In this document: one piece after another, positions 1 to 64,000 of the stretch
Position numbering within the stretch: position 1 is the stretch's first letter
How the letters are laid out: every line of letters starts with the position of its first letter
Assembly: GCA_013365325.1 (NCBI GenBank)
Contig: JABVXV010000219.1
Span: 1 to 64,000, forward strand
Reading direction: 5' to 3'
From: Dipetalonema caudispina
Taxonomy: Eukaryota; Nematoda; Chromadorea; Rhabditida; Onchocercidae
Length of the DNA stretch: 64,000 bases
The notes under the pieces: generated by a model
What the model was told of the DNA's origin: nothing
Databases searched by the model: none
The model's input: the letters and a program-made list of their open reading frames with translations, nothing else
Made by a program: the position numbers and the translations under genes

Positions 1-143
<143 letters not shown>

Positions 144-528
144 CAGTGTGTTTCATTTACAAGGTCTATAAATCTTCTGAGTCATGAATCTTGGACCACA
201 AGTAAGGCCTAAGAATCAATGAGATTTCTCTCCCTTTGTCAATCCATCATCATTGTTATCATCATTGTCGATCTTTATTATTAAAAAACATTCATTGTCA
301 TTTAGTGTTTTTTGTTACTACAACTTTTGTCTAAAGTTATTAGATGGTTCAAATTTGGAATTTCGCAATTAGAAAGTGCCAAGATCAATTTTTACATGTA
401 ATGAATAATGAGAGCAACCCACTGTAAAGGTATAACAGGAATTTCTCAATGTCAAGAATTGAACAGATTTAAATTTGAAAGGAAAAAGAAAATTTTTTTG
501 ATAAGGTCACATTCGTATGCGCGTGTTT

Positions 529-550
529 ATATATATATATATATATATAA
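529..550. repeat. TA dinucleotide run
   Basis: This is an uninterrupted alternating TA tract of about 11 units in otherwise unique intergenic sequence. Confidence 0.9.
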
Positions 551-3500
551 ATTTTTTTTTCTTTGAATTTATTCATTTATTCGTATGTTTAAATCTTTGA
601 GTGACTTAAATTTAGACTTTAACGGCTAAAATGAAGTGAATTCAACTAGAATTACTTCTGTTAAAAATTTTATGGTAACCGGATCTGATTAATCTGACTT
701 AAATTTTTCCGTAGCTTCAATAGAGGAGGATCATTCTTCCCTTAATTTAAGTGTGTTCAATTATTTGTTTTGAAGATAATACAGATTATTTGATAGTTTT
801 TTTTAAAACAATGAGTTTCCAATTGTAATTTCAATCTAATAATGGATCCTTTCTCAATTTACGCAAAGTACATCGGCTATAATATTTCAAACATATCCGT
901 TGCAAAATTTATTAAATGAAGCAATAAATTTTTTCATTAGTGATTTGGTTCGTGCAATATGATTGCTATGCATTTCATTATAGTTTAGATCAGAGAAAAA
1001 CGAAAGATTTATGGAAGTATTTTTTCAGAAAATTTTATCTCTTCTAGCTAAGATCTTCTTTTGGGAAGATAACCACCAATCGAACATCGATTTCGATTTC
1101 CAGAGCGCTTTTATTTAGCGAAATTTAACATTTTCCAAAACACATTACAAGAGTATACGACTCATTTGTCTCAAATTTTTATTCAGAAAATACTAAAATC
1201 ATCGAAACTGTTTGTTTCTTTCTCTTTCTTTTTTTTTTTTTCTTTTGGAAATAAAATAAACGGTACAGTCTATTCTACAGAAAAAAATTTTTTTTCGATC
1301 AATCACTTGTGACATTTGTTCACAGTGTATTTGTCAGTTTCTGGGTAATTTTTCCCTCCCCAAACCATCGAAATCTAAGATCTTTTCTTCGTATCATCTC
1401 TATGTTGATCTTCTCCCTTATCACTTCTCGCAGAAGGTGTAAATATACACTGTTAGAAGAAGACGAAATTTTGGAAAATATATCCTCTGAAGTGCGCTGA
1501 TGTATTGAAATGATACCTGAATGTGTAGAAAGAGGAATTCACTATCACCCATTTTTAACCGAACAACGTTTTCTTGAAGAAAGACGACAACGTAGACACT
1601 ACTATCATCTTCTTCTGTTTTTGTGTTTGTCGCAGTAATGATATTGGAAATTGCAGTGATTTATCAACAGTGATGGTGATAATGACAGTGTTGATAACGT
1701 TGATAATATGATTGTAGTTGATGAGGCAAGACGATGAGGAAATCTCATAATTATTCATTTAAGTATTAGCTTTAAGTTATAATGCAAGGAATATGACTGT
1801 AAAATTCTCTCCAAAATATCTGCTAAGGTAATTAGTAGTAATGATGTTAGTCTCCTAATCTCCCATCTGCATGATTACTTTTTTTCGGTTACCAATATTC
1901 TGCTTACTTTTAAATTTCAGAAATTGAATACCATTCCGCTGCAAAAAGCGGTGATGATACCGTGAAAAGAGTTTCCAGAAAAATGTTTAAGCTAGATTGA
2001 AATTAATCTTACTCTTATAATGTGGTACTACTTTTTCAGGTGATCCAGTATTTCTGTTTATTTCTGTACTTTGTTCATTTTAATTTATGAGCTTTGATCA
2101 CTTTTTTTTTTGTTGGAGCATTGTAATCAACAATTCCTACAGAGGATCGATTTCCATAGGGAGAGTGTCACTGCTGTTTGTCCTGTATCCAAATTAATTA
2201 TTGGGCGGTTTTAATTATTTTGCACAACGATTTCTTCATGCTCTCTTTTTTTTCATCACTTCATCTTTCATAATGTACGATCTTTTCATCATCAAATGAA
2301 TAGCTTGTTCAAAGTAGTCTTAAACATTCCAATCTACAAGTTGACAAGATTAATAATTAATCAGCATGTTAAATTCACTTCTAGTAGATTCAGATAATTA
2401 CTCAAAGAGAGGAAAGGTATTGTACTTTAATAATGCCATCAAACTTTATTTAATATCTATAAAGATTAAATTTATTTTAGCAGTTAGTAACTTTTAGAAA
2501 TCAACGCTTCTTCTTTCAAATGATGGAAAATATAATACTTACGTTAAAAATTTTTTGCAACGCTTAGATACGTGTAACAACTAAACGTCTGGACCCAATT
2601 AGTTTTCCCTTAAGAATGCAATAGGTTAGTGCTAATTGCATCAATTATTATGAGCATATGTTAGAATAAAATCTCGCAGAATTTCCTTCAATTAAAAAAT
2701 TTACGACAGCTTTTAAATAAAAGATATTATTGTTATCAAAGACAGAATAACCAAGGTGAAATATTGCTATATGAGGACCAACGAAATTAGGAAAAGATAA
2801 CTAGCAAGAATATGGACGGACATGAAGTGATGGTCAAAATGAGTAAAAGTGACACATAACATATTTTAAAATGAAATTTAAACAACGACGAACTGTGCTT
2901 TTGCGCCTACTGATATGGATAATTTTGTGACTTTTACAATTCCTAGCAACTAACTTAATGTTGGAATATAAGAAATCAATGTGTTTTTCTGGCAAAATTT
3001 AATTTTAAGTGAAGACTTTGAAATTCTTTAATTAAAATCTTCTAACAGAAAATTTTGTTCAGGAAATGAATGAACAAAAATTTGCGTTAAATTTTCAATT
3101 TTAAAAGTAGTACACAATCATCTACCATGACGTATGCATAAATCAAATTATTTGACAGTTTTATTCCTGTGTCAAAATATTATTTGAAGGTCTAAAATAA
3201 TTTCGTTTCCATAGTTAATTTTCATTACAATGACGAATTTTGCATAGTTCTTAGAGAACGTAGATTTTGCCGAACATTTTTTGAAGGTGTGTGCAAATGA
3301 TTTACAGTTCATTTTCAGTTATAATGACGAGATCCCTCATTTTTTTTTCCCTTCGTTACCTATGAATTTTGCATATCCTTTAGTTCAGTCGTAGAAATCT
3401 GGAATTATTCCCACCGAACATTCTCCTAATTATTGTTGTAATTTCATTATAACTCCACCTTAACAACCACTACTTCTACTGAAACATCTTCAATTCATCT

Positions 3501-6477
3501 TTAATTATTTCTCATGCATGTCCCTTACTTACTTATTACATGTTTTTATTACAAATCATTTCTTTTTCAGTTTCGTTTACTAATTTCACCTTAAAATGTT
3601 ACCTTAAGATTTTAAAATTTAAGATAAATAATTTTGCCTTAAAATTTCTGGCAGTATTTGAAGGCATTTGACTGAAATTCAGATTATTTCACCTATTATA
3701 TGAAAACGAAAGAGATTTAGGACCTTATATTGAAGTTTCTAAATACTATTTGAAATTTTTAAAAATTCTTTTGCATACTTCTTAGCAAATGCATTCATTC
3801 CATTTTTATTTGAAAATTATTTCTTTTAAAAAATTTTGCTCCATTACTTAATTACTGTCATAATGAGTTTACTGTTAAATTTCATTATAAAGCTTGTTAT
3901 ATAAGTTGATCATTTTCACCTAAAAGCAAGAAAATGCTGCACCGTAACCATATTGAATTTATTGGCAAAAAAAAAATTCATTTTTTTGCAGAATAAATTA
4001 TACTTTGTTGAAATTTCCAGTTTTCTATATAATGTACTTACTTTTTACTTTTCGCTACGTGCTACGGTAGAATTTTCCATAAATTTACAAATCAACAAAA
4101 CGATATACATTAAAAACAAAAATGATCTATTTTAAATTTAAATTCATCACATTTTATGGAAAGCAATTCTCAATATTATTTTTGTTTTGGCTTTTTTTTT
4201 TTTAAAAAAAGGAAACTTTTAGCCCATTATACACTTTTTTGCAGTAGATTTAAAACTTTCTAACAAAATCGATTGTTCGAACTATCCTTTTTTTTCACAA
4301 AAATACTATTCTAAAAAAATTTTCACATACGGAAAAACTTGAGCAGAAATAATTACTAAAAAATGTCAAATGTTCACATAAATCTTTTTTTTTCTTTTTA
4401 TCAAATCTTATTTTGCTTGCTCATAAATTCATGTCTAACTTTTAGAAAGAATAACTTGAAAAGTAAATGTGCAAAAAGTTAGGTACAACATTTTTTTAAT
4501 GAATGAGGCCCGATAAATGAGACATTTGTGAAGTTAAACAAAAAGCAACATAAAATAACTTCATTCCTGAACAAAGAAATAAAGTTTTTGATGAAAGTTT
4601 AACAAATGAAGTGAAAATTTTCATAGAAAGTAAATTGTATTATTCCCATAAATGGAAATGACAACAAAGAAACACTTACGCTGCACACATCAATTCGATT
4701 AATAGGCATTTAGTCAACAATTTTTTTGCTTATTTTCTTCCATAAATGGGAAACATTAAGTTTTTCTGCAAGAATTGAATTTATTGATAAATTACGAAGC
4801 TATTTCTATGTACTAGGAGAAAAGTTCACATGGAAGAAGATAGTGCAAGGGTCATAAAAGTTCAATAGCATCTGAATAACATCATCTGAGGATTGAGAAA
4901 AATAACGAGGTTTAATTTAATTCTTTCCAGCGGGGAAGATGAAAAAATTTCCAACAAGTTTCATTAGCATTCGTACAAAAGAGCTTGTTCCATTTATCGT
5001 AACGAAACTTATTACTCCATCTTTTTTCCCCAAAATCATACTTGAAAAGTCTTTCGACAGATCAGAAAGATGAAAGAATAATTGAAATTAGAGTCGAAGA
5101 AGATCAGAGTGATCTCCGATATTGTTAGCACTCATTGCTGTATTGGTAAACATTACTTAATATGAATGCATCAAGGACGTTTTTTACAATTGCCGTATTG
5201 TACTCAACTTAGTTGACCTAAGATAGTGGAAATTTTTTTTTCTTAGTAAAACATTTTTTTAATTAGATATAATAAGCATTTGGATAATATTTTATTGTTG
5301 TCCAATATTTTGTTCATTATTATTTCAATCTCATTGTTCAACTAAATATTTCAAAATGGTAAATTATTTTTATTTTTATTTTTCAAAAAAGAAAAAAAGG
5401 AAGTCAACCACAACAAATAATTTGCTCAAAAATCCACAGTAATTATAATTTGTCATTTTCAAATTCTTCAAAAACACTACTCAGAATTCCAAAACGGCAC
5501 GCCACATACACACTGATGACAATACCATACGTTGTGTAATGTACCGTTATTGATATGAGATAATCAAATGCAAGGACTTAGAAATGAAAGAAATCGGTTG
5601 GAGAGGTCGAGGTCAATGATTGATGAGTCCATTCATTGATCATGATCAAAATCAATCGCTTAGCATGATCAAGCACTATAGTTATACGTCAAACAAGAAT
5701 CTATTATCATGCTAGATGCTTTCAAAAAATTTCTGACTGTGAAAACTTTCCGCTTCATCTGTTTTCTAATTTGCATGATTTGATACGACAGCGAACTGTT
5801 ACACTGATAAACTTTAATGATAAGAAAAGGTGTGATGATATGTTTATGAGCTCTTTCAGTTGTATATTCATGTCATCATCAATTGAAAAAATGTTCAAAT
5901 TGGCGTTTTGAATTATTATTCCATGTGATCGGCACTGGTAGCGAAATTTAACACTATAAAATCATATGATAATTCGTTAATAAATCAGTAATTGAAATTT
6001 GTACATGATAGAAATTGTTCAATATTACAAGCGAATGTAAAGTGGAATGCAGCATGCATGATAGAATCAGTTGCAGCAGTTAATACCCACATCATCACTT
6101 TCAATCACAATTATTTCTTCGTCAGTAGCAGGTTGCAAGGAGAGGAGAGACAGTTTTCATTCGTTTTTCTCGTTTTATGTTGATAAGTAAGACGGGTATA
6201 TCGCAAATGTTGTAGGTAGTGTTGGGTGAAAGAAGAAGGACAAGAGAAGAGGGAAAAGGTGGAGTTTTGCAGTCGAGACAGCACACATGCCTTACCTGAC
6301 AACAACAGTTTTCAAAGGTAGCCGGTTTTGCCCCGTTTTAAACTTCATCATCAACCTTTCATGTCATCTCTTTCGTCTTCTTGTGAAAGATCTTCCTAAA
6401 ATAGGTCCTCAGCCTTTTCAAGAATGATTGTCGATTTTAAATTAAATATCTTTACTTAAAGTAATAATTATTCACTA

Positions 6478-6745
6478 GTAATATATAGCTGTATCTACAG
6501 TAATGACAGTGATTAATGATAATGTAATAAGGATAGTGATTATCAAATGACAAAAGCAATCATCCGAGGGAAAATATTTTGCCATGATAATGATAATAAT
6601 GATAAAGACTTTGGTATTGAAGGATTGGAGTAATGAAGATGACAATAATAAGGATAATGACCGCAATTATCAGTGATAATAATGGCAGTGAGTTTGATAA
6701 ATGGAAAAGTTAGTTCTAAACAATGCGGGGATATTGCGATGATGG
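6478..6745. repeat. degenerate TAATGA/GATAAT array
   Basis: This stretch is dense in short units such as GATAATGATAAT, AATGATAATG and AGTGATAATAATGG, separated by a few non-matching bases. It looks like a trinucleotide (GAT/AAT) array that has decayed by substitution. The open frames on the minus strand (runs of Ile, Thr and Asp) follow from the repeat and are not evidence for a gene. Confidence 0.6.
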
Positions 6746-6782
6746 CAGTGAAGAGATCCAAAATGTGTTTATGTTCCATTAA

Positions 6783-7017
6783 ACCTAATTTGAACCTGTT
6801 TCTTCTTCTCCTTCTTCTTCTTTTTCTTTAACTTCTTCAAACCAGCCTTTGCCAGATTCCTGTTCTGCGAAGTAAGTACCAACAACCAAACTATCCGTGA
6901 TACCTTCAAGGACCTGTACCACAACTCGCTCGTTTGCTCAAGTTGGTGAACCCATAAACTGTTGCGTTGCATGTTGATTTTGGCAAGAAGGCGATAAATT
7001 TGTCTTGATTGAACATT
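6783..7017 (-). other. possible coding remnant, unidentified
   Basis: On the minus strand a frame closed by a stop reads ANERVVVQVLEGITDSLVVG followed by TYFAEQESGKGWFEEVKEKE and an acidic tail. It looks more protein-like and less AT-rich than its surroundings. An in-frame stop lies directly upstream, no intron acceptor clearly serves it, and neighbouring sequence in another frame (QDKFIAFLPKSTCNATVYGF) also looks coding, which suggests a frameshifted pseudogene. I do not recognise the family. Confidence 0.25.
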
Positions 7018-10000
7018 TTTCAATTTTATGGTGGTTTAATTATATCAGAAGGAAAAAGGTGTGAATAAATTGGTTGTCCTCTTTACGCACGTACGCATCG
7101 TAAATGGATGTCAAGAGAAGCGTCAGAAAAGTTGGAGCAAGATTAATACTCTTCAGAATACTTTTATAAGTAGCAGAAGGGTAGCTTCTGATTCTTCCTG
7201 CTACTTTCTATCTTTTAGAATCCGTCAAACTCGATCCAAACTAAAATCCGAATCCGTCTTATCATATATTCAAACTAGAAACCGCCTTATTATATAAGAA
7301 TTTCATGAAAAACTGAACCAAATCTAAAGATCAAGGAAAATTGAACGTTTAAACCAATGACATAGGTGAAACGATTTGGGACGAAAATTTCATAAAATAT
7401 TTCTTTATCAGTTTTTCTTTCCCTTCATTTTTTCCACCATTACTTCGTTAAAATAACTGGAAAGTAAAATTACGTTTTCCAATTTATTCCGAAAATTAGA
7501 AGGAGAGCAAAAAAAGAACGATACATATATTTTTATTATTTATTACAGTTACGATTGACGTAAAAAACGAATCGAAATTGGGTTTTTGGTTGAGGAAGGC
7601 AATTTAATCATTTATTTTTTGTTGATTTGCATGATTGGAATTACCGCAATTTTTGAAACACAATTTTTTTCACAGTCCATTTTTTCGAAAATTTCTGATC
7701 CTTTCTTTACATACTATCAACAAGTGTATATATATATATATCGGATCACTAACTAAGTTATTTTTCAATCGAAGTGAAATTCTTCCTACAAGGCGATAAG
7801 TTTAATATTATACCATTATTTCTCTTTCTCTTTCTCTCATGTTGTTGGATACTTGCCTCCACTTCGTCCAAAAGTCTTTCTCAATCTTAGCAAATAATTA
7901 TGTATTTATTTCCATTATATTCCCCGAAAAGGATCCATTATATTTCTGTCTACACTTCTGTATTTCTCCGTTTCACTGTTTTGCAGCGTTAATGTCTTTA
8001 CTTTTACAGTGTTAATATTTGTTTCACTGTTTTGCAGTTTATGAAGTTAATGTTGATTGAGGATTTTTTGGCTTCTACACTTCTATTATTTTCTTCATCC
8101 CTTCATGCTTACTCAAAGATATGTAGAAATCATCTTTCAATACTTTTGGTTCTTGTCAAACTTCTTTTCTGTCCAATATCTCGGAGTGATGTTGCAGAAG
8201 AATATTTTGCGTTTCCCATTTCTTCCCGCTTCTTTCCTTCCTTCTCGTACCTCATCGTCCAATTTCAAAAGCCCTTCCAATAAATGTCATTAGTTGATTT
8301 ACAATTTGCAATATGCTAAATATTTTGTTTCCTTGGACGAAGTCATGCGACTTTCTTCTTCCTTTCTTCCATCGCTATCCTCTCATACAATTTCATTTTG
8401 CCCTTCCCCCCCATTACTCCAAATACCGAATCACTTCTCCTCCGACATCTTTGCATAGTATTCATCATGACAGCCGCTTTTGTTGTGTTCAAATGTAATC
8501 TAAATAGATCACAAATCTCAATAAGAGCATGGAGAAGTTGCCCATTTCATAAGTATCAATGCTTTTTTTTTCCTGAAAGGAAATAAAACCAAATCGTTTC
8601 TTCTTCTTCTTTTTTAATTCAATTCTATTATTCAAAAAAGTTTAGAAATATGATTAATTTGGAATTAAGCATAAATAGATAGGCCTGTATGGGAAAATAT
8701 TTATTGATGGCCCGATTATGAAGTGAATCTTATCATTGGCTTTTGATTTGTTTTATCTACGAGAAAATATTGCAGTAAAGAAGAATTTGAGAAATATGTC
8801 ATCTGAAAAAAATCTTCATTGGCCAAAACTTTTTTCCAAATTATTTCCTTGATAATGTGATAAAGACTGAGATGTGTATTGCTGTTATTCATTTCTGATA
8901 TGAAGTTATACTATTATATTGTGCGCCAGTCAAATTTTACATATTTCAAATATACAGCATATACATATAATGTGATACAAGGAAGCCGCCATTGGCACTT
9001 GCATTTTAATTAGAAAAGTGATGTCATTTTACAAATTATATGCAAAATCAGCCGTTCCAAATCAAATCGTTTGGTGCCACTAATACTATTAGTAAAATAT
9101 TTTGATAAATGGCTTTATTTCATATGATGCCATGCAAATCGTATGGTTTTACATTGTTGCTGCGAGACGATCGTAGAATTGCATGGCAAATAGGGGCGAT
9201 GTTGTCACCAATCTGCTTGCTGATGATTAATTTCTTTGTATAATTTTTTTGAAACTTTTCTACAATTTCAACGGTTGGTATATGTTTTTAATAACATGAT
9301 ACTATCATACTATTCAAAAAACCCAATCAATTTTCGGATAGCCTGAATCATTTGGTTTATGTTTAAATTATTGTTCAACCATTTCATCAAGAATGCAATA
9401 AGCATTTCTATCTGAAACTTTTATCCATCTGTTCTACCCTCACTTTACGATGGTCATCTTGCAATTATTCAAGACTGTTGGCATTGTCCTGCATTGAATA
9501 TTTTCATATGTTTTGCACAGCATATTTTGCCTTTCCTCTTCAAAATGTAGAAATTACCTATGATACAACTTTCCAAGAGGGTTTTTCCACGTACATCATA
9601 CAAGGGATACATGGACAATTATAATGAGTTCATTTTAAAAACATTTAAAAGCAATATTCAAACCTGCAAACTTTTCATTAAAGAGTGTAGAGTAGAAACA
9701 ATCATTTATTAGGTTTCTGCTCAAATTAGAATTCTAAAGATGAACTTGTTGATTGATTTTTAGGTTTTTTAACTCTATGGAGAGCTCGTATTTGATAAAA
9801 AAATTTGAAACACTAACTTCTTCTGTCACCGGTTTCAAGAGTTCTCGAATTCTGCTAATGAGCAATGAAACCGCTTTCATGGAGAGTGTGTATGGAAAAG
9901 GCAATTTAAATATCGACATTACTATTACTAACTGTTACATCTTGTTGTACCGTAAATGAATAATATTTCTAATTCTTCCATTCGACTGGTCCATGAAGAA

Positions 10001-11059
10001 GTAGAAAAAAAATTTGAAAACAAAAAGGCGATGAACAGTTGAAAGAATACGTTTTACTTCGCTGCACTATTATTCTCCCATATTTAAATTCATTTCTTTA
10101 CTAATAATAACAAAAGGATTATTTACTCTAACTATGTATTGTAAACATTTTTATTTGTAAAGTTTGCTTTCTTTTTTTCTTTGCAAAATCGAATTGATCA
10201 ATCTTTCTGCAAGTTCGAAAACATGAAGTTTTCGGACCGATCAACATTTTTTTTATTAATTTTCGCAGTTTCTATAGAAAGAGCGTTTTTCTCGTAATTT
10301 ATACTTTTTATATGCATCTTTTCTATCAAATTATCAGATTAGTTTAAATCACCGACTGATAATTCAACATGTGAAGGGATACAATAGAAGGATGAAGGAA
10401 AGTTTTGCTTTAAAATAGGCTCGACCCTACCAACGAGAATTATTGGAGCAGATCGAATGCACTCCATTTAAATGCATATTATAGCCTACTAAGATGATAT
10501 TTATTCATTCCGATCGTTAGTTCAAGGCTTTATAGAATTATAACAGAGAAGAAGTTGAATTTTGATGTTATCGGTGAACCATCTATTAATATTCGTGATC
10601 GTCATAATATTGCATTTCATTGTTGGCAGTGTTGCTAAAGTATACATTGGAAGTGCTACCAATATGAAAAGTTAATTAATTAGAATTGATAGGATGATCG
10701 GATTAAAAAGTTGAGGTAGAAATGAAAAAATGCTTAATAGTAAAAAATTGAGAAACCATGACCTCTCACGCTTTTTTTAAAAGACATAGCAATCTTTCTT
10801 CTTTCATTTTTTCACTAATATTTCCTCCAACTGCAGTTCAAAATTCCTTCATGAAAAACAGTTAATTTTATAAACATTCCATTTTCCTCCTTTTTTTGAA
10901 TTCTTTTTTCACAAAGAAATAGAAACTTTGAAATGAAAAATAGCGGCGAGAAAAGAGTTTTAAAATGTTCATTCATATTTTTTAATTTGAAATGCCCAAA
11001 CCTTAGATGTCGTTTTGAAGACCAATTTTTCATGAAACTTGTATCAAAAAATAGATACT

Positions 11060-11290
11060 GCTAAGTGACATCATTTATTGTCATTACTATCGTTCCCATA
11101 ACCAATAAATACCTGCACGATATTATTACCATCATAACCATAATCATTTTCATCATTATCATCATTATCTTCGTTATTGTCACTAATAATTTCGGACCAC
11201 CGTAATTATCACGATAATTGCTATCACTTATGTCATTATTACCATCAAGCTATTGCTATCATCGTAATTATCATCTTTATCACAGAGTAC
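11060..11290. repeat. degenerate ATC/ATT array
   Basis: This stretch is rich in TCATTATCATCATTATC-type units, with imperfect ATT, ATC and ACC triplets spread over about 230 bases. It resembles the arrays at 1670-1750 and 6478-6745 (there in the complementary sense). No gene is seen in it. Confidence 0.6.
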
Positions 11291-12204
11291 CGTTCTTGCT
11301 GCTAAGGGATCAGAATTAATTCGGTTGCGCTCTGTAGTTTCTTATGGAGGATAAATAATTGTTCAAACTTAGAATTATAATTCAAAATATTGAATAAATT
11401 CAACAAAGATTCAGCGTACAACTTATATAGTTGAAATAAGAATTATTTTATATTTTGATATAAACCATTATGTTACTTTAACGATATCAGTTAATTTAGA
11501 AAGGCGAATGAAATTTTGTTAGTTTTCTCAGTTTTTTTCTTTAATAATGAAAATTTCTTAAAGAATTATTCCAAAAAAGTATATTGCCATGAGCGTGTAT
11601 TACTTTTACTAAAATTTCTTTTAAGGAACACTTTCCATATTTTAAAAAGTATAGAAAGTAGTAATTTCTATAATGAAAAAGATTCATGTTCATGGATTAA
11701 AGACAGTATTGCTTTCTAAAATGAATCCTAAATTGATCATTTGATCGACCTAAACTGACAACTTGGAAATAATTGAGAGGGAAAAAACTGACTTCCAACC
11801 TTGGTTCTGCAATTTTTTGAAAAATGGTTTTGAATACTTCACGTTTCAAACATGTTTTTAATGGTACATTTTGTTGTTGTTCAGCAGTATTCGCGATTCA
11901 TTCGATTTAGTCTCTAAGAAAGGAAAAAAATGCTCATAAATTATTTTCAATCATTTTACATCATCCATACCTTATGTTATCCCATGGAAAAAATGTTCGC
12001 AAGTTTTTGAGTTCTTTTTCATGTTCGTTGAATATTCTAATTTGTAATTGTTTGCGGAAATTTTCAAATTTCAGAAAAAGCATTATGTTAGAAAATACTA
12101 TTAACATTTAAATTCTAGGCTATCACACTATGCATTTTTGAACAATTCTAAGCATCCAGAATTAGACTTAAAATTTCAGCGCATTGCTTTGCATACAATA
12201 AAAC

Positions 12205-12955
12205 CTAGCATGAATAGTTTCTTCCGCTACCTATTTCCGCTTCTCTGTCTTCAACTTCGCCACCATTTTCCTGGATGACTAGCTGTTGAATAATCATTTT
12301 GCTTCTCTCATTGGCAGCATTCGATGATACTGACATATATTTTGTAAGCGGTAAGGAAGATAATATGTTTAACTCAACAAATTTCACTTTTTCTTATAAA
12401 TGTGATCAATGTTGAAGACAGTAACAAGTGAGGTAAACCTTTCAATCCTATTGAAAACAAAAACTTAAAGATTGTTGTCATATTTCTTCACACTGTTTTG
12501 GCATTTCAAAGACGTTTCGCTTTTCTTTTTTTTTTTTTATTTCTTCTAAACATTTCATTTAATTACAACAATTCTCATTAGCGCCTTATCAAGTTTTTCA
12601 CTGGTTCACATGATGATCACTGATTTGATGGACAGTTTTGTCTTCTATGAAACTGATAAATTATTTCTTTACTCCATTACTCTCTCCATCACGATCAACG
12701 TTTGCTTTTCTTTTCGTTTTATCAGTGATCATTTCTCCTTTCTGTTTTCAGTCACTCCTTTTAATTCGTTGCTGTTGAATAGTTAACATCCCTTTTCATG
12801 ATATTGAAAATGCTCAATCAAATTAAACAATCTTCTCAATAAAATTTCTACTTCGGTATCAAGACGAAGAAACACAGGCATACTGTGTTGGAGATCCAAT
12901 TATCAATCAGTGTTGGGTCAATGATGACCATTAAAATATTACTTATTCCAAAGGC
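12205..12955 (-). other. candidate minus-strand exons, no gene model
   Basis: Two segments have both exon-like borders and protein-like content. The segment 12884-12955 sits between a TTTGTTCAG acceptor and a GTATGC donor and reads AFGISNILMVIIDPTLIDNW plus ISNT. The segment 12205-12329 follows an ATGTCAG acceptor and reads SSNAANERSKMIIQQLVIQE before a TAG stop. The phases do not join directly, and no start or further exons were found, so this may be chance or a rapidly evolving gene. Confidence 0.2.
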
Positions 12956-13503
12956 CTGAACAAATTCAAACACAACACATTTGATAGCTGAAACTCTGAC
13001 AAACTGACAATAGTCTTTCACTTTTACTTTTCTTGCCATCTATACTTTTCCTTCATATAATCTGTACGGCAGTGTTCATTTCTTATTTACACTTTTTTTT
13101 TTAATCAACAATAGTATTATTATTTATCGGATCGTTTTAGTGATCGGTCTATTCTTTTCATTTTTCAATTTCTTTTTTTTTTTTTGAAATATTCCGAAAG
13201 ATATTTGAAAAAGTTATATTTTCAGGCTGCATCGGTTTGGTAGTATTTGTTTGCTGTCCATTTCAGAGTACAAATCAAAATATTCTCACCTCTTATAAAA
13301 AAGAAAAGGAAGGAAATAATCATTTATGTTGTACCACTGGTCTCATTAACAGTGGTGATCAAAAAAACAGTCCAAGTGAAAATTGACAAATAAAAGAGAG
13401 GGAAAATAGAAATTATTAAATTGAATACTTGGAGTTTGAATAAAGAAATTTACAAAGATAAAGAGACAAACTCTGAAATATATGTCCTCCATCACGTACA
13501 TTT

Positions 13504-16500
13504 ATGCAAACTGGCACCTGGCTAGCAGCGATAATGACTTCGCTTCTTGTTATTATCGATAATCAGTATTGTATTTCACATACTGCTGATACTAATACTG
13601 GTACCACTATTACTAATATTAATATACCACCTGTTATTATCAACGATGAACAGAAAGCTGGTACTTCGCATGATTATAACGGTATGTATGTTACGATTAT
13701 TGCTTAATTTAAGAGAAGTTGATCAACATATCATCGATTATTTCTCGAATACCATAAGGGTTCAAAAGTTGAGATTAAGGAGGTCAGTTTGTTATTAGGA
13801 TAACTTCTTTAGTATTATCGAGATAATAACTGATATTAGTAATTAAATGGAATAACTAATAATTCTTCGATCTTCATCTGAGCTGCATTCTTGTTCGGTG
13901 ATATCAATGCAATTTCTCATTTTTAACTTTCTTTCTGACAAGTAAACAAATGATGGAAAAATGAATGCTTTATTTTTGAAATATAACTAAAATTTGATAA
14001 AAATTTAGGGCTTTCTGCATACAATCGTTTGAGACATTCAGAACGACAACGACGACGGTACAAGCAAATGCTGCAGCAAAAACAAAAGCAACAGCTACAG
14101 ATACATCATTCCGATGGTAGTAGCATCGACGACAAATTCTTCGACAATGTACGAAGACCATTGAATGTCAACAACAATAATGGTGTAATAAGGAATAAGT
14201 TGAAAGCTCACCACAGAGTAAGAACCTTTTTGATCGAAACATCAAAATGTATCGTGAAATGCTGCATTCGACTCATATACTCTACTCCCGTGTTTTAAAA
14301 AACGATTAAAACAATGAGAAAACTGGTATCAGATATCAAAGTAATAAAAATGGAATGGCCCAACTGTTTTTCAGCTGGAGAAGTTTAAACTAACAAAATA
14401 AAAAAAAAAATCCCTTTCTTCTTGAATATTTTTAAATTTTACTTTATTTCAAAAAATTATCATTAATTTTTTTGTTGTTCCAATGTTCCATTATTGCAAC
14501 TTGGGTTGTATACTGAGAGTATGAAATTTTCAAATTCAACAGTAATAGTTGAAATTTCCTTTCTCCTATCATTTCTCACAAAAAAGCGCAAAATTTTTTA
14601 GGCAACAAATATTTTTCCGTACCCATTGTTTCCCCCATCTCGTACTGCCAGCCATATTTGCCATTCTATTGTTAGTATTTTTCCCTATTTATCAAATATT
14701 TCAAATAATATCATAAACGAGGAGCATATCAATCGGAAGTTTGGATGATTCTCAGACTTTTGTTTGATTTTCCTAAAGAAAACGTTGAAAAATTCTCACA
14801 CTGCTCCTCTTTCACCAATTGCTAAAAAAGGAAAACATGAAGAAAATTCCGCAGCATTTTTTGAGGATACAGTGATGAAAGGTAATGACATCATTGAGTG
14901 GCTCACCTTTATAGAAATGAAATATGTTACTGAAAAGAAAAAATTATTAAAGAAGTGTTATCTCGAAAATTTTATTTCAATCGAAAAATAAGCCATTGTA
15001 TATTTTGTGGCTTCGGAAAGAAATCAATAATTAAAAAAAGAGATGCTTTCGCCATTACTAATTCAATTTTCGAAAAGTTTTTAATCTACCAGTTAAATTA
15101 AACTTTATTTTTGATCATGCTTCATTCGACGAATGAAAAAAGTAACTTTGATAAGGAATCTGCCAGATATATAAGTTCTGAAAACTCTCTCATTCTATCT
15201 ATCAACTACCACTGAGGATGCATAACAATTATCTCATTTCCAGTAAGCAGAGAGGTATCATCAAGTTTACTTTACTAAAAGCAATTTTCCAAATCTGTCA
15301 AATCAACTGTTACATATTTTTTAAACCGATCGAAATTTTTTAAAAACTTGCATACCAGACAGATTTTCAAGAAAAAGTTCAAAACGACTAATTAGCTTAA
15401 AAGTTTTAGTATCAAAATAAGAAGTTGGTATTTGCAAATAAAACAATTCTCAGAATTTTTCATATTTAGCCTAAAAATGAAAAAGTTTCATTTTCGATTG
15501 CAGTCAGGAAACAAAAATTTGAAAATTTGAATTTTAAAAAAACTCTAAAAGAAGTCGAAAGTATTCTGATGAACATTTTTTTAAAAAGTTGATGCATTAC
15601 TGAAATCATGGACATTCTAAGGTCAGAATATATATAAATAACATTAATGATTATTTATGTGAATATTTTTAATTTGCACAGGGAAAATTTTACTTTTTTT
15701 TAGGATCTCAAATCAAAACGGGAGAGGAACGAGCCATTATGTGAGAGTGACCGTAACACTGTGCATATGAATACCCCAACTGAGGAATATGATCCCCCAT
15801 TTTTTGTCGAAATACGTTGCAAAAGTATCGCTGATTACGAGCAACAGCAAGGACGCATACCTATTAGGCGACAAGTAATAAATTTCAAAAAAAAAATTTT
15901 TTTAAATTGATACACTTTATAATTAAATCCTATATGAGATTGAGTAAGTGTCATGTTTGAGAATACTTTACAATGAAACATTTTAAATTATTGTACACTT
16001 GGAGGGATGAAATATCCGTAGTTTTGTTAATGGAATTTGTTAATCAATGTAACAACATTAAATTATCGAATGAATAAAGATGGGACAATTACGAAACTAT
16101 CCCTGAGAAAATCGAAATTAAGAAGGCTCCAATTAGGGAAACATTTTGTCAATTTATGTTTGAGAGCAATTTCAATAAATTATATAGGGAGCTAAGCAAT
16201 TTTGTCAGTGATTCCTATCGTTGAATTCTAAACTTATAATTGCGAATCAAATATAAGGTAAAGTTATTTGCAGCCCATAATAGTAAATCGAAGAATTTTG
16301 CAAAAATATAGGGAATTGAAGTTTATACCGGATGAAAATTAATTTTCAAAATCTTCCAGCTTCATAATAACTTTCGATTTTAAATCTAATCTTTCAAAAT
16401 GTAAACCACTCAATACTTCATTTTTATTCTCACTTTAAAACTGTCACTTGTAAAATCCGTTTTGCTCTATTCCTTATTCATTTACAAATACACTTTGATC

Positions 16501-17625
16501 GTAAGCATGCTTAATTTCACCACACTAAGATTTTTTTGATTAATTTCTTCTGAAATTTTAAATATCATATTTCGATGCTCAAAACATCTTTTTTTTTGAT
16601 GAGAAAACTTTTGGAAACCAAAATACAAATATTGGCATGTAATGTAATTTATGATTATTTTTATAAGTTTTTCAACCTTAATGGTACTCTTTTAACTTAA
16701 ATTATTTGTTCATCACTGAAAAGAATGACTGAGCAGGAACTATGAAAATCTAACCAATTTGCTTGATCAAATTTATTATCACCACAGAATCAGGCATGAA
16801 AGAGAAATCATCGGCATGAAATTTCAGGATTTTTTGTCATTTGACAAATTCAATTGTTTGCCAACCTGAATACTTATGTTCTCAAACTTGTTTATTTCAC
16901 TACCACTTAATGGAAAATTTTTGACTTTAAAAACAAGCTGTCCCTAAATTTTTCAGTTTTTCTTATACAGGCAGAAACTCATATAATTTAAAGTGAAACT
17001 TATCATTTGCAGTAGCAACAGGTTGTTAAAAATTAAAAGCAGCTTCTTTTTCCAACTGGCAGTAAGTTCTCGAGATGTGTCAGAAAACTTTTTTTGACTG
17101 ATTCTTAGTGAATTTAATTATCAGTTTCCAATGAAAAGGGCAAATTTTTCAAAGTTTTTTCAAAACCCAAAAAATCTTTAACTGTTGACACGTGATATGA
17201 CTTAAAGTTAATTTAATAAAACCTTTCCCTGTATTAAAAAATCCTGCAGGGAAGTGTAAAATCTCTAAATCCTATAATTAGAAGCTGAAATTTAAAAATT
17301 CTAATTACGTTTAATACAACACCTAAGCAACTTCAAAGAAGTGATCTTGTAGACTTGTACTTACATTTATTGAAATGAAAAACTCATTAGATGAAAACAT
17401 TCAACCTGTTCAAGTCTTCAGTAATTAAGTATTTCCAATTTAAAATATTGAAATTTGCAGACGTGTGTTCATGGTATGTTGCGCTGTGTGCAAAACTACA
17501 AGGATCAGCATTTTTCACGTCGGCGAATTGGCTCTCATAGTTGGCATCCATATACGATTCCTAATGTGCCAAGCTCATGTGAATGTATGTGGCCGGTGGA
17601 CAAATATGGACATCAGGAACTTTAA
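13504..17625 (+). CDS. secreted cystine-knot ligand, PTTH/Trunk-like
   Basis: Four exons (13504-13681, 14009-14217, 15704-15874, 17461-17625) join in phase to give 240 residues. Residues 1-25 look like a signal peptide (hydrophobic WLAAIMTSLLVII). A Gln/Asn/Arg-rich propeptide follows, with possible convertase sites RQRRR and KSKR. Cleavage after KSKR (135) would release 105 residues, close to the 109 of silkworm PTTH. That part has six cysteines (142, 168, 188, 195, 226, 228), the motif FFVEIRC, a C-x6-C pair, an Arg-rich strand followed by a conserved-looking Trp, and a terminal CEC. Spacing and motif order fit the PTTH/Trunk branch of cystine-knot ligands, which act through Torso-type receptor kinases. 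Spaetzle, neurotrophin or noggin relatives are alternatives. The exon structure is well supported; the family assignment is by eye. The 1.2-1.6 kb introns are longer than elsewhere in the window. Confidence 0.6.
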
Positions 17626-17660
17626 TGGAACATTTTATTTTTTTTTGCATTAAATCACAG

Positions 17661-18924
17661 GCTGGCCAATTTGTTTTTAGCGATGAGGTATTGCTGAAAA
17701 TATTTAGTACAACATATTACTTGAATAATTTATTATGGTATGTTTGAAATTTGAAAAGCTATCATCAAATTAATGAAAGTCTTCTGTTCTATACCTACAA
17801 ATTAGTCATAATTGTTAATTGTAGCATCAACAATAGCACATAAATTAGTATCTTGCAGTCAGAATTGAGATCTCGAATCTAATTCAATACTGGGAAGCTG
17901 AATGTTTTTTTTTTTTTTCTTTTTGTAAAAAATAGCATACCACTATGATTTGTAATCTTTTCAACAGATTAAATAGAAAAGTTGGAATTTTCGCTATCGT
18001 TAAATTTTTTCCATAATTTTTAGGCTGCTGATTTCTTGCGTAAAAAAAATAAAGTTATAAATAGGGAAAAAAATAGCGCCAGTTGTGATAAACTAATTCT
18101 TAAATTTATTTCGTGGATATAATTATTATATTCTAGGTTCTTAATTCTGCTGTTTTCGTTTTAGAGCACTTCAAAAATCTGTCTTTAATGTTTTTCCCTC
18201 CCCTATTTCTTGAGACTACGATAAAAGAAGTTTAAAATTAGAAGAAATTAGATGACAATTTTAATTCGTCACCAATTTAATCTTAACTGTACACGAGTAT
18301 GTTATTAATTATTGAATCTACAGGAATATATAAGAGGAATTAGAGTGGATGTAAAAGAAACTGCGACAACTAAAATATCAAACAATTTGTATCATAAATT
18401 CGAAAAACAGTGGATTTTCAAAATTTTTGAAATGTTTTTTTTGGCTCGTTTCAGGCAGAATTCATTGTTTTGGGCATTCTACTTGAATAATTCTTAGATT
18501 TTGACACCAATGAAACAGAGTAGCACATAATATTGGCTAAAAATGATTTGGTTTTTTAATATCACAAAAAAATAGAAAAGACTTCTATAATACCGTGGAC
18601 AAAATTATCATTTAAAGTGCAACCTGAAGTTATCATTCCTCTTCGTCCTATTCAGATGAATTTATGGAATAATGAAATCCGGACTTCATCGATTCGTGGA
18701 GCGAAAAATATAGACATACACTATATTTGGATAATATAAATTAAAGCTAGTACTTAATCTGAAGAAGCTAATATCGTAAATTGTTAAATTAATTTTTAAT
18801 TATAATTATCACAATATTTCTTTAAGGTTTGAATATTCGAGCAAATATTGAGCGGAAGTTAACAAAAAACTCTGCACTTCGGTTACAGTCAGGGGAGTTA
18901 TCTATCAGCGATATTTCTTATTGA
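17661..18924 (+). other. cluster of candidate exons, no gene model
   Basis: Downstream of the cystine-knot gene several short segments have acceptor and/or donor signals and protein-like content. They are 17661-17687 (AGQFVFSDE), 18024-18053 (AADFLRKKNK), 18324 onward (EYIRGIRVDVKETATTKIS), 18618-18695 (QPEVIIPLRPIQMNLW...) and 18827-18924 (LNIRANIERKLTKNSALRLQ..., ending in TGA). The last two join in phase across a GTGGAG donor. The phase from 18324 to 18618 does not fit, so an exon is missing or the call is wrong. They may be a small separate gene, or alternative 3' exons of the upstream gene. Confidence 0.3.
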
Positions 18925-20936
18925 ATTGAATGCTATACATATTTTAATATTCATCTTTATTTGTTACTGACATAAGTAGATCTGAAATTTAATCCTTTGC
19001 CATCCAGAATATTGATCAAATGCTAGTAAGGAATCGGTAAATGTTAGCTTTTTGAATTTTATATTATCCATAAATTTCACAAAATACTAAAACCTAAGGT
19101 TTAATGAATTTAACGAGTGCTTAATTTGAATTGAAGAATATATTTTAGAGTATGAATTAAGGATAAATTTATGTGATGCATAAAATTTTCAAGTTCACAT
19201 TTGCCGGAAATATTTCTGGATAATCAGTACTATAATGAGATTCAGAACTATTTGTTGTATATAAAGTTGTCGGCGCATTTATTTTGGATCCTATAGTCTT
19301 TAATCATCTTTGTGCAATCTTTCGTTGCAGAAGAGTTACACGGTAAGATGGTTGACGATGAATTTTTTTTTTGTTTTTTTCTTTAACCTGTTGTTTGAAA
19401 TGCTCTTCAAATGAAATTTGTCAATTTCTACATGATCATGGCTGGAATTAGCAATCTTTCCAATGCATAGTAGTATTATTCCTATATCATTTTATCATAT
19501 TTTTGGGTAGTTACAGCTTTCAATTACTTCAATGTATGCATCTTATTTCTCAATGTATATACATCAGTTCAAACAATAATATCCTCCATCCTGTTTTTTC
19601 ATTTTTTTTTAAATTTCTTCTGTTTGATATTTATATCAGTATGATTAAAAAATTGATAAGAATTTAGGGAAAAGATAAACCGAAATCAACAATTTATGCA
19701 CAAACTCTGGCTTGTAATTTGCTCAGAATGATGAATTTATTCCAAGAAATATTCCACTCTTAGTAATTTTCTTAGAGTGTAATACATAAACTTTATTCCT
19801 AAAGGAATATAATTTCATATCAGTCTATTACATCTAACAAAAGTGCCGGTTAGGCTTAAAAATAGATATTGAAGTCTCAAATTTGGTGCCATAACAGCAA
19901 GATTCTGCAATATCCAGCCAATCCATTATCAATACTTACATTGTTTTTCATGGTATCATTTCGTTTGAAATTTTTCACTATTTGAATTTTTGGTAAATTA
20001 AAACATAATATTATAACTATACAAGTCTGCAAGTTAATAGTGTTCTATGTTGCTCGTTGTATGTGAATGGAAATCATTACTGAAAATTCAAAAATATTTC
20101 GTTCATCTTTGTAAAAAGTTACTCGCTTGTTATTTATATTTTTTGTTGTGCAAATTTATTGAGATGATTTGCAAAAAAAGAAGAAAAACCCCAATGAAGT
20201 TTGAGTTGAAATTTTTCAAAAATTTCTGTAAGAAATTGACTAAAAAAGAAAATTGAAATTGTTATTGAATTTTAACATCAAAGACAATATCAGGATGGGG
20301 AAAAGTTTAATTTTGTTAAATGAGGAAGAGAGAGAGGTAACAACTGATGAGAAAGAGAGAGGAAAATAAAACAAATTGAAATCAAAAAAGATATCAAACA
20401 TAAGATTTCAAAAACTGATGAAGAAATTCCTCAATCCTTTAATTTATTAAAAATTATTTCACTGACAACTTATTGACGATACTTCTAAAGTTCAAGCTCA
20501 TACGTCCTAAAATTTGAATTATTTCTAGGAACCGAAAAAAAAACCTTCCAAAACAAGCAAAAATGTTGATTTAATCGTATAAATACTGCCCTGATTGTAT
20601 AACTAGTATTCTGCCGTCTTTTATTCTATGCTTTTGTTTCATACAATTTTGTCAAATGTTTTTATACGAAAAAATGATTTGTTTTCTCTTTTTTTCCTTT
20701 TTGGTGCTTTTCTAATATTGCTATGCAACTTTTATTGTTTGCGACGTAATAAATAAGTAGGTAAACAAATAATTTGTATACCTAAATATCATATCAACAT
20801 GTTTCCTTGTTTGAAAGAAAGCAGATGAAAAAAGCGTTAATACGAGTAAGTTAGAAAATAATTTGTTTCCATTGAAGCATCTAAAAAATCAGATATTTTC
20901 TGAGTTAATTAAAGAAACTTTCTAAACAAATTTCAG

Positions 20937-21057
20937 AAGTGTAATTCATGTAATTCATGTATCTTACGAAAAGCAAGCTTTACCACCGGAGCTCGTAATA
21001 TCTCTTCAAGCAGTGGGAAAATATTGCGGTTCACGAAGTTATGATGTAAATGACTGA
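20937..21057 (+). other. candidate terminal exon
   Basis: After a strong AAATTTCAG acceptor an open frame reads SVIHVIHVSYEKQALPPELV and ISLQAVGKYCGSRSYDVND, then stops with TGA. Base composition is higher in GC than the flanks. The segment starts with a short tandem repeat (GTAATTCAT twice). No upstream exon could be assigned with certainty; it may belong with the exon cluster at 17.7-18.9 kb. I do not recognise the protein. Confidence 0.3.
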
Positions 21058-21291
21058 TGACCAGTTATATACACCGATACGGAGCCGTAATGGAACGTTT
21101 GGCATTAAGAAATGTCTCCAACATAAGTCTTTCATAATGTGTTAACCAGAAAGTTAAACTAAAAGCTTAAATTCGAAATGCTCGATGACTGGACAGTACC
21201 ACTTTATCAGAATGCATAATTCACAAAATACCGATAAAAAACACTTACTTGGCCAGATTAGAATCACTTTTACTTTTACTTGAATGGCTCT

Positions 21292-21328
21292 AATATATAT
21301 ATATATATACTATATACTATATATATAA
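21292..21328. repeat. TA-rich palindromic run
   Basis: These are TA dinucleotide tracts broken by two CTATATA steps, so that the stretch is nearly self-complementary. The surroundings (21.06-22.6 kb) hold no gene I can support. Confidence 0.85.
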
Positions 21329-22197
21329 ACTCAACTATATATACATATTTAATCTAAATATTGATACTCATACTCATTTCACTGCTGTTACTATAATTAT
21401 TGTTATCCATTACTAAGGTATTTAATTAGGTACTTTCTTGGATTAGATTAGAAGACCCAGTTTTGATAACGTCGGATAATGTTTTTCTCGTTCATTATTA
21501 TTAGTGATTTAAGAAATGTTATTTTTAATTTAAATAAGAAAGTAAGTAACACTTATTATACTGCGATTCATTTTCATTATATTTTGAATCTGAAGGCTGT
21601 TTATGTGGATTTTTAAGGAATTTTGTTTCTCATAAGGATTTCCTTTGATAATATTTCTATGATTTTTGTCAGCCCTATCTGAAATACAAAGTATACCTGA
21701 AAGATACCTGATTTTGAATATCTTCATTTTTAAAATTATTCTGCAATTCAAATGATACCTGCTTTCGATTCTGTTATTACTTTGATTGATATCTGTTCAT
21801 TTATTTATTAAAATTGTTGCGAATGGTCGTGAAATGAATGAAAAAATCACCATATTTAATGACAGTTCTGATATTTAAATCAGAAGCTAAGATTCCATAT
21901 TTTTTAAACAATTTATTGTTTATAGAGAGAAAAATTTCCTTTTAAAGTCCGGCAAAAAAATAAAAGGATGCTGTTGTTGTGAAAGAGGTTCTTCTTGTTG
22001 ATTATGGGTTTGGAAGAGGAGTTTCTTCCTTTTTTGTATGTCGAAAATAAGTGTTAGTGTAGAATTTATTCGGATAATAGATGAATAATACGAACAGTTG
22101 GTAGAAAGTTTGATACACTTAACAATAATTGAAATTGATCGATCGCTGAAGACTCAGATTACAATATTATCGAGTCTATAACTTATCAAAAAAGGTT

Positions 22198-22221
22198 TTA
22201 TATATATATATATATATATAT
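22198..22221. repeat. TA dinucleotide run
   Basis: This is an uninterrupted TA tract of about 12 units, roughly 400 bp upstream of the retrotransposon. Confidence 0.9.
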
Positions 22222-22625
22222 GAAGTAGGAATGGTTTACAATCGTAAACAGAGTTGTATTTAAGATAGATAAAGAATTACCGAAATTGATATGCGATAAA
22301 TAGTAAACAGCTGGTAAACATATGATAGTTTATAAACAAATGGTGAATATGTGATGAATACTTAATCGTAAACAGGGTTGGTATTGAGTTAAATGACTTA
22401 AGACTTTAAATATTATAAATTATATTAAATTTGGTTTACCCAGAAATTTTTCATATTTTGTAATAAAATTATTTCGGTTTTTTCCGACAGCTGTTACTAA
22501 GAAATAGTTCAATGAGATTATGAATTATCTCATCCTAATCAGAGTGGTTCCAAGCACGCTGAGTACCGAGAGAAATTGGACAGTATCAGTGACCCCAAAG
22601 ACAATCTACTATGAGATTCTGAAGA

Positions 22626-22630
22626 CAACA
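22626..22630. repeat. left target-site duplication
   Basis: The five bases CAACA directly before the left LTR are repeated directly after the right LTR. The size fits BEL/Pao integrases. Confidence 0.75.
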
Positions 22631-23200
22631 TGTCTCGCGAAAATTATTCGAACAACTTTCGCGAAGGATGAAATAATATATCTCTTGTTATTAAAGTAAT
22701 TAATGTTTCGTTTAGTAATGAACCAATTCATTTCATTGTTAATAAAAATCATTAAACTTATACTCATCCTTGTCTAAGATGAGATATTAACACAAAACGG
22801 CTTTGCTGTTTGTGGTTAGGATATGCCAAAATCAAATCCAAACAACGTACTGTCCTTTGTTTATGTGTTTTCAACAACGTATGTCCTTTGTTTCATATGC
22901 TTACGCTAGGATTGTAACACATTGTTCTTTGTGTCATATGCTTGCGACAGGGTTAAAACAATGCTTCCTGTAGACCACTCCCCCTATCTTATTCACCTAC
23001 TTACCGATCTACCTACGGACCTGACATAGATCCAAATTGGGTTGAATCTGATCGGTCGCTATTGGATCGACTCGCTCAAATTCGATTTGCCTGTTATTCT
23101 GACTATACTGTTAATAATATATTTCTGAATAAAATTACTGGTTGATTCTCTGTACCAACACAAATCAGAAATCAGCCCGAAAATCAGTCAACTTTCACTA
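22631..23200 (+). repeat. 5' LTR of BEL/Pao element
   Basis: The LTR starts TGTCTCGCG and ends with ACTTTCACTA, where the match to the right LTR stops. The two LTRs align along their whole length with scattered substitutions and one small indel (an extra segment near 26850 in the right copy). The first 30 bases contain an inverted repeat, CGCGAAA...TTTCGCG. AATAAA occurs near the end (TGAATAAAATTAC), a plausible polyadenylation signal. Confidence 0.92.
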
Positions 23201-23208
23201 ATAAATTT

Positions 23209-23220
23209 TGGTGCCCAAGG
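23209..23220 (+). promoter_or_regulatory. primer-binding site of the retroelement
   Basis: The bases TGGTGCCCAAGG lie eight bases after the LTR edge. The reverse complement ends in CACCA, as a mature tRNA 3' end would. I did not match it to a specific tRNA. Confidence 0.75.
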
Positions 23221-23229
23221 TGAGATACG

Positions 23230-24515
23230 ATGTCGACCTCTCTAATCAAATCTGCACAACCAACAATCGAAGGAATTTGCAAACTTCTTGAGGATATCAA
23301 GAAGCTTGATGTAACGCCGCCAGATCAAAATCTGCCATCAGAAGAACAACAACAATACGAAATCAAAAAGCGGATTGTCAAGGATCAAATCAAACGATTT
23401 GAATTGTATGTCAATACGCTAGAATCGATTAACCAAAAATGGCTGGAATTCATATAGCAATCCACAACAATAACGAAGGGAAGAAGAAGAAAGGTATGAA
23501 AAAATGGTCAACGATAAACAAGGTATTCTAAATCTAATTAATAGTGGCAAAAAAGCCATCATTACCTTAACTTCATACTATGAAGATTTTGAATCAGCAA
23601 TTCAACATATAGGTCCAACGGACATCAAATCACCTTTACCCACTCATCACTCAACAATAAACATGCCACAGTTGCCATCCCCAACCTTCAGTGGAAACTC
23701 GAAATTGTGGCGTAAATTTTGGAATAGCTTCAATGCAGCTATTCATCCCCAGAATATATCAAATATTCAAAAACTCACTTACTTAATTTCATGTCTAAGA
23801 AGAAGCCCTGCAATCAGTAAGAGGCTATGACATTGCGCCAGAAAACTATGAACTAATAAGACAGGTTTTGATCGAGAAGTTTGACAAAGTCATTACCGTA
23901 AAGAAATCGTCGTATAATGAATTCCACACTATCAAACGAAATGATAAGGAGTGGAAATCAACCATCAAAGCGATGGAAAGAATTCTGAGGCAATTAGAAG
24001 CAATAGGTGAGAATTTAGAACATTCTAGCCTTGAAATAATCATTGAGAGCAGATTGCCATTATGGATATTAGATAAGATCTACCAATTAAAAATAGAAAG
24101 GGAAACTTGAACGGTTGATAACCTTCGACAATTTCTCATGAAATTAGTTCAAAGAAATGACGAAGTAAATAGGAGCCGAATCCCTAACAAGGAACCTGAG
24201 CTAAAACGAGTTCCACAAATTACTAAAGGGGAAACATCCGCCTTATTTACAAAATCCAAAGCATCAAAAGGCTTTGATTTAACCACTAATCAAAAAGGGA
24301 TTAGAAGACCTGTGTGCATTTTGCAACAAGAATCATTGGGACAAAGAATGTTCAGTTTATCCAACGCTTAAACAACGAATCGAATGTTTAAGAAAGTCTA
24401 ACGTATGTACTAATTGTCTTCGAAAGGGACATGCAACAAGCGATTGCAATCAAAGGAGACGTACTTGTTTCTATTGCAAAGGTCAACACAGTATGGCGTT
24501 GTGCTACAAAAAATA
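23230..24515 (+). pseudogene. broken gag, DUF1759 and zinc knuckles
   Basis: The frame begins with an ATG shortly after the primer site (MSTSLIKSAQPTIEGICKLL) and is cut by a TAG at 23455-23457. Frameshifts follow near 23.46-23.50, 23.83-23.87 and 24.3 kb, and a TGA lies at 24108-24110. Gag-like motifs remain: LPSPTFSGNSKLWRKFWNSF matches the LP.F.G....W..FW..F signature of DUF1759. Three CCHC knuckles follow at about 24312-24515: CAFCNKNHWDKEC, CTNCLRKGHATSDC and CFYCKGQHSMALC. No functional product is expected. Confidence 0.85.
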
Positions 24516-26220
24516 TGGTGCAAGCAGAGGTGAAGAAACAAATTCAGCCATTATTACGGATTCCATAAATCAACCAATCAACCATCAAGGTAACAAGGTC
24601 TTATTAATATGCAAAGAAGTTGGGATAACTAATCCAAATCTAACAGGAATTCAAGAAGAAGCTCTAGCATTATTCGACCCAAGTTCACAATCATCCTTCG
24701 TATCAAAGAAGCTAGCCGATCGTTTAAAATTGAATGGAACCACAAAGGAAGATTTGAAGCTTTTTTCTTTCGGCAACCAACTTCCTAAATTCCATCAGAC
24801 TATTAAAGTGGAAATCGGAAAAGGACTTTAAAATCCGAGGCTATAAACTTTAAAATCCGAGGTTATAACTATTAATGCCTATGTGCTAGATTATTTAACA
24901 GACAAATTACAAATCATTGATTCCTCTCACGATTTGACAAATATTATCCGTCAAAAACAGTTGAATGGAACCGAAGGATATTGGAAACAACCTGACATCA
25001 TTATTGGAGTTATTTCTTTGACTTCATGCCGCCAAACAAATTCCATAATATGGCATCTGGATTTTATTTACTTCATACGAAGGTTGGACCGATAATAACA
25101 GGAAAATGATATATTAACATGGCTTGAGAACCTAATATCAATTCTTTTAATGTAACAATCTCCAGTGCAGATATAGATCAATTTTGGAAGCTCGAATTAC
25201 TAGGAATCCAAGAACAACAAAATGAAAATGATGACGTGGAAACCCTAGAACAGTTCAAAAAATGTATTATCAAGAAAAACAACAGATATCAAGTTTGCTG
25301 GAAGGAGTCGAAAGCCAATCTACAGGATAATTACGGTCATTGTCTTGGACGTCTAAAAACGTTAACAAAACGACTTCAAAATGATCAACTTTTGTTCAAC
25401 CGTTACAATGAAATAATCAATAAACAACTAGAATCCAATATTATAGAGAAAGTAACTCCGGAGATGAATCAGGAAAGTCTTATACATTACTTACCCACCA
25501 CGAAGTTTTAACTCCAGGCAAATCAAAAACCAAGCTACGGATTGTTTATGACGCTTCAGCTCATCTTAAAGGAGCCAAGAGTTTGAATGATGTCCTATAC
25601 CGTGGTATAACGTTCATGTTACGCTACCTGACTTGGTAGGTGTTTTGCTTCGTTTCAAAATGATGAAAAACGTAATAACAGCTAATATCGAAAAAGCTTT
25701 CTTGCAACTGGAACTACAATCAACTGAACGAAATTGTACTCAATTTCTATGGTTAAAGGATATTCAAGGAGAAATTACCAAGGAAAATTTGATATGTTAT
25801 CGTTCTCAGAGAGTTCATTTGGGGTAATGTCATCCCCCTTCTTGCTATCAGCTACACTCAATTATCATTTAAAAATCCATGGAAGCAAAATCGCTTTAGA
25901 AATTAGGAAAAATCTTTACGTCGACAATGTCATACTGTCGGCAAATGGAACGCAAAAAGCATTCAAAATTTATGAAGAGATGAAAGATATCTTCAAGGAT
26001 GCCTCAATGGATATACGAGAATTCTTTCAAATGACAATGAATGCAACAAAATTATTCCCGAAAATGACCGAGCAAAGGTAAATCAAACAAGGAAAATTCT
26101 TGGTATCAAATGGAGATTCAAAACTTCCATCATCAACCTTGGAAAAACCAATTCAAGAATCAGGACCGCAAGGACCTATCGCTACAAGAACTAGAAGTGC
26201 TATACAGCAGTGAGGTCTAA
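24516..26220 (+). pseudogene. broken pol: protease and reverse transcriptase
   Basis: After the knuckles, ALFDPSSQSSFVSKKLADRL lines up with the DUF1758 aspartic protease, but the D-[ST]-G catalytic triplet is replaced by D-P-S. Reverse transcriptase motifs follow: LRIVYDASAHLKGAKSLNDV, then ANIEKAFLQL, where the usual first catalytic Asp is Asn, then [11 protein letters not shown]. The frame changes repeatedly, and a short tandem duplication at 24826-24868 adds another break. Homology stops at about 26215; the ribonuclease H and integrase parts never appear. The 150 bp before the right LTR are unassigned. Confidence 0.85.
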
Positions 26221-26373
26221 CGCCAACGATCTAAGTCAGTGACAAACTGTTTAATTTTAATGTCACTGATTCTCTTAGCATCAACTCAAGTAGCTGTTAT
26301 GGAAAACAGCAATATACTCTCTATTTAACTATTGTTTACTCCATAAAATCTTTTCATGTCCTTCTGTTGGGAA

Positions 26374-26947
26374 TGTCACGAAAGTTATTCGAATAACTTT
26401 CATGAAGGATGGAATAATATATCTCTTGTAATTAAAGTAATTAATGTTTCGTTTAGTAATGAACCAATTCATTTCATTGTTAACAAAAATCATTAAACTT
26501 ATACTCATCCTTGTCTAAGATGAGATATTAACACAATACGTCTTTGTTGTTTGTGGTTAGGATATGCCAAAATCAAATCCAAACAACGTATTGTCCTTTG
26601 TTTATGTGTTTTCAACAACGTGTGTCCTTTGTTTCATATGCTTAAGCTAGGATTGTAACACATTGTTCTTTGTGTCATATGCTTACGACAGGGTTAAAAC
26701 AATGCTTTCTGTAGACCACTCCCACTATCTTATTCACCTACTTACCGATCTACCTCCAGACCTGACAGCGATCCAAATTGGGTTGAATCCGATCGGTCGT
26801 TATTGGATCGGCTCTCTCAAATTCGATTTGCCTGTTATTCTGACTGTATTCTACTGTTAATAATATATTTCTGAATAAAATTACTGGTTCGATTCTCTGT
26901 ACCAACACAAATCAGAAATCAGCTAGAAAATCAATCAACTTTCACCA
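26374..26947 (+). repeat. 3' LTR of BEL/Pao element
   Basis: This copy begins TGTCACGAAAG and ends TTTCACCA, a regular TG...CA terminus. A perfect 22-bp palindrome with half-site GAAAGTTATTC lies at 26380-26401. The left copy has the same arrangement with mismatches. Confidence 0.92.
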
Positions 26948-26952
26948 CAACA
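26948..26952. repeat. right target-site duplication
   Basis: This is CAACA, the partner of 22626-22630. Confidence 0.75.
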
Positions 26953-27417
26953 TGCGTTATGTCAGCAGACAAGATAAGAAAAACATAAAACATTGTAAGT
27001 ACTTAAGATATTGATGTTAGCTCTCTTTAAATTAAACAAAACAAATAATATAATTTGAGTAGATACCAATTTTAAATGAAAGAACATTCACAGCATGACT
27101 TTTACTAACAGTTCTTTTACATATGGAATGATTTAAATGAATAGTGAATTCATCCAGACCAAGTCTTCTTGCATTTTTTACATCTAAATATTCGCCATTT
27201 AGGTTATTTTGTCTTTTTTTGAGCCATCTTAATTTGTTATTTGAAGTATGTATGCTTTTATAACCCTCTATGAGAAAAAACTATTGCAAAACGATGGATT
27301 CTTCAACAGTTGTTAATATTTTTGTTCAAACATCTTAATTAAATTAATAAGTTTAGCCTCAATATTACATACATCAATGACGAACAGTTTCAGGAAGGCT
27401 GAAAAAAAAAATGCTTA

Positions 27418-29703
27418 CTAAGCGGGTATTTTGTATTTTTCACTTTTGTCATCGTCGATCGCTTTCAGCAGTTTTGCATCTGCATCCAGATCAATCCGTG
27501 ATAATTCGCGGAAAGCTTCATCACCAACAAAACATATCTCATGGTCGTTCTATAAAGCAAAATCCTTTTCATAGTCGACAAAATGTTTAAAGATTCAATT
27601 TATAATATAAAATTAAAAGTAACTTGATATGGGAATTCATCACTCACTGGATCAGCAAGAATGACAACTTGAACAGCTGCTTTACCGGGAGTATCTAACT
27701 TTACCAAAGGAGTCAAAATCTTCTGCTTCATTTTTTCCATTTTCTTTTGTATTGGTTCTAACTGAAAGCGAAAAATTAATTGATTTAGAAATGGTAAGTG
27801 CAGCTTCTTCGACTAATTAAGACTTGAAATTGTAACTACATTTTTCGATTGTTGAATATTTTGAAAACACACTAATGGAAAAATATAAAATTCGGGAGAC
27901 AAGACTTGAACTCTTAGAAGATGGCTTACCTCTTCCGCAGGAACAGCGAAAGCTATTCTACCAAAACCGGTACACCGATCAATTCTAGCATTAATGAAGT
28001 TCCATTCCAACTCGAACTGAAAATACGGCGGATAAGAGGAAATAGAGCTTATAGCGTAAGGAAAGCATAATTTTTCTCTGTTAAGAAATCAAGCTTACTT
28101 TCACAAACATCTAGTTAAATGTAGAAATGAAACTTCGTTCTAAAATAAAGAATGATAATTACGATAACCATGGCAGGTACAGAAAAATGAAACCTTTTTT
28201 TTTTCACCAGTTGATATAATGAAACAGTTTTCACTGCGTTTGATCGTGGTAAAATTCAGTAATTTAGTCCAGTAATCTACAAAATTTATGGAAGCTAAGA
28301 TAAGGCAGGGAGAAAATGTGAATAAAAAACAAGAGGAAGTGAAAAGTAAAGTATTTTCAAAAATTTATATGAACATCTCAATCGTAAAATGCTGTGCCTT
28401 CATCAATAATATACGAATGCATTGTAGTTAAAACAGTGTTTATAAATATTGAAATATCTTGAAAACTAATACAATATATATTCGAGAGCTAGCACTAATT
28501 GATTGATGGATTAAATTAATTACATCAATCATCAAATGAATACATAACATTTAGGAGAAATATATCAATGAATAGAAAAAAGGTAACGAACCTACAGTTT
28601 CCTTCAAGTCAGGTGTATTTAATTTCACTTTATAAATCGGGTCTGAGTCAGTCGATTCAAGACTATGTGGTAATACGTAAAATTTATGCCCATCAGGATC
28701 CTCAATTTCTACTTCTCCAGTCGCCATAATGACAGCTTTCTGGTAACTTTTGCAGCTTTCAAATACGTCCGTTGATTGAATGTAAATCCCCTGAAATTAT
28801 TCCATAAATAAAAAAGTGATAATATGACGCAACGAAAATCATACCAAACAAGGTTAATCTGTTTCAACTTACAACAAGATTCCTTTAATTTGACCCAGTA
28901 ATCTGAATGCATCAGCTGGGTCACATTATGAATACATTATAAATCAATTAAGTAAAATTAGTAGGGAACTTACATGACAAAGAAAAACAAGAATGGGGAA
29001 ACTTATTTAAGAAACATATGACAACTTACTCCGAAATCATTACCCAGTTTATATGAACTGACTGGATAGTTATACGTTAATTCCAAAACAAAATGATCGT
29101 CTTCATTACCATAACCGACCATTGTTTTACTCCACTTGGCGTCATATGGCCTTTAAAGAAGCAGTTATTCCATAATTTTAAAGAATACAAGATAAAATAT
29201 GACAATGAGGAGGAACAAAAGGAAAAAGGTAACAGAATTGTCAGCGACGAATTTAAAATCAAATAAGAAATTTAAAAAACGGGAGGATAAGCAAAAACGA
29301 ACCCATTACATGTAGCTTTGCAACCTTCTTCAAATTCTTCATGTCGTAGAATCTTAAATACTTTTGCTATTCTTATGATAAGGGAAATTCTATGAGGAAT
29401 CCTTTTGAATTAGAATGACCTTTTTACAACCGCCAGATGAAGTTACGTTACAATAAAATATTTTATGAAAAACAAAACAAAAAATGGAAACCTTATGCGT
29501 TGATACTGTAGCAGAAATATTAAATTGATGGGAGAAGTGATAGAGAGAAGAGGACAAAGTGTCTTCAAAGAAATTTGTTTAAATTGTCACTAAATTTAGT
29601 CAAGAAATGGCAACATTACCTTCATTTTCAGAACATTGACAAAAAAATCACGACTCATTTTCCGATTAGCAATTTTGAATACATAATGTAGTGCTCGTGT
29701 CAT
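27418..29703 (-). CDS. glod-4: glyoxalase domain-containing protein 4
   Basis: Eight exons (29703-29620, 29352-29303, 29150-29030, 28790-28592, 28276-28194, 28016-27930, 27761-27648, 27549-27418) join in phase to 289 residues, the usual size for GLOD4. Diagnostic stretches are all present: [14 protein letters not shown] at the start, [69 protein letters not shown] and the C-terminal [15 protein letters not shown]. The family belongs to the vicinal oxygen chelate fold with two paired glyoxalase modules. Its enzymatic role is not settled; a cytosolic or mitochondrial place is reported for homologues. Two introns use the unusual donor GTTCGT and one uses GTTTCA; these were chosen because only they keep the family alignment. 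Identification is firm, and exon borders are good to a codon. Confidence 0.93.
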
Positions 29704-31296
29704 CGTGAATATAAACTAACTAAAAAAATAGGAAATATTAATTTCAAATTGGAAAAGAAATGAACAAAATGGTCGCGAACAAAAAAGAGAACAATCTGTA
29801 GTAAATACAATGGATGTAAAATTAGATGGGAAAGAGAAATGTTTGAGGGATTTTTTCGATAGAACTGTCATACTTTGGGCAAAATCAGGGTAATTTATAA
29901 ATTGTATACGGAATAGAGAAATCCCGTATAACAAGCTCACCTGAAAAAAGCACTTTTATAAGAGGAGAGTGTGGAATTGTATGAAGGCTGGCAAAATTAT
30001 AAAGTAATTCTTTACAGATTCGAAAGGATCGGCATTTTGCTTTCATTTCTAATCGATTTCACATTCTTTCATCTTTTCTGAAAAACACTTAAACGTACGA
30101 AAGGAATCTTAAATTTTAGGAGCAACTTTAAACCTTTCGTAGAAAGAAAAAAAAACTGTCTAAAGATCTACATATATTGTAAAAACTTCAGAGATCTCCA
30201 AGCTCAGTCTTTTGGATGCATTATGTTGTGCTAATTATATGGGGGACAAAGTAAAAGCTGGGAAAACAACATGATTTCAGCAATTTTGGTGACACTCTGA
30301 TCCTTACGTGTCACATATAAATAGGAATGGAATCTTATTTAGGGTTAATAACCAGTTCTGTTTTTAGGACGTAAATACTGTTTGCTGCGTCCCGAAAAAT
30401 ATGAAAGAATAAATCTGCGTTTGGACTTCATAAAGCTGCCGCCGCAACTCCACAACTTCTCTCTCTGAACAAAAGGAATTTTATTACTTTTTACAATTAT
30501 TTTGCATCATACCCATATATCAGAACACTTGATAATCCTAAGTTGTTTAGAATTTCAGACAAATTCTTATCCTACCAATCACTTAAACTGCACTTAAGAA
30601 ATGCAAATTTTAAAAAGGGATTCATAGAAAATTCATAACGAGAACCAAATGAACTTTTCCATGAATTACGCCATCCCAAAGGATATAAAGCAATTAGATC
30701 TCTCTCAACATCGCTCTAATGACTCCAATAATTGAAATACTTGAGTTTATATATTTCTGAAAACCAACATACAAGAGAATGGAGGTAATGGTTATTGATC
30801 TACCACAGATTGCCTTTGTAGAATTCAAGATATAAGGATATAAAAATTTTGCCTTTTGCCAATCATATCTGTCACACAGAAGTATTTTTACTTCATTTCC
30901 AGCGATTAAATCAGTATCCAACCAGAATGTCCCTAACCCAGAAAGCAACTACACCTTCGGTTTAAAATCCCTATCAAAACATGGGAGGTGAACGTCCCAT
31001 TAAGTATCATTTTAGTTTTTGTAATCCTTCAATCTCAAGATTAAGAAATCTGTGAAAATATTTTCACAAATTACACAAAAATTACTGTGCTGGTTTTCTG
31101 ACCCGAAATGTGCAAAAACTAATTCTCCATTGGTTAATCTTTTATTCCGTGATTTTATTATAAAATAAACATAAAAATAATAATTTTCATTGCTTCTATA
31201 TATGAAATATCAACCGGATGAGGAGAACTTATATCGCTATTTTATCACAAATTTTTCTCCACAGCTCTGCTCACTACTTGATTAGCTGCATCTGCA
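29704..31296. other. intergenic, glod-4 to har-1
   Basis: No gene is supported. The minus-strand frame 30694-30948 (GTFWLDTDLIAGNEVKILLC...) is somewhat protein-like but starts at CTG, has no clear splice signals and no recognised family. TTTATT motifs (AATAAA on the minus strand) near 31140-31160 fit a polyadenylation signal for har-1. Confidence 0.5.
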
Positions 31297-32354
31297 TCAT
31301 GGCATTTTTGCACGGCACTGCTTGAAAATTTCGTTAAAACCTTGACATAGGCTGAGGTCATTCTGTGTCTCGGTACTGAAAGAGTAATACAAAACATTAC
31401 TGAGATTTTAAATCAAGTATTGGAAATTATTTGCAATCAGAAGTACCAGAATAAAAGTCACTCAGTCCCAGTTGAAATATATAATGCAAATCAGAACGGA
31501 TCTTTAAAAGCACATTCACATTTTCATCATTATATTAGTGGTTTCCATACTGAATACTTTGTCCATCGCTATGGGATAAAAACTCTTCTATGGTAAGTCA
31601 ATAACCTCCATTTATATAAAGAGAAAAATCTCAGTGAAGTGCTGCTTGATGTCATTTAAAGAACCCTAAATAAGTTTAAATAAGGCACGTAATTTTCGAA
31701 AAAGGTCAAGTTCATCTTATAGTTTATTCAATTTCTTGAATATAAGAAACTTTTGTGTATATAATATAACCCAAAAATTAACCATTCCACAAATTGTTTC
31801 CATTCAAATTCACATGGATTTTTGTACTGTTGTTGCTGTTCCATCTGCTTTCCAGATAGAACACTTTCATCGTTGTTCCCATGACCACCACCTCCAGTTA
31901 ACATGCTACCAACTGCATGACCCTGAAAGTGAATAAATGGTTATTCTTTAAACGATTGATTAGGGTTTATATCCAGTAAATTCCACGACTTTCTCCAAAT
32001 GTTAAAGCTTGGCAAAAACTTAACAAATCACTAAATAAATTAAAGCTAACGAAATTAATAGATCCTTCTGTCATGATCCAATGAAATGATATGTTAATTA
32101 ATTTCAAAGTACAAATAACTTACAACTGCAGAGCCGATAGCAACACCACCAGCCGTTGCAGCCATCTGTCCCATCAATCCAGGTCCACGTGATGGAGGTG
32201 CCACACCGAATTGCGCCGGTGGAGTGGTATTTGGTGCTGTTGGCGGGTGTGCCTGCATCGGTACTGGCGGTGGAGATCGTGCAGAGATCGGTGATGATGT
32301 ACGACGATGTACTGGTGGAGACGGTTTCGGTGAAGCCATGCGACGACGAACCAT
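31297..32354 (-). CDS. har-1: CHCHD2/CHCHD10-type mitochondrial protein
   Basis: Three exons (32354-32124, 31922-31783, 31375-31297) give 149 residues, near the length of C. elegans HAR-1. The N-terminus is basic and proline-rich (MVRRRMASPKPSPP, RSPPPVPMQAHPP), as in the mitochondrial targeting part of CHCHD2/10. A central hydrophobic glycine-rich segment follows (GQMAATAGGVAIGSAV, GHAVGSMLTGGG). The C-terminal CHCH domain has a perfect twin CX9C pattern: C-EFEWKQFVE-C, then C-QGFNEIFKQ-C. The first pair is split by an intron within its second cysteine codon (TG|T). Family members are imported into the intermembrane space through the Mia40 route and support cristae and respiration. Nematodes have one homologue where vertebrates have two, so the symbol follows the worm gene. 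Confidence 0.93.
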
Positions 32355-35270
32355 TTTTTCAACTTAATTATTCAGTAAAGTTGAATAAAGCAAACAAGCT
32401 GCTAAACTAGTACGATGCACTTAAAATTAATTAATCCTAATACAAATGTATAAAACTGAGCAGTATTTCTTATGAAACCCATAACGTCATGCAATGTAAC
32501 AACATAATCAACGAGAAGAACATAATCACATACAAGAACAATAAGCTATCATATGATGAAATGAATCACTTACTATGTATTCCTATCATCTCTCTGATAG
32601 TCTATGTTTAATGTGTACTTAATTTTCACGGCAACCTAGTAAAGAGAAAAAAAAAAAAAAAATTAAATCGATTGTAATATATGCTGTGATCACTACCATC
32701 AATACATTTACCTAAATAAAACATCTTTTACTGGACAATCTCAATGATAAAGCATGTGAATGTTAAAGTAAACTTATCATAATGAAAAAATCAATCAATA
32801 CCACAATTCACAACATAATCCAACCCTTCACATCTTAACATTCACAACATTTGATGACTCACTTTAAACAGAAAAATATTCTAAAATACAAGACAATGTA
32901 TAACAACACTATTGCGTATTATTATTATTATTGTTGTTGTTGTTGAACATTTCAGATGTATTATTATTTGTAGAATTCAGATATACTTTAATTTTATGAT
33001 AGTAAACATCTAATTTACCTTGGTATACTTCTCGACATTTATATAAAATGAGCATTTCGATTTTTTATCAGACATTTATTCGATCTTCATTTTGGAACTA
33101 TCTCTAGCGTATTTCTGTTGTTATAATTCTCTGGTTTTGTTGTATAAAATATTTGCATATATTACGGTTTCTTCTATTCTTAGTTGAATTCCTGAGTTAT
33201 CATTACAGCATTTGTGGCAATCAGATATTCGTAACTCACCATGTTCATTTCCAAGAGAGAAATTCAAAACATAGTCATTACGGTACTGCACGAGGTCCAT
33301 TGCATCACTGATTTCATAAATGATTCTGAAAACGAAAGATATTCCCATGCTGGTATCTTCCTTTGATTTAAGAACCTATTTATATTTAATGGAAAGGCTT
33401 GGATATTGCTGTCAGCATGCGACTATTGCTTTAAAAAATATCAGTGGCTAAATATCGAAATATATTTATTACATCTTGCCATGCTACGGATTGTTTCATT
33501 TAAGAAACAGAACATTGTCGATCGTTCTTCAACCTTTATTATAAATATCACAGTTCCATACAGCGGAAGAGTAACTTGTGAATGTACCACTTCAGATCAG
33601 AGTCAATATTTATCGCAACTACCTTTTCTACGCGATGTATATGACCTCCAGTCGCCAAAGGATGTCCATATTCATGTACAGAAACTTAACAAAATTATTA
33701 GTATTCCCAAATCGGTTCCTGAGTGTAACTGTTTATTTCATCTGAAATGTGGCACTAAAATGGTTTAATTTTCCTCTACTACCAAGCAGGGAATACTGTT
33801 TGTTATCTTAACCTGAACTAGCAAGCCAAACCGTTTAAATATTATTTGTTTTGTGGAATCATGCATTGTCTTTACAACGGTCATATCTGCGCTAATTGTT
33901 AAAAAAAAAAGTTAAAAGAAAGATTCTGTTTCAAAATAGTTTTTTGTTTCACATATGAAATAGCACAACACTACACGGAATTCATCCCTTTGACTTCAGC
34001 AAATTCCATCGTTATCTCAGCCTTATTAATGATCACCCAATCTAATTCCAAATTGATATTGACTCGGTCCTTCCAATTATATCTTTATCGGTCTGGAAAC
34101 AAATTGGCTGTTTAGAACGTACCAAGGAAATAGGTATTCGGCAGTTAATAACAATGCTGCCAACATCACGCAGTCAAGCTACAATACTTTGCAACCATCC
34201 AGAAAGTTCAAATGATCATAATGAAATTAATATTCAATCAGTCGACAATAAGTGTCGGACATACACGGCAAAGCTATTAATTTGATTGACATCAATTTCA
34301 CTTTTGGAAAATACTTTGTGTGTTTATATTTGTATTTTTATTGTAAAATCAAATGTGTATTTTATCTCATAGCTGTACGCAAGCCTACGATGGCGAAATG
34401 TATTTAGATCGAGCAAATCTTCCCTTGAATATTCATTCTTTCTTTTTCTGAAGCTTGTTTCCGGCTTGTTTGATGTCCATTCTGTTCAATAAAGAATCAA
34501 TACTATTCAGGATTTTACTTTCGTAGCTATGATTTAGTTAATTCCATAATACAATATTTTCGAAGATTTAGAAATTCTTTAGAGACGACAAAGCCAAAAC
34601 AGAGTGCGAGCACCGCTTAAAATGAATAACGTATAAGATTTTATCAGAAAAGCCATTTTTATCAACTCCTGATAATGCTAAACTAAACCAACTTAATTTG
34701 ATGTCCATATGATAAAGTAACATTACACGTAAATTTATGCTAAACTCAAAAACCAACTGAAAAGTTTCAATCATTCATTAGTGAAACAATCTGTCCAACC
34801 CAATAAAAACTGAAACGCCGATAATGAGATATTCAAAACGATTCAAGAGCTTCCTTAAATTTCTCAGCTTAATAAAACATTAAGACTTGATCTACGTAAC
34901 TACATACTTGTATTTTGCATAGATTTCGTGGAGATCTATCTGTTTGAACACAGTGACTAATGAAACGAGTACTCAAAAACTCTTTTCTAATTGCAACCGA
35001 AATGAAAATCTTCAATTCGAGCTCCATATTTTCTAATTTTGGTTTTTAGGATCCTTTTATTTTCAGATCAATCGAAATATAAGACTGTTTCCAATCTTAG
35101 AACCTTTCAAATTTATTCGTGTATTCAATTTTTGTTATATAATCTCACGGAAGTGATTTTTTTTTTCTTTTGTATAAACTCAGTTGAATCAAAATCACAT
35201 ATTCGAAGAGTTATGCAGAACTCAATTATAATTTCATAGCATTTGAGGAAACAAACATAGAAAAACAGAG
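32355..35270. other. intergenic with retroelement relic
   Basis: This stretch holds a degenerate protease relic (listed separately), an unassigned + strand open frame at 33406-33768 (120 residues, containing RSSTFIINITVPYSGRVTCE) and an exon-like minus-strand segment near 33328-33240 between TTTTCAG and GTGAGT (IIYEISDAMDLVQYRNDYVL). None could be joined into a gene. A TTATTATTG repeat lies at about 32920-32944. Confidence 0.4.
33985..34285 (+). pseudogene. retrotransposon aspartic protease relic
   Basis: With one in-frame stop, the + strand reads HRYLSLINDHPI*FQIDIDS, then VLPIISLSVWKQIGC. This matches the layout of Ty3/gypsy-class nematode proteases (Y..v.INg.p..FQlDTgsd.tlIS...W...G), with the catalytic D-T-G changed to D-I-D. 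No LTRs and no reverse transcriptase were seen nearby. It is a fragment of an old insertion. The class call is tentative. Confidence 0.45.
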
Positions 35271-37854
35271 TTATAAATGAAACTGCTTCAAAGAGTCGAG
35301 AACATCAAGATACAGACTGACATCAGCACTCAACAGCTTCATTTCTTCAACCACCGATAAATCCCTCTCGTCCTCTGTAGATGTGAGTTGCACATCAAGC
35401 ATTTCGTTACATTTTTCAATTGTCGCCAACGCCTGAAAACACTAATTAAAAGCCATCAGCTCGCATTAGACAAACTTTAGTATAGAAAGAAAAAATAAGG
35501 GTAATACGCTGCTTAAAAAACGCCACTTACTCCTTTTGACACTAAAATTTTTGCTAAGACTCCTTCATCTACAGATTCAAGCTCCATTATGGCTTTATCA
35601 GTTTCTGGTTCAGCAATCACATCACCTGACTTTGTCTTGTTCTTCTTGAAAATTTGATCTCTTCCTTTCACAATCAATGAGGGTCGGAAAACTTCATCAG
35701 CTTAGTTCAATTTCCAAGAAGCATTTCATCACTTATGAGATTAATAAGAATGATCTTTGAAAAACTGGATAACTAAATGAAGCGGTTACTTTCCCGATAT
35801 TATCTATTCTCTCGTTGAATCCAGCAAGTTCCTCATGTAATTCCTGCTTAGCTTTCTGTTGCTGCTGCTCAACACTGTCTAACAAATCCTGAAAAGCAAA
35901 AATAGTAAAAGTGAAGGAACATCCTTATCAATGGAAACAAATGAAAACTGTTAATTCATAAAAGAATTTCTTGCAGTAATTTCGGACGAATGCAGTTGCA
36001 AAAAGATTTACCAAACAGTGTAACAATATTATTTACTAAAATATAGCAATTTGAATATTGAAACATTTGTCTTGAACTATGCCCTCGCTTAATTTTAGAC
36101 AATTGAAGGTTGAGAGATCCTCAAGATTTCTTTTCTGTTATAGATTATATACAACTAACAACGGTGGCCAATAGGAATCCACAACCTATGCAAGTGCTTG
36201 AATTGCACTTCATATTATTACACATTTCGAAATTACTGAGCTGAATTTCATGATGCCATCTTGAAATTTCTTACAAAAAAAATTGTTGAAAATACCTCAA
36301 TTCTTTGCTTTTCGAAACTTCGCAGTACATCAATTTCAATCAGCGATACTGCATTCTGCAGGAGCGCTGTAGCAGCTGCCTCATGCTCTTTTGCCTTCTT
36401 TCCCATACGTCTGATAACATAGTCTGATTTGACGAGTGCTTCCTGCGCCTTAAATTAAAAAGAAATTTGAAATTCTGAAGTTGCCTGAGGAGCGAAAAAT
36501 TATGCCCATTTGAAAGTGAAGAACCTGAAATGGAAGTGAACGAAAATCAAAAAAGAGCTTAGTTTTACTATTCTAAAAGAATTTTGTATTAAATGTGTGA
36601 AAGAAAATCAAATGCTTAACAGAAAGAGCAGCTTTTTAGTATGACCAACTATTTATTTATATATCCTACACATTCCATTTTTGCTATCTTTCATACTGTG
36701 AAGGTAAATGAGCAGCAACTAGACAAGAAATGTGGAAATGAGAGCTTAAGCTCACTTCCCAACGTATTGTAGACAACGTTTCAGGATTAGCTTTTCTGTA
36801 TTCATAGCGATAAGGAAGCAAATGCTTATAAAGTAAACGTTTTCTGATCATTCAGCCAGCATGAAACGAATTTACACCTGATTTTAAGAATTAAACATAA
36901 AAAGTAGCAAAAAATACATTAGTAAATTAATACCTCACATAAGCGTACGATTTGTTCGTTGTGTTTGTTCTTCTTCGCACGAAGTTCTACAAGCTGCACC
37001 GAAGGAATTCGTTTTCTATGCGTATCGACAACAGATTTCTGCTTCTGAAATTGCAAAAATTGAAAACTTTTTCTTCTTGATAAACAATTATCATGAATGT
37101 AATGTACTTAAATTATTTTTGATCAGCTAGATAATGGTGATAATGTCTCCTGCATTCATTTATTAAAATTCCACTATATGAATAAATTGCCCATTCGTGT
37201 TGATTTCCGAAATGGATGAGAAGTACATTGGAGTGAAACATATAATAAAAGAGCGAAAGACAATTTCCTGAAACAGCGTAACATACCTTTGAAATACTCT
37301 GATCAGAAGCTGAATGTTGTTTTGGCAGATTGCATTTAGAAGATGGTAATTTCGGAGTTGCGAAGGTGACATGCTGCAGCGATATACACTTTTTTTTTCT
37401 TCAGTTAAAAGTAAACATCCTATTCATAGTTGTTTCTTATCATTCACTTACATGAGCTCACTCAAAATTGCCAGATTTCTTGAGATATATGATTTATCTG
37501 AGACAAAAGTTCCTCGCGGGGCTTATTCGTCTAAATTCTTCTTGCAAAGGAATTATCCTTCATCAGAAATTCCATAAAAATTTCAAAATTTATGATACTT
37601 CTTTTATCGATGAAAAATTTGCGTAGTGAAAAAAGGGTGATACTTTTCATGTCTTCGTCATAAAGCTAGAAGTATCAATCGCACTTTTCTTTTTTTTTTT
37701 TTTTTTGAAATTACTTCAAGGAATACTCATAAGAAATAACGAGTTAAAGATATACTCGCTTAGCATCCGAATCCCTAGATCGAGCTTGAGCTTGTGCTGG
37801 TTGTTTCTTAAGCGATGGTCGTAGAACTGTTGTTTCACGTGATTTGTTTGACAT
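35271..37854 (-). CDS. unknown helical protein, lipoyl-like exon inside
   Basis: Exons 37854-37756, 37373-37287, 37044-36934, 36448-36296, 35888-35790, optionally 35644-35531, and 35432-35271 all join in phase 0 and give 274 residues (236 without the optional exon). The N-terminal third is basic and low in complexity ([20 protein letters not shown]). From [20 protein letters not shown] onward it is predicted mostly helical, with coiled-coil character ([40 protein letters not shown]). I do not recognise the family. The ATG directly follows an acceptor (GATTACAG), so it is either a trans-splice start or not the first exon: a phase-0 63-nt candidate at 38134-38072 (VTLPEEQSDVWRRLVDSINN) may lie upstream. 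The optional exon encodes an alphaproteobacteria-like lipoyl fragment, described separately. Confidence 0.7.
35510..35690 (-). other. alphaproteobacterial-like E2 lipoyl-domain fragment
   Basis: The minus strand reads, without a stop from about 35690, [20 protein letters not shown], then [20 protein letters not shown] and [15 protein letters not shown] before TAA. ETDKA is the lipoyl-lysine hairpin of pyruvate dehydrogenase E2. The flanking [17 protein letters not shown] and the continuation SKGVSGV follow the Rickettsiales/Wolbachia form; animal mitochondrial E2 typically has ETDKATMGFE...EEGYLAKI. Only about 55 residues (half a lipoyl domain) are present, and the rest of E2 is missing. The match runs past the predicted splice donor, as expected for an inserted DNA piece rather than a domain that evolved with the exon. 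The origin is inferred from family knowledge, not from a search. Confidence 0.6.
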
Positions 37855-39080
37855 CTGTAATCAAATTGCTTGAGAAGAACAAAAACCTATAATATTTAAA
37901 CGTGAAACTTAAACATCTCACTTTCCCTCTCTTTCTTTCTCTTTCTACAATTTGAAGTTATTGACATACTTCGTCATCAAATTCAGATTCCTTAATATTT
38001 TAGTGGCTTAAGAGAAAGTAAGCAGTATGAGTAACAATATCCATCATTATCAACTAAACAATACCATACACTTGGTTGTTGATACTGTCAACTAAACGAC
38101 GCCATACATCTGATTGTTCTTCCGGTAATGTTACCTGAATTTGCTTAATGCCTAATGAAATTAAGCATGTCTAGACATTTCGAATTATGCAATATAAACC
38201 TCATTCTTTTTCTACTCGGAAGAGTAGCTATCCTTGACAGATCCTCATATTTCTAAGAGATATGGATATAAATGATAGTGACACATTACCTATTCTCTTG
38301 AAAATTTACAAATTTTATTGAAAAGTAACTTCGTCTTATGAATAATTAATTCAATAAATTCCATCAAAGAACTATGAAAGATACGAAAATGAGAAATTTA
38401 CTTCCCTCTCATGCTTACGTGATTTCTGTAAGGATATGCTTATATTATTCAATGAAATGATAAAAAAGTCACGTAGACAAAGTTACTTAAATTGATGATT
38501 GATTTCCCTGAAACAAATAATTCTGATCTTCTTCGATTAATTAATTAGATAGGATAGTAATTATTTATTGATTGTGATAACATTATAAACATAAACAAAT
38601 TTATGTATAAGAACAAATAAATAAAAGAAGAAAGAGAAATGAAAGATGAGAAGTTCAAAATGATAGGTCATATTCGGTTTCTCACATTTCTCTTTCCAAA
38701 ATTAAACCTCTTTGAGATGATAGATGAAATCTTCATAGTAAATTCAACAGCTATAAATAATTAAGCAATGATGAACACTGTTACTTTTATTCTAGCATGA
38801 ACAAATAAATCTCTGAATTCAAATAAAATGCAATTAATCATCATTGGATGGTAAATTGCAGCCAGATGTTCAGTGCAGTACTTAAGATACTTATAAAGAA
38901 TCTGTACAAGTAACTAACTTCAAGAAGTTCAACTTGTCAAAATATTATCCAAAGAATAATATTGAGTACAATATGGTGAATAACAGATGAGCTTCTATAA
39001 TAATCCAATGACATGAAATTAATTTTCATGAATTTAATTTAAAAAAAAATTTTGATCTTTTGGAAGGAAATATTCATTTA
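37855..39080. other. intergenic with one candidate exon
   Basis: On the minus strand 38134-38072 lies between AAATTCAG and a GTGTAT donor. It reads 21 codons in phase 0 (VTLPEEQSDVWRRLVDSINN...) and could precede the first exon of the downstream gene. Otherwise nothing was seen. Confidence 0.35.
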
Positions 39081-42000
39081 TTAATTTTTCATTCCTTTTT
39101 CCTGATTTTTGAGATATGCCTGATATTCCTGCATTGCTCGAAGTAACAAATCTTCAACCCTTTCCTTTCGCCAATCTTCCACTTGTAATTGACTTGTTTC
39201 ATTCATTTTCAAACTTCGGTGAAGTGACTCCTAAAAAAGGAAAATTCATTTTAATTACTAATCCATAACTTTGATGAACTTTTCTCTAATTAACAAGAAG
39301 GAAATAAACGCATGGAACTTACTGTCTTATTTTTTTGATAGAAATCTTGCTCAGGCGAATCGATACTTTCTGAAGTTTCTCTCGACCGACTCAAAGCTAG
39401 GAACACAATATTATATTAAAAAAACCTGTCAGATCAAAAAAGAAAGGTTAAAATCACGCTAAGATTCGAAAATTTTTGTCTGTATTTTTCAAAATTTCCA
39501 GGAAAAACTAAATTTCACTAAGCAAAAATTAAAAGCAGAATTCTAGGTGAGATGAGGGTCATATTGACCCTAAATCACTAAACCTTCTTTAAATCTTAAC
39601 TTTGCCTTGCTCTAATATCAAACCATTTCATGATGTAAATTGTGTTAAACTTGTAATATCCTTACAGATACATTTTCGATCATTTGAGCATATTTTGGAT
39701 CGGTAATTCTTTTTCAATCGACATTCAAATGACAATTTTTTCTTCCCACAGATTATATCACTGATAAAAGAGTAGCTTAGTTTAGTTCAATGGAAAACAA
39801 AAAAACTTTCTACTAGTTTAGTTTATTAAATGAAGATAAAAAAGGGTAGCTTATTTTAGCTTATTAGAACTAGCTTAATTTAATTTATCAATTAACTTTT
39901 GACAAGTTAAGGATACCGTTAACTGTATGATCTCTGTATTACTGGCTCGAATAGATTTCATACTATCCATATAAAATTATTTTTTCTGATCCAGTAAACA
40001 TGTTCTTTTCGAAATAACCCAGCAATAATTTTAAGAAGATCTTAATTTCAAAATCTTTCGATTGAACTCGCAACAAAAACTTCTAAAAAGACTATTAAAT
40101 TACTAGCAAGTTATCATCTAAAAAGCCAAAAACTTACGTTGTATTTGTTGTTGGAATGACCTTTTCCATACTATCTTTTTCAGTAGGACATTTCTTTCCA
40201 TCTAAGCATCCTTTGCGCTCCTTCTGAACCAATCCAATTTCCTCATTATGTTGTTGCTCTCCTCTAACCTTATTTCTCCCACTTCTCTCCATATCAGGTA
40301 TGAAATCCGATAATGCTTTCCCAATTTCTGTATTTTCCACGCTCAAGTCATATGTGTCATTATTATCTTCCAAATGTGTTACGGCATTTGATACCATATT
40401 CGACATTGTGGATGTTTGATTGATATTTTCATCAGTTGGATGATCCATTGCTGACGAGAAAGTAAGACTTGTTGTTGCTGAAGGGGATATCGTTGGAAGT
40501 GCAGGTAGGGTCATGGAAATTTTTGGAATTTGTGAAACTATGTCATTTTTTCTTAATTTCATTAAACGCTCTGTAGTTTTTTGAGAATTCTTCTTCCGAT
40601 GATTTTTGAACTTCGTAACCTTAGAAATCGTAGATGCTTGATCTATTTCAGAAAATGTAGTAGTTAACATATCATTTAATACTTTATCAGGAAATTCATC
40701 TTCTTCACTGCTATTCGATACTGTTTGGTATTTGATATCTATAGCTTGCAATTGCGTTTGTTCTAAAGGTAAGCTTTGTGAGTTTGAGAGATGGGGATCA
40801 GTCATTTGTGATCGTGAATATAATTCCAAATCGTATTTGTTGGTGACATTTTCTTCCATCGGGAACGTTGAATTCGACTCCAAAACTTTATACTGTTTAG
40901 ACTGTTTATGCACCGGAAACTCGAACTCATTCACTAACTTGTCTCCATCCAGATAAACAGCTTTTTGTAATGGTAATTTTCCGCCTTTTGTTTTAGCAGA
41001 AATTTTTTCAAATCCCATAGAATCTGATCCACTATCAATTATTTTAATATGCTTATCCGTTAGTGGAGAATCAAGAGGTTGTACAGTAGATTTAGCATGT
41101 TTGTTTACAGATTTCTGCTCCGATAACTCATTGGAATTTATTATATGTTTTGTAGATTGTTGATCAGACGATTCGTCAGATTCTTCATCATCTTCCTCTT
41201 CAGAAATTATTTTAATAGTTTCATCATTATTATATTCGGAATGCAGTTTATGGTTAATAGTTGATGATTTATTTTTCTTCCTTAACAAGCTGTCCTCATT
41301 CTCAACATCCTGTAACAGTGGTGGAGTTGTTTCGTATTCCAATGTATTGTCGATTTTATTCAAAAGTTTGTCTTCTAACTTTCGCCTTTCTTTCTTTTGA
41401 TTTTTATGTTCCTCATTAGATTCGGAAAGTAACTGTCCTTTTTTAAATTTCTCTGGAGTTTTCGGAAACGGTTCAATAGTAGTTTCAGTAGTTGTTTGTG
41501 CTTCTATATTGCATTTATATTGCTTTACTGGCCTAGTCGCATATTCCGAAGAATCATCCGAAGCAGAGGAATCCGCTTGACCTTCTAACACGCAGCCATT
41601 TTCTTCCATAATTTCAGATTTCTTTTCATTCTTTTGTATTGCACCATGAAAATTACGTTCGTCAAATGAGTGTTCATGTTCCTTTTGATAATTTATCATT
41701 TCTACTTTTCCAACAATTTCTTTTTCATCAAGTTGCAAAAAGGGTGTACCAAATAATCCCCTAAACTTTTTCGCCACTGCTGTATTATATTCTGACGAGT
41801 CAATAGGTGTGTGGACGATCATATTCTCTTCATTGCGGATCCTTCCGTAAATGTCATTGTCCAGATTTCCTTGTATTTTCAGTTTTCCAGTAGTCGTCGG
41901 GATCGAGGTCGAGTTCTCCGAAACACTTGCTATTCTTTCGGTTTCACTTGCTTCAGTATTTAAGGTGTTATTTCTGATCTGGCCTGAATGCTTGATAATA

Positions 42001-45000
42001 TTAATACCTCTTAGAGGACTTTTCAAATCTTCTTGTTTTTCGTTGCTTTCTTCTTTAACTGCCTTGGATATCTTTTTGATCGTTTTTTGTAAAAAATCAA
42101 AAAATTTCTCAAATTTTTTGATGTAAGCAATGTTTGGACTATAAGTAAACGCTTCATTCTGATTTCGAACGTATCCGCTACCATCAGTTCTTGAATTACT
42201 TTCCAATTGGCCTTTATTTATAGCTGACGTAAATTTGCTATCTTTCCGTATCATTGTTTGTATAAGCGGTGAAGTATTCCCATCAAAAATCGAATTTTCG
42301 TGACTTTTTTTGATATCATCGATTTCAATCACATCTCCGTTTTCTGGTCTTTCGCTATCGTCGAACATTTCGGAAATCAATTTGACTCCACCGGAGAGAA
42401 ATTTTTGATATTCATTATTCGATTTCATGAATTTCGGTACTGCAGTAACTACTGCACTGAAATACACACTACTTGCATTAGTTGCAGTCAGTTCTTTGAT
42501 ACCTGGATGTGATTCATCACTAACCATCAACTTCCTGTCGGTTTCTACATCTGAAAGTAATTAAATTAATGTATAATTGTTAGTCTTGATTTTATGCAAA
42601 TGTTTCCTTTAAAAAAAAGGTAAGTGTAAGTAAAAAAAAGTGGAAAATAAGAAATATTCTCTTGGATAACCCCAAAATGAAACAATTCTGAAAGAACAGA
42701 TTATTAAGATGTTCCTTTATCTGTTACCTACACCTTATGGTAGTGAGCCATCAGAAATGTAAATGTAAGAAGCTATGAAATAAAATGTAAATGACGATAT
42801 AACCTGAACGGCGTTTCCTTTGTTTGGGTGGTTGCTGATTATGAGTATGCGATTTTTTAGAAGACCTGAAAATAATCAAAGTCGGCAGAGATGTTGTGGC
42901 ATTTATAGTTGCAGAATATTGTTGTTCAAAATCATTTTGTATTGTCTGGAGACGAATTTCGTCAGCAATTAGATTTTGCAATGATACGAATTCGATTGGA
43001 TCGATGTGAGCGTTCTGAAATAAATGCTTTTTGAAAGGGAAGGCAAATTTTCACTAGAAATGAATCTGTTTGGAGTTTATTGTCTTTAATTTTCAACTTT
43101 TTCAAAGGTACCTTATTGACATCCACTTTGCTGAAAATTTTCTTTAAAACAGTTTTTTTTAATTGCTTCTCATATCCCTGCAATAATTCACTGAACGATA
43201 CTGCTTCATCACCATTCTGATCAAGACCCTAAATGACCTCTTATTAGACGACAAAATACGAAGCGAACTTAAGATTCCCAACATGGATTTTAAATGAACT
43301 TTAGAAAAATGTTAAATAACTTTCATAATGGCAACATTCATTGGTATTTTCCAGCAGTTACTTTGAATTCAATAATACTGATCATGATAATTATGTCCTA
43401 GCTTGGAGTTTTTGAAGATAATCGGATATAGAAAAAACTAACGGGTAGTTTGTTCAATGCAGCAATGGCAGCTTCTTCCCGTAGTTTAGTGAGAAAATCG
43501 ATTAACTCTAACTCATTTATCTAAAAACAAATGTTATTACTAAAGTCACACTTCAAACCCAATACTCAAGTTACCTATTGGTATGTAACGTTATTGATGT
43601 TTAATTTACATGTTTCGAATTTTCAGGTCTTTGGGTTTCGGTTATATCAAATTTCTGAAATTTCTAAATTTTCGCAAAGAAGCTCTCTCAGCTTAAAGTA
43701 TGAAGAGATATTTAAAGAAGTACCGTATGATCGGCCCGATGGCTAACATCCTCAAAAATAATTGTCGCATAGCTGGGTTCAATATCATAACGTAAGCTGG
43801 CCAGCATCTGCGCTTCTCGAATGTTCAATCGATGATCTCCATCAGTGTCATAGATCTGAATTAGGGTAAGAAATTATGAATGTAAATAGTTATTTTGGAA
43901 GGTTCGTTAGACTATGCATGTAATCTTTCCAGACTTCCGGCGGTCATTAAGAAACAAATTAAATAAACTGGACAAGAAAATCTCTCTGATTGTGAGATTC
44001 TCTTTTTCCAGCATTATTGATTCCAGATAGGACAACAAAACGCCTTTTTGTGCAAAAATTGCTTGTTTAATTGGGGTAAAAGTTTAAATATAGATCACTT
44101 TAACTCGCATAAATTATCTCATTTTTACATATTTTGAAGATCTCCGTTCTTCAGAACCTTATTCCTTATCTCTCTCTTGCTGTTCACTTCAACAGATACC
44201 ATCAACGGTAATTTAACCGACAAACCTTCAAAAGTTCTTTTGCTTCTTTCAGTGCCAGTAATCTGCTACACTGAAGCATTTCAACGAGCTCACTGGATGT
44301 TAAATATCTATCTTTATTGACATCACTTTCCCGAAAACAACCATTTACATCTTTTGTCGATAAACCAAGCTCCATATAAATGGATTCGAATACTTCCGCT
44401 TCGTTCAGTAGACCATCGCCATCTGTATCATGATCCTGAATGTCCAATGAATCAGATGTCTTAAATCTGACAAATGCAACTCCCAGGAAGTCCGCAGATC
44501 TGGTACGATATTCATGAACTATTAACTAAAAGCATTTGGGATGTTTTTGAAAAATTATTGTTAAATGTCTAAACTGTTGCTTTAGATTAAATTCATTATA
44601 TTCTAAGAAAAGGAAGATTTGAATTACCTCTAGCCAACGTAAAGTGGCTCGTGCGACGTGTCTTTGAACTAATCTGGCAGCTGCAATAATCTCGATCCGG
44701 TCAATAAACTTATCGCCATTTCGATCTGCTTTCCGGAATATATCCTAAGAAAAGGAAAATTTAAAAGTGCCCAAGAAATAGTGCGGTGAACTCGTTCCAT
44801 TGGATCATATTATGACATAGAGGTATCAAATCGATTTGGAAAATATAAAGCTAAGAATAAGCACTGAGAAAATTGGGATTTCTGACAAATGAAGATAATT
44901 GTTACTTATCCAAGAATGATCAAGATATTACATCGCTAATTGTCGGTGGAAGCTTGTGATCCATATATGCTACCGTCCTCAGTTCTCGACTATCAACTTT

Positions 45001-45270
45001 CCCATCTCTCGTCAAATCATAATGAGTCATAAGTTGATTTACTTGAAACGAAATTTAGATTTTAATTTCAACGGATAATGAATAGATGCTAGAAAGTAGA
45101 TCTGGCATATTTTTACAATGAATTATTCAGTAAAGAGTAAGGAGAAATTTAATTTCTGCTATAACTGTAAAGTTTCACATAACTTTCAAATTTCATTGCT
45201 TACCTGTACTAAGGGCAGTAACACTGAATAAAATACTGGTTGCTGCAAATAATATCCATGGTCGAGACAT
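39081..45270 (-). CDS. secreted multi-EF-hand protein, long disordered tail
   Basis: Eleven exons (45270-45204, 45041-44932, 44744-44628, 44525-44226, 43855-43724, 43520-43443, 43228-43112, 43014-42804, 42550-40138, 39389-39323, 39230-39081) join in phase to 1,253 residues. Residues 1-22 are a signal peptide (MSRPWILFAATSILFSVTAL). The next ~350 residues hold eight EF-hand positions. Seven have recognisable 12-residue loops: DLTRDGKVDSRE, DRNGDKFIDRIE, DTDGDGLLNEAE, DVNKDRYLTSSE, DTDGDHRLNIRE, DQNGDEAVSFSE and DVNKNAHIDPIE. The sixth (near SHRADHTINELE) has lost its ligands. The rest, mostly from one 2.4-kb exon, is hydrophilic Ser/Thr/Glu/Lys-rich sequence with an acidic block (SEEEDDEESDESSDQ). 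The layout recalls reticulocalbin/calumenin-type secretory-pathway calcium binders, but the tail is not known from them and no HDEL-like ending is present. A TTTTTTAG site eight bases before the ATG fits spliced-leader addition. Confidence 0.8.
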
Positions 45271-45770
45271 TTGTATATCTAAAAAAAAATAAAAGTGAAT
45301 TGGTCGCATTTATATTCCAAATAAATCTGGGTCTTTCAACTTACCGCTATCAATGAGCATTAGCTGTTTTACCTTAACCTCATTTTTGAAACGACATCGA
45401 GATGGTGCATATTAAATTCACTATTGATTTACAACAGGTTTATAGTTTTTGTTTTTTAAGCATTCATTTAAAAAGAACTTTGGAAAAGATGCTTGATAGC
45501 TTAATTTTACTCATAGCTGGACCCTTCTGAATAATATACCTCCTCCTCCTCCTAAAAATAATGTGAAGTATCACTCATAGCAAAGTAGTTACAGCAATGT
45601 TAGCAAAGTTCAAGAAAAATTTGAAGCGGCTAACATTTTAGTGAAACAAAAACAAAAAATGATCTGAACGATTTCAAAAAAAAAGAAAAAAAGGAAAAAA
45701 ATTATAGAACAACTATGTGTTTCGATAGGGAATCAGGTGAAACACTGTCAACAAATCTGACATACTCAGA

Positions 45771-46428
45771 TCAGTTCAATTTCGCTCCATTTACCCACAT
45801 CATGTGTCCCACATTAGTTTCATAAATTTTTGAAAAGAATTGTAAGAGAAAAATTAGTGCAAGAGTTTTTTTTTTTTTTAGGTCAAGATCGTATTGATAC
45901 GGTATATTTTCTTTAATGAACAACTCTGAACAAGACATAACTGTACCGTTTATCGATGCATGACCCAAATCTTTCCATAACATGAAAGATGTTTCGTCTA
46001 AGAGTGGCACTTCAGCTAGAAAGAATTACTTTCAATGAATGAAACGTCATTTATTTTACACCGAATATATGATTAAAAAAAAAACAACAACAAATAAATG
46101 TTTAGTTCACACCTAAAAAATGAGTTGTAGTAGGATAATACATTCTTCCATGTATATCTTACTTATATCCCACGTAACGTACAATACGGCGATTAAAGTG
46201 TCAAACACGTAAATCTGCAAGCAGTATTCCATTTGTGGATGGTAGGTCGATATTGTCCATAAGACATAATCTATAATGTGACTCGTGAAGTACCTTAGGA
46301 TTTAACTTACCAGTAACAATGCATAAATGGGATGAATAATCATATATCAAATAGTCTGTCCAGCGATTCAATAAATTTGGTCTGATTAGCAGATAAAAAT
46401 AAAGATTTGTTCTGAAGCTTGAACCCAT
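45771..46428 (-). CDS. unknown ~120-residue protein
   Basis: Two exons (46428-46311 and 46015-45771) join in phase 1 across a GTAAGT donor and a TTTCTAG acceptor. The product starts MGSSFRTNLYFYLLIRPNLL and ends VGHMMWVNGAKLN. The ATG directly follows a TTTTTTGAAAG acceptor. A run of 14 A in the sense strand encodes LKKKKT in the middle of exon 2; one base more or fewer would change everything after it, so the C-terminus is uncertain. The gene sits 396 bp downstream of the GMF stop codon on the same strand, which would suit an operon. I do not recognise the family. Confidence 0.5.
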
Positions 46429-46824
46429 CTTTCAAAAAATGTGTTTTTATTTGCATAACATTTGAAATAGAAATGATGCTTATAAACAATGAAATGAAAG
46501 CATTCAATAAAATAGTAAATCTATAACATTAAATAAATGACCTTTCTAGATTGAATAATACAACATAGAGATATGGTAGCAATTATAAAGAATTAGTCAT
46601 TGTTTGCGTAAAAATGGAATATTCTCTTTAATAATGCATGACCTTTTCTTGATTTTTTAATATCGAGTTTTACCATAGCTAAATTTTAGAAATCAAGGTT
46701 AAGAGGTTAACTTCTTAGTTCAGAAAGAAACTTATAAGTTAAAGGAGAAATGCTATGCTGTATATGGTTAAAAAATCTTAAAAAAATCAAAGTGAGGTGT
46801 AATTGGAGGATTCATGGCTGCAGT

Positions 46825-48506
46825 CTACAATTTCGATTCCAACAATTCCTTTGTTAGTTCATCTGGTTCTCGAATTTCCAGGTTCTGAAAAAAAAATTAT
46901 GACATTCTGGCATAAAAACGAAACGTTTTTTACCAGAAATTCTCAAAATTTAGTGGAGCAGACTTGAAAAACTGAACTCTGTAAATTTAGTTCATGTTTA
47001 CTTTTTTAACGGAAAAATATAAGTGTATTGAGAGTAATAAAAACACAAATGCGGGCACGAGTTCTGAAAAGAAACTGACAACTAGTTTTATGTGATCCAG
47101 CATGTTTTGTATTCACACTCATTGTGCTTTGCAGTAACACGAAAAAAAATAAATTCTCAGACTCTAATTCTAGTATAAAATTTAAATGCATTCATAATAA
47201 TGCAAAAGTTAAGATGCAGTTATTCAAATACATTGTTATTTCTTGTCCCATAAATCCTAAAGATTTCTTGTGCGCGAAGTAAATCATGCACATAATTACT
47301 GATAGACTGATACAGTATCTATCCATTAAAATATAGTAACACTTGAAGAATTTCTAAGAAAGATTAATTTGAGGATATGAAATACCCTATTAAGCTCACA
47401 TTCCTTCGCCAAATTGTTTCTACTACCAGCATACATCATTCGTAATTGTGGGTTGCATCCTTAAAAGATTTAATAATAATTATTTAAGATCTATAAATTG
47501 TTCAGCTAAAATATATTTCAAAATAGATTAAACATACATGTTTGACAAAAAAGAAACCAGAAGTAAGCAGCTGTTGTTACCTTTCATCGTCTCTAGGAAG
47601 TCATAATTTTTTTTATCTGCAATAAACAGACCTGATGGACTGTAGAAGACAAGACAGAGTGGATACGAAAGACGTCCATCATCATGTACACGCTCATAGC
47701 TTATTACAATATATCGTGGTTGTTGCACTGGTAATTCATCACAGATCATATTCGGATCGCAATCCTAGAAAACAGTTTCATTCTGCAGCACTAATTATTC
47801 AAAAATTCTGGAGCTATTTTGAAGCACACTATTTTTTGAAGGGCCATTCAATGGAAAAAAGAAATACCTCAAGTTTTTGATCCAACATAATGAGCTGTTT
47901 CTCTGGATCAATCTTCACTGCAAATTAACTGCATGGTTAAAGTAAAGACATGAAGACAGTGCGGAAAAAGAGCGTATTAAATCTAAATTATCGTCAACTT
48001 TCGTTATGAACAGATCTAAGAAAAAATTTGCTAATTTTAAATCTTTTAAATGAAACAAAAATGCACATATTAAAGCATTTGTTGAGCGCTTTTTACTGAA
48101 TCGAAATCGTTCCAGTTCGTCTTTTACGTCCGTCGGAATCGCACATATTTTTAATGTACCCGTCTGAAATACAGTTAGTTTGAAGAATATAGAATGTGTA
48201 AGAAGACGATAGAAAGAGATCGATCAATGAAGGCCATGTTTTGAAGTTTCCGTCTCATTCAAAAAAGGTTAACTTTTATAGACTATGTTACATTCACCTT
48301 CACCTTTAAGCCCAATGCTGTGTATTACAACAATAAAATTTAAGATTATATCACTGAATCATCAAAAGGTCATCCGAATAGAATAGACAAAACAATTCGA
48401 CAGTTACTTTTTAGTTAAATAATTGATTAATTTACATTGAATCTTCCTGATGAAAGCTTTCTGAAGAGAAACTTAAAAAATTGAAGAAAAAAGAAACACA
48501 AACCAT
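46825..48506 (-). CDS. glia maturation factor (ADF/cofilin family)
   Basis: Six exons (48506-48504, 48163-48067, 47917-47868, 47764-47632, 47459-47386, 46884-46825) give 138 residues, close to the 142 of human GMF. Family landmarks are clear: [83 protein letters not shown] and the ending [20 protein letters not shown] has a single ADF-homology domain. It binds Arp2/3 and promotes debranching of actin filaments rather than severing actin. The first coding exon is only the ATG, with an intron directly after it, an arrangement well known in ADF/cofilin genes. Three donors are non-standard (GTTTGT, GTGCAT, GTATTT), chosen by frame and homology. Confidence 0.93.
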
Positions 48507-49933
48507 TTTTAACGATGAAACAGCAGCACAGTTTTAATCAATCCCTCGATATCTACAAATATTTACAAGTTGATTTACAGATACTTTTCAAAAGAAATTA
48601 AAATATTCAATTTGAGAAACCATTTATTGTCATTGTTGTGCAAATAACTATAAAAGTTTAAGACTCAGTAATGTATTCATATTTCCTTGCATGCTTCTTT
48701 AAGTTAATCTCTCAATTTACAACAAGATCTACTACCATTTACTCTTTTTTCTTCATTCATTTTGGATTCCAATTTCCCCAGTTGTTTCAGTTCTATTAAA
48801 TGGTGAAAAGACTATTTCATCTCACATTACAACTCGACCTATCTTTATCCAACTATATGATTTTCGAACATCCAATTTAAAAGTCAAAAACTTCGTTTTC
48901 CACTAATCCAGTAATTTCATGGAAATTTTTCCCCGTTAGAAAACTCAAATTGAGTTATAAAATTCCTTCAAAAGAAATATGAAGATTAGCTAAATCAAGA
49001 TTCATTAACACAAGACGACAGAGGACCATCTTGTCAGTTTTTTACAATATAATCGCCCATGTTGACCACTGGCCGGACTTCATTCTTCCTTCAAAGCCAC
49101 TAAAATGCAAAGATAAGTCCCTCCAAGAAATGCAAGAGATGTTTTAGAGTAGCGGGAACGATAAATTAGTTTTATTAACATTTGTACATCACAAGAAGAT
49201 GAATCCTAAAATTTAAACTATGAGGACCTGATTTTAAGGTAACATAAAAAATCAACTGAAAAGTAAAAGCATCCTAAAACTATAAAACAATAAGATGCAG
49301 AAGATAAAATTGCACTGAACCACTGCTTCGTCTAAAACTATTTCAGAGTACCTTTAATAGCTATTTCTCATCCTCGATATCTTCATTATTATTATCATTA
49401 CTATTCAAACTTATATTCTATAACTCATAGATTCTTTTCTTTTCCTTTTGGGAAAGAATATAGAACTTCGAAGTTCAGCTAGAACCAATCCCAATGAAAA
49501 AAGGGCTTGGGAGTAGGTAATATATTCGATTCATTCAAAATAGGATAAACAGTCAGGTTCAGAAAGTTATGGAAATCATATAATTTAAGAATGAATACCG
49601 GTAATAGCAAATAGTATCTCTAAAGCATTCTAAAGAATATGACCCTTCATATTACATGAATTAAATTTATCTCAGGTTGAGCTACATAACGAATCAATTA
49701 TAAGTAAAACATAGGGATAAAAATTATTGCTAACTCGACTGTGGAGGAGAGAAACACAAAATGGAACAGAACGCATATAAATTAGAAGCTACTGACAAGC
49801 AACGTATACAATACGGTAAGTGAGATGGAAGTAAGTTAATAATCCTTAACATGAAAGACTGTTAATGATAGAATAGCTCAGTTAATTATATGAAAGAAAA
49901 AAAAAAAAAAAAAAAAAACAAAATAACGTCGCA
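48507..49933. other. intergenic, fbxo42 to GMF
   Basis: Nothing coding was seen in these 1.4 kb. The stretch contains short ATT repeats near 49384-49402 and an A22 tract at 49897-49918 beside the fbxo42 stop codon. Confidence 0.6.
49897..49918 (+). repeat. A22 homopolymer
   Basis: Twenty-two consecutive A (T on the fbxo42 sense strand) lie 16 bp beyond the fbxo42 stop codon. This is a simple tract, and its exact length is liable to sequencing error. Confidence 0.9.
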
Positions 49934-52900
49934 TTATATTAAACGAGCAGGACTCAGTATATAAATATCATTACTAATTGTATGGATAAACGGAAGGCGA
50001 TTATCACCTTGCATATCACTACGCATCCCACCAAACATTATCAACTCTCCTCGACCAGCACATAGCGAATACAGCATCGTATCATCCGGTGCGTTCAAAT
50101 CGTTCTCTTGCTGACGCCATCTGAAAAATTCAAAATTTCATCTTTGAATAAACAACACATAAAAGATACAATTATACAAATCCTAACCTTCTCTGATTAG
50201 CTGCATAACGGTATGAATTCACTAAAATTATACAACACGCGAATGAATTTTGTAGTTTTCACCGAAATTTTCTCCAGCTATTCAATATGTAACTACATAT
50301 TTCCACAAAGTGCATCATAATGACTTTCAATAACTCACGTTACTGTAAAGTCCTCCAAAACTCGTGCGGTGTCGAGTATATAAACACAAGCATTCCCTAG
50401 ACGCCTTTTATGATACCAATTTTCTGAAAAGACATAAAATACTGAGAAACTAATTACTGCATATGCATTACCTTTTAACGTACTTAATAACGAATACACA
50501 TGGTGAATTGAACGAAGAAATCGATACGACCAGAAGTACTGCTTGGCTAGCAGTCATTTTATTAAATGATGAAAAAATTTCAAAAAGTTCGCGAAAAAAA
50601 AGAACTTACTTCCGGAGCCTCTCGATGCTGCACCAGAAGCATCATTATCACGCTTTAAATTGCTGAAAAACAGAAAGCATGCATTCTAAACTGGCAGAAG
50701 CTAAAGCCCATAATATTTATACTGTAAAGTTAACCAAACTTTGAAAGCAAGTGCTCCATAGAGGACTGAACTTTAGAAATGAAGTATTAGGAACTATAAT
50801 CGACTCATGAAATACCAAGACTCTTTCTCATACGTCCTTCACAAAAAACTAACGCCAAGCAAAGAATCTCTCAAAAGAAAAATGTATATAGATAGGATAG
50901 TTCCTAAAAAGAGTTTCCCATATGAAGCCAAAAAAGACTTCAAAGACTTTCATAAAATCTACAGAAAAAGAGAGTCTTTAAAACAATAGCACATATAAAG
51001 AACTTACTTTTTCGCATGCGATGAAGAGGTAGATGGTTGACAACCCGAAGAATTCAATTTTCCGTTCAATGCAAGGTCCATGTTATTCCTATACCTAATG
51101 TATTAATCTTACATCTGAACTGTCGCAAAATTTACCGTTTATCAGTGATACTTTTCGAAATATAATTTAAGTTCCAAAGAATTAAATTTAAATTTAACAG
51201 GAATTGTACCTTGTATTAGAGGGCTGCAGCGTGACATTATTCACTGGACGCGATGGCTAAAAAATTATAGAATAATTCAACAGTTTCATGAAATTCTATA
51301 ACCAAACAATTTGATTTTTTTAAAAATCACATACCAATTGAATCGGATTTTTTGAAGTAACCTGGAGTGGTGCTGGGCACGAATTCAAACTGATCGTGTT
51401 ATACCTAAAAGATCTTAAGTAATTCCTGATCTTTCCAGATCTTTGACAAGTTATTTCTATTGTATGAAACAAAGTATAGTGAATGTTAAATACATACTTT
51501 CTGGAATCAGAAATAGTAAAATTTTAAAATCCTGTTCATTCAAAAGATATACAATTTTAAATTATCGTACCCATTACTCTTCCTTGCATAACTTATATAC
51601 GCAAGATTCCGTCCAATTGGACATGCTGGGTGACACCAAAGCTGAGACGGACCTGATCCTGGATTCGTGATCTGAAATAACAACAAAATTATGCTGCTGG
51701 GAAAATTTGTTAGGTAAACGCCAAAATTTTTAATCCCACTATATTTCCACAACAATTCTTTCGCCTCTGAGATACGAAGTTAGACGTAGGTATAAACTGG
51801 AATAATTCTGACATACATATCTACCAAATATATAAATGCCCACGATACAAATCCTAAGCATTTGAATTCTATTCTGAGAACTGGGCATAACTAGTTTCAA
51901 TTTAAATTTGATTGGGAAAAACGCAGTGCAGTTCAAAAGCGTTTTATTCAGCATCAATGCCACACATATCATCAATCTACCAGACTTATCAGAAAACAGG
52001 GATCAAAACTGACATTAATTTGTTTCCATTCCCACGCAGTTTGCAATGTCAAGTCGAACGTAAGAAGCCAAGCATCGTTGTAGATACAGTTCGGACCACC
52101 ACATCCACCGACCACGAGCAGGTGCGATTTGTCAATTACGACACATGAGCTACCATAACGGGGGTTCGGTTGTGGATTTTTCAACAAGATCTGTTGACCT
52201 GACGATGCATCCGACTTTTCACAACTTCGGTTTTTATGATTCCTGCCGAAATTGATGTTTCATATATCCAGTTTTTAATCACAGCAAATACTGAACCCAA
52301 ATAATGAAAAACGCAACAATCTTTAAAATATCTCCTCGAATTCAATGAAATATATACTACAGAAAATGAGCTTACTAAAGCAGTCGAAATGTGACAATAA
52401 ATAGTCGAGAATCGACATTATCGATAGTTTACTAATCACTAACGAATCTAAAACTTGTACAAAACCGCTTAGGAAAACTTACTCAGCGAATGATGGCATG
52501 TGCCAGATTTTACTGATAATATTCAGAACATAAACAGTATTTGTAGCACGGCTGTTCTGAGAACCACCAAAAATAATCAGCGAATCATCTACCACACATG
52601 CACAATGACTTGCAATTACAGGGGGTGGAGGTTTCGTCTCGATCTGAAGAAAATACTGGGATAATATCAAGAATAATGTGTCTGGGGAAAATTCGGGAGG
52701 CTTTAAATGTCCAAATCTTGCTGATATGATTTAAAAGATATGGAACAGCTTCATGGAATATGAAGAAAGACAAAATTTTAAGCAATAAACCGATGAATGT
52801 ACCACAATGGAAGCAACATTTTACTGACTGATATTTCCCATATGAATAGATTCTGATTACCTCAATCCACTCATTCGTTTTAGTGTCATACATATGTATT

Positions 52901-53774
52901 TCATTAAAAAAATTTGCTGCTTGGTGGATTGGGTTTGGCGAGGATTTTGCGAATCCACCATGGAGGATCAAATATTCCTTGTAAGGCACAAAAATGGACA
53001 TTGCCTTCGGTCGCGGGAATGGAGCACACTTAATAAATTCTCGACACCAATTGCGGGACCTCTGAAATTACAATTTTGAACTTCCCAGAAAATGTAGGAC
53101 TATTTTTCGAATTTTCATGGAAGTGTACCGACCTTAAATGAACAGTAAATTAAACTGCACACAACTTTCCCCAAAAAATTCAACAAACAAATCCATGAAG
53201 ATAGTAGAAGTATACCAGGTCAAAACTCCAAAGGTCGTTGAAGGTAGTATAATTATCCGTGCATCCACCAAATATATATACCTTTTTTGTACCATCATGA
53301 TAACAACCTGAATGTGAGCAACGTTTTGCAATTGCACGATCTCCTTCCTTTTCTGCTGCATGCAGACTCCTATAAATAAGATACACAATCATTTCGAATC
53401 TTTTCAAATAAAATTCAATAGCGAAAGATTTCTTCAAAACATCATGACTACTAAGGCAGTCGGATATAACCATTAGTGAACATTGGAAAAGACGAAAAAC
53501 ACGACACAGCTTTATGAGATTATATTCCGCAGGCTTCATTTCCCGAATATTTTCATTTTTTCAGCACAACAACCTGCCCAGAAACAATTTACACTTCAAC
53601 TAACCAAATCAACTGATTGCATCGAAAGAAAGATTTTTTTAAAATACTAATGATAGTGCATGTAACGCGATGCCATCGACGACTAACTAATCGGACATTC
53701 TCCAAATCGCCGTATTGATTCAAATATGAGAAGACTATTTCCAAAACAAGATCCGGCAATTCATCGATATCCAT
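49934..53774 (-). CDS. fbxo42: F-box/Kelch protein, FBXO42 (JFK) orthologue
   Basis: Twelve exons (53774-53614, 53369-53216, 53061-52861, 52643-52483, 52242-52014, 51671-51571, 51404-51335, 51256-51210, 51094-51008, 50662-50610, 50423-50339, 50120-49934) join in phase to 511 residues. Residues 1-45 are the F-box (DELPDLVLEIVFSYLNQYGD). Kelch repeats follow: KKVYIFGGCTDNYTTFNDLW, EYLILHGGFAKSSPNPIHQA, DSLIIFGGSQNSRATNTVYV and HLLVVGGCGGPNCIYNDAWL, then QLWCHPACPIGRNLAYIS. A low-complexity linker of short exons precedes the last repeat (AGRGELIMFGG). The order and wording match vertebrate FBXO42, substrate receptor of an SCF (Skp1-Cul1) ubiquitin ligase known to target p53. The human linker is longer. 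The exon 1-2 junction was chosen by phase. An acceptor at 53796 (TTTTAG) suits spliced-leader addition. Confidence 0.92.
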
Positions 53775-55076
53775 TATTCCATCCAAATTACAAGTCTAAA
53801 ATAATCCAAAAATTAAAATACAGAAGTCTAAGAGATGTATAATACATGCATAGTGATTACACTTGTGTTATATTCAGATCATAATTCTTAGTATTGTGAT
53901 TCAACTCCGCTGTTTGATTTTCTCTTCATACAAAATTCCCGCGCGGTTGTATCTAAGTGCATGCCTTACAGAAGGTACATGCGACATACGCGTACTGTGA
54001 GAGGCACAAGAGTACTGTAAATCACTCCAAAACGGAAAACGACACTATGAATAGAATTAATTTATTACCTTTAATGGAACTAATTCAATTAATTCATTGA
54101 TTTTGTTTCTACCTACCTCTCTTTCACAGAAAATGGTGATTAACTTACTTTATCAGTAGCAATTATGAAAAGTTGCAGAATAACAGAAATTCAAATACTT
54201 AAGGAGGAAATACCAAAGGACTGAAATACTGAAAAAAGTTCAGCATGACGACGTTATCATTTGAATAAACCCGCTTTAATTCCTAAAGTTCCCACTGAGA
54301 TATCTTAGTAATAACTCAATAAAGCATAAAATGTTTGTTCTTCCCGCGGTAAGCAAGCAGGTAATGAATGTTCCAAAGGTTGAAATAGCAAGAGAATGCT
54401 TATATCTACTGAGAGAGAGACAGAGAGAGAGATCCTCACGGTATTTCCTTCCTCTCTTCTCCCTCTTCCTCTCCATCTCATCCTCTCTCTCCGTTTTTTT
54501 CTTCGCTACAAATTATTTTCTCTCTCTTTATCTTTTACCATACTATCTTGTTGAAATGTTTAATTCTACAAAAAAAAAAAAAAAATGAATTATTTACAAT
54601 TTATCTGATTGATTTGCTATTCTCATTCAACCATGTCATATTTAAAACTTATTAATTAAATTTTAATTTCACATCTAATATTTCTCTTACAATTTTATTA
54701 TTGTCGTAAACTATCTGATCGTCTAAACCTCATTACTGTCACATTCTCTTAATAGTAATGTATTGGGTGTGGAAATGTTACGGCAAATTTAAGCAAGTTT
54801 ACATTTCTAATTATTCGTTAACAATTTATTAAAAGGATATGGATAAGATCGATAATTTAAAGTTTAACGTATTAGTGTGATTGATTGAAAATTTAGTAAG
54901 TGAGAGAGGCCTCTCTTCCTCCTCTTTCTCTTTGATTGTTGGAAAAGATGTTTATCCATTGTAAATTTCATTTAACTCTTCAAAAGTTTCATTTCGAATG
55001 TATGCAGTAAGATGTATAATTTTTGGAAGTGTTTAAAACGAAGCAGTTTCTTCAGCAGTAGCTTTGAAGGATAGTG
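53775..55076. promoter_or_regulatory. divergent promoter region fbxo42 / ppm-1.D
   Basis: These 1.3 kb separate two genes transcribed away from each other, so both promoters should lie here. Visible features are a GA-rich then CT-rich block at about 54409-54530 (GAGAGAGAGACAGAGAGAGA, then CTCTCTTCTCCCTCTTCC), an A15 run near 54570-54585 and a second CT-rich block at 54909-54933. No TATA-type element can be picked with confidence. Promoter function is inferred from layout only. Confidence 0.5.
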
Positions 55077-58000
55077 ATGCCAATGACTGCATCATCATTC
55101 TCGGATACGATGCTCTATGGACAACATGTGCGGATCAGCGTCGCTGCTAGCCAGGTCTGTTCAATTGTTTCTGTTACCGCTGTTGCTATTACTATTTCCT
55201 ATATTGTTATGATGAAATGAAGATAGAATGAGTGCTAAGTGAACATAGCAGATGAATTGTGATTCCTTTAATTATGATTGCTAACAATATATTAACTATG
55301 ATTAACCGATTAGGGTCAAACCAAAACCATCGATAGCTATACCAGAAAGTGGAATAGAATTATCTATTAGTCAGAATAACCTTAAATTTTCTTCAAGAAA
55401 GTCACATGATATCAATTTTTGTAGATGTTGCAAGAACAGTAAAGGACCTTTTTATCTCTTCTTTTTTTGCTTTACTATTATTTTACGGTTTTTCAGAATA
55501 AGCTACAGTTCAGTGACAAAAAACTGTTATACCTTATGATTGCCTTCGTTAATTTTAACCTTTTCACTGCTCATTGTTGCTATGATGGTACTTTATCATT
55601 GTTATTACTTTGATACATTATAGCAAAAAGTTTTCAGGGTGGCAGAAGATATATGGAGGATCGAGTACACATCGAATGTGTTCGGCTTCCTAATGGCACT
55701 GTTGATTACCTTTACTTTGCTGTTTATGATGGACATGGTGGTTCAGAAGCCAGTGACTATGTCCGAAAACATCTCCTGAAGAACATTCAGTCACAGTTTG
55801 GCTTCGACGGCAGTGATGAACAAATGTTGGATGCTATAAAAAAAGGTTTCGTCGAAACGCATCTTGCGATGTGGAAAGTTGTCGGTTGGTATATGAATCT
55901 ATATGCGACTTTCTTTCCACATAAATTTTCCTAACATTTGTAAATTTGGTATTACAGTTTCCTGAAATTTAAAAATTTTTCACTGGTATCAAGAACATTA
56001 ACAGTGACACTTTACAGACGATTGGCCCCTCACTTCCTCTGGTTATACTAGTACAGCAGGTACCACTGCCAGTTGTACTTTTATTCGACGTGGGAAGATA
56101 TTCACTGGGCATGTTGGCGATTCCGCTGTAATCCTGGGAGAAATGAATAGTTTGTTTTTCTTGCTCTTTTAATGACGAATTACTGCAATTTTCGGAAATT
56201 TCCAATGTGTTTAAAACCCAGCAGTATTCTTTTCCCGAACTTAAGTAAGTAACTCAAAAATATTTCTTAAGTAAATGGCATCTTTAGATGGTGAAATAAG
56301 AGCTAGTAGTTTGACAGTTGACCATAAGCCCGACAATTCTATCGAAGTGCAACGAATAAACAGTGCTGGTGGAATGGTAATGAAGAAGTCAGGCGTCACA
56401 CGCGTTGTTTGGACAAGACCTATTCGGGGTCATGTTGGGCCCGTACGCAGGTCTACACCGACCGAAAGTATTGCTTTTCTTGCTGTTGCCCGTGCTTTAG
56501 GTTGGTGAAAGTTAAAAATATTCGGGTTTTTTTTTTGTTTGAAAACTTATTTCAAGTATGAGAAATTGTGGATGTTGTTTTAAATTTTTAGGTTTAAAAG
56601 AACAGCTTCCAGGTAAGTGCGATTCCGAAATCCTTAACCTCACAGTTGTTTCGAATTTTACAGGTGATTTATGGTCATATAATCGAGAAACGAAACAATT
56701 TATTGTAAGCCCTGAACCAGATGTCGCTGCATATGATCTTAACGATAACAATTTATGTTTGGTGCTTGGCTCAGACGGGCTAACCAATGTTTTAAAACCA
56801 CAACAAATTGTCGATATTGTGATGCATTATGAAAAATTATCACGTGATAAAGTAAATTTTTACTGTTCTGAAAAGGCTTTGTAAATAGAGAACACAGCGA
56901 GACCGATATTATCTCAAAGCGGTTTTCTTGGGAAGTTTTGTACACGTGGACATTTTCAAAAAATTCTAGATATTTTATTACATTGTTATGCAGTGAAGTA
57001 CTTTATTCCATTTATCATTTTAGCACGGCAGGTTACCAAATCATTCTCGTTGGATACTTCGTCATGCATTGGAAGGTTGGGGAGCGTCACGTGCTGATAA
57101 TATATCAGTTATATCAGTTAGTTCATATTGTAATTTTCTTAGAAACTTTGCTTGAACTAGCCACATTAAGATGTTCTCTTTCTGTAATGTAGGTTGTACA
57201 TTTTCAGGTATTTTTCGACAAAAAGAATATAGAAGTTAACGAAACATCAGTTCTGGCTGATGATATTAATTTGTGTCTGGATAAAGCACTTACAGACTTC
57301 GGAAATTCGACAGTCATGTTAGGACCGAAATATTGTAAACAGCTGAAAACGTTGGATGTCGATTTATATTATTCGGGCATCGTAGATCCCAATTTTACTA
57401 CTGGTTAGCAACAGTTTTTATCACTTCCATAAAAAAATCCTCTGAGTTCTTATAATAATGGAGGTGTTAAAATCTTCGCTACATTATGTATCATTTCATG
57501 GTGAATTTATTATTCTTCTCAAGAGGTGTTAGAGCTGATTTAAATAGATTGTGATAAGAGTGTAAACTTTCAAAGTCTTTTTTTTTTGGTGATTTACACC
57601 AACGACTACGCGGTGATAAATTAGAAACTTTGTAAATTTCAAATTTCATCCTTTTATTCTTAAAGAAGCGAAGGAAGGCAATAAGTTTTTGAGATAAATC
57701 GAAACTATTCTAGAAATCACTTACAATGGACCTGGATATACACGTGATATTAGACGTCCGCTTACCCTCGTACAGTTCTCAGATATGCCAGTAATGCCGC
57801 TGTCTTCATTAGATCGTGTCTCAGCTATCCGTCGTTTAAGTGAATTATTCGGCACCAATAGTAAAGTTAAAGTGTTATCAGCTGGATGTGTTACTGGAGT
57901 AATATTGGAAGGAATGGATGAATTATACGAGAACCTTATAGAGTAAGTGAATTTACGCCCGTGATTCAGCGAGCTTTTTACAACTTTTTGAGAAATATAG

Positions 58001-60499
58001 TGCTGAAGTTTAAATGATGCTAGTAAGATAAAGACATGGGGCAGTAGTCTTGTCGTCGAAGCAAATTTTTAGCAGAAACGAACCTCGCATCTGAATATGA
58101 AAACTTGGTAACGACGAAGTGGGAGATAGGGAATGTCTGTATGCATCAACAGCTTCTTTGCCATTGCGTTTATGGTGATAGAAATAATTTTTTCGAGGGG
58201 TCATTTACATGGAGTAAAAAGTCATAGCTCAGAGCACATATCCCACGGTTTTGGTGTATAGACTAAATTCTCAAATGCATTATCTTCAACCAACACCTTT
58301 GTAGCGAAGGTGTTCTATATCCCTGTGATGAAGATGTAGCGCGGGAGGAGACAGTTGACAATGGTAGCGATAATGTTTGTAGTAATGGAGAAGATGAGAG
58401 TGTAGAAGCAGAAGGAATGTGTGGAGCAAATTCGAAAGTGAACACTGACGCGGTGCACTTAAAGGTAATGATTTCTTAAAGTATTCTAAATGTGGATAGG
58501 ACAAAGAACAACGGATTGAAGCTCACTACCTGAAAAAGTTACTGATATGAAGAGAGCAAACTTTTTTCTGCTGGAGTTAATGAATTGTATTTTCCTATTA
58601 TATTTGGCAAAAGGTAGGGAAAAAAGAAATAGGGGAAGAGAAGTAGATTAGCTCTCAACTTTTCCTTGATATTTAGTATACATTATTACCTATGATTCCA
58701 AACCGATTCCGAGAGTTTTTGACTGATAGCAGCAATTCTTTTTTCGTAATTTGTCAAAGTAGGGGGAGGACATCGAAGTCTTAATATCACCTCAGTGTTA
58801 AAAAGTGTTTTCAGTATGATGTTGTGACTGCTTTGAGTGCATCAAACCCAAAATGCCCGTCTAGTTCAAATATGAACAGCGTGGTAAGTCAATTTTCGAG
58901 ACATTTTTATTCGGATTCGGCTTATTTTTCATCTGTGAACGGATTTTTCACTCTGTTGCTCAGACAGTTGAATAAATAATCTAATGAAGAAATAAAATAA
59001 AATAAAGTTTTAACTTTCTGTTGATGTAATTTTAAGAAAAGGATGGATGTGAAACTAACCTCTCTAATTTCTGAATGTTATTTATGAACTTACTCTTGTT
59101 AAAAGGAAGTGATTTTTTCAGGAACATTGCAATATGCCTTCATCTTTCTCAAACAGGAAACCCCTGTTTACTTCTCTCGCATCAAGTCCTTATTTAAAAA
59201 CAATAAGTAATTTTTCAAATGGATTTCTTAAAACTTGAAATTGCAAAAAATAACGAAAACGCAGGAAGATTCATTGCAAATTGAATCTCAAATTGCCAAC
59301 TGATTCTGCTTTTTTTGAAATCTTTGTATTGGTTTTTTGCTAGCATTATCAGATTATTTTGAATTCATTTAGCAATGTAAATCAATTCAAAAAGTGTCAG
59401 TTATTTTTCTACCTGTATGAGAGTATGAGAGCACTTTTTTCAGGACAAAGAACTGTGCTTAGAGCCTGCCGAAGGAAACAAGCAATATATTTAAAATCTA
59501 TGAAGGAAAATGGTATGTTAAGTGTTGACAGTGACAACAACATTCGTGAAGACTGTTTCAACAATAACCAGCTTTCTTCGACCAACCATTGCCATAGTTT
59601 TCAAAAGCTTGCTTCTTCACAACGTTTCAGCGGTGAACTTTTGAAAAAATTGAAAATTCATGAATTGATTTGCATTGTTTTATGATAGTTTAGTTTGTTG
59701 ATAAAGCATTAAAATATTTATTTAAAATAATAATGTAAGGATAATACTAGGTTAGTTCGTAATTTTTGAGTGTTAGAATACTTTTCATTTCTTTATATAT
59801 GGTAGTACCCTGACTATAATCAGTGACTTATAGATTTATAGATTTCTGCTTTAATTGAAAATTTTCAATCTTGTCGGCAAAACATTCTTTTTGTTTTACG
59901 AGCAGCTTATGAAGATTTTTTGTGGGTTTCAGACTTTTATAAATGAAAATTAATTGTTGAAGGTAGCGCTTCTGCCTTGTCTCCTTCATTGATGTTAGAG
60001 GCCCTACGAATTACGAATCAATTATTCGAGCATGATCCTTTTGCACGAGATCTCATTCTTGCTGGACGGCGGCCTCTTACTCGACGTCGTTTATCCTCTT
60101 CATCTCTAGAACCATTACAAAAGAAATTTAAAGTTTCTATGGAAAGTCGAACAAGTACAGGTTTGTGAATGGAATTTATTTGTCAGTTCTTATGTTTTAT
60201 ATACAAAAATTAAGGACTTTACGACCTTTTTATCAACGGGAAAAACAACAGTAATTCGAAAATAATCTTCTGTAAGTGGGACTTGGTGTAAGGATCATTT
60301 ACTAAAGACACCTTTATTGAGCATAAATGAAACTTTTTCAGATCGTGTATGTGACGTTTCTACCAGAAATGTTGAAGAATCGGAACAAGATGTTGCAAAC
60401 GCTAGTAAAGCTGAAGAATGCGCAGCACGAACCACTAGTAGATCTCGAGTGTGGGATTTCCTTTCCAATTTATTGGGGAATCGTTCAAACAAAAAATAA
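55077..60499 (+). CDS. ppm-1.D: PP2C phosphatase, PPM1D/Wip1 type
   Basis: Fourteen exons (55077-55154, 55638-55884, 56018-56149, 56288-56500, 56664-56851, 57024-57116, 57208-57403, 57714-57942, 58305-58464, 58815-58883, 59122-59206, 59444-59632, 59963-60160, 60342-60499) join in phase to 744 residues. PP2C motifs appear in order: GGRRYMED (D34), YDGHGG (D57), GTTASCTFI, GHVGDSAVILG, VDHKPDN, SPEPD, LGSDGLTN and RADNISVIS, so all metal-binding aspartates remain. RVVWTRP...GPVRRSTPTESIAFLA is the basic loop typical of the PPM1D branch. In vertebrates PPM1D dephosphorylates p53, ATM/Chk targets and p38. The last ~400 residues are Ser-rich and unrecognised. The start is the first ATG after an in-frame stop; MPM... 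and M...T are equivalent choices. The borders of exons 6-7 are the least certain; an acceptor at 57193 would add five residues. Confidence 0.93.
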
Positions 60500-60612
60500 T
60501 GTTGGGATATAACTCCATCCTCTAAGTTTCGAAGTACTGATTCGTGAATTTGCTTTATGTTTTTGACCTTGATATATCATTTTTCCGGTTTACCTTCCGC
60601 GATAAGTTAGGA

Positions 60613-60618
60613 AATAAA
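60613..60618 (+). terminator. AATAAA polyadenylation signal of ppm-1.D
   Basis: This is the first AATAAA after the stop codon, 114 bp downstream, on the same strand. Confidence 0.5.
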
Positions 60619-60639
60619 GCTTATGCACAAATAAATTTT

Positions 60640-63600
60640 GTTGAAAGTGCTTTTCCTCGAGGATTTTTCAATTTCATATTTTTCCATTATAATGTTTATT
60701 TGAAAAATATTTTGTGTTTTTGTCTTGGTGTTGATATTGTGGGAAACTGCCAATGTTACTGCTCATTCCAGTAGTATGAAACTTTATTGTATATTCCATT
60801 GTTGTGATTCTTTTGTTGTGGGTGCAATTATCATTTTATAGAAGCTATACTCTCATTTAATAAGACTGCTTCTTTTTGTCGTTTGTTAGGGTCTAATCTT
60901 GAACAAAAGAAATGAAAGGAGCTGCTTACGGATCTGAAACTTTGTATTTCTGCAGGTTGTTAAAATAGTGGTCAATTTTTTATGAATTCGAATTTTCAAT
61001 TCATGGTGCATTATTTAAGTAATTAACTGGTTGGGCAAGCTACAGTTAGTTTAAAATAACATCGATGAAGTCGAAGGATTTTTACTCTGCATTCTTTAAA
61101 CTTTTAAATTTCTTAGCAACATCGTAAAAGAATGATAACTTCTGTAACTGAATGTTATTTCTTGTAATCGTAGTACTTTCAACTGCAATGTAATTTCTTT
61201 TCAATACTTTGCTTCAATTCCGGTTTTACTAGCTACGATTATTTAGAACGGCATTTACTGATGTTACCAGGGAATTCCCTGAAAGTAGAGTCTAGGTTTA
61301 CCAATCTTGATTTTACTTTCAAAGGGAAAGAAAGAGATCCCGTTCTAGAACTCTATATCCAAGGCAGCATCATTTCGTAAATCGCGTCTACTTTATGCTT
61401 TTCTATCTGGCAGTGTTTTGATTTTCGTATGTAAGGCTTTTAATTTCACAACAAATTTGCAGTCATTTTCAGCTTATCATAATTACGAATACTTCGGATT
61501 TCCATGCTGCATTTTTTTTTTGCTAGGGACCATGTATTGGTCCTTCAGAAGTGCATGTTGTAAATTATTGCAGTTAATTGTGTCCTCCGAATATTCGTCC
61601 ATTAATCTCCAGCACTCACTTATTTTTGGTTCGAGCAATCATGGCCACTTAAGTCCAAGTTGATAAGAGTTTTTCACCCATTCATTCCAAGTTTTTGCAT
61701 CATCATAAATGACGTGAATTAAACTGGATTAAAAGAAAGTGAAGATTACAATGAAGTGTTAGTAAATTTTTATTTTAAAATCTATGATTAAACGGATGGC
61801 GCCTTGACATAGTTTCATCGAAATGGGAGATCATTTTAATTTAATTCTTCGGTATTGTTCTCGATGAAACTTATTCTCCCTTTAACTCTCATTTTCAATC
61901 AGTAGCAATCATTTCTCGACAGATGTGTCAGATATCTTGTGCAATTAATCTAATTGGTAGTTACTACCATTAAACTTTAAAGGAAGTGATGTGTCCTCGT
62001 TTAGCAAACTTCTTTATCTTTATCTTTCATAATTTAAATTTCGCTGACATATGCTTCATATTATTGCTGCTTCAATGAAAACAACATATTATTAATTCTT
62101 TTTAGGTGTATAGTTTCTTTTTTTAAAATCGATTGAATACAAATAAGTCTGAATTAACCAGTTTATTTTCTGATGGTACAATCTCTTCTGGAAAAATAAA
62201 TTTCCCAAAATTTTGCTCCATCTAACTTAATACTCACTCAGTTGGCCACTGTAGTTATTTAATCCATGGGAAGAATGGTAGAGTTAGGGTCTCTACTAAT
62301 TCATATGATAATAGGTCACGTAGTAAAATGAGACTTGAATATCCTTTTTTTTTAAAAGATGAAATATGTATTTAGAAATAATTTGAAACTATGGAATATA
62401 CCATTGGATGCGACAGAGGTCATTTCCTCTATTGCTCATCAATGTGAATATTTCGAATACTGAACGATCATATGAAGTTATATGAGTGGTCAACTAGAAT
62501 TTCGGGAGAGATAACATTGCTAGGATACAATGGCGAGAACCAGTAGTGAGAAGAACGGTCAAATGTCCATATATGCAGTATAAAAGTGGGTAGTGGAGTG
62601 ACTGATAATCGATTAACTGCACAATGAGTTACTATCAAAATTTTCTTCTACAAATAATTAATATTACTATTTTGATAATATATAAAAGTGCTCTAAGAAA
62701 TGCTTTTGTTACCACTAAATTGAAAATGAAAGGTCAATAAGGATGGATAAGGTTAAATAAATAAGTGAAATTATTCAATGAGAAGTGCTGCATCAGAAGA
62801 AATCAATCTTAGGATGGTTACCTACAATCGGTTGTACTAATTGATATCTAAAATGATGATAATTAATTAAAAGATTATGGAAGAAGAGAGGAGAAATTGA
62901 TTGGGCTTGGCTATTCTTTAATTCTATATCCTTTATTTTCGAATTAATTTCTGATTCATCTGTCTTTCATTGAATTCGTACAAAATATGTTAATTCCCAC
63001 ATCTTTTCTCAGCATTACATATTGTTGTTGCATTTGTTGAAAATAAATTCCCTTTTTATTAGAAATAAAAACATTTCATTTATTTTGCATGCCTCCCAGA
63101 GGGTATTGTTTTGTAAACTTTAACGTTGAAGTGCTTTGTCATTTGATGTGACACTTAGCTGTTTATGTGTTGAAGCATGTGACTGTCAAAGGATCCCTAA
63201 TGGAAGAAGGCTTAGGATGAGTAGATAATTCCTTAGCTTCCTGAAAGACAGCTACCCTAAGAGATTTGCATTATTCTTTAGAATGAAGGCTTATTACTCA
63301 CTGTTTTTTACTCATTTCATCATGGTGAAGAATTAGATACCCTTCAGGTTTTTATATGGGAAAAGTGTCGAATAGTTTTGTTATCAACAAATTTGTTCCT
63401 TATTTTGCAGTCTTTGATTTAGGCTAAAGTAATCTGAGCAAAATTTTGATGTAGCATGACATTTTGACCCTTGATCTTGATTATATTCCCAGATGCCACC
63501 GATAATACGACATATATATCATACCATGCAGTTTCTTCTGGCTTTGTATATTTGTTCATAATTTAATCTGTACTTATTAGCATCAATATAAATCTTTAAA

Positions 63601-64000
63601 GGTTAAAAGTTAGTATTTTTGTCTTTGTTGATTACATGCGTCATATAAAAGTAGTCAGGTTGGATTTCTACCAGTAACTGTCATTCGTCCATTGTCTTGC
63701 TCTCAACAGTTTTGAGATATTGTAGTATAGTATTAAGGGTTTCTCCGAGGTTAGGTTTTTGATGTAGTGGTACTTGTTTACATGATAAAATAATTCAGAC
63801 ATCAATCTTGTGGGATCAAATATTTATTTAGGTTCTTAAGAAGTCTTTGACAAGGTAATGAATTCAGAAAAGGGAAATTTGGATATTGCAGAGTGTGACA
63901 TTACTCGATTTTTGGACTGAAACTCAGTAGGATTTTCGCTTTCTATTTAAAATTCCAAGCTACATTTAGTAAAAATTACAGCTCTCTTGAGAACATTAAT
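60640..64000. other. intergenic, no gene seen
   Basis: Open frames here are short and have no protein-like content or paired splice signals on either strand. There is no tandem repeat and no recognisable transposon. The stretch could contain introns or untranslated sequence of a gene that continues to the right. Confidence 0.5.

Follow-up and report, generated by a model that had tools for sequence, protein, structure and literature searches.

The host gene and its last intron

The window, by which we mean the whole 64,000-nt stretch of Dipetalonema caudispina contig JABVXV010000219.1 that was analysed, carries on its minus strand a gene that is conserved among filariae and whose last intron contains a short piece of a Wolbachia pyruvate dehydrogenase E2 gene. 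The exons and the last intron of the host gene were placed by comparison with filarial orthologs:

37756..37854, minus strand: exon 1, beginning with ATG
37287..37373, minus strand: exon 2, its start set by the ortholog residues HVTFA
36934..37044, minus strand: exon 3, first one or two residues uncertain
36296..36448, minus strand: exon 4; the acceptor at 36448 seems, from the orthologs (most of which read AQEALV or similar), to be of the AAG type (TTTAAG)
35790..35888, minus strand: exon 5, ending in NIGK
35433..35789, minus strand: last intron, 357 nt, phase 0, donor GTAACC, acceptor TTTTCAG, placed from the exon ends of the orthologs
35274..35432, minus strand: exon 6, from ALATIEK to KQFHL, followed by the stop codon

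A protein search with this gene gave 11 matches, all of them filarial and from 10 named species, which are 70-82% identical to the host protein in the alignment; the closest is that of Cercopithifilaria johnstoni (82%). The protein is probably a coiled coil, judged by eye. No Pfam family scored above its cut-off, and the matches to solved structures are weak (best E = 0.0073). Ten of the 11 ortholog proteins cross the exon 5/6 junction directly, joining IGK or IEK to AL or ML without any insertion. The remaining protein (P0010) comes from Wuchereria bancrofti and is misannotated into the intron; a second protein of the same species (P0011) crosses normally. The ortholog proteins are predictions and the comparison is one of proteins, not of intron sequences. 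Elsewhere in the window, a single 808-codon open frame (42560-40137, minus strand) lies just downstream, in the sense of the transcript, of what look by eye like EF-hand-like calcium-binding repeats.

A Wolbachia E2 fragment in the intron

A minus-strand open frame of 62 codons (35701-35516) lies in the last intron and has lipoyl-type residues in its second half. The features recognized there are:

35520..35647, minus strand: fragment of a Wolbachia pyruvate dehydrogenase E2 gene (second half of the lipoyl domain), a nuclear Wolbachia transfer (blastn, 84% identity; nhmmer)
35495..35519, minus strand: possible, weakly similar continuation of the fragment (nhmmer alignment and a relaxed blastn alignment to locus L007; anchored extension not significant)
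35627..35629, minus strand: approximate site of a 5-bp gap relative to Wolbachia E2 (alignments)

Over 128 bp (35647-35520) the minus strand and the E2 gene carried by the Wolbachia strain of Onchocerca ochengi are identical in 112/133 alignment columns (129 bits), with the 5-bp gap as the only one inside the fragment. Scores of 98-119 bits were obtained with four further loci of Wolbachia or Rickettsiales, and all 40 Wolbachia E2 sequences compared, several of which are copies of one genome, match the fragment at the DNA level. A DNA profile (nhmmer) built from 33 Wolbachia E2 segments with their flanks, taken from 32 genomes (L006 and L138 are one locus), recovers the fragment with E = 3.4e-35, and the second-best hit in the window lies at E = 2.2.

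The first-pass annotation had described about 170 bp of an E2 sequence that encodes half a lipoyl domain and is closer to Rickettsiales than to animals. The half domain is borne out by the Pfam profile Biotin_lipoyl, which gives 30.6 bits and covers positions 26-61 of 73. The lysine of the ETDKA motif, i.e. the lipoyl lysine, is kept, and the complete domain around it is absent. The affinity is likewise upheld (see below), and the extent has to be shortened. The open frame as far as 35701 has a suggestive look; homology to E2 across it was rejected on the basis of anchored alignments and nhmmer. The nhmmer alignment ends at 35647 and the residues upstream of it carry no detectable E2 homology. 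Anchored alignments upstream of 35650 are not significant (best score reached in 12/100 shuffles), and at the protein level the score of the upstream extension was equalled or passed in 329/1000 shuffles. In the downstream direction the anchored alignments fare no better (11/100 shuffles at best). From these alignments the Wolbachia-derived part measures 128 bp and possibly up to ∼ 153 bp (to 35495).

Affinity and divergence of the fragment

In a tree of 27 distinct rows including the fragment (34 before identical ones were dropped) and 129 alignment columns, the fragment groups with the Wolbachia of O. ochengi (80% ultrafast bootstrap) on a branch of its own of 0.083 substitutions per site. 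Two details of the translation, ELES and GVS, are common to the fragment and the O. ochengi strain; L118 and L111 have ELES as well, and L133 has GVS. Raw identity is similar for many Wolbachia strains and does not separate them: strain L127 is slightly nearer to the fragment than the O. ochengi strain (16 versus 17 differences in 129). The divergence between the fragment and every one of the 33 Wolbachia E2 segments is 12% or more. The O. ochengi strain is listed under supergroup C (PMC12693587). The same source reports nuclear insertions derived from supergroup C in all the filariae outside the clade of Brugia and Wuchereria and describes the outgroup Setaria as being without credible ones; an affinity to supergroup C, if firm, would fit the reported spread of such insertions over most filariae (PMC12693587).

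Among the 129 columns, six bases of the fragment are found in none of the 33 Wolbachia segments. All six lie at codon positions 1 or 2 and none at position 3, a distribution that has a probability of 0.088 under neutrality with so few changes. Two of them sit at the edge of the fragment, one is next to the gap, and another two fall within the same codon. Together with the 5-bp gap these changes look like neutral decay, on a small sample.

Splice-like motifs within the fragment

The segment had also been proposed to lie inside a nematode gene and to have been captured by it as an exon, flanked by an acceptor-like site and a perfect donor:

35531..35644, minus strand: hypothetical cassette exon of 114 nt (38 residues), acceptor TTTTCAAG, donor GTAAGT; the sequence is present, is absent from all 10 junction-crossing ortholog proteins and has no support for its use

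Much of this description stands. The last base of TTTTCAAG, an 8-mer, is at 35645 and the first of GTAAGT at 35530, and the 114 nt between them (35644-35531) are open and of phase 0 on both sides, as is the host intron. GTAAGT is closer to the donor consensus than the GTAACC that serves as the real donor of the intron; the same position reads GTAAGC in the O. ochengi Wolbachia strain. The acceptor is present and acceptor-like, except that TTTTCAAG ends in AAG instead of the usual consensus CAG. The location within a nematode gene is also correct, but the segment is intronic.

Cassettes of this kind were counted in the window and in 10 dinucleotide shuffles. Under a strict definition (acceptor matching TTTTCAG in at least 5/7 positions, exact GTAAGT, 60-200 nt, open) the window has three, that of the fragment included, versus 0.7 on average and never more than 2 in the shuffles. 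With the looser donor GTA[AT]GT the numbers are 3 and 1.9, and with GTA[AT] they are 64 and 31.8. Since the other two strict cassettes in the window may be real exons, the shuffles neither prove nor exclude that the cassette arose by chance.

Origin and fate of the fragment

Very probably the fragment is a nuclear Wolbachia transfer (nuwt) that lies in an intron of a conserved gene, has decayed neutrally and is spliced out with that intron. We envisage that part of an E2 gene reached the nucleus of the germ line from a Wolbachia that infected this filarial lineage and was most like a supergroup C strain. Presumably during DNA repair, this piece would have become integrated into an intron of a conserved and probably coiled-coil gene and have decayed neutrally since. 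The host transcript most likely carries the piece only as intron sequence, which would be removed with the 35789-35433 intron. Two other sources of the fragment were considered. One is the nematode's own gene for mitochondrial E2 or E3BP, of which the fragment might be a stray copy; a general match to the lipoyl family would be expected in that case too. The best DNA match is nevertheless to Wolbachia and not to the genes of the host: the nuclear lipoyl exon of the worm itself, on contig C304, aligns with the fragment in 60/84 positions and scores 54 bits, versus 112/133 and 129 bits for Wolbachia. These values contradict such a copy, the ELES and GVS details shared with the O. ochengi strain speak against it, and we give it next to no probability. 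The earlier proposal that endosymbiont DNA had moved into the nucleus is supported. Reads of a live Wolbachia that were wrongly joined into a worm contig, by assembly error or contamination, are a very improbable source. The fragment is only 128 bp long and is flanked on both sides, at the level of the assembly and on one contig, by a single host intron and by exons of one conserved gene in their proper order. The distance of at least 12% to every Wolbachia segment and the 5-bp gap argue in the same direction. Moreover, 35520-35647 is the sole place in the assembly to match the 6.1 kb that surround E2 in the O. ochengi Wolbachia, so that the fragment is not accounted for by a live Wolbachia contig there and does not belong to a live Wolbachia genome in the assembly. 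Bacterial 16S was not found in the assembly (5/272 first-look candidates scored), which does not show that the worm was uninfected.

Inclusion of the segment in some transcripts as an alternative cassette exon of 114 nt and 38 residues, with or without a function, is unlikely. It would be favoured by the GTAAGT donor, the TTTTCAAG acceptor, the phase of 0 on both sides and the lack of a stop codon; an AAG acceptor seems to be used at exon 4 of the same gene, and the strict cassette count of the window was not reached in any of the 10 shuffles. There are also precedents for transcription. Hybrid Wolbachia-nematode transcripts have been published for O. flexuosa (17 isogroups and four singletons), and the majority apparently could not yield a functional product (PMC3458923); many nuwts are transcribed: among the pieces tested, 30/42 of Acanthocheilonema viteae and 56/87 of O. 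flexuosa were expressed as RNA, about half being from pseudogenes (PMC2882956). Against inclusion, the cassette segment is absent from all 10 junction-crossing ortholog proteins, although an exon specific to this lineage would be absent from them too, and the six unique changes, few as they are, give no sign of codon constraint. The open frame needs no selection because it was inherited from the bacterial coding frame. Half a lipoyl domain is not expected, from the known fold, to fold or to be lipoylated, and 38 additional residues would probably break the heptad register of the host protein. Exon capture of the Wolbachia segment is thus not supported, and the more specific version of it, a young facultative cassette exon in which bacterial coding sequence supplies the donor and creates a lineage-specific isoform of a filarial protein, is if anything slightly less likely again. 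If RNA showed inclusion, this would clearly be an animal gene that had received a splice donor and an in-frame exon from bacterial coding sequence. As an intronic nuwt, the fragment is one more trace of an earlier infection with Wolbachia in a filarial species.

Nuclear Wolbachia sequences in this and other filariae

Exons that derive from insertions of organellar DNA (numts, nupts) were reportedly described by Noutsos and colleagues, whom the authors of PMC2882956 cite. The mechanism is the one put forward in the first-pass annotation, and it was already invoked for filarial nuwts in PMC2882956, where Wolbachia-like pieces in filarial genes are proposed as possible new domains. The exon idea is therefore already in print as a proposal; the present fragment differs from the organellar cases in that its use as an exon is not supported. 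It shares with the O. flexuosa hybrids the combination of Wolbachia-like and nematode-like sequence in one transcription unit, and a domain-like contribution was proposed for them too, but the hybrids were observed at the RNA level and confirmed by PCR on genomic DNA (PMC3458923), whereas the fragment is known from DNA only. The insertion is not named in the titles or abstract openings surveyed, and neither PMC2882956 nor PMC3458923 uses the word 'pyruvate' in its main text; single nuwts are listed in supplementary tables, and we do not claim that the insertion is unpublished.

The mean length and identity of Wolbachia-like pieces are 159 bp and 78% in A. viteae and 174 bp and 81% in O. flexuosa (PMC2882956), and most nuwts have been described as fragmented or nonfunctional (PMC5310847, PMC12693587). 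The E2 fragment resembles them in being short (∼ 130 bp), ∼ 84% identical, truncated, gapped and nuclear, and in having other such matches in the genome. It differs in lying within an intron and in happening to hold in-phase splice-like motifs. Nuwt junctions of B. malayi are depleted in introns and UTRs, yet they are present there (PMC3849323).

The assembly that was searched comprises 78,057,119 bases in 764 contigs. Lipoyl/biotinyl matches that pass the Pfam cut-off number three in it, the fragment included. In the window, blastn and tblastn with 800 of the 958 kb of the O. ochengi Wolbachia found no Wolbachia fragments beyond E2; the remaining blastn matches, at E 0.024 or worse, do not surpass what a control with reversed sequence gives (E 0.007 or worse). 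Two 20-kb queries from the O. ochengi Wolbachia gave six and five matches in the assembly, on 11 different contigs and with E2 included, which is an upper figure for nuwts. On these sequence matches, the E2 scrap is one among a set of mostly small Wolbachia-like pieces in the genome. Given the dispersed matches and the published sizes and identities (PMC2882956), the fragment fits a known kind and is an ordinary nuwt.

A cytochrome b match on contig C663 was rejected as a nuwt; it is probably mitochondrial, and the contig also carries COX1. The latter (G000:C663:354-1694) has three in-frame TGA codons, and the mitochondrial genome seems to be present in the assembly. A second cytochrome b match and one match to a DnaK-like gene are possibly not nuwts. 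Two separate pieces, G000:C399:131676-131999 (80%) and G000:C88:89474-89736 (69%), match the same Wolbachia gene, which by eye resembles virB4 (VirB4-like). A much longer stretch of 1.75 kb (G000:C33:295714-297467) is 68% identical to a Wolbachia region that seems by eye to contain folate-synthesis genes; to our knowledge, neither these nor VirB4-like genes are expected to have a nematode counterpart, and the stretch is perhaps a much larger nuwt.
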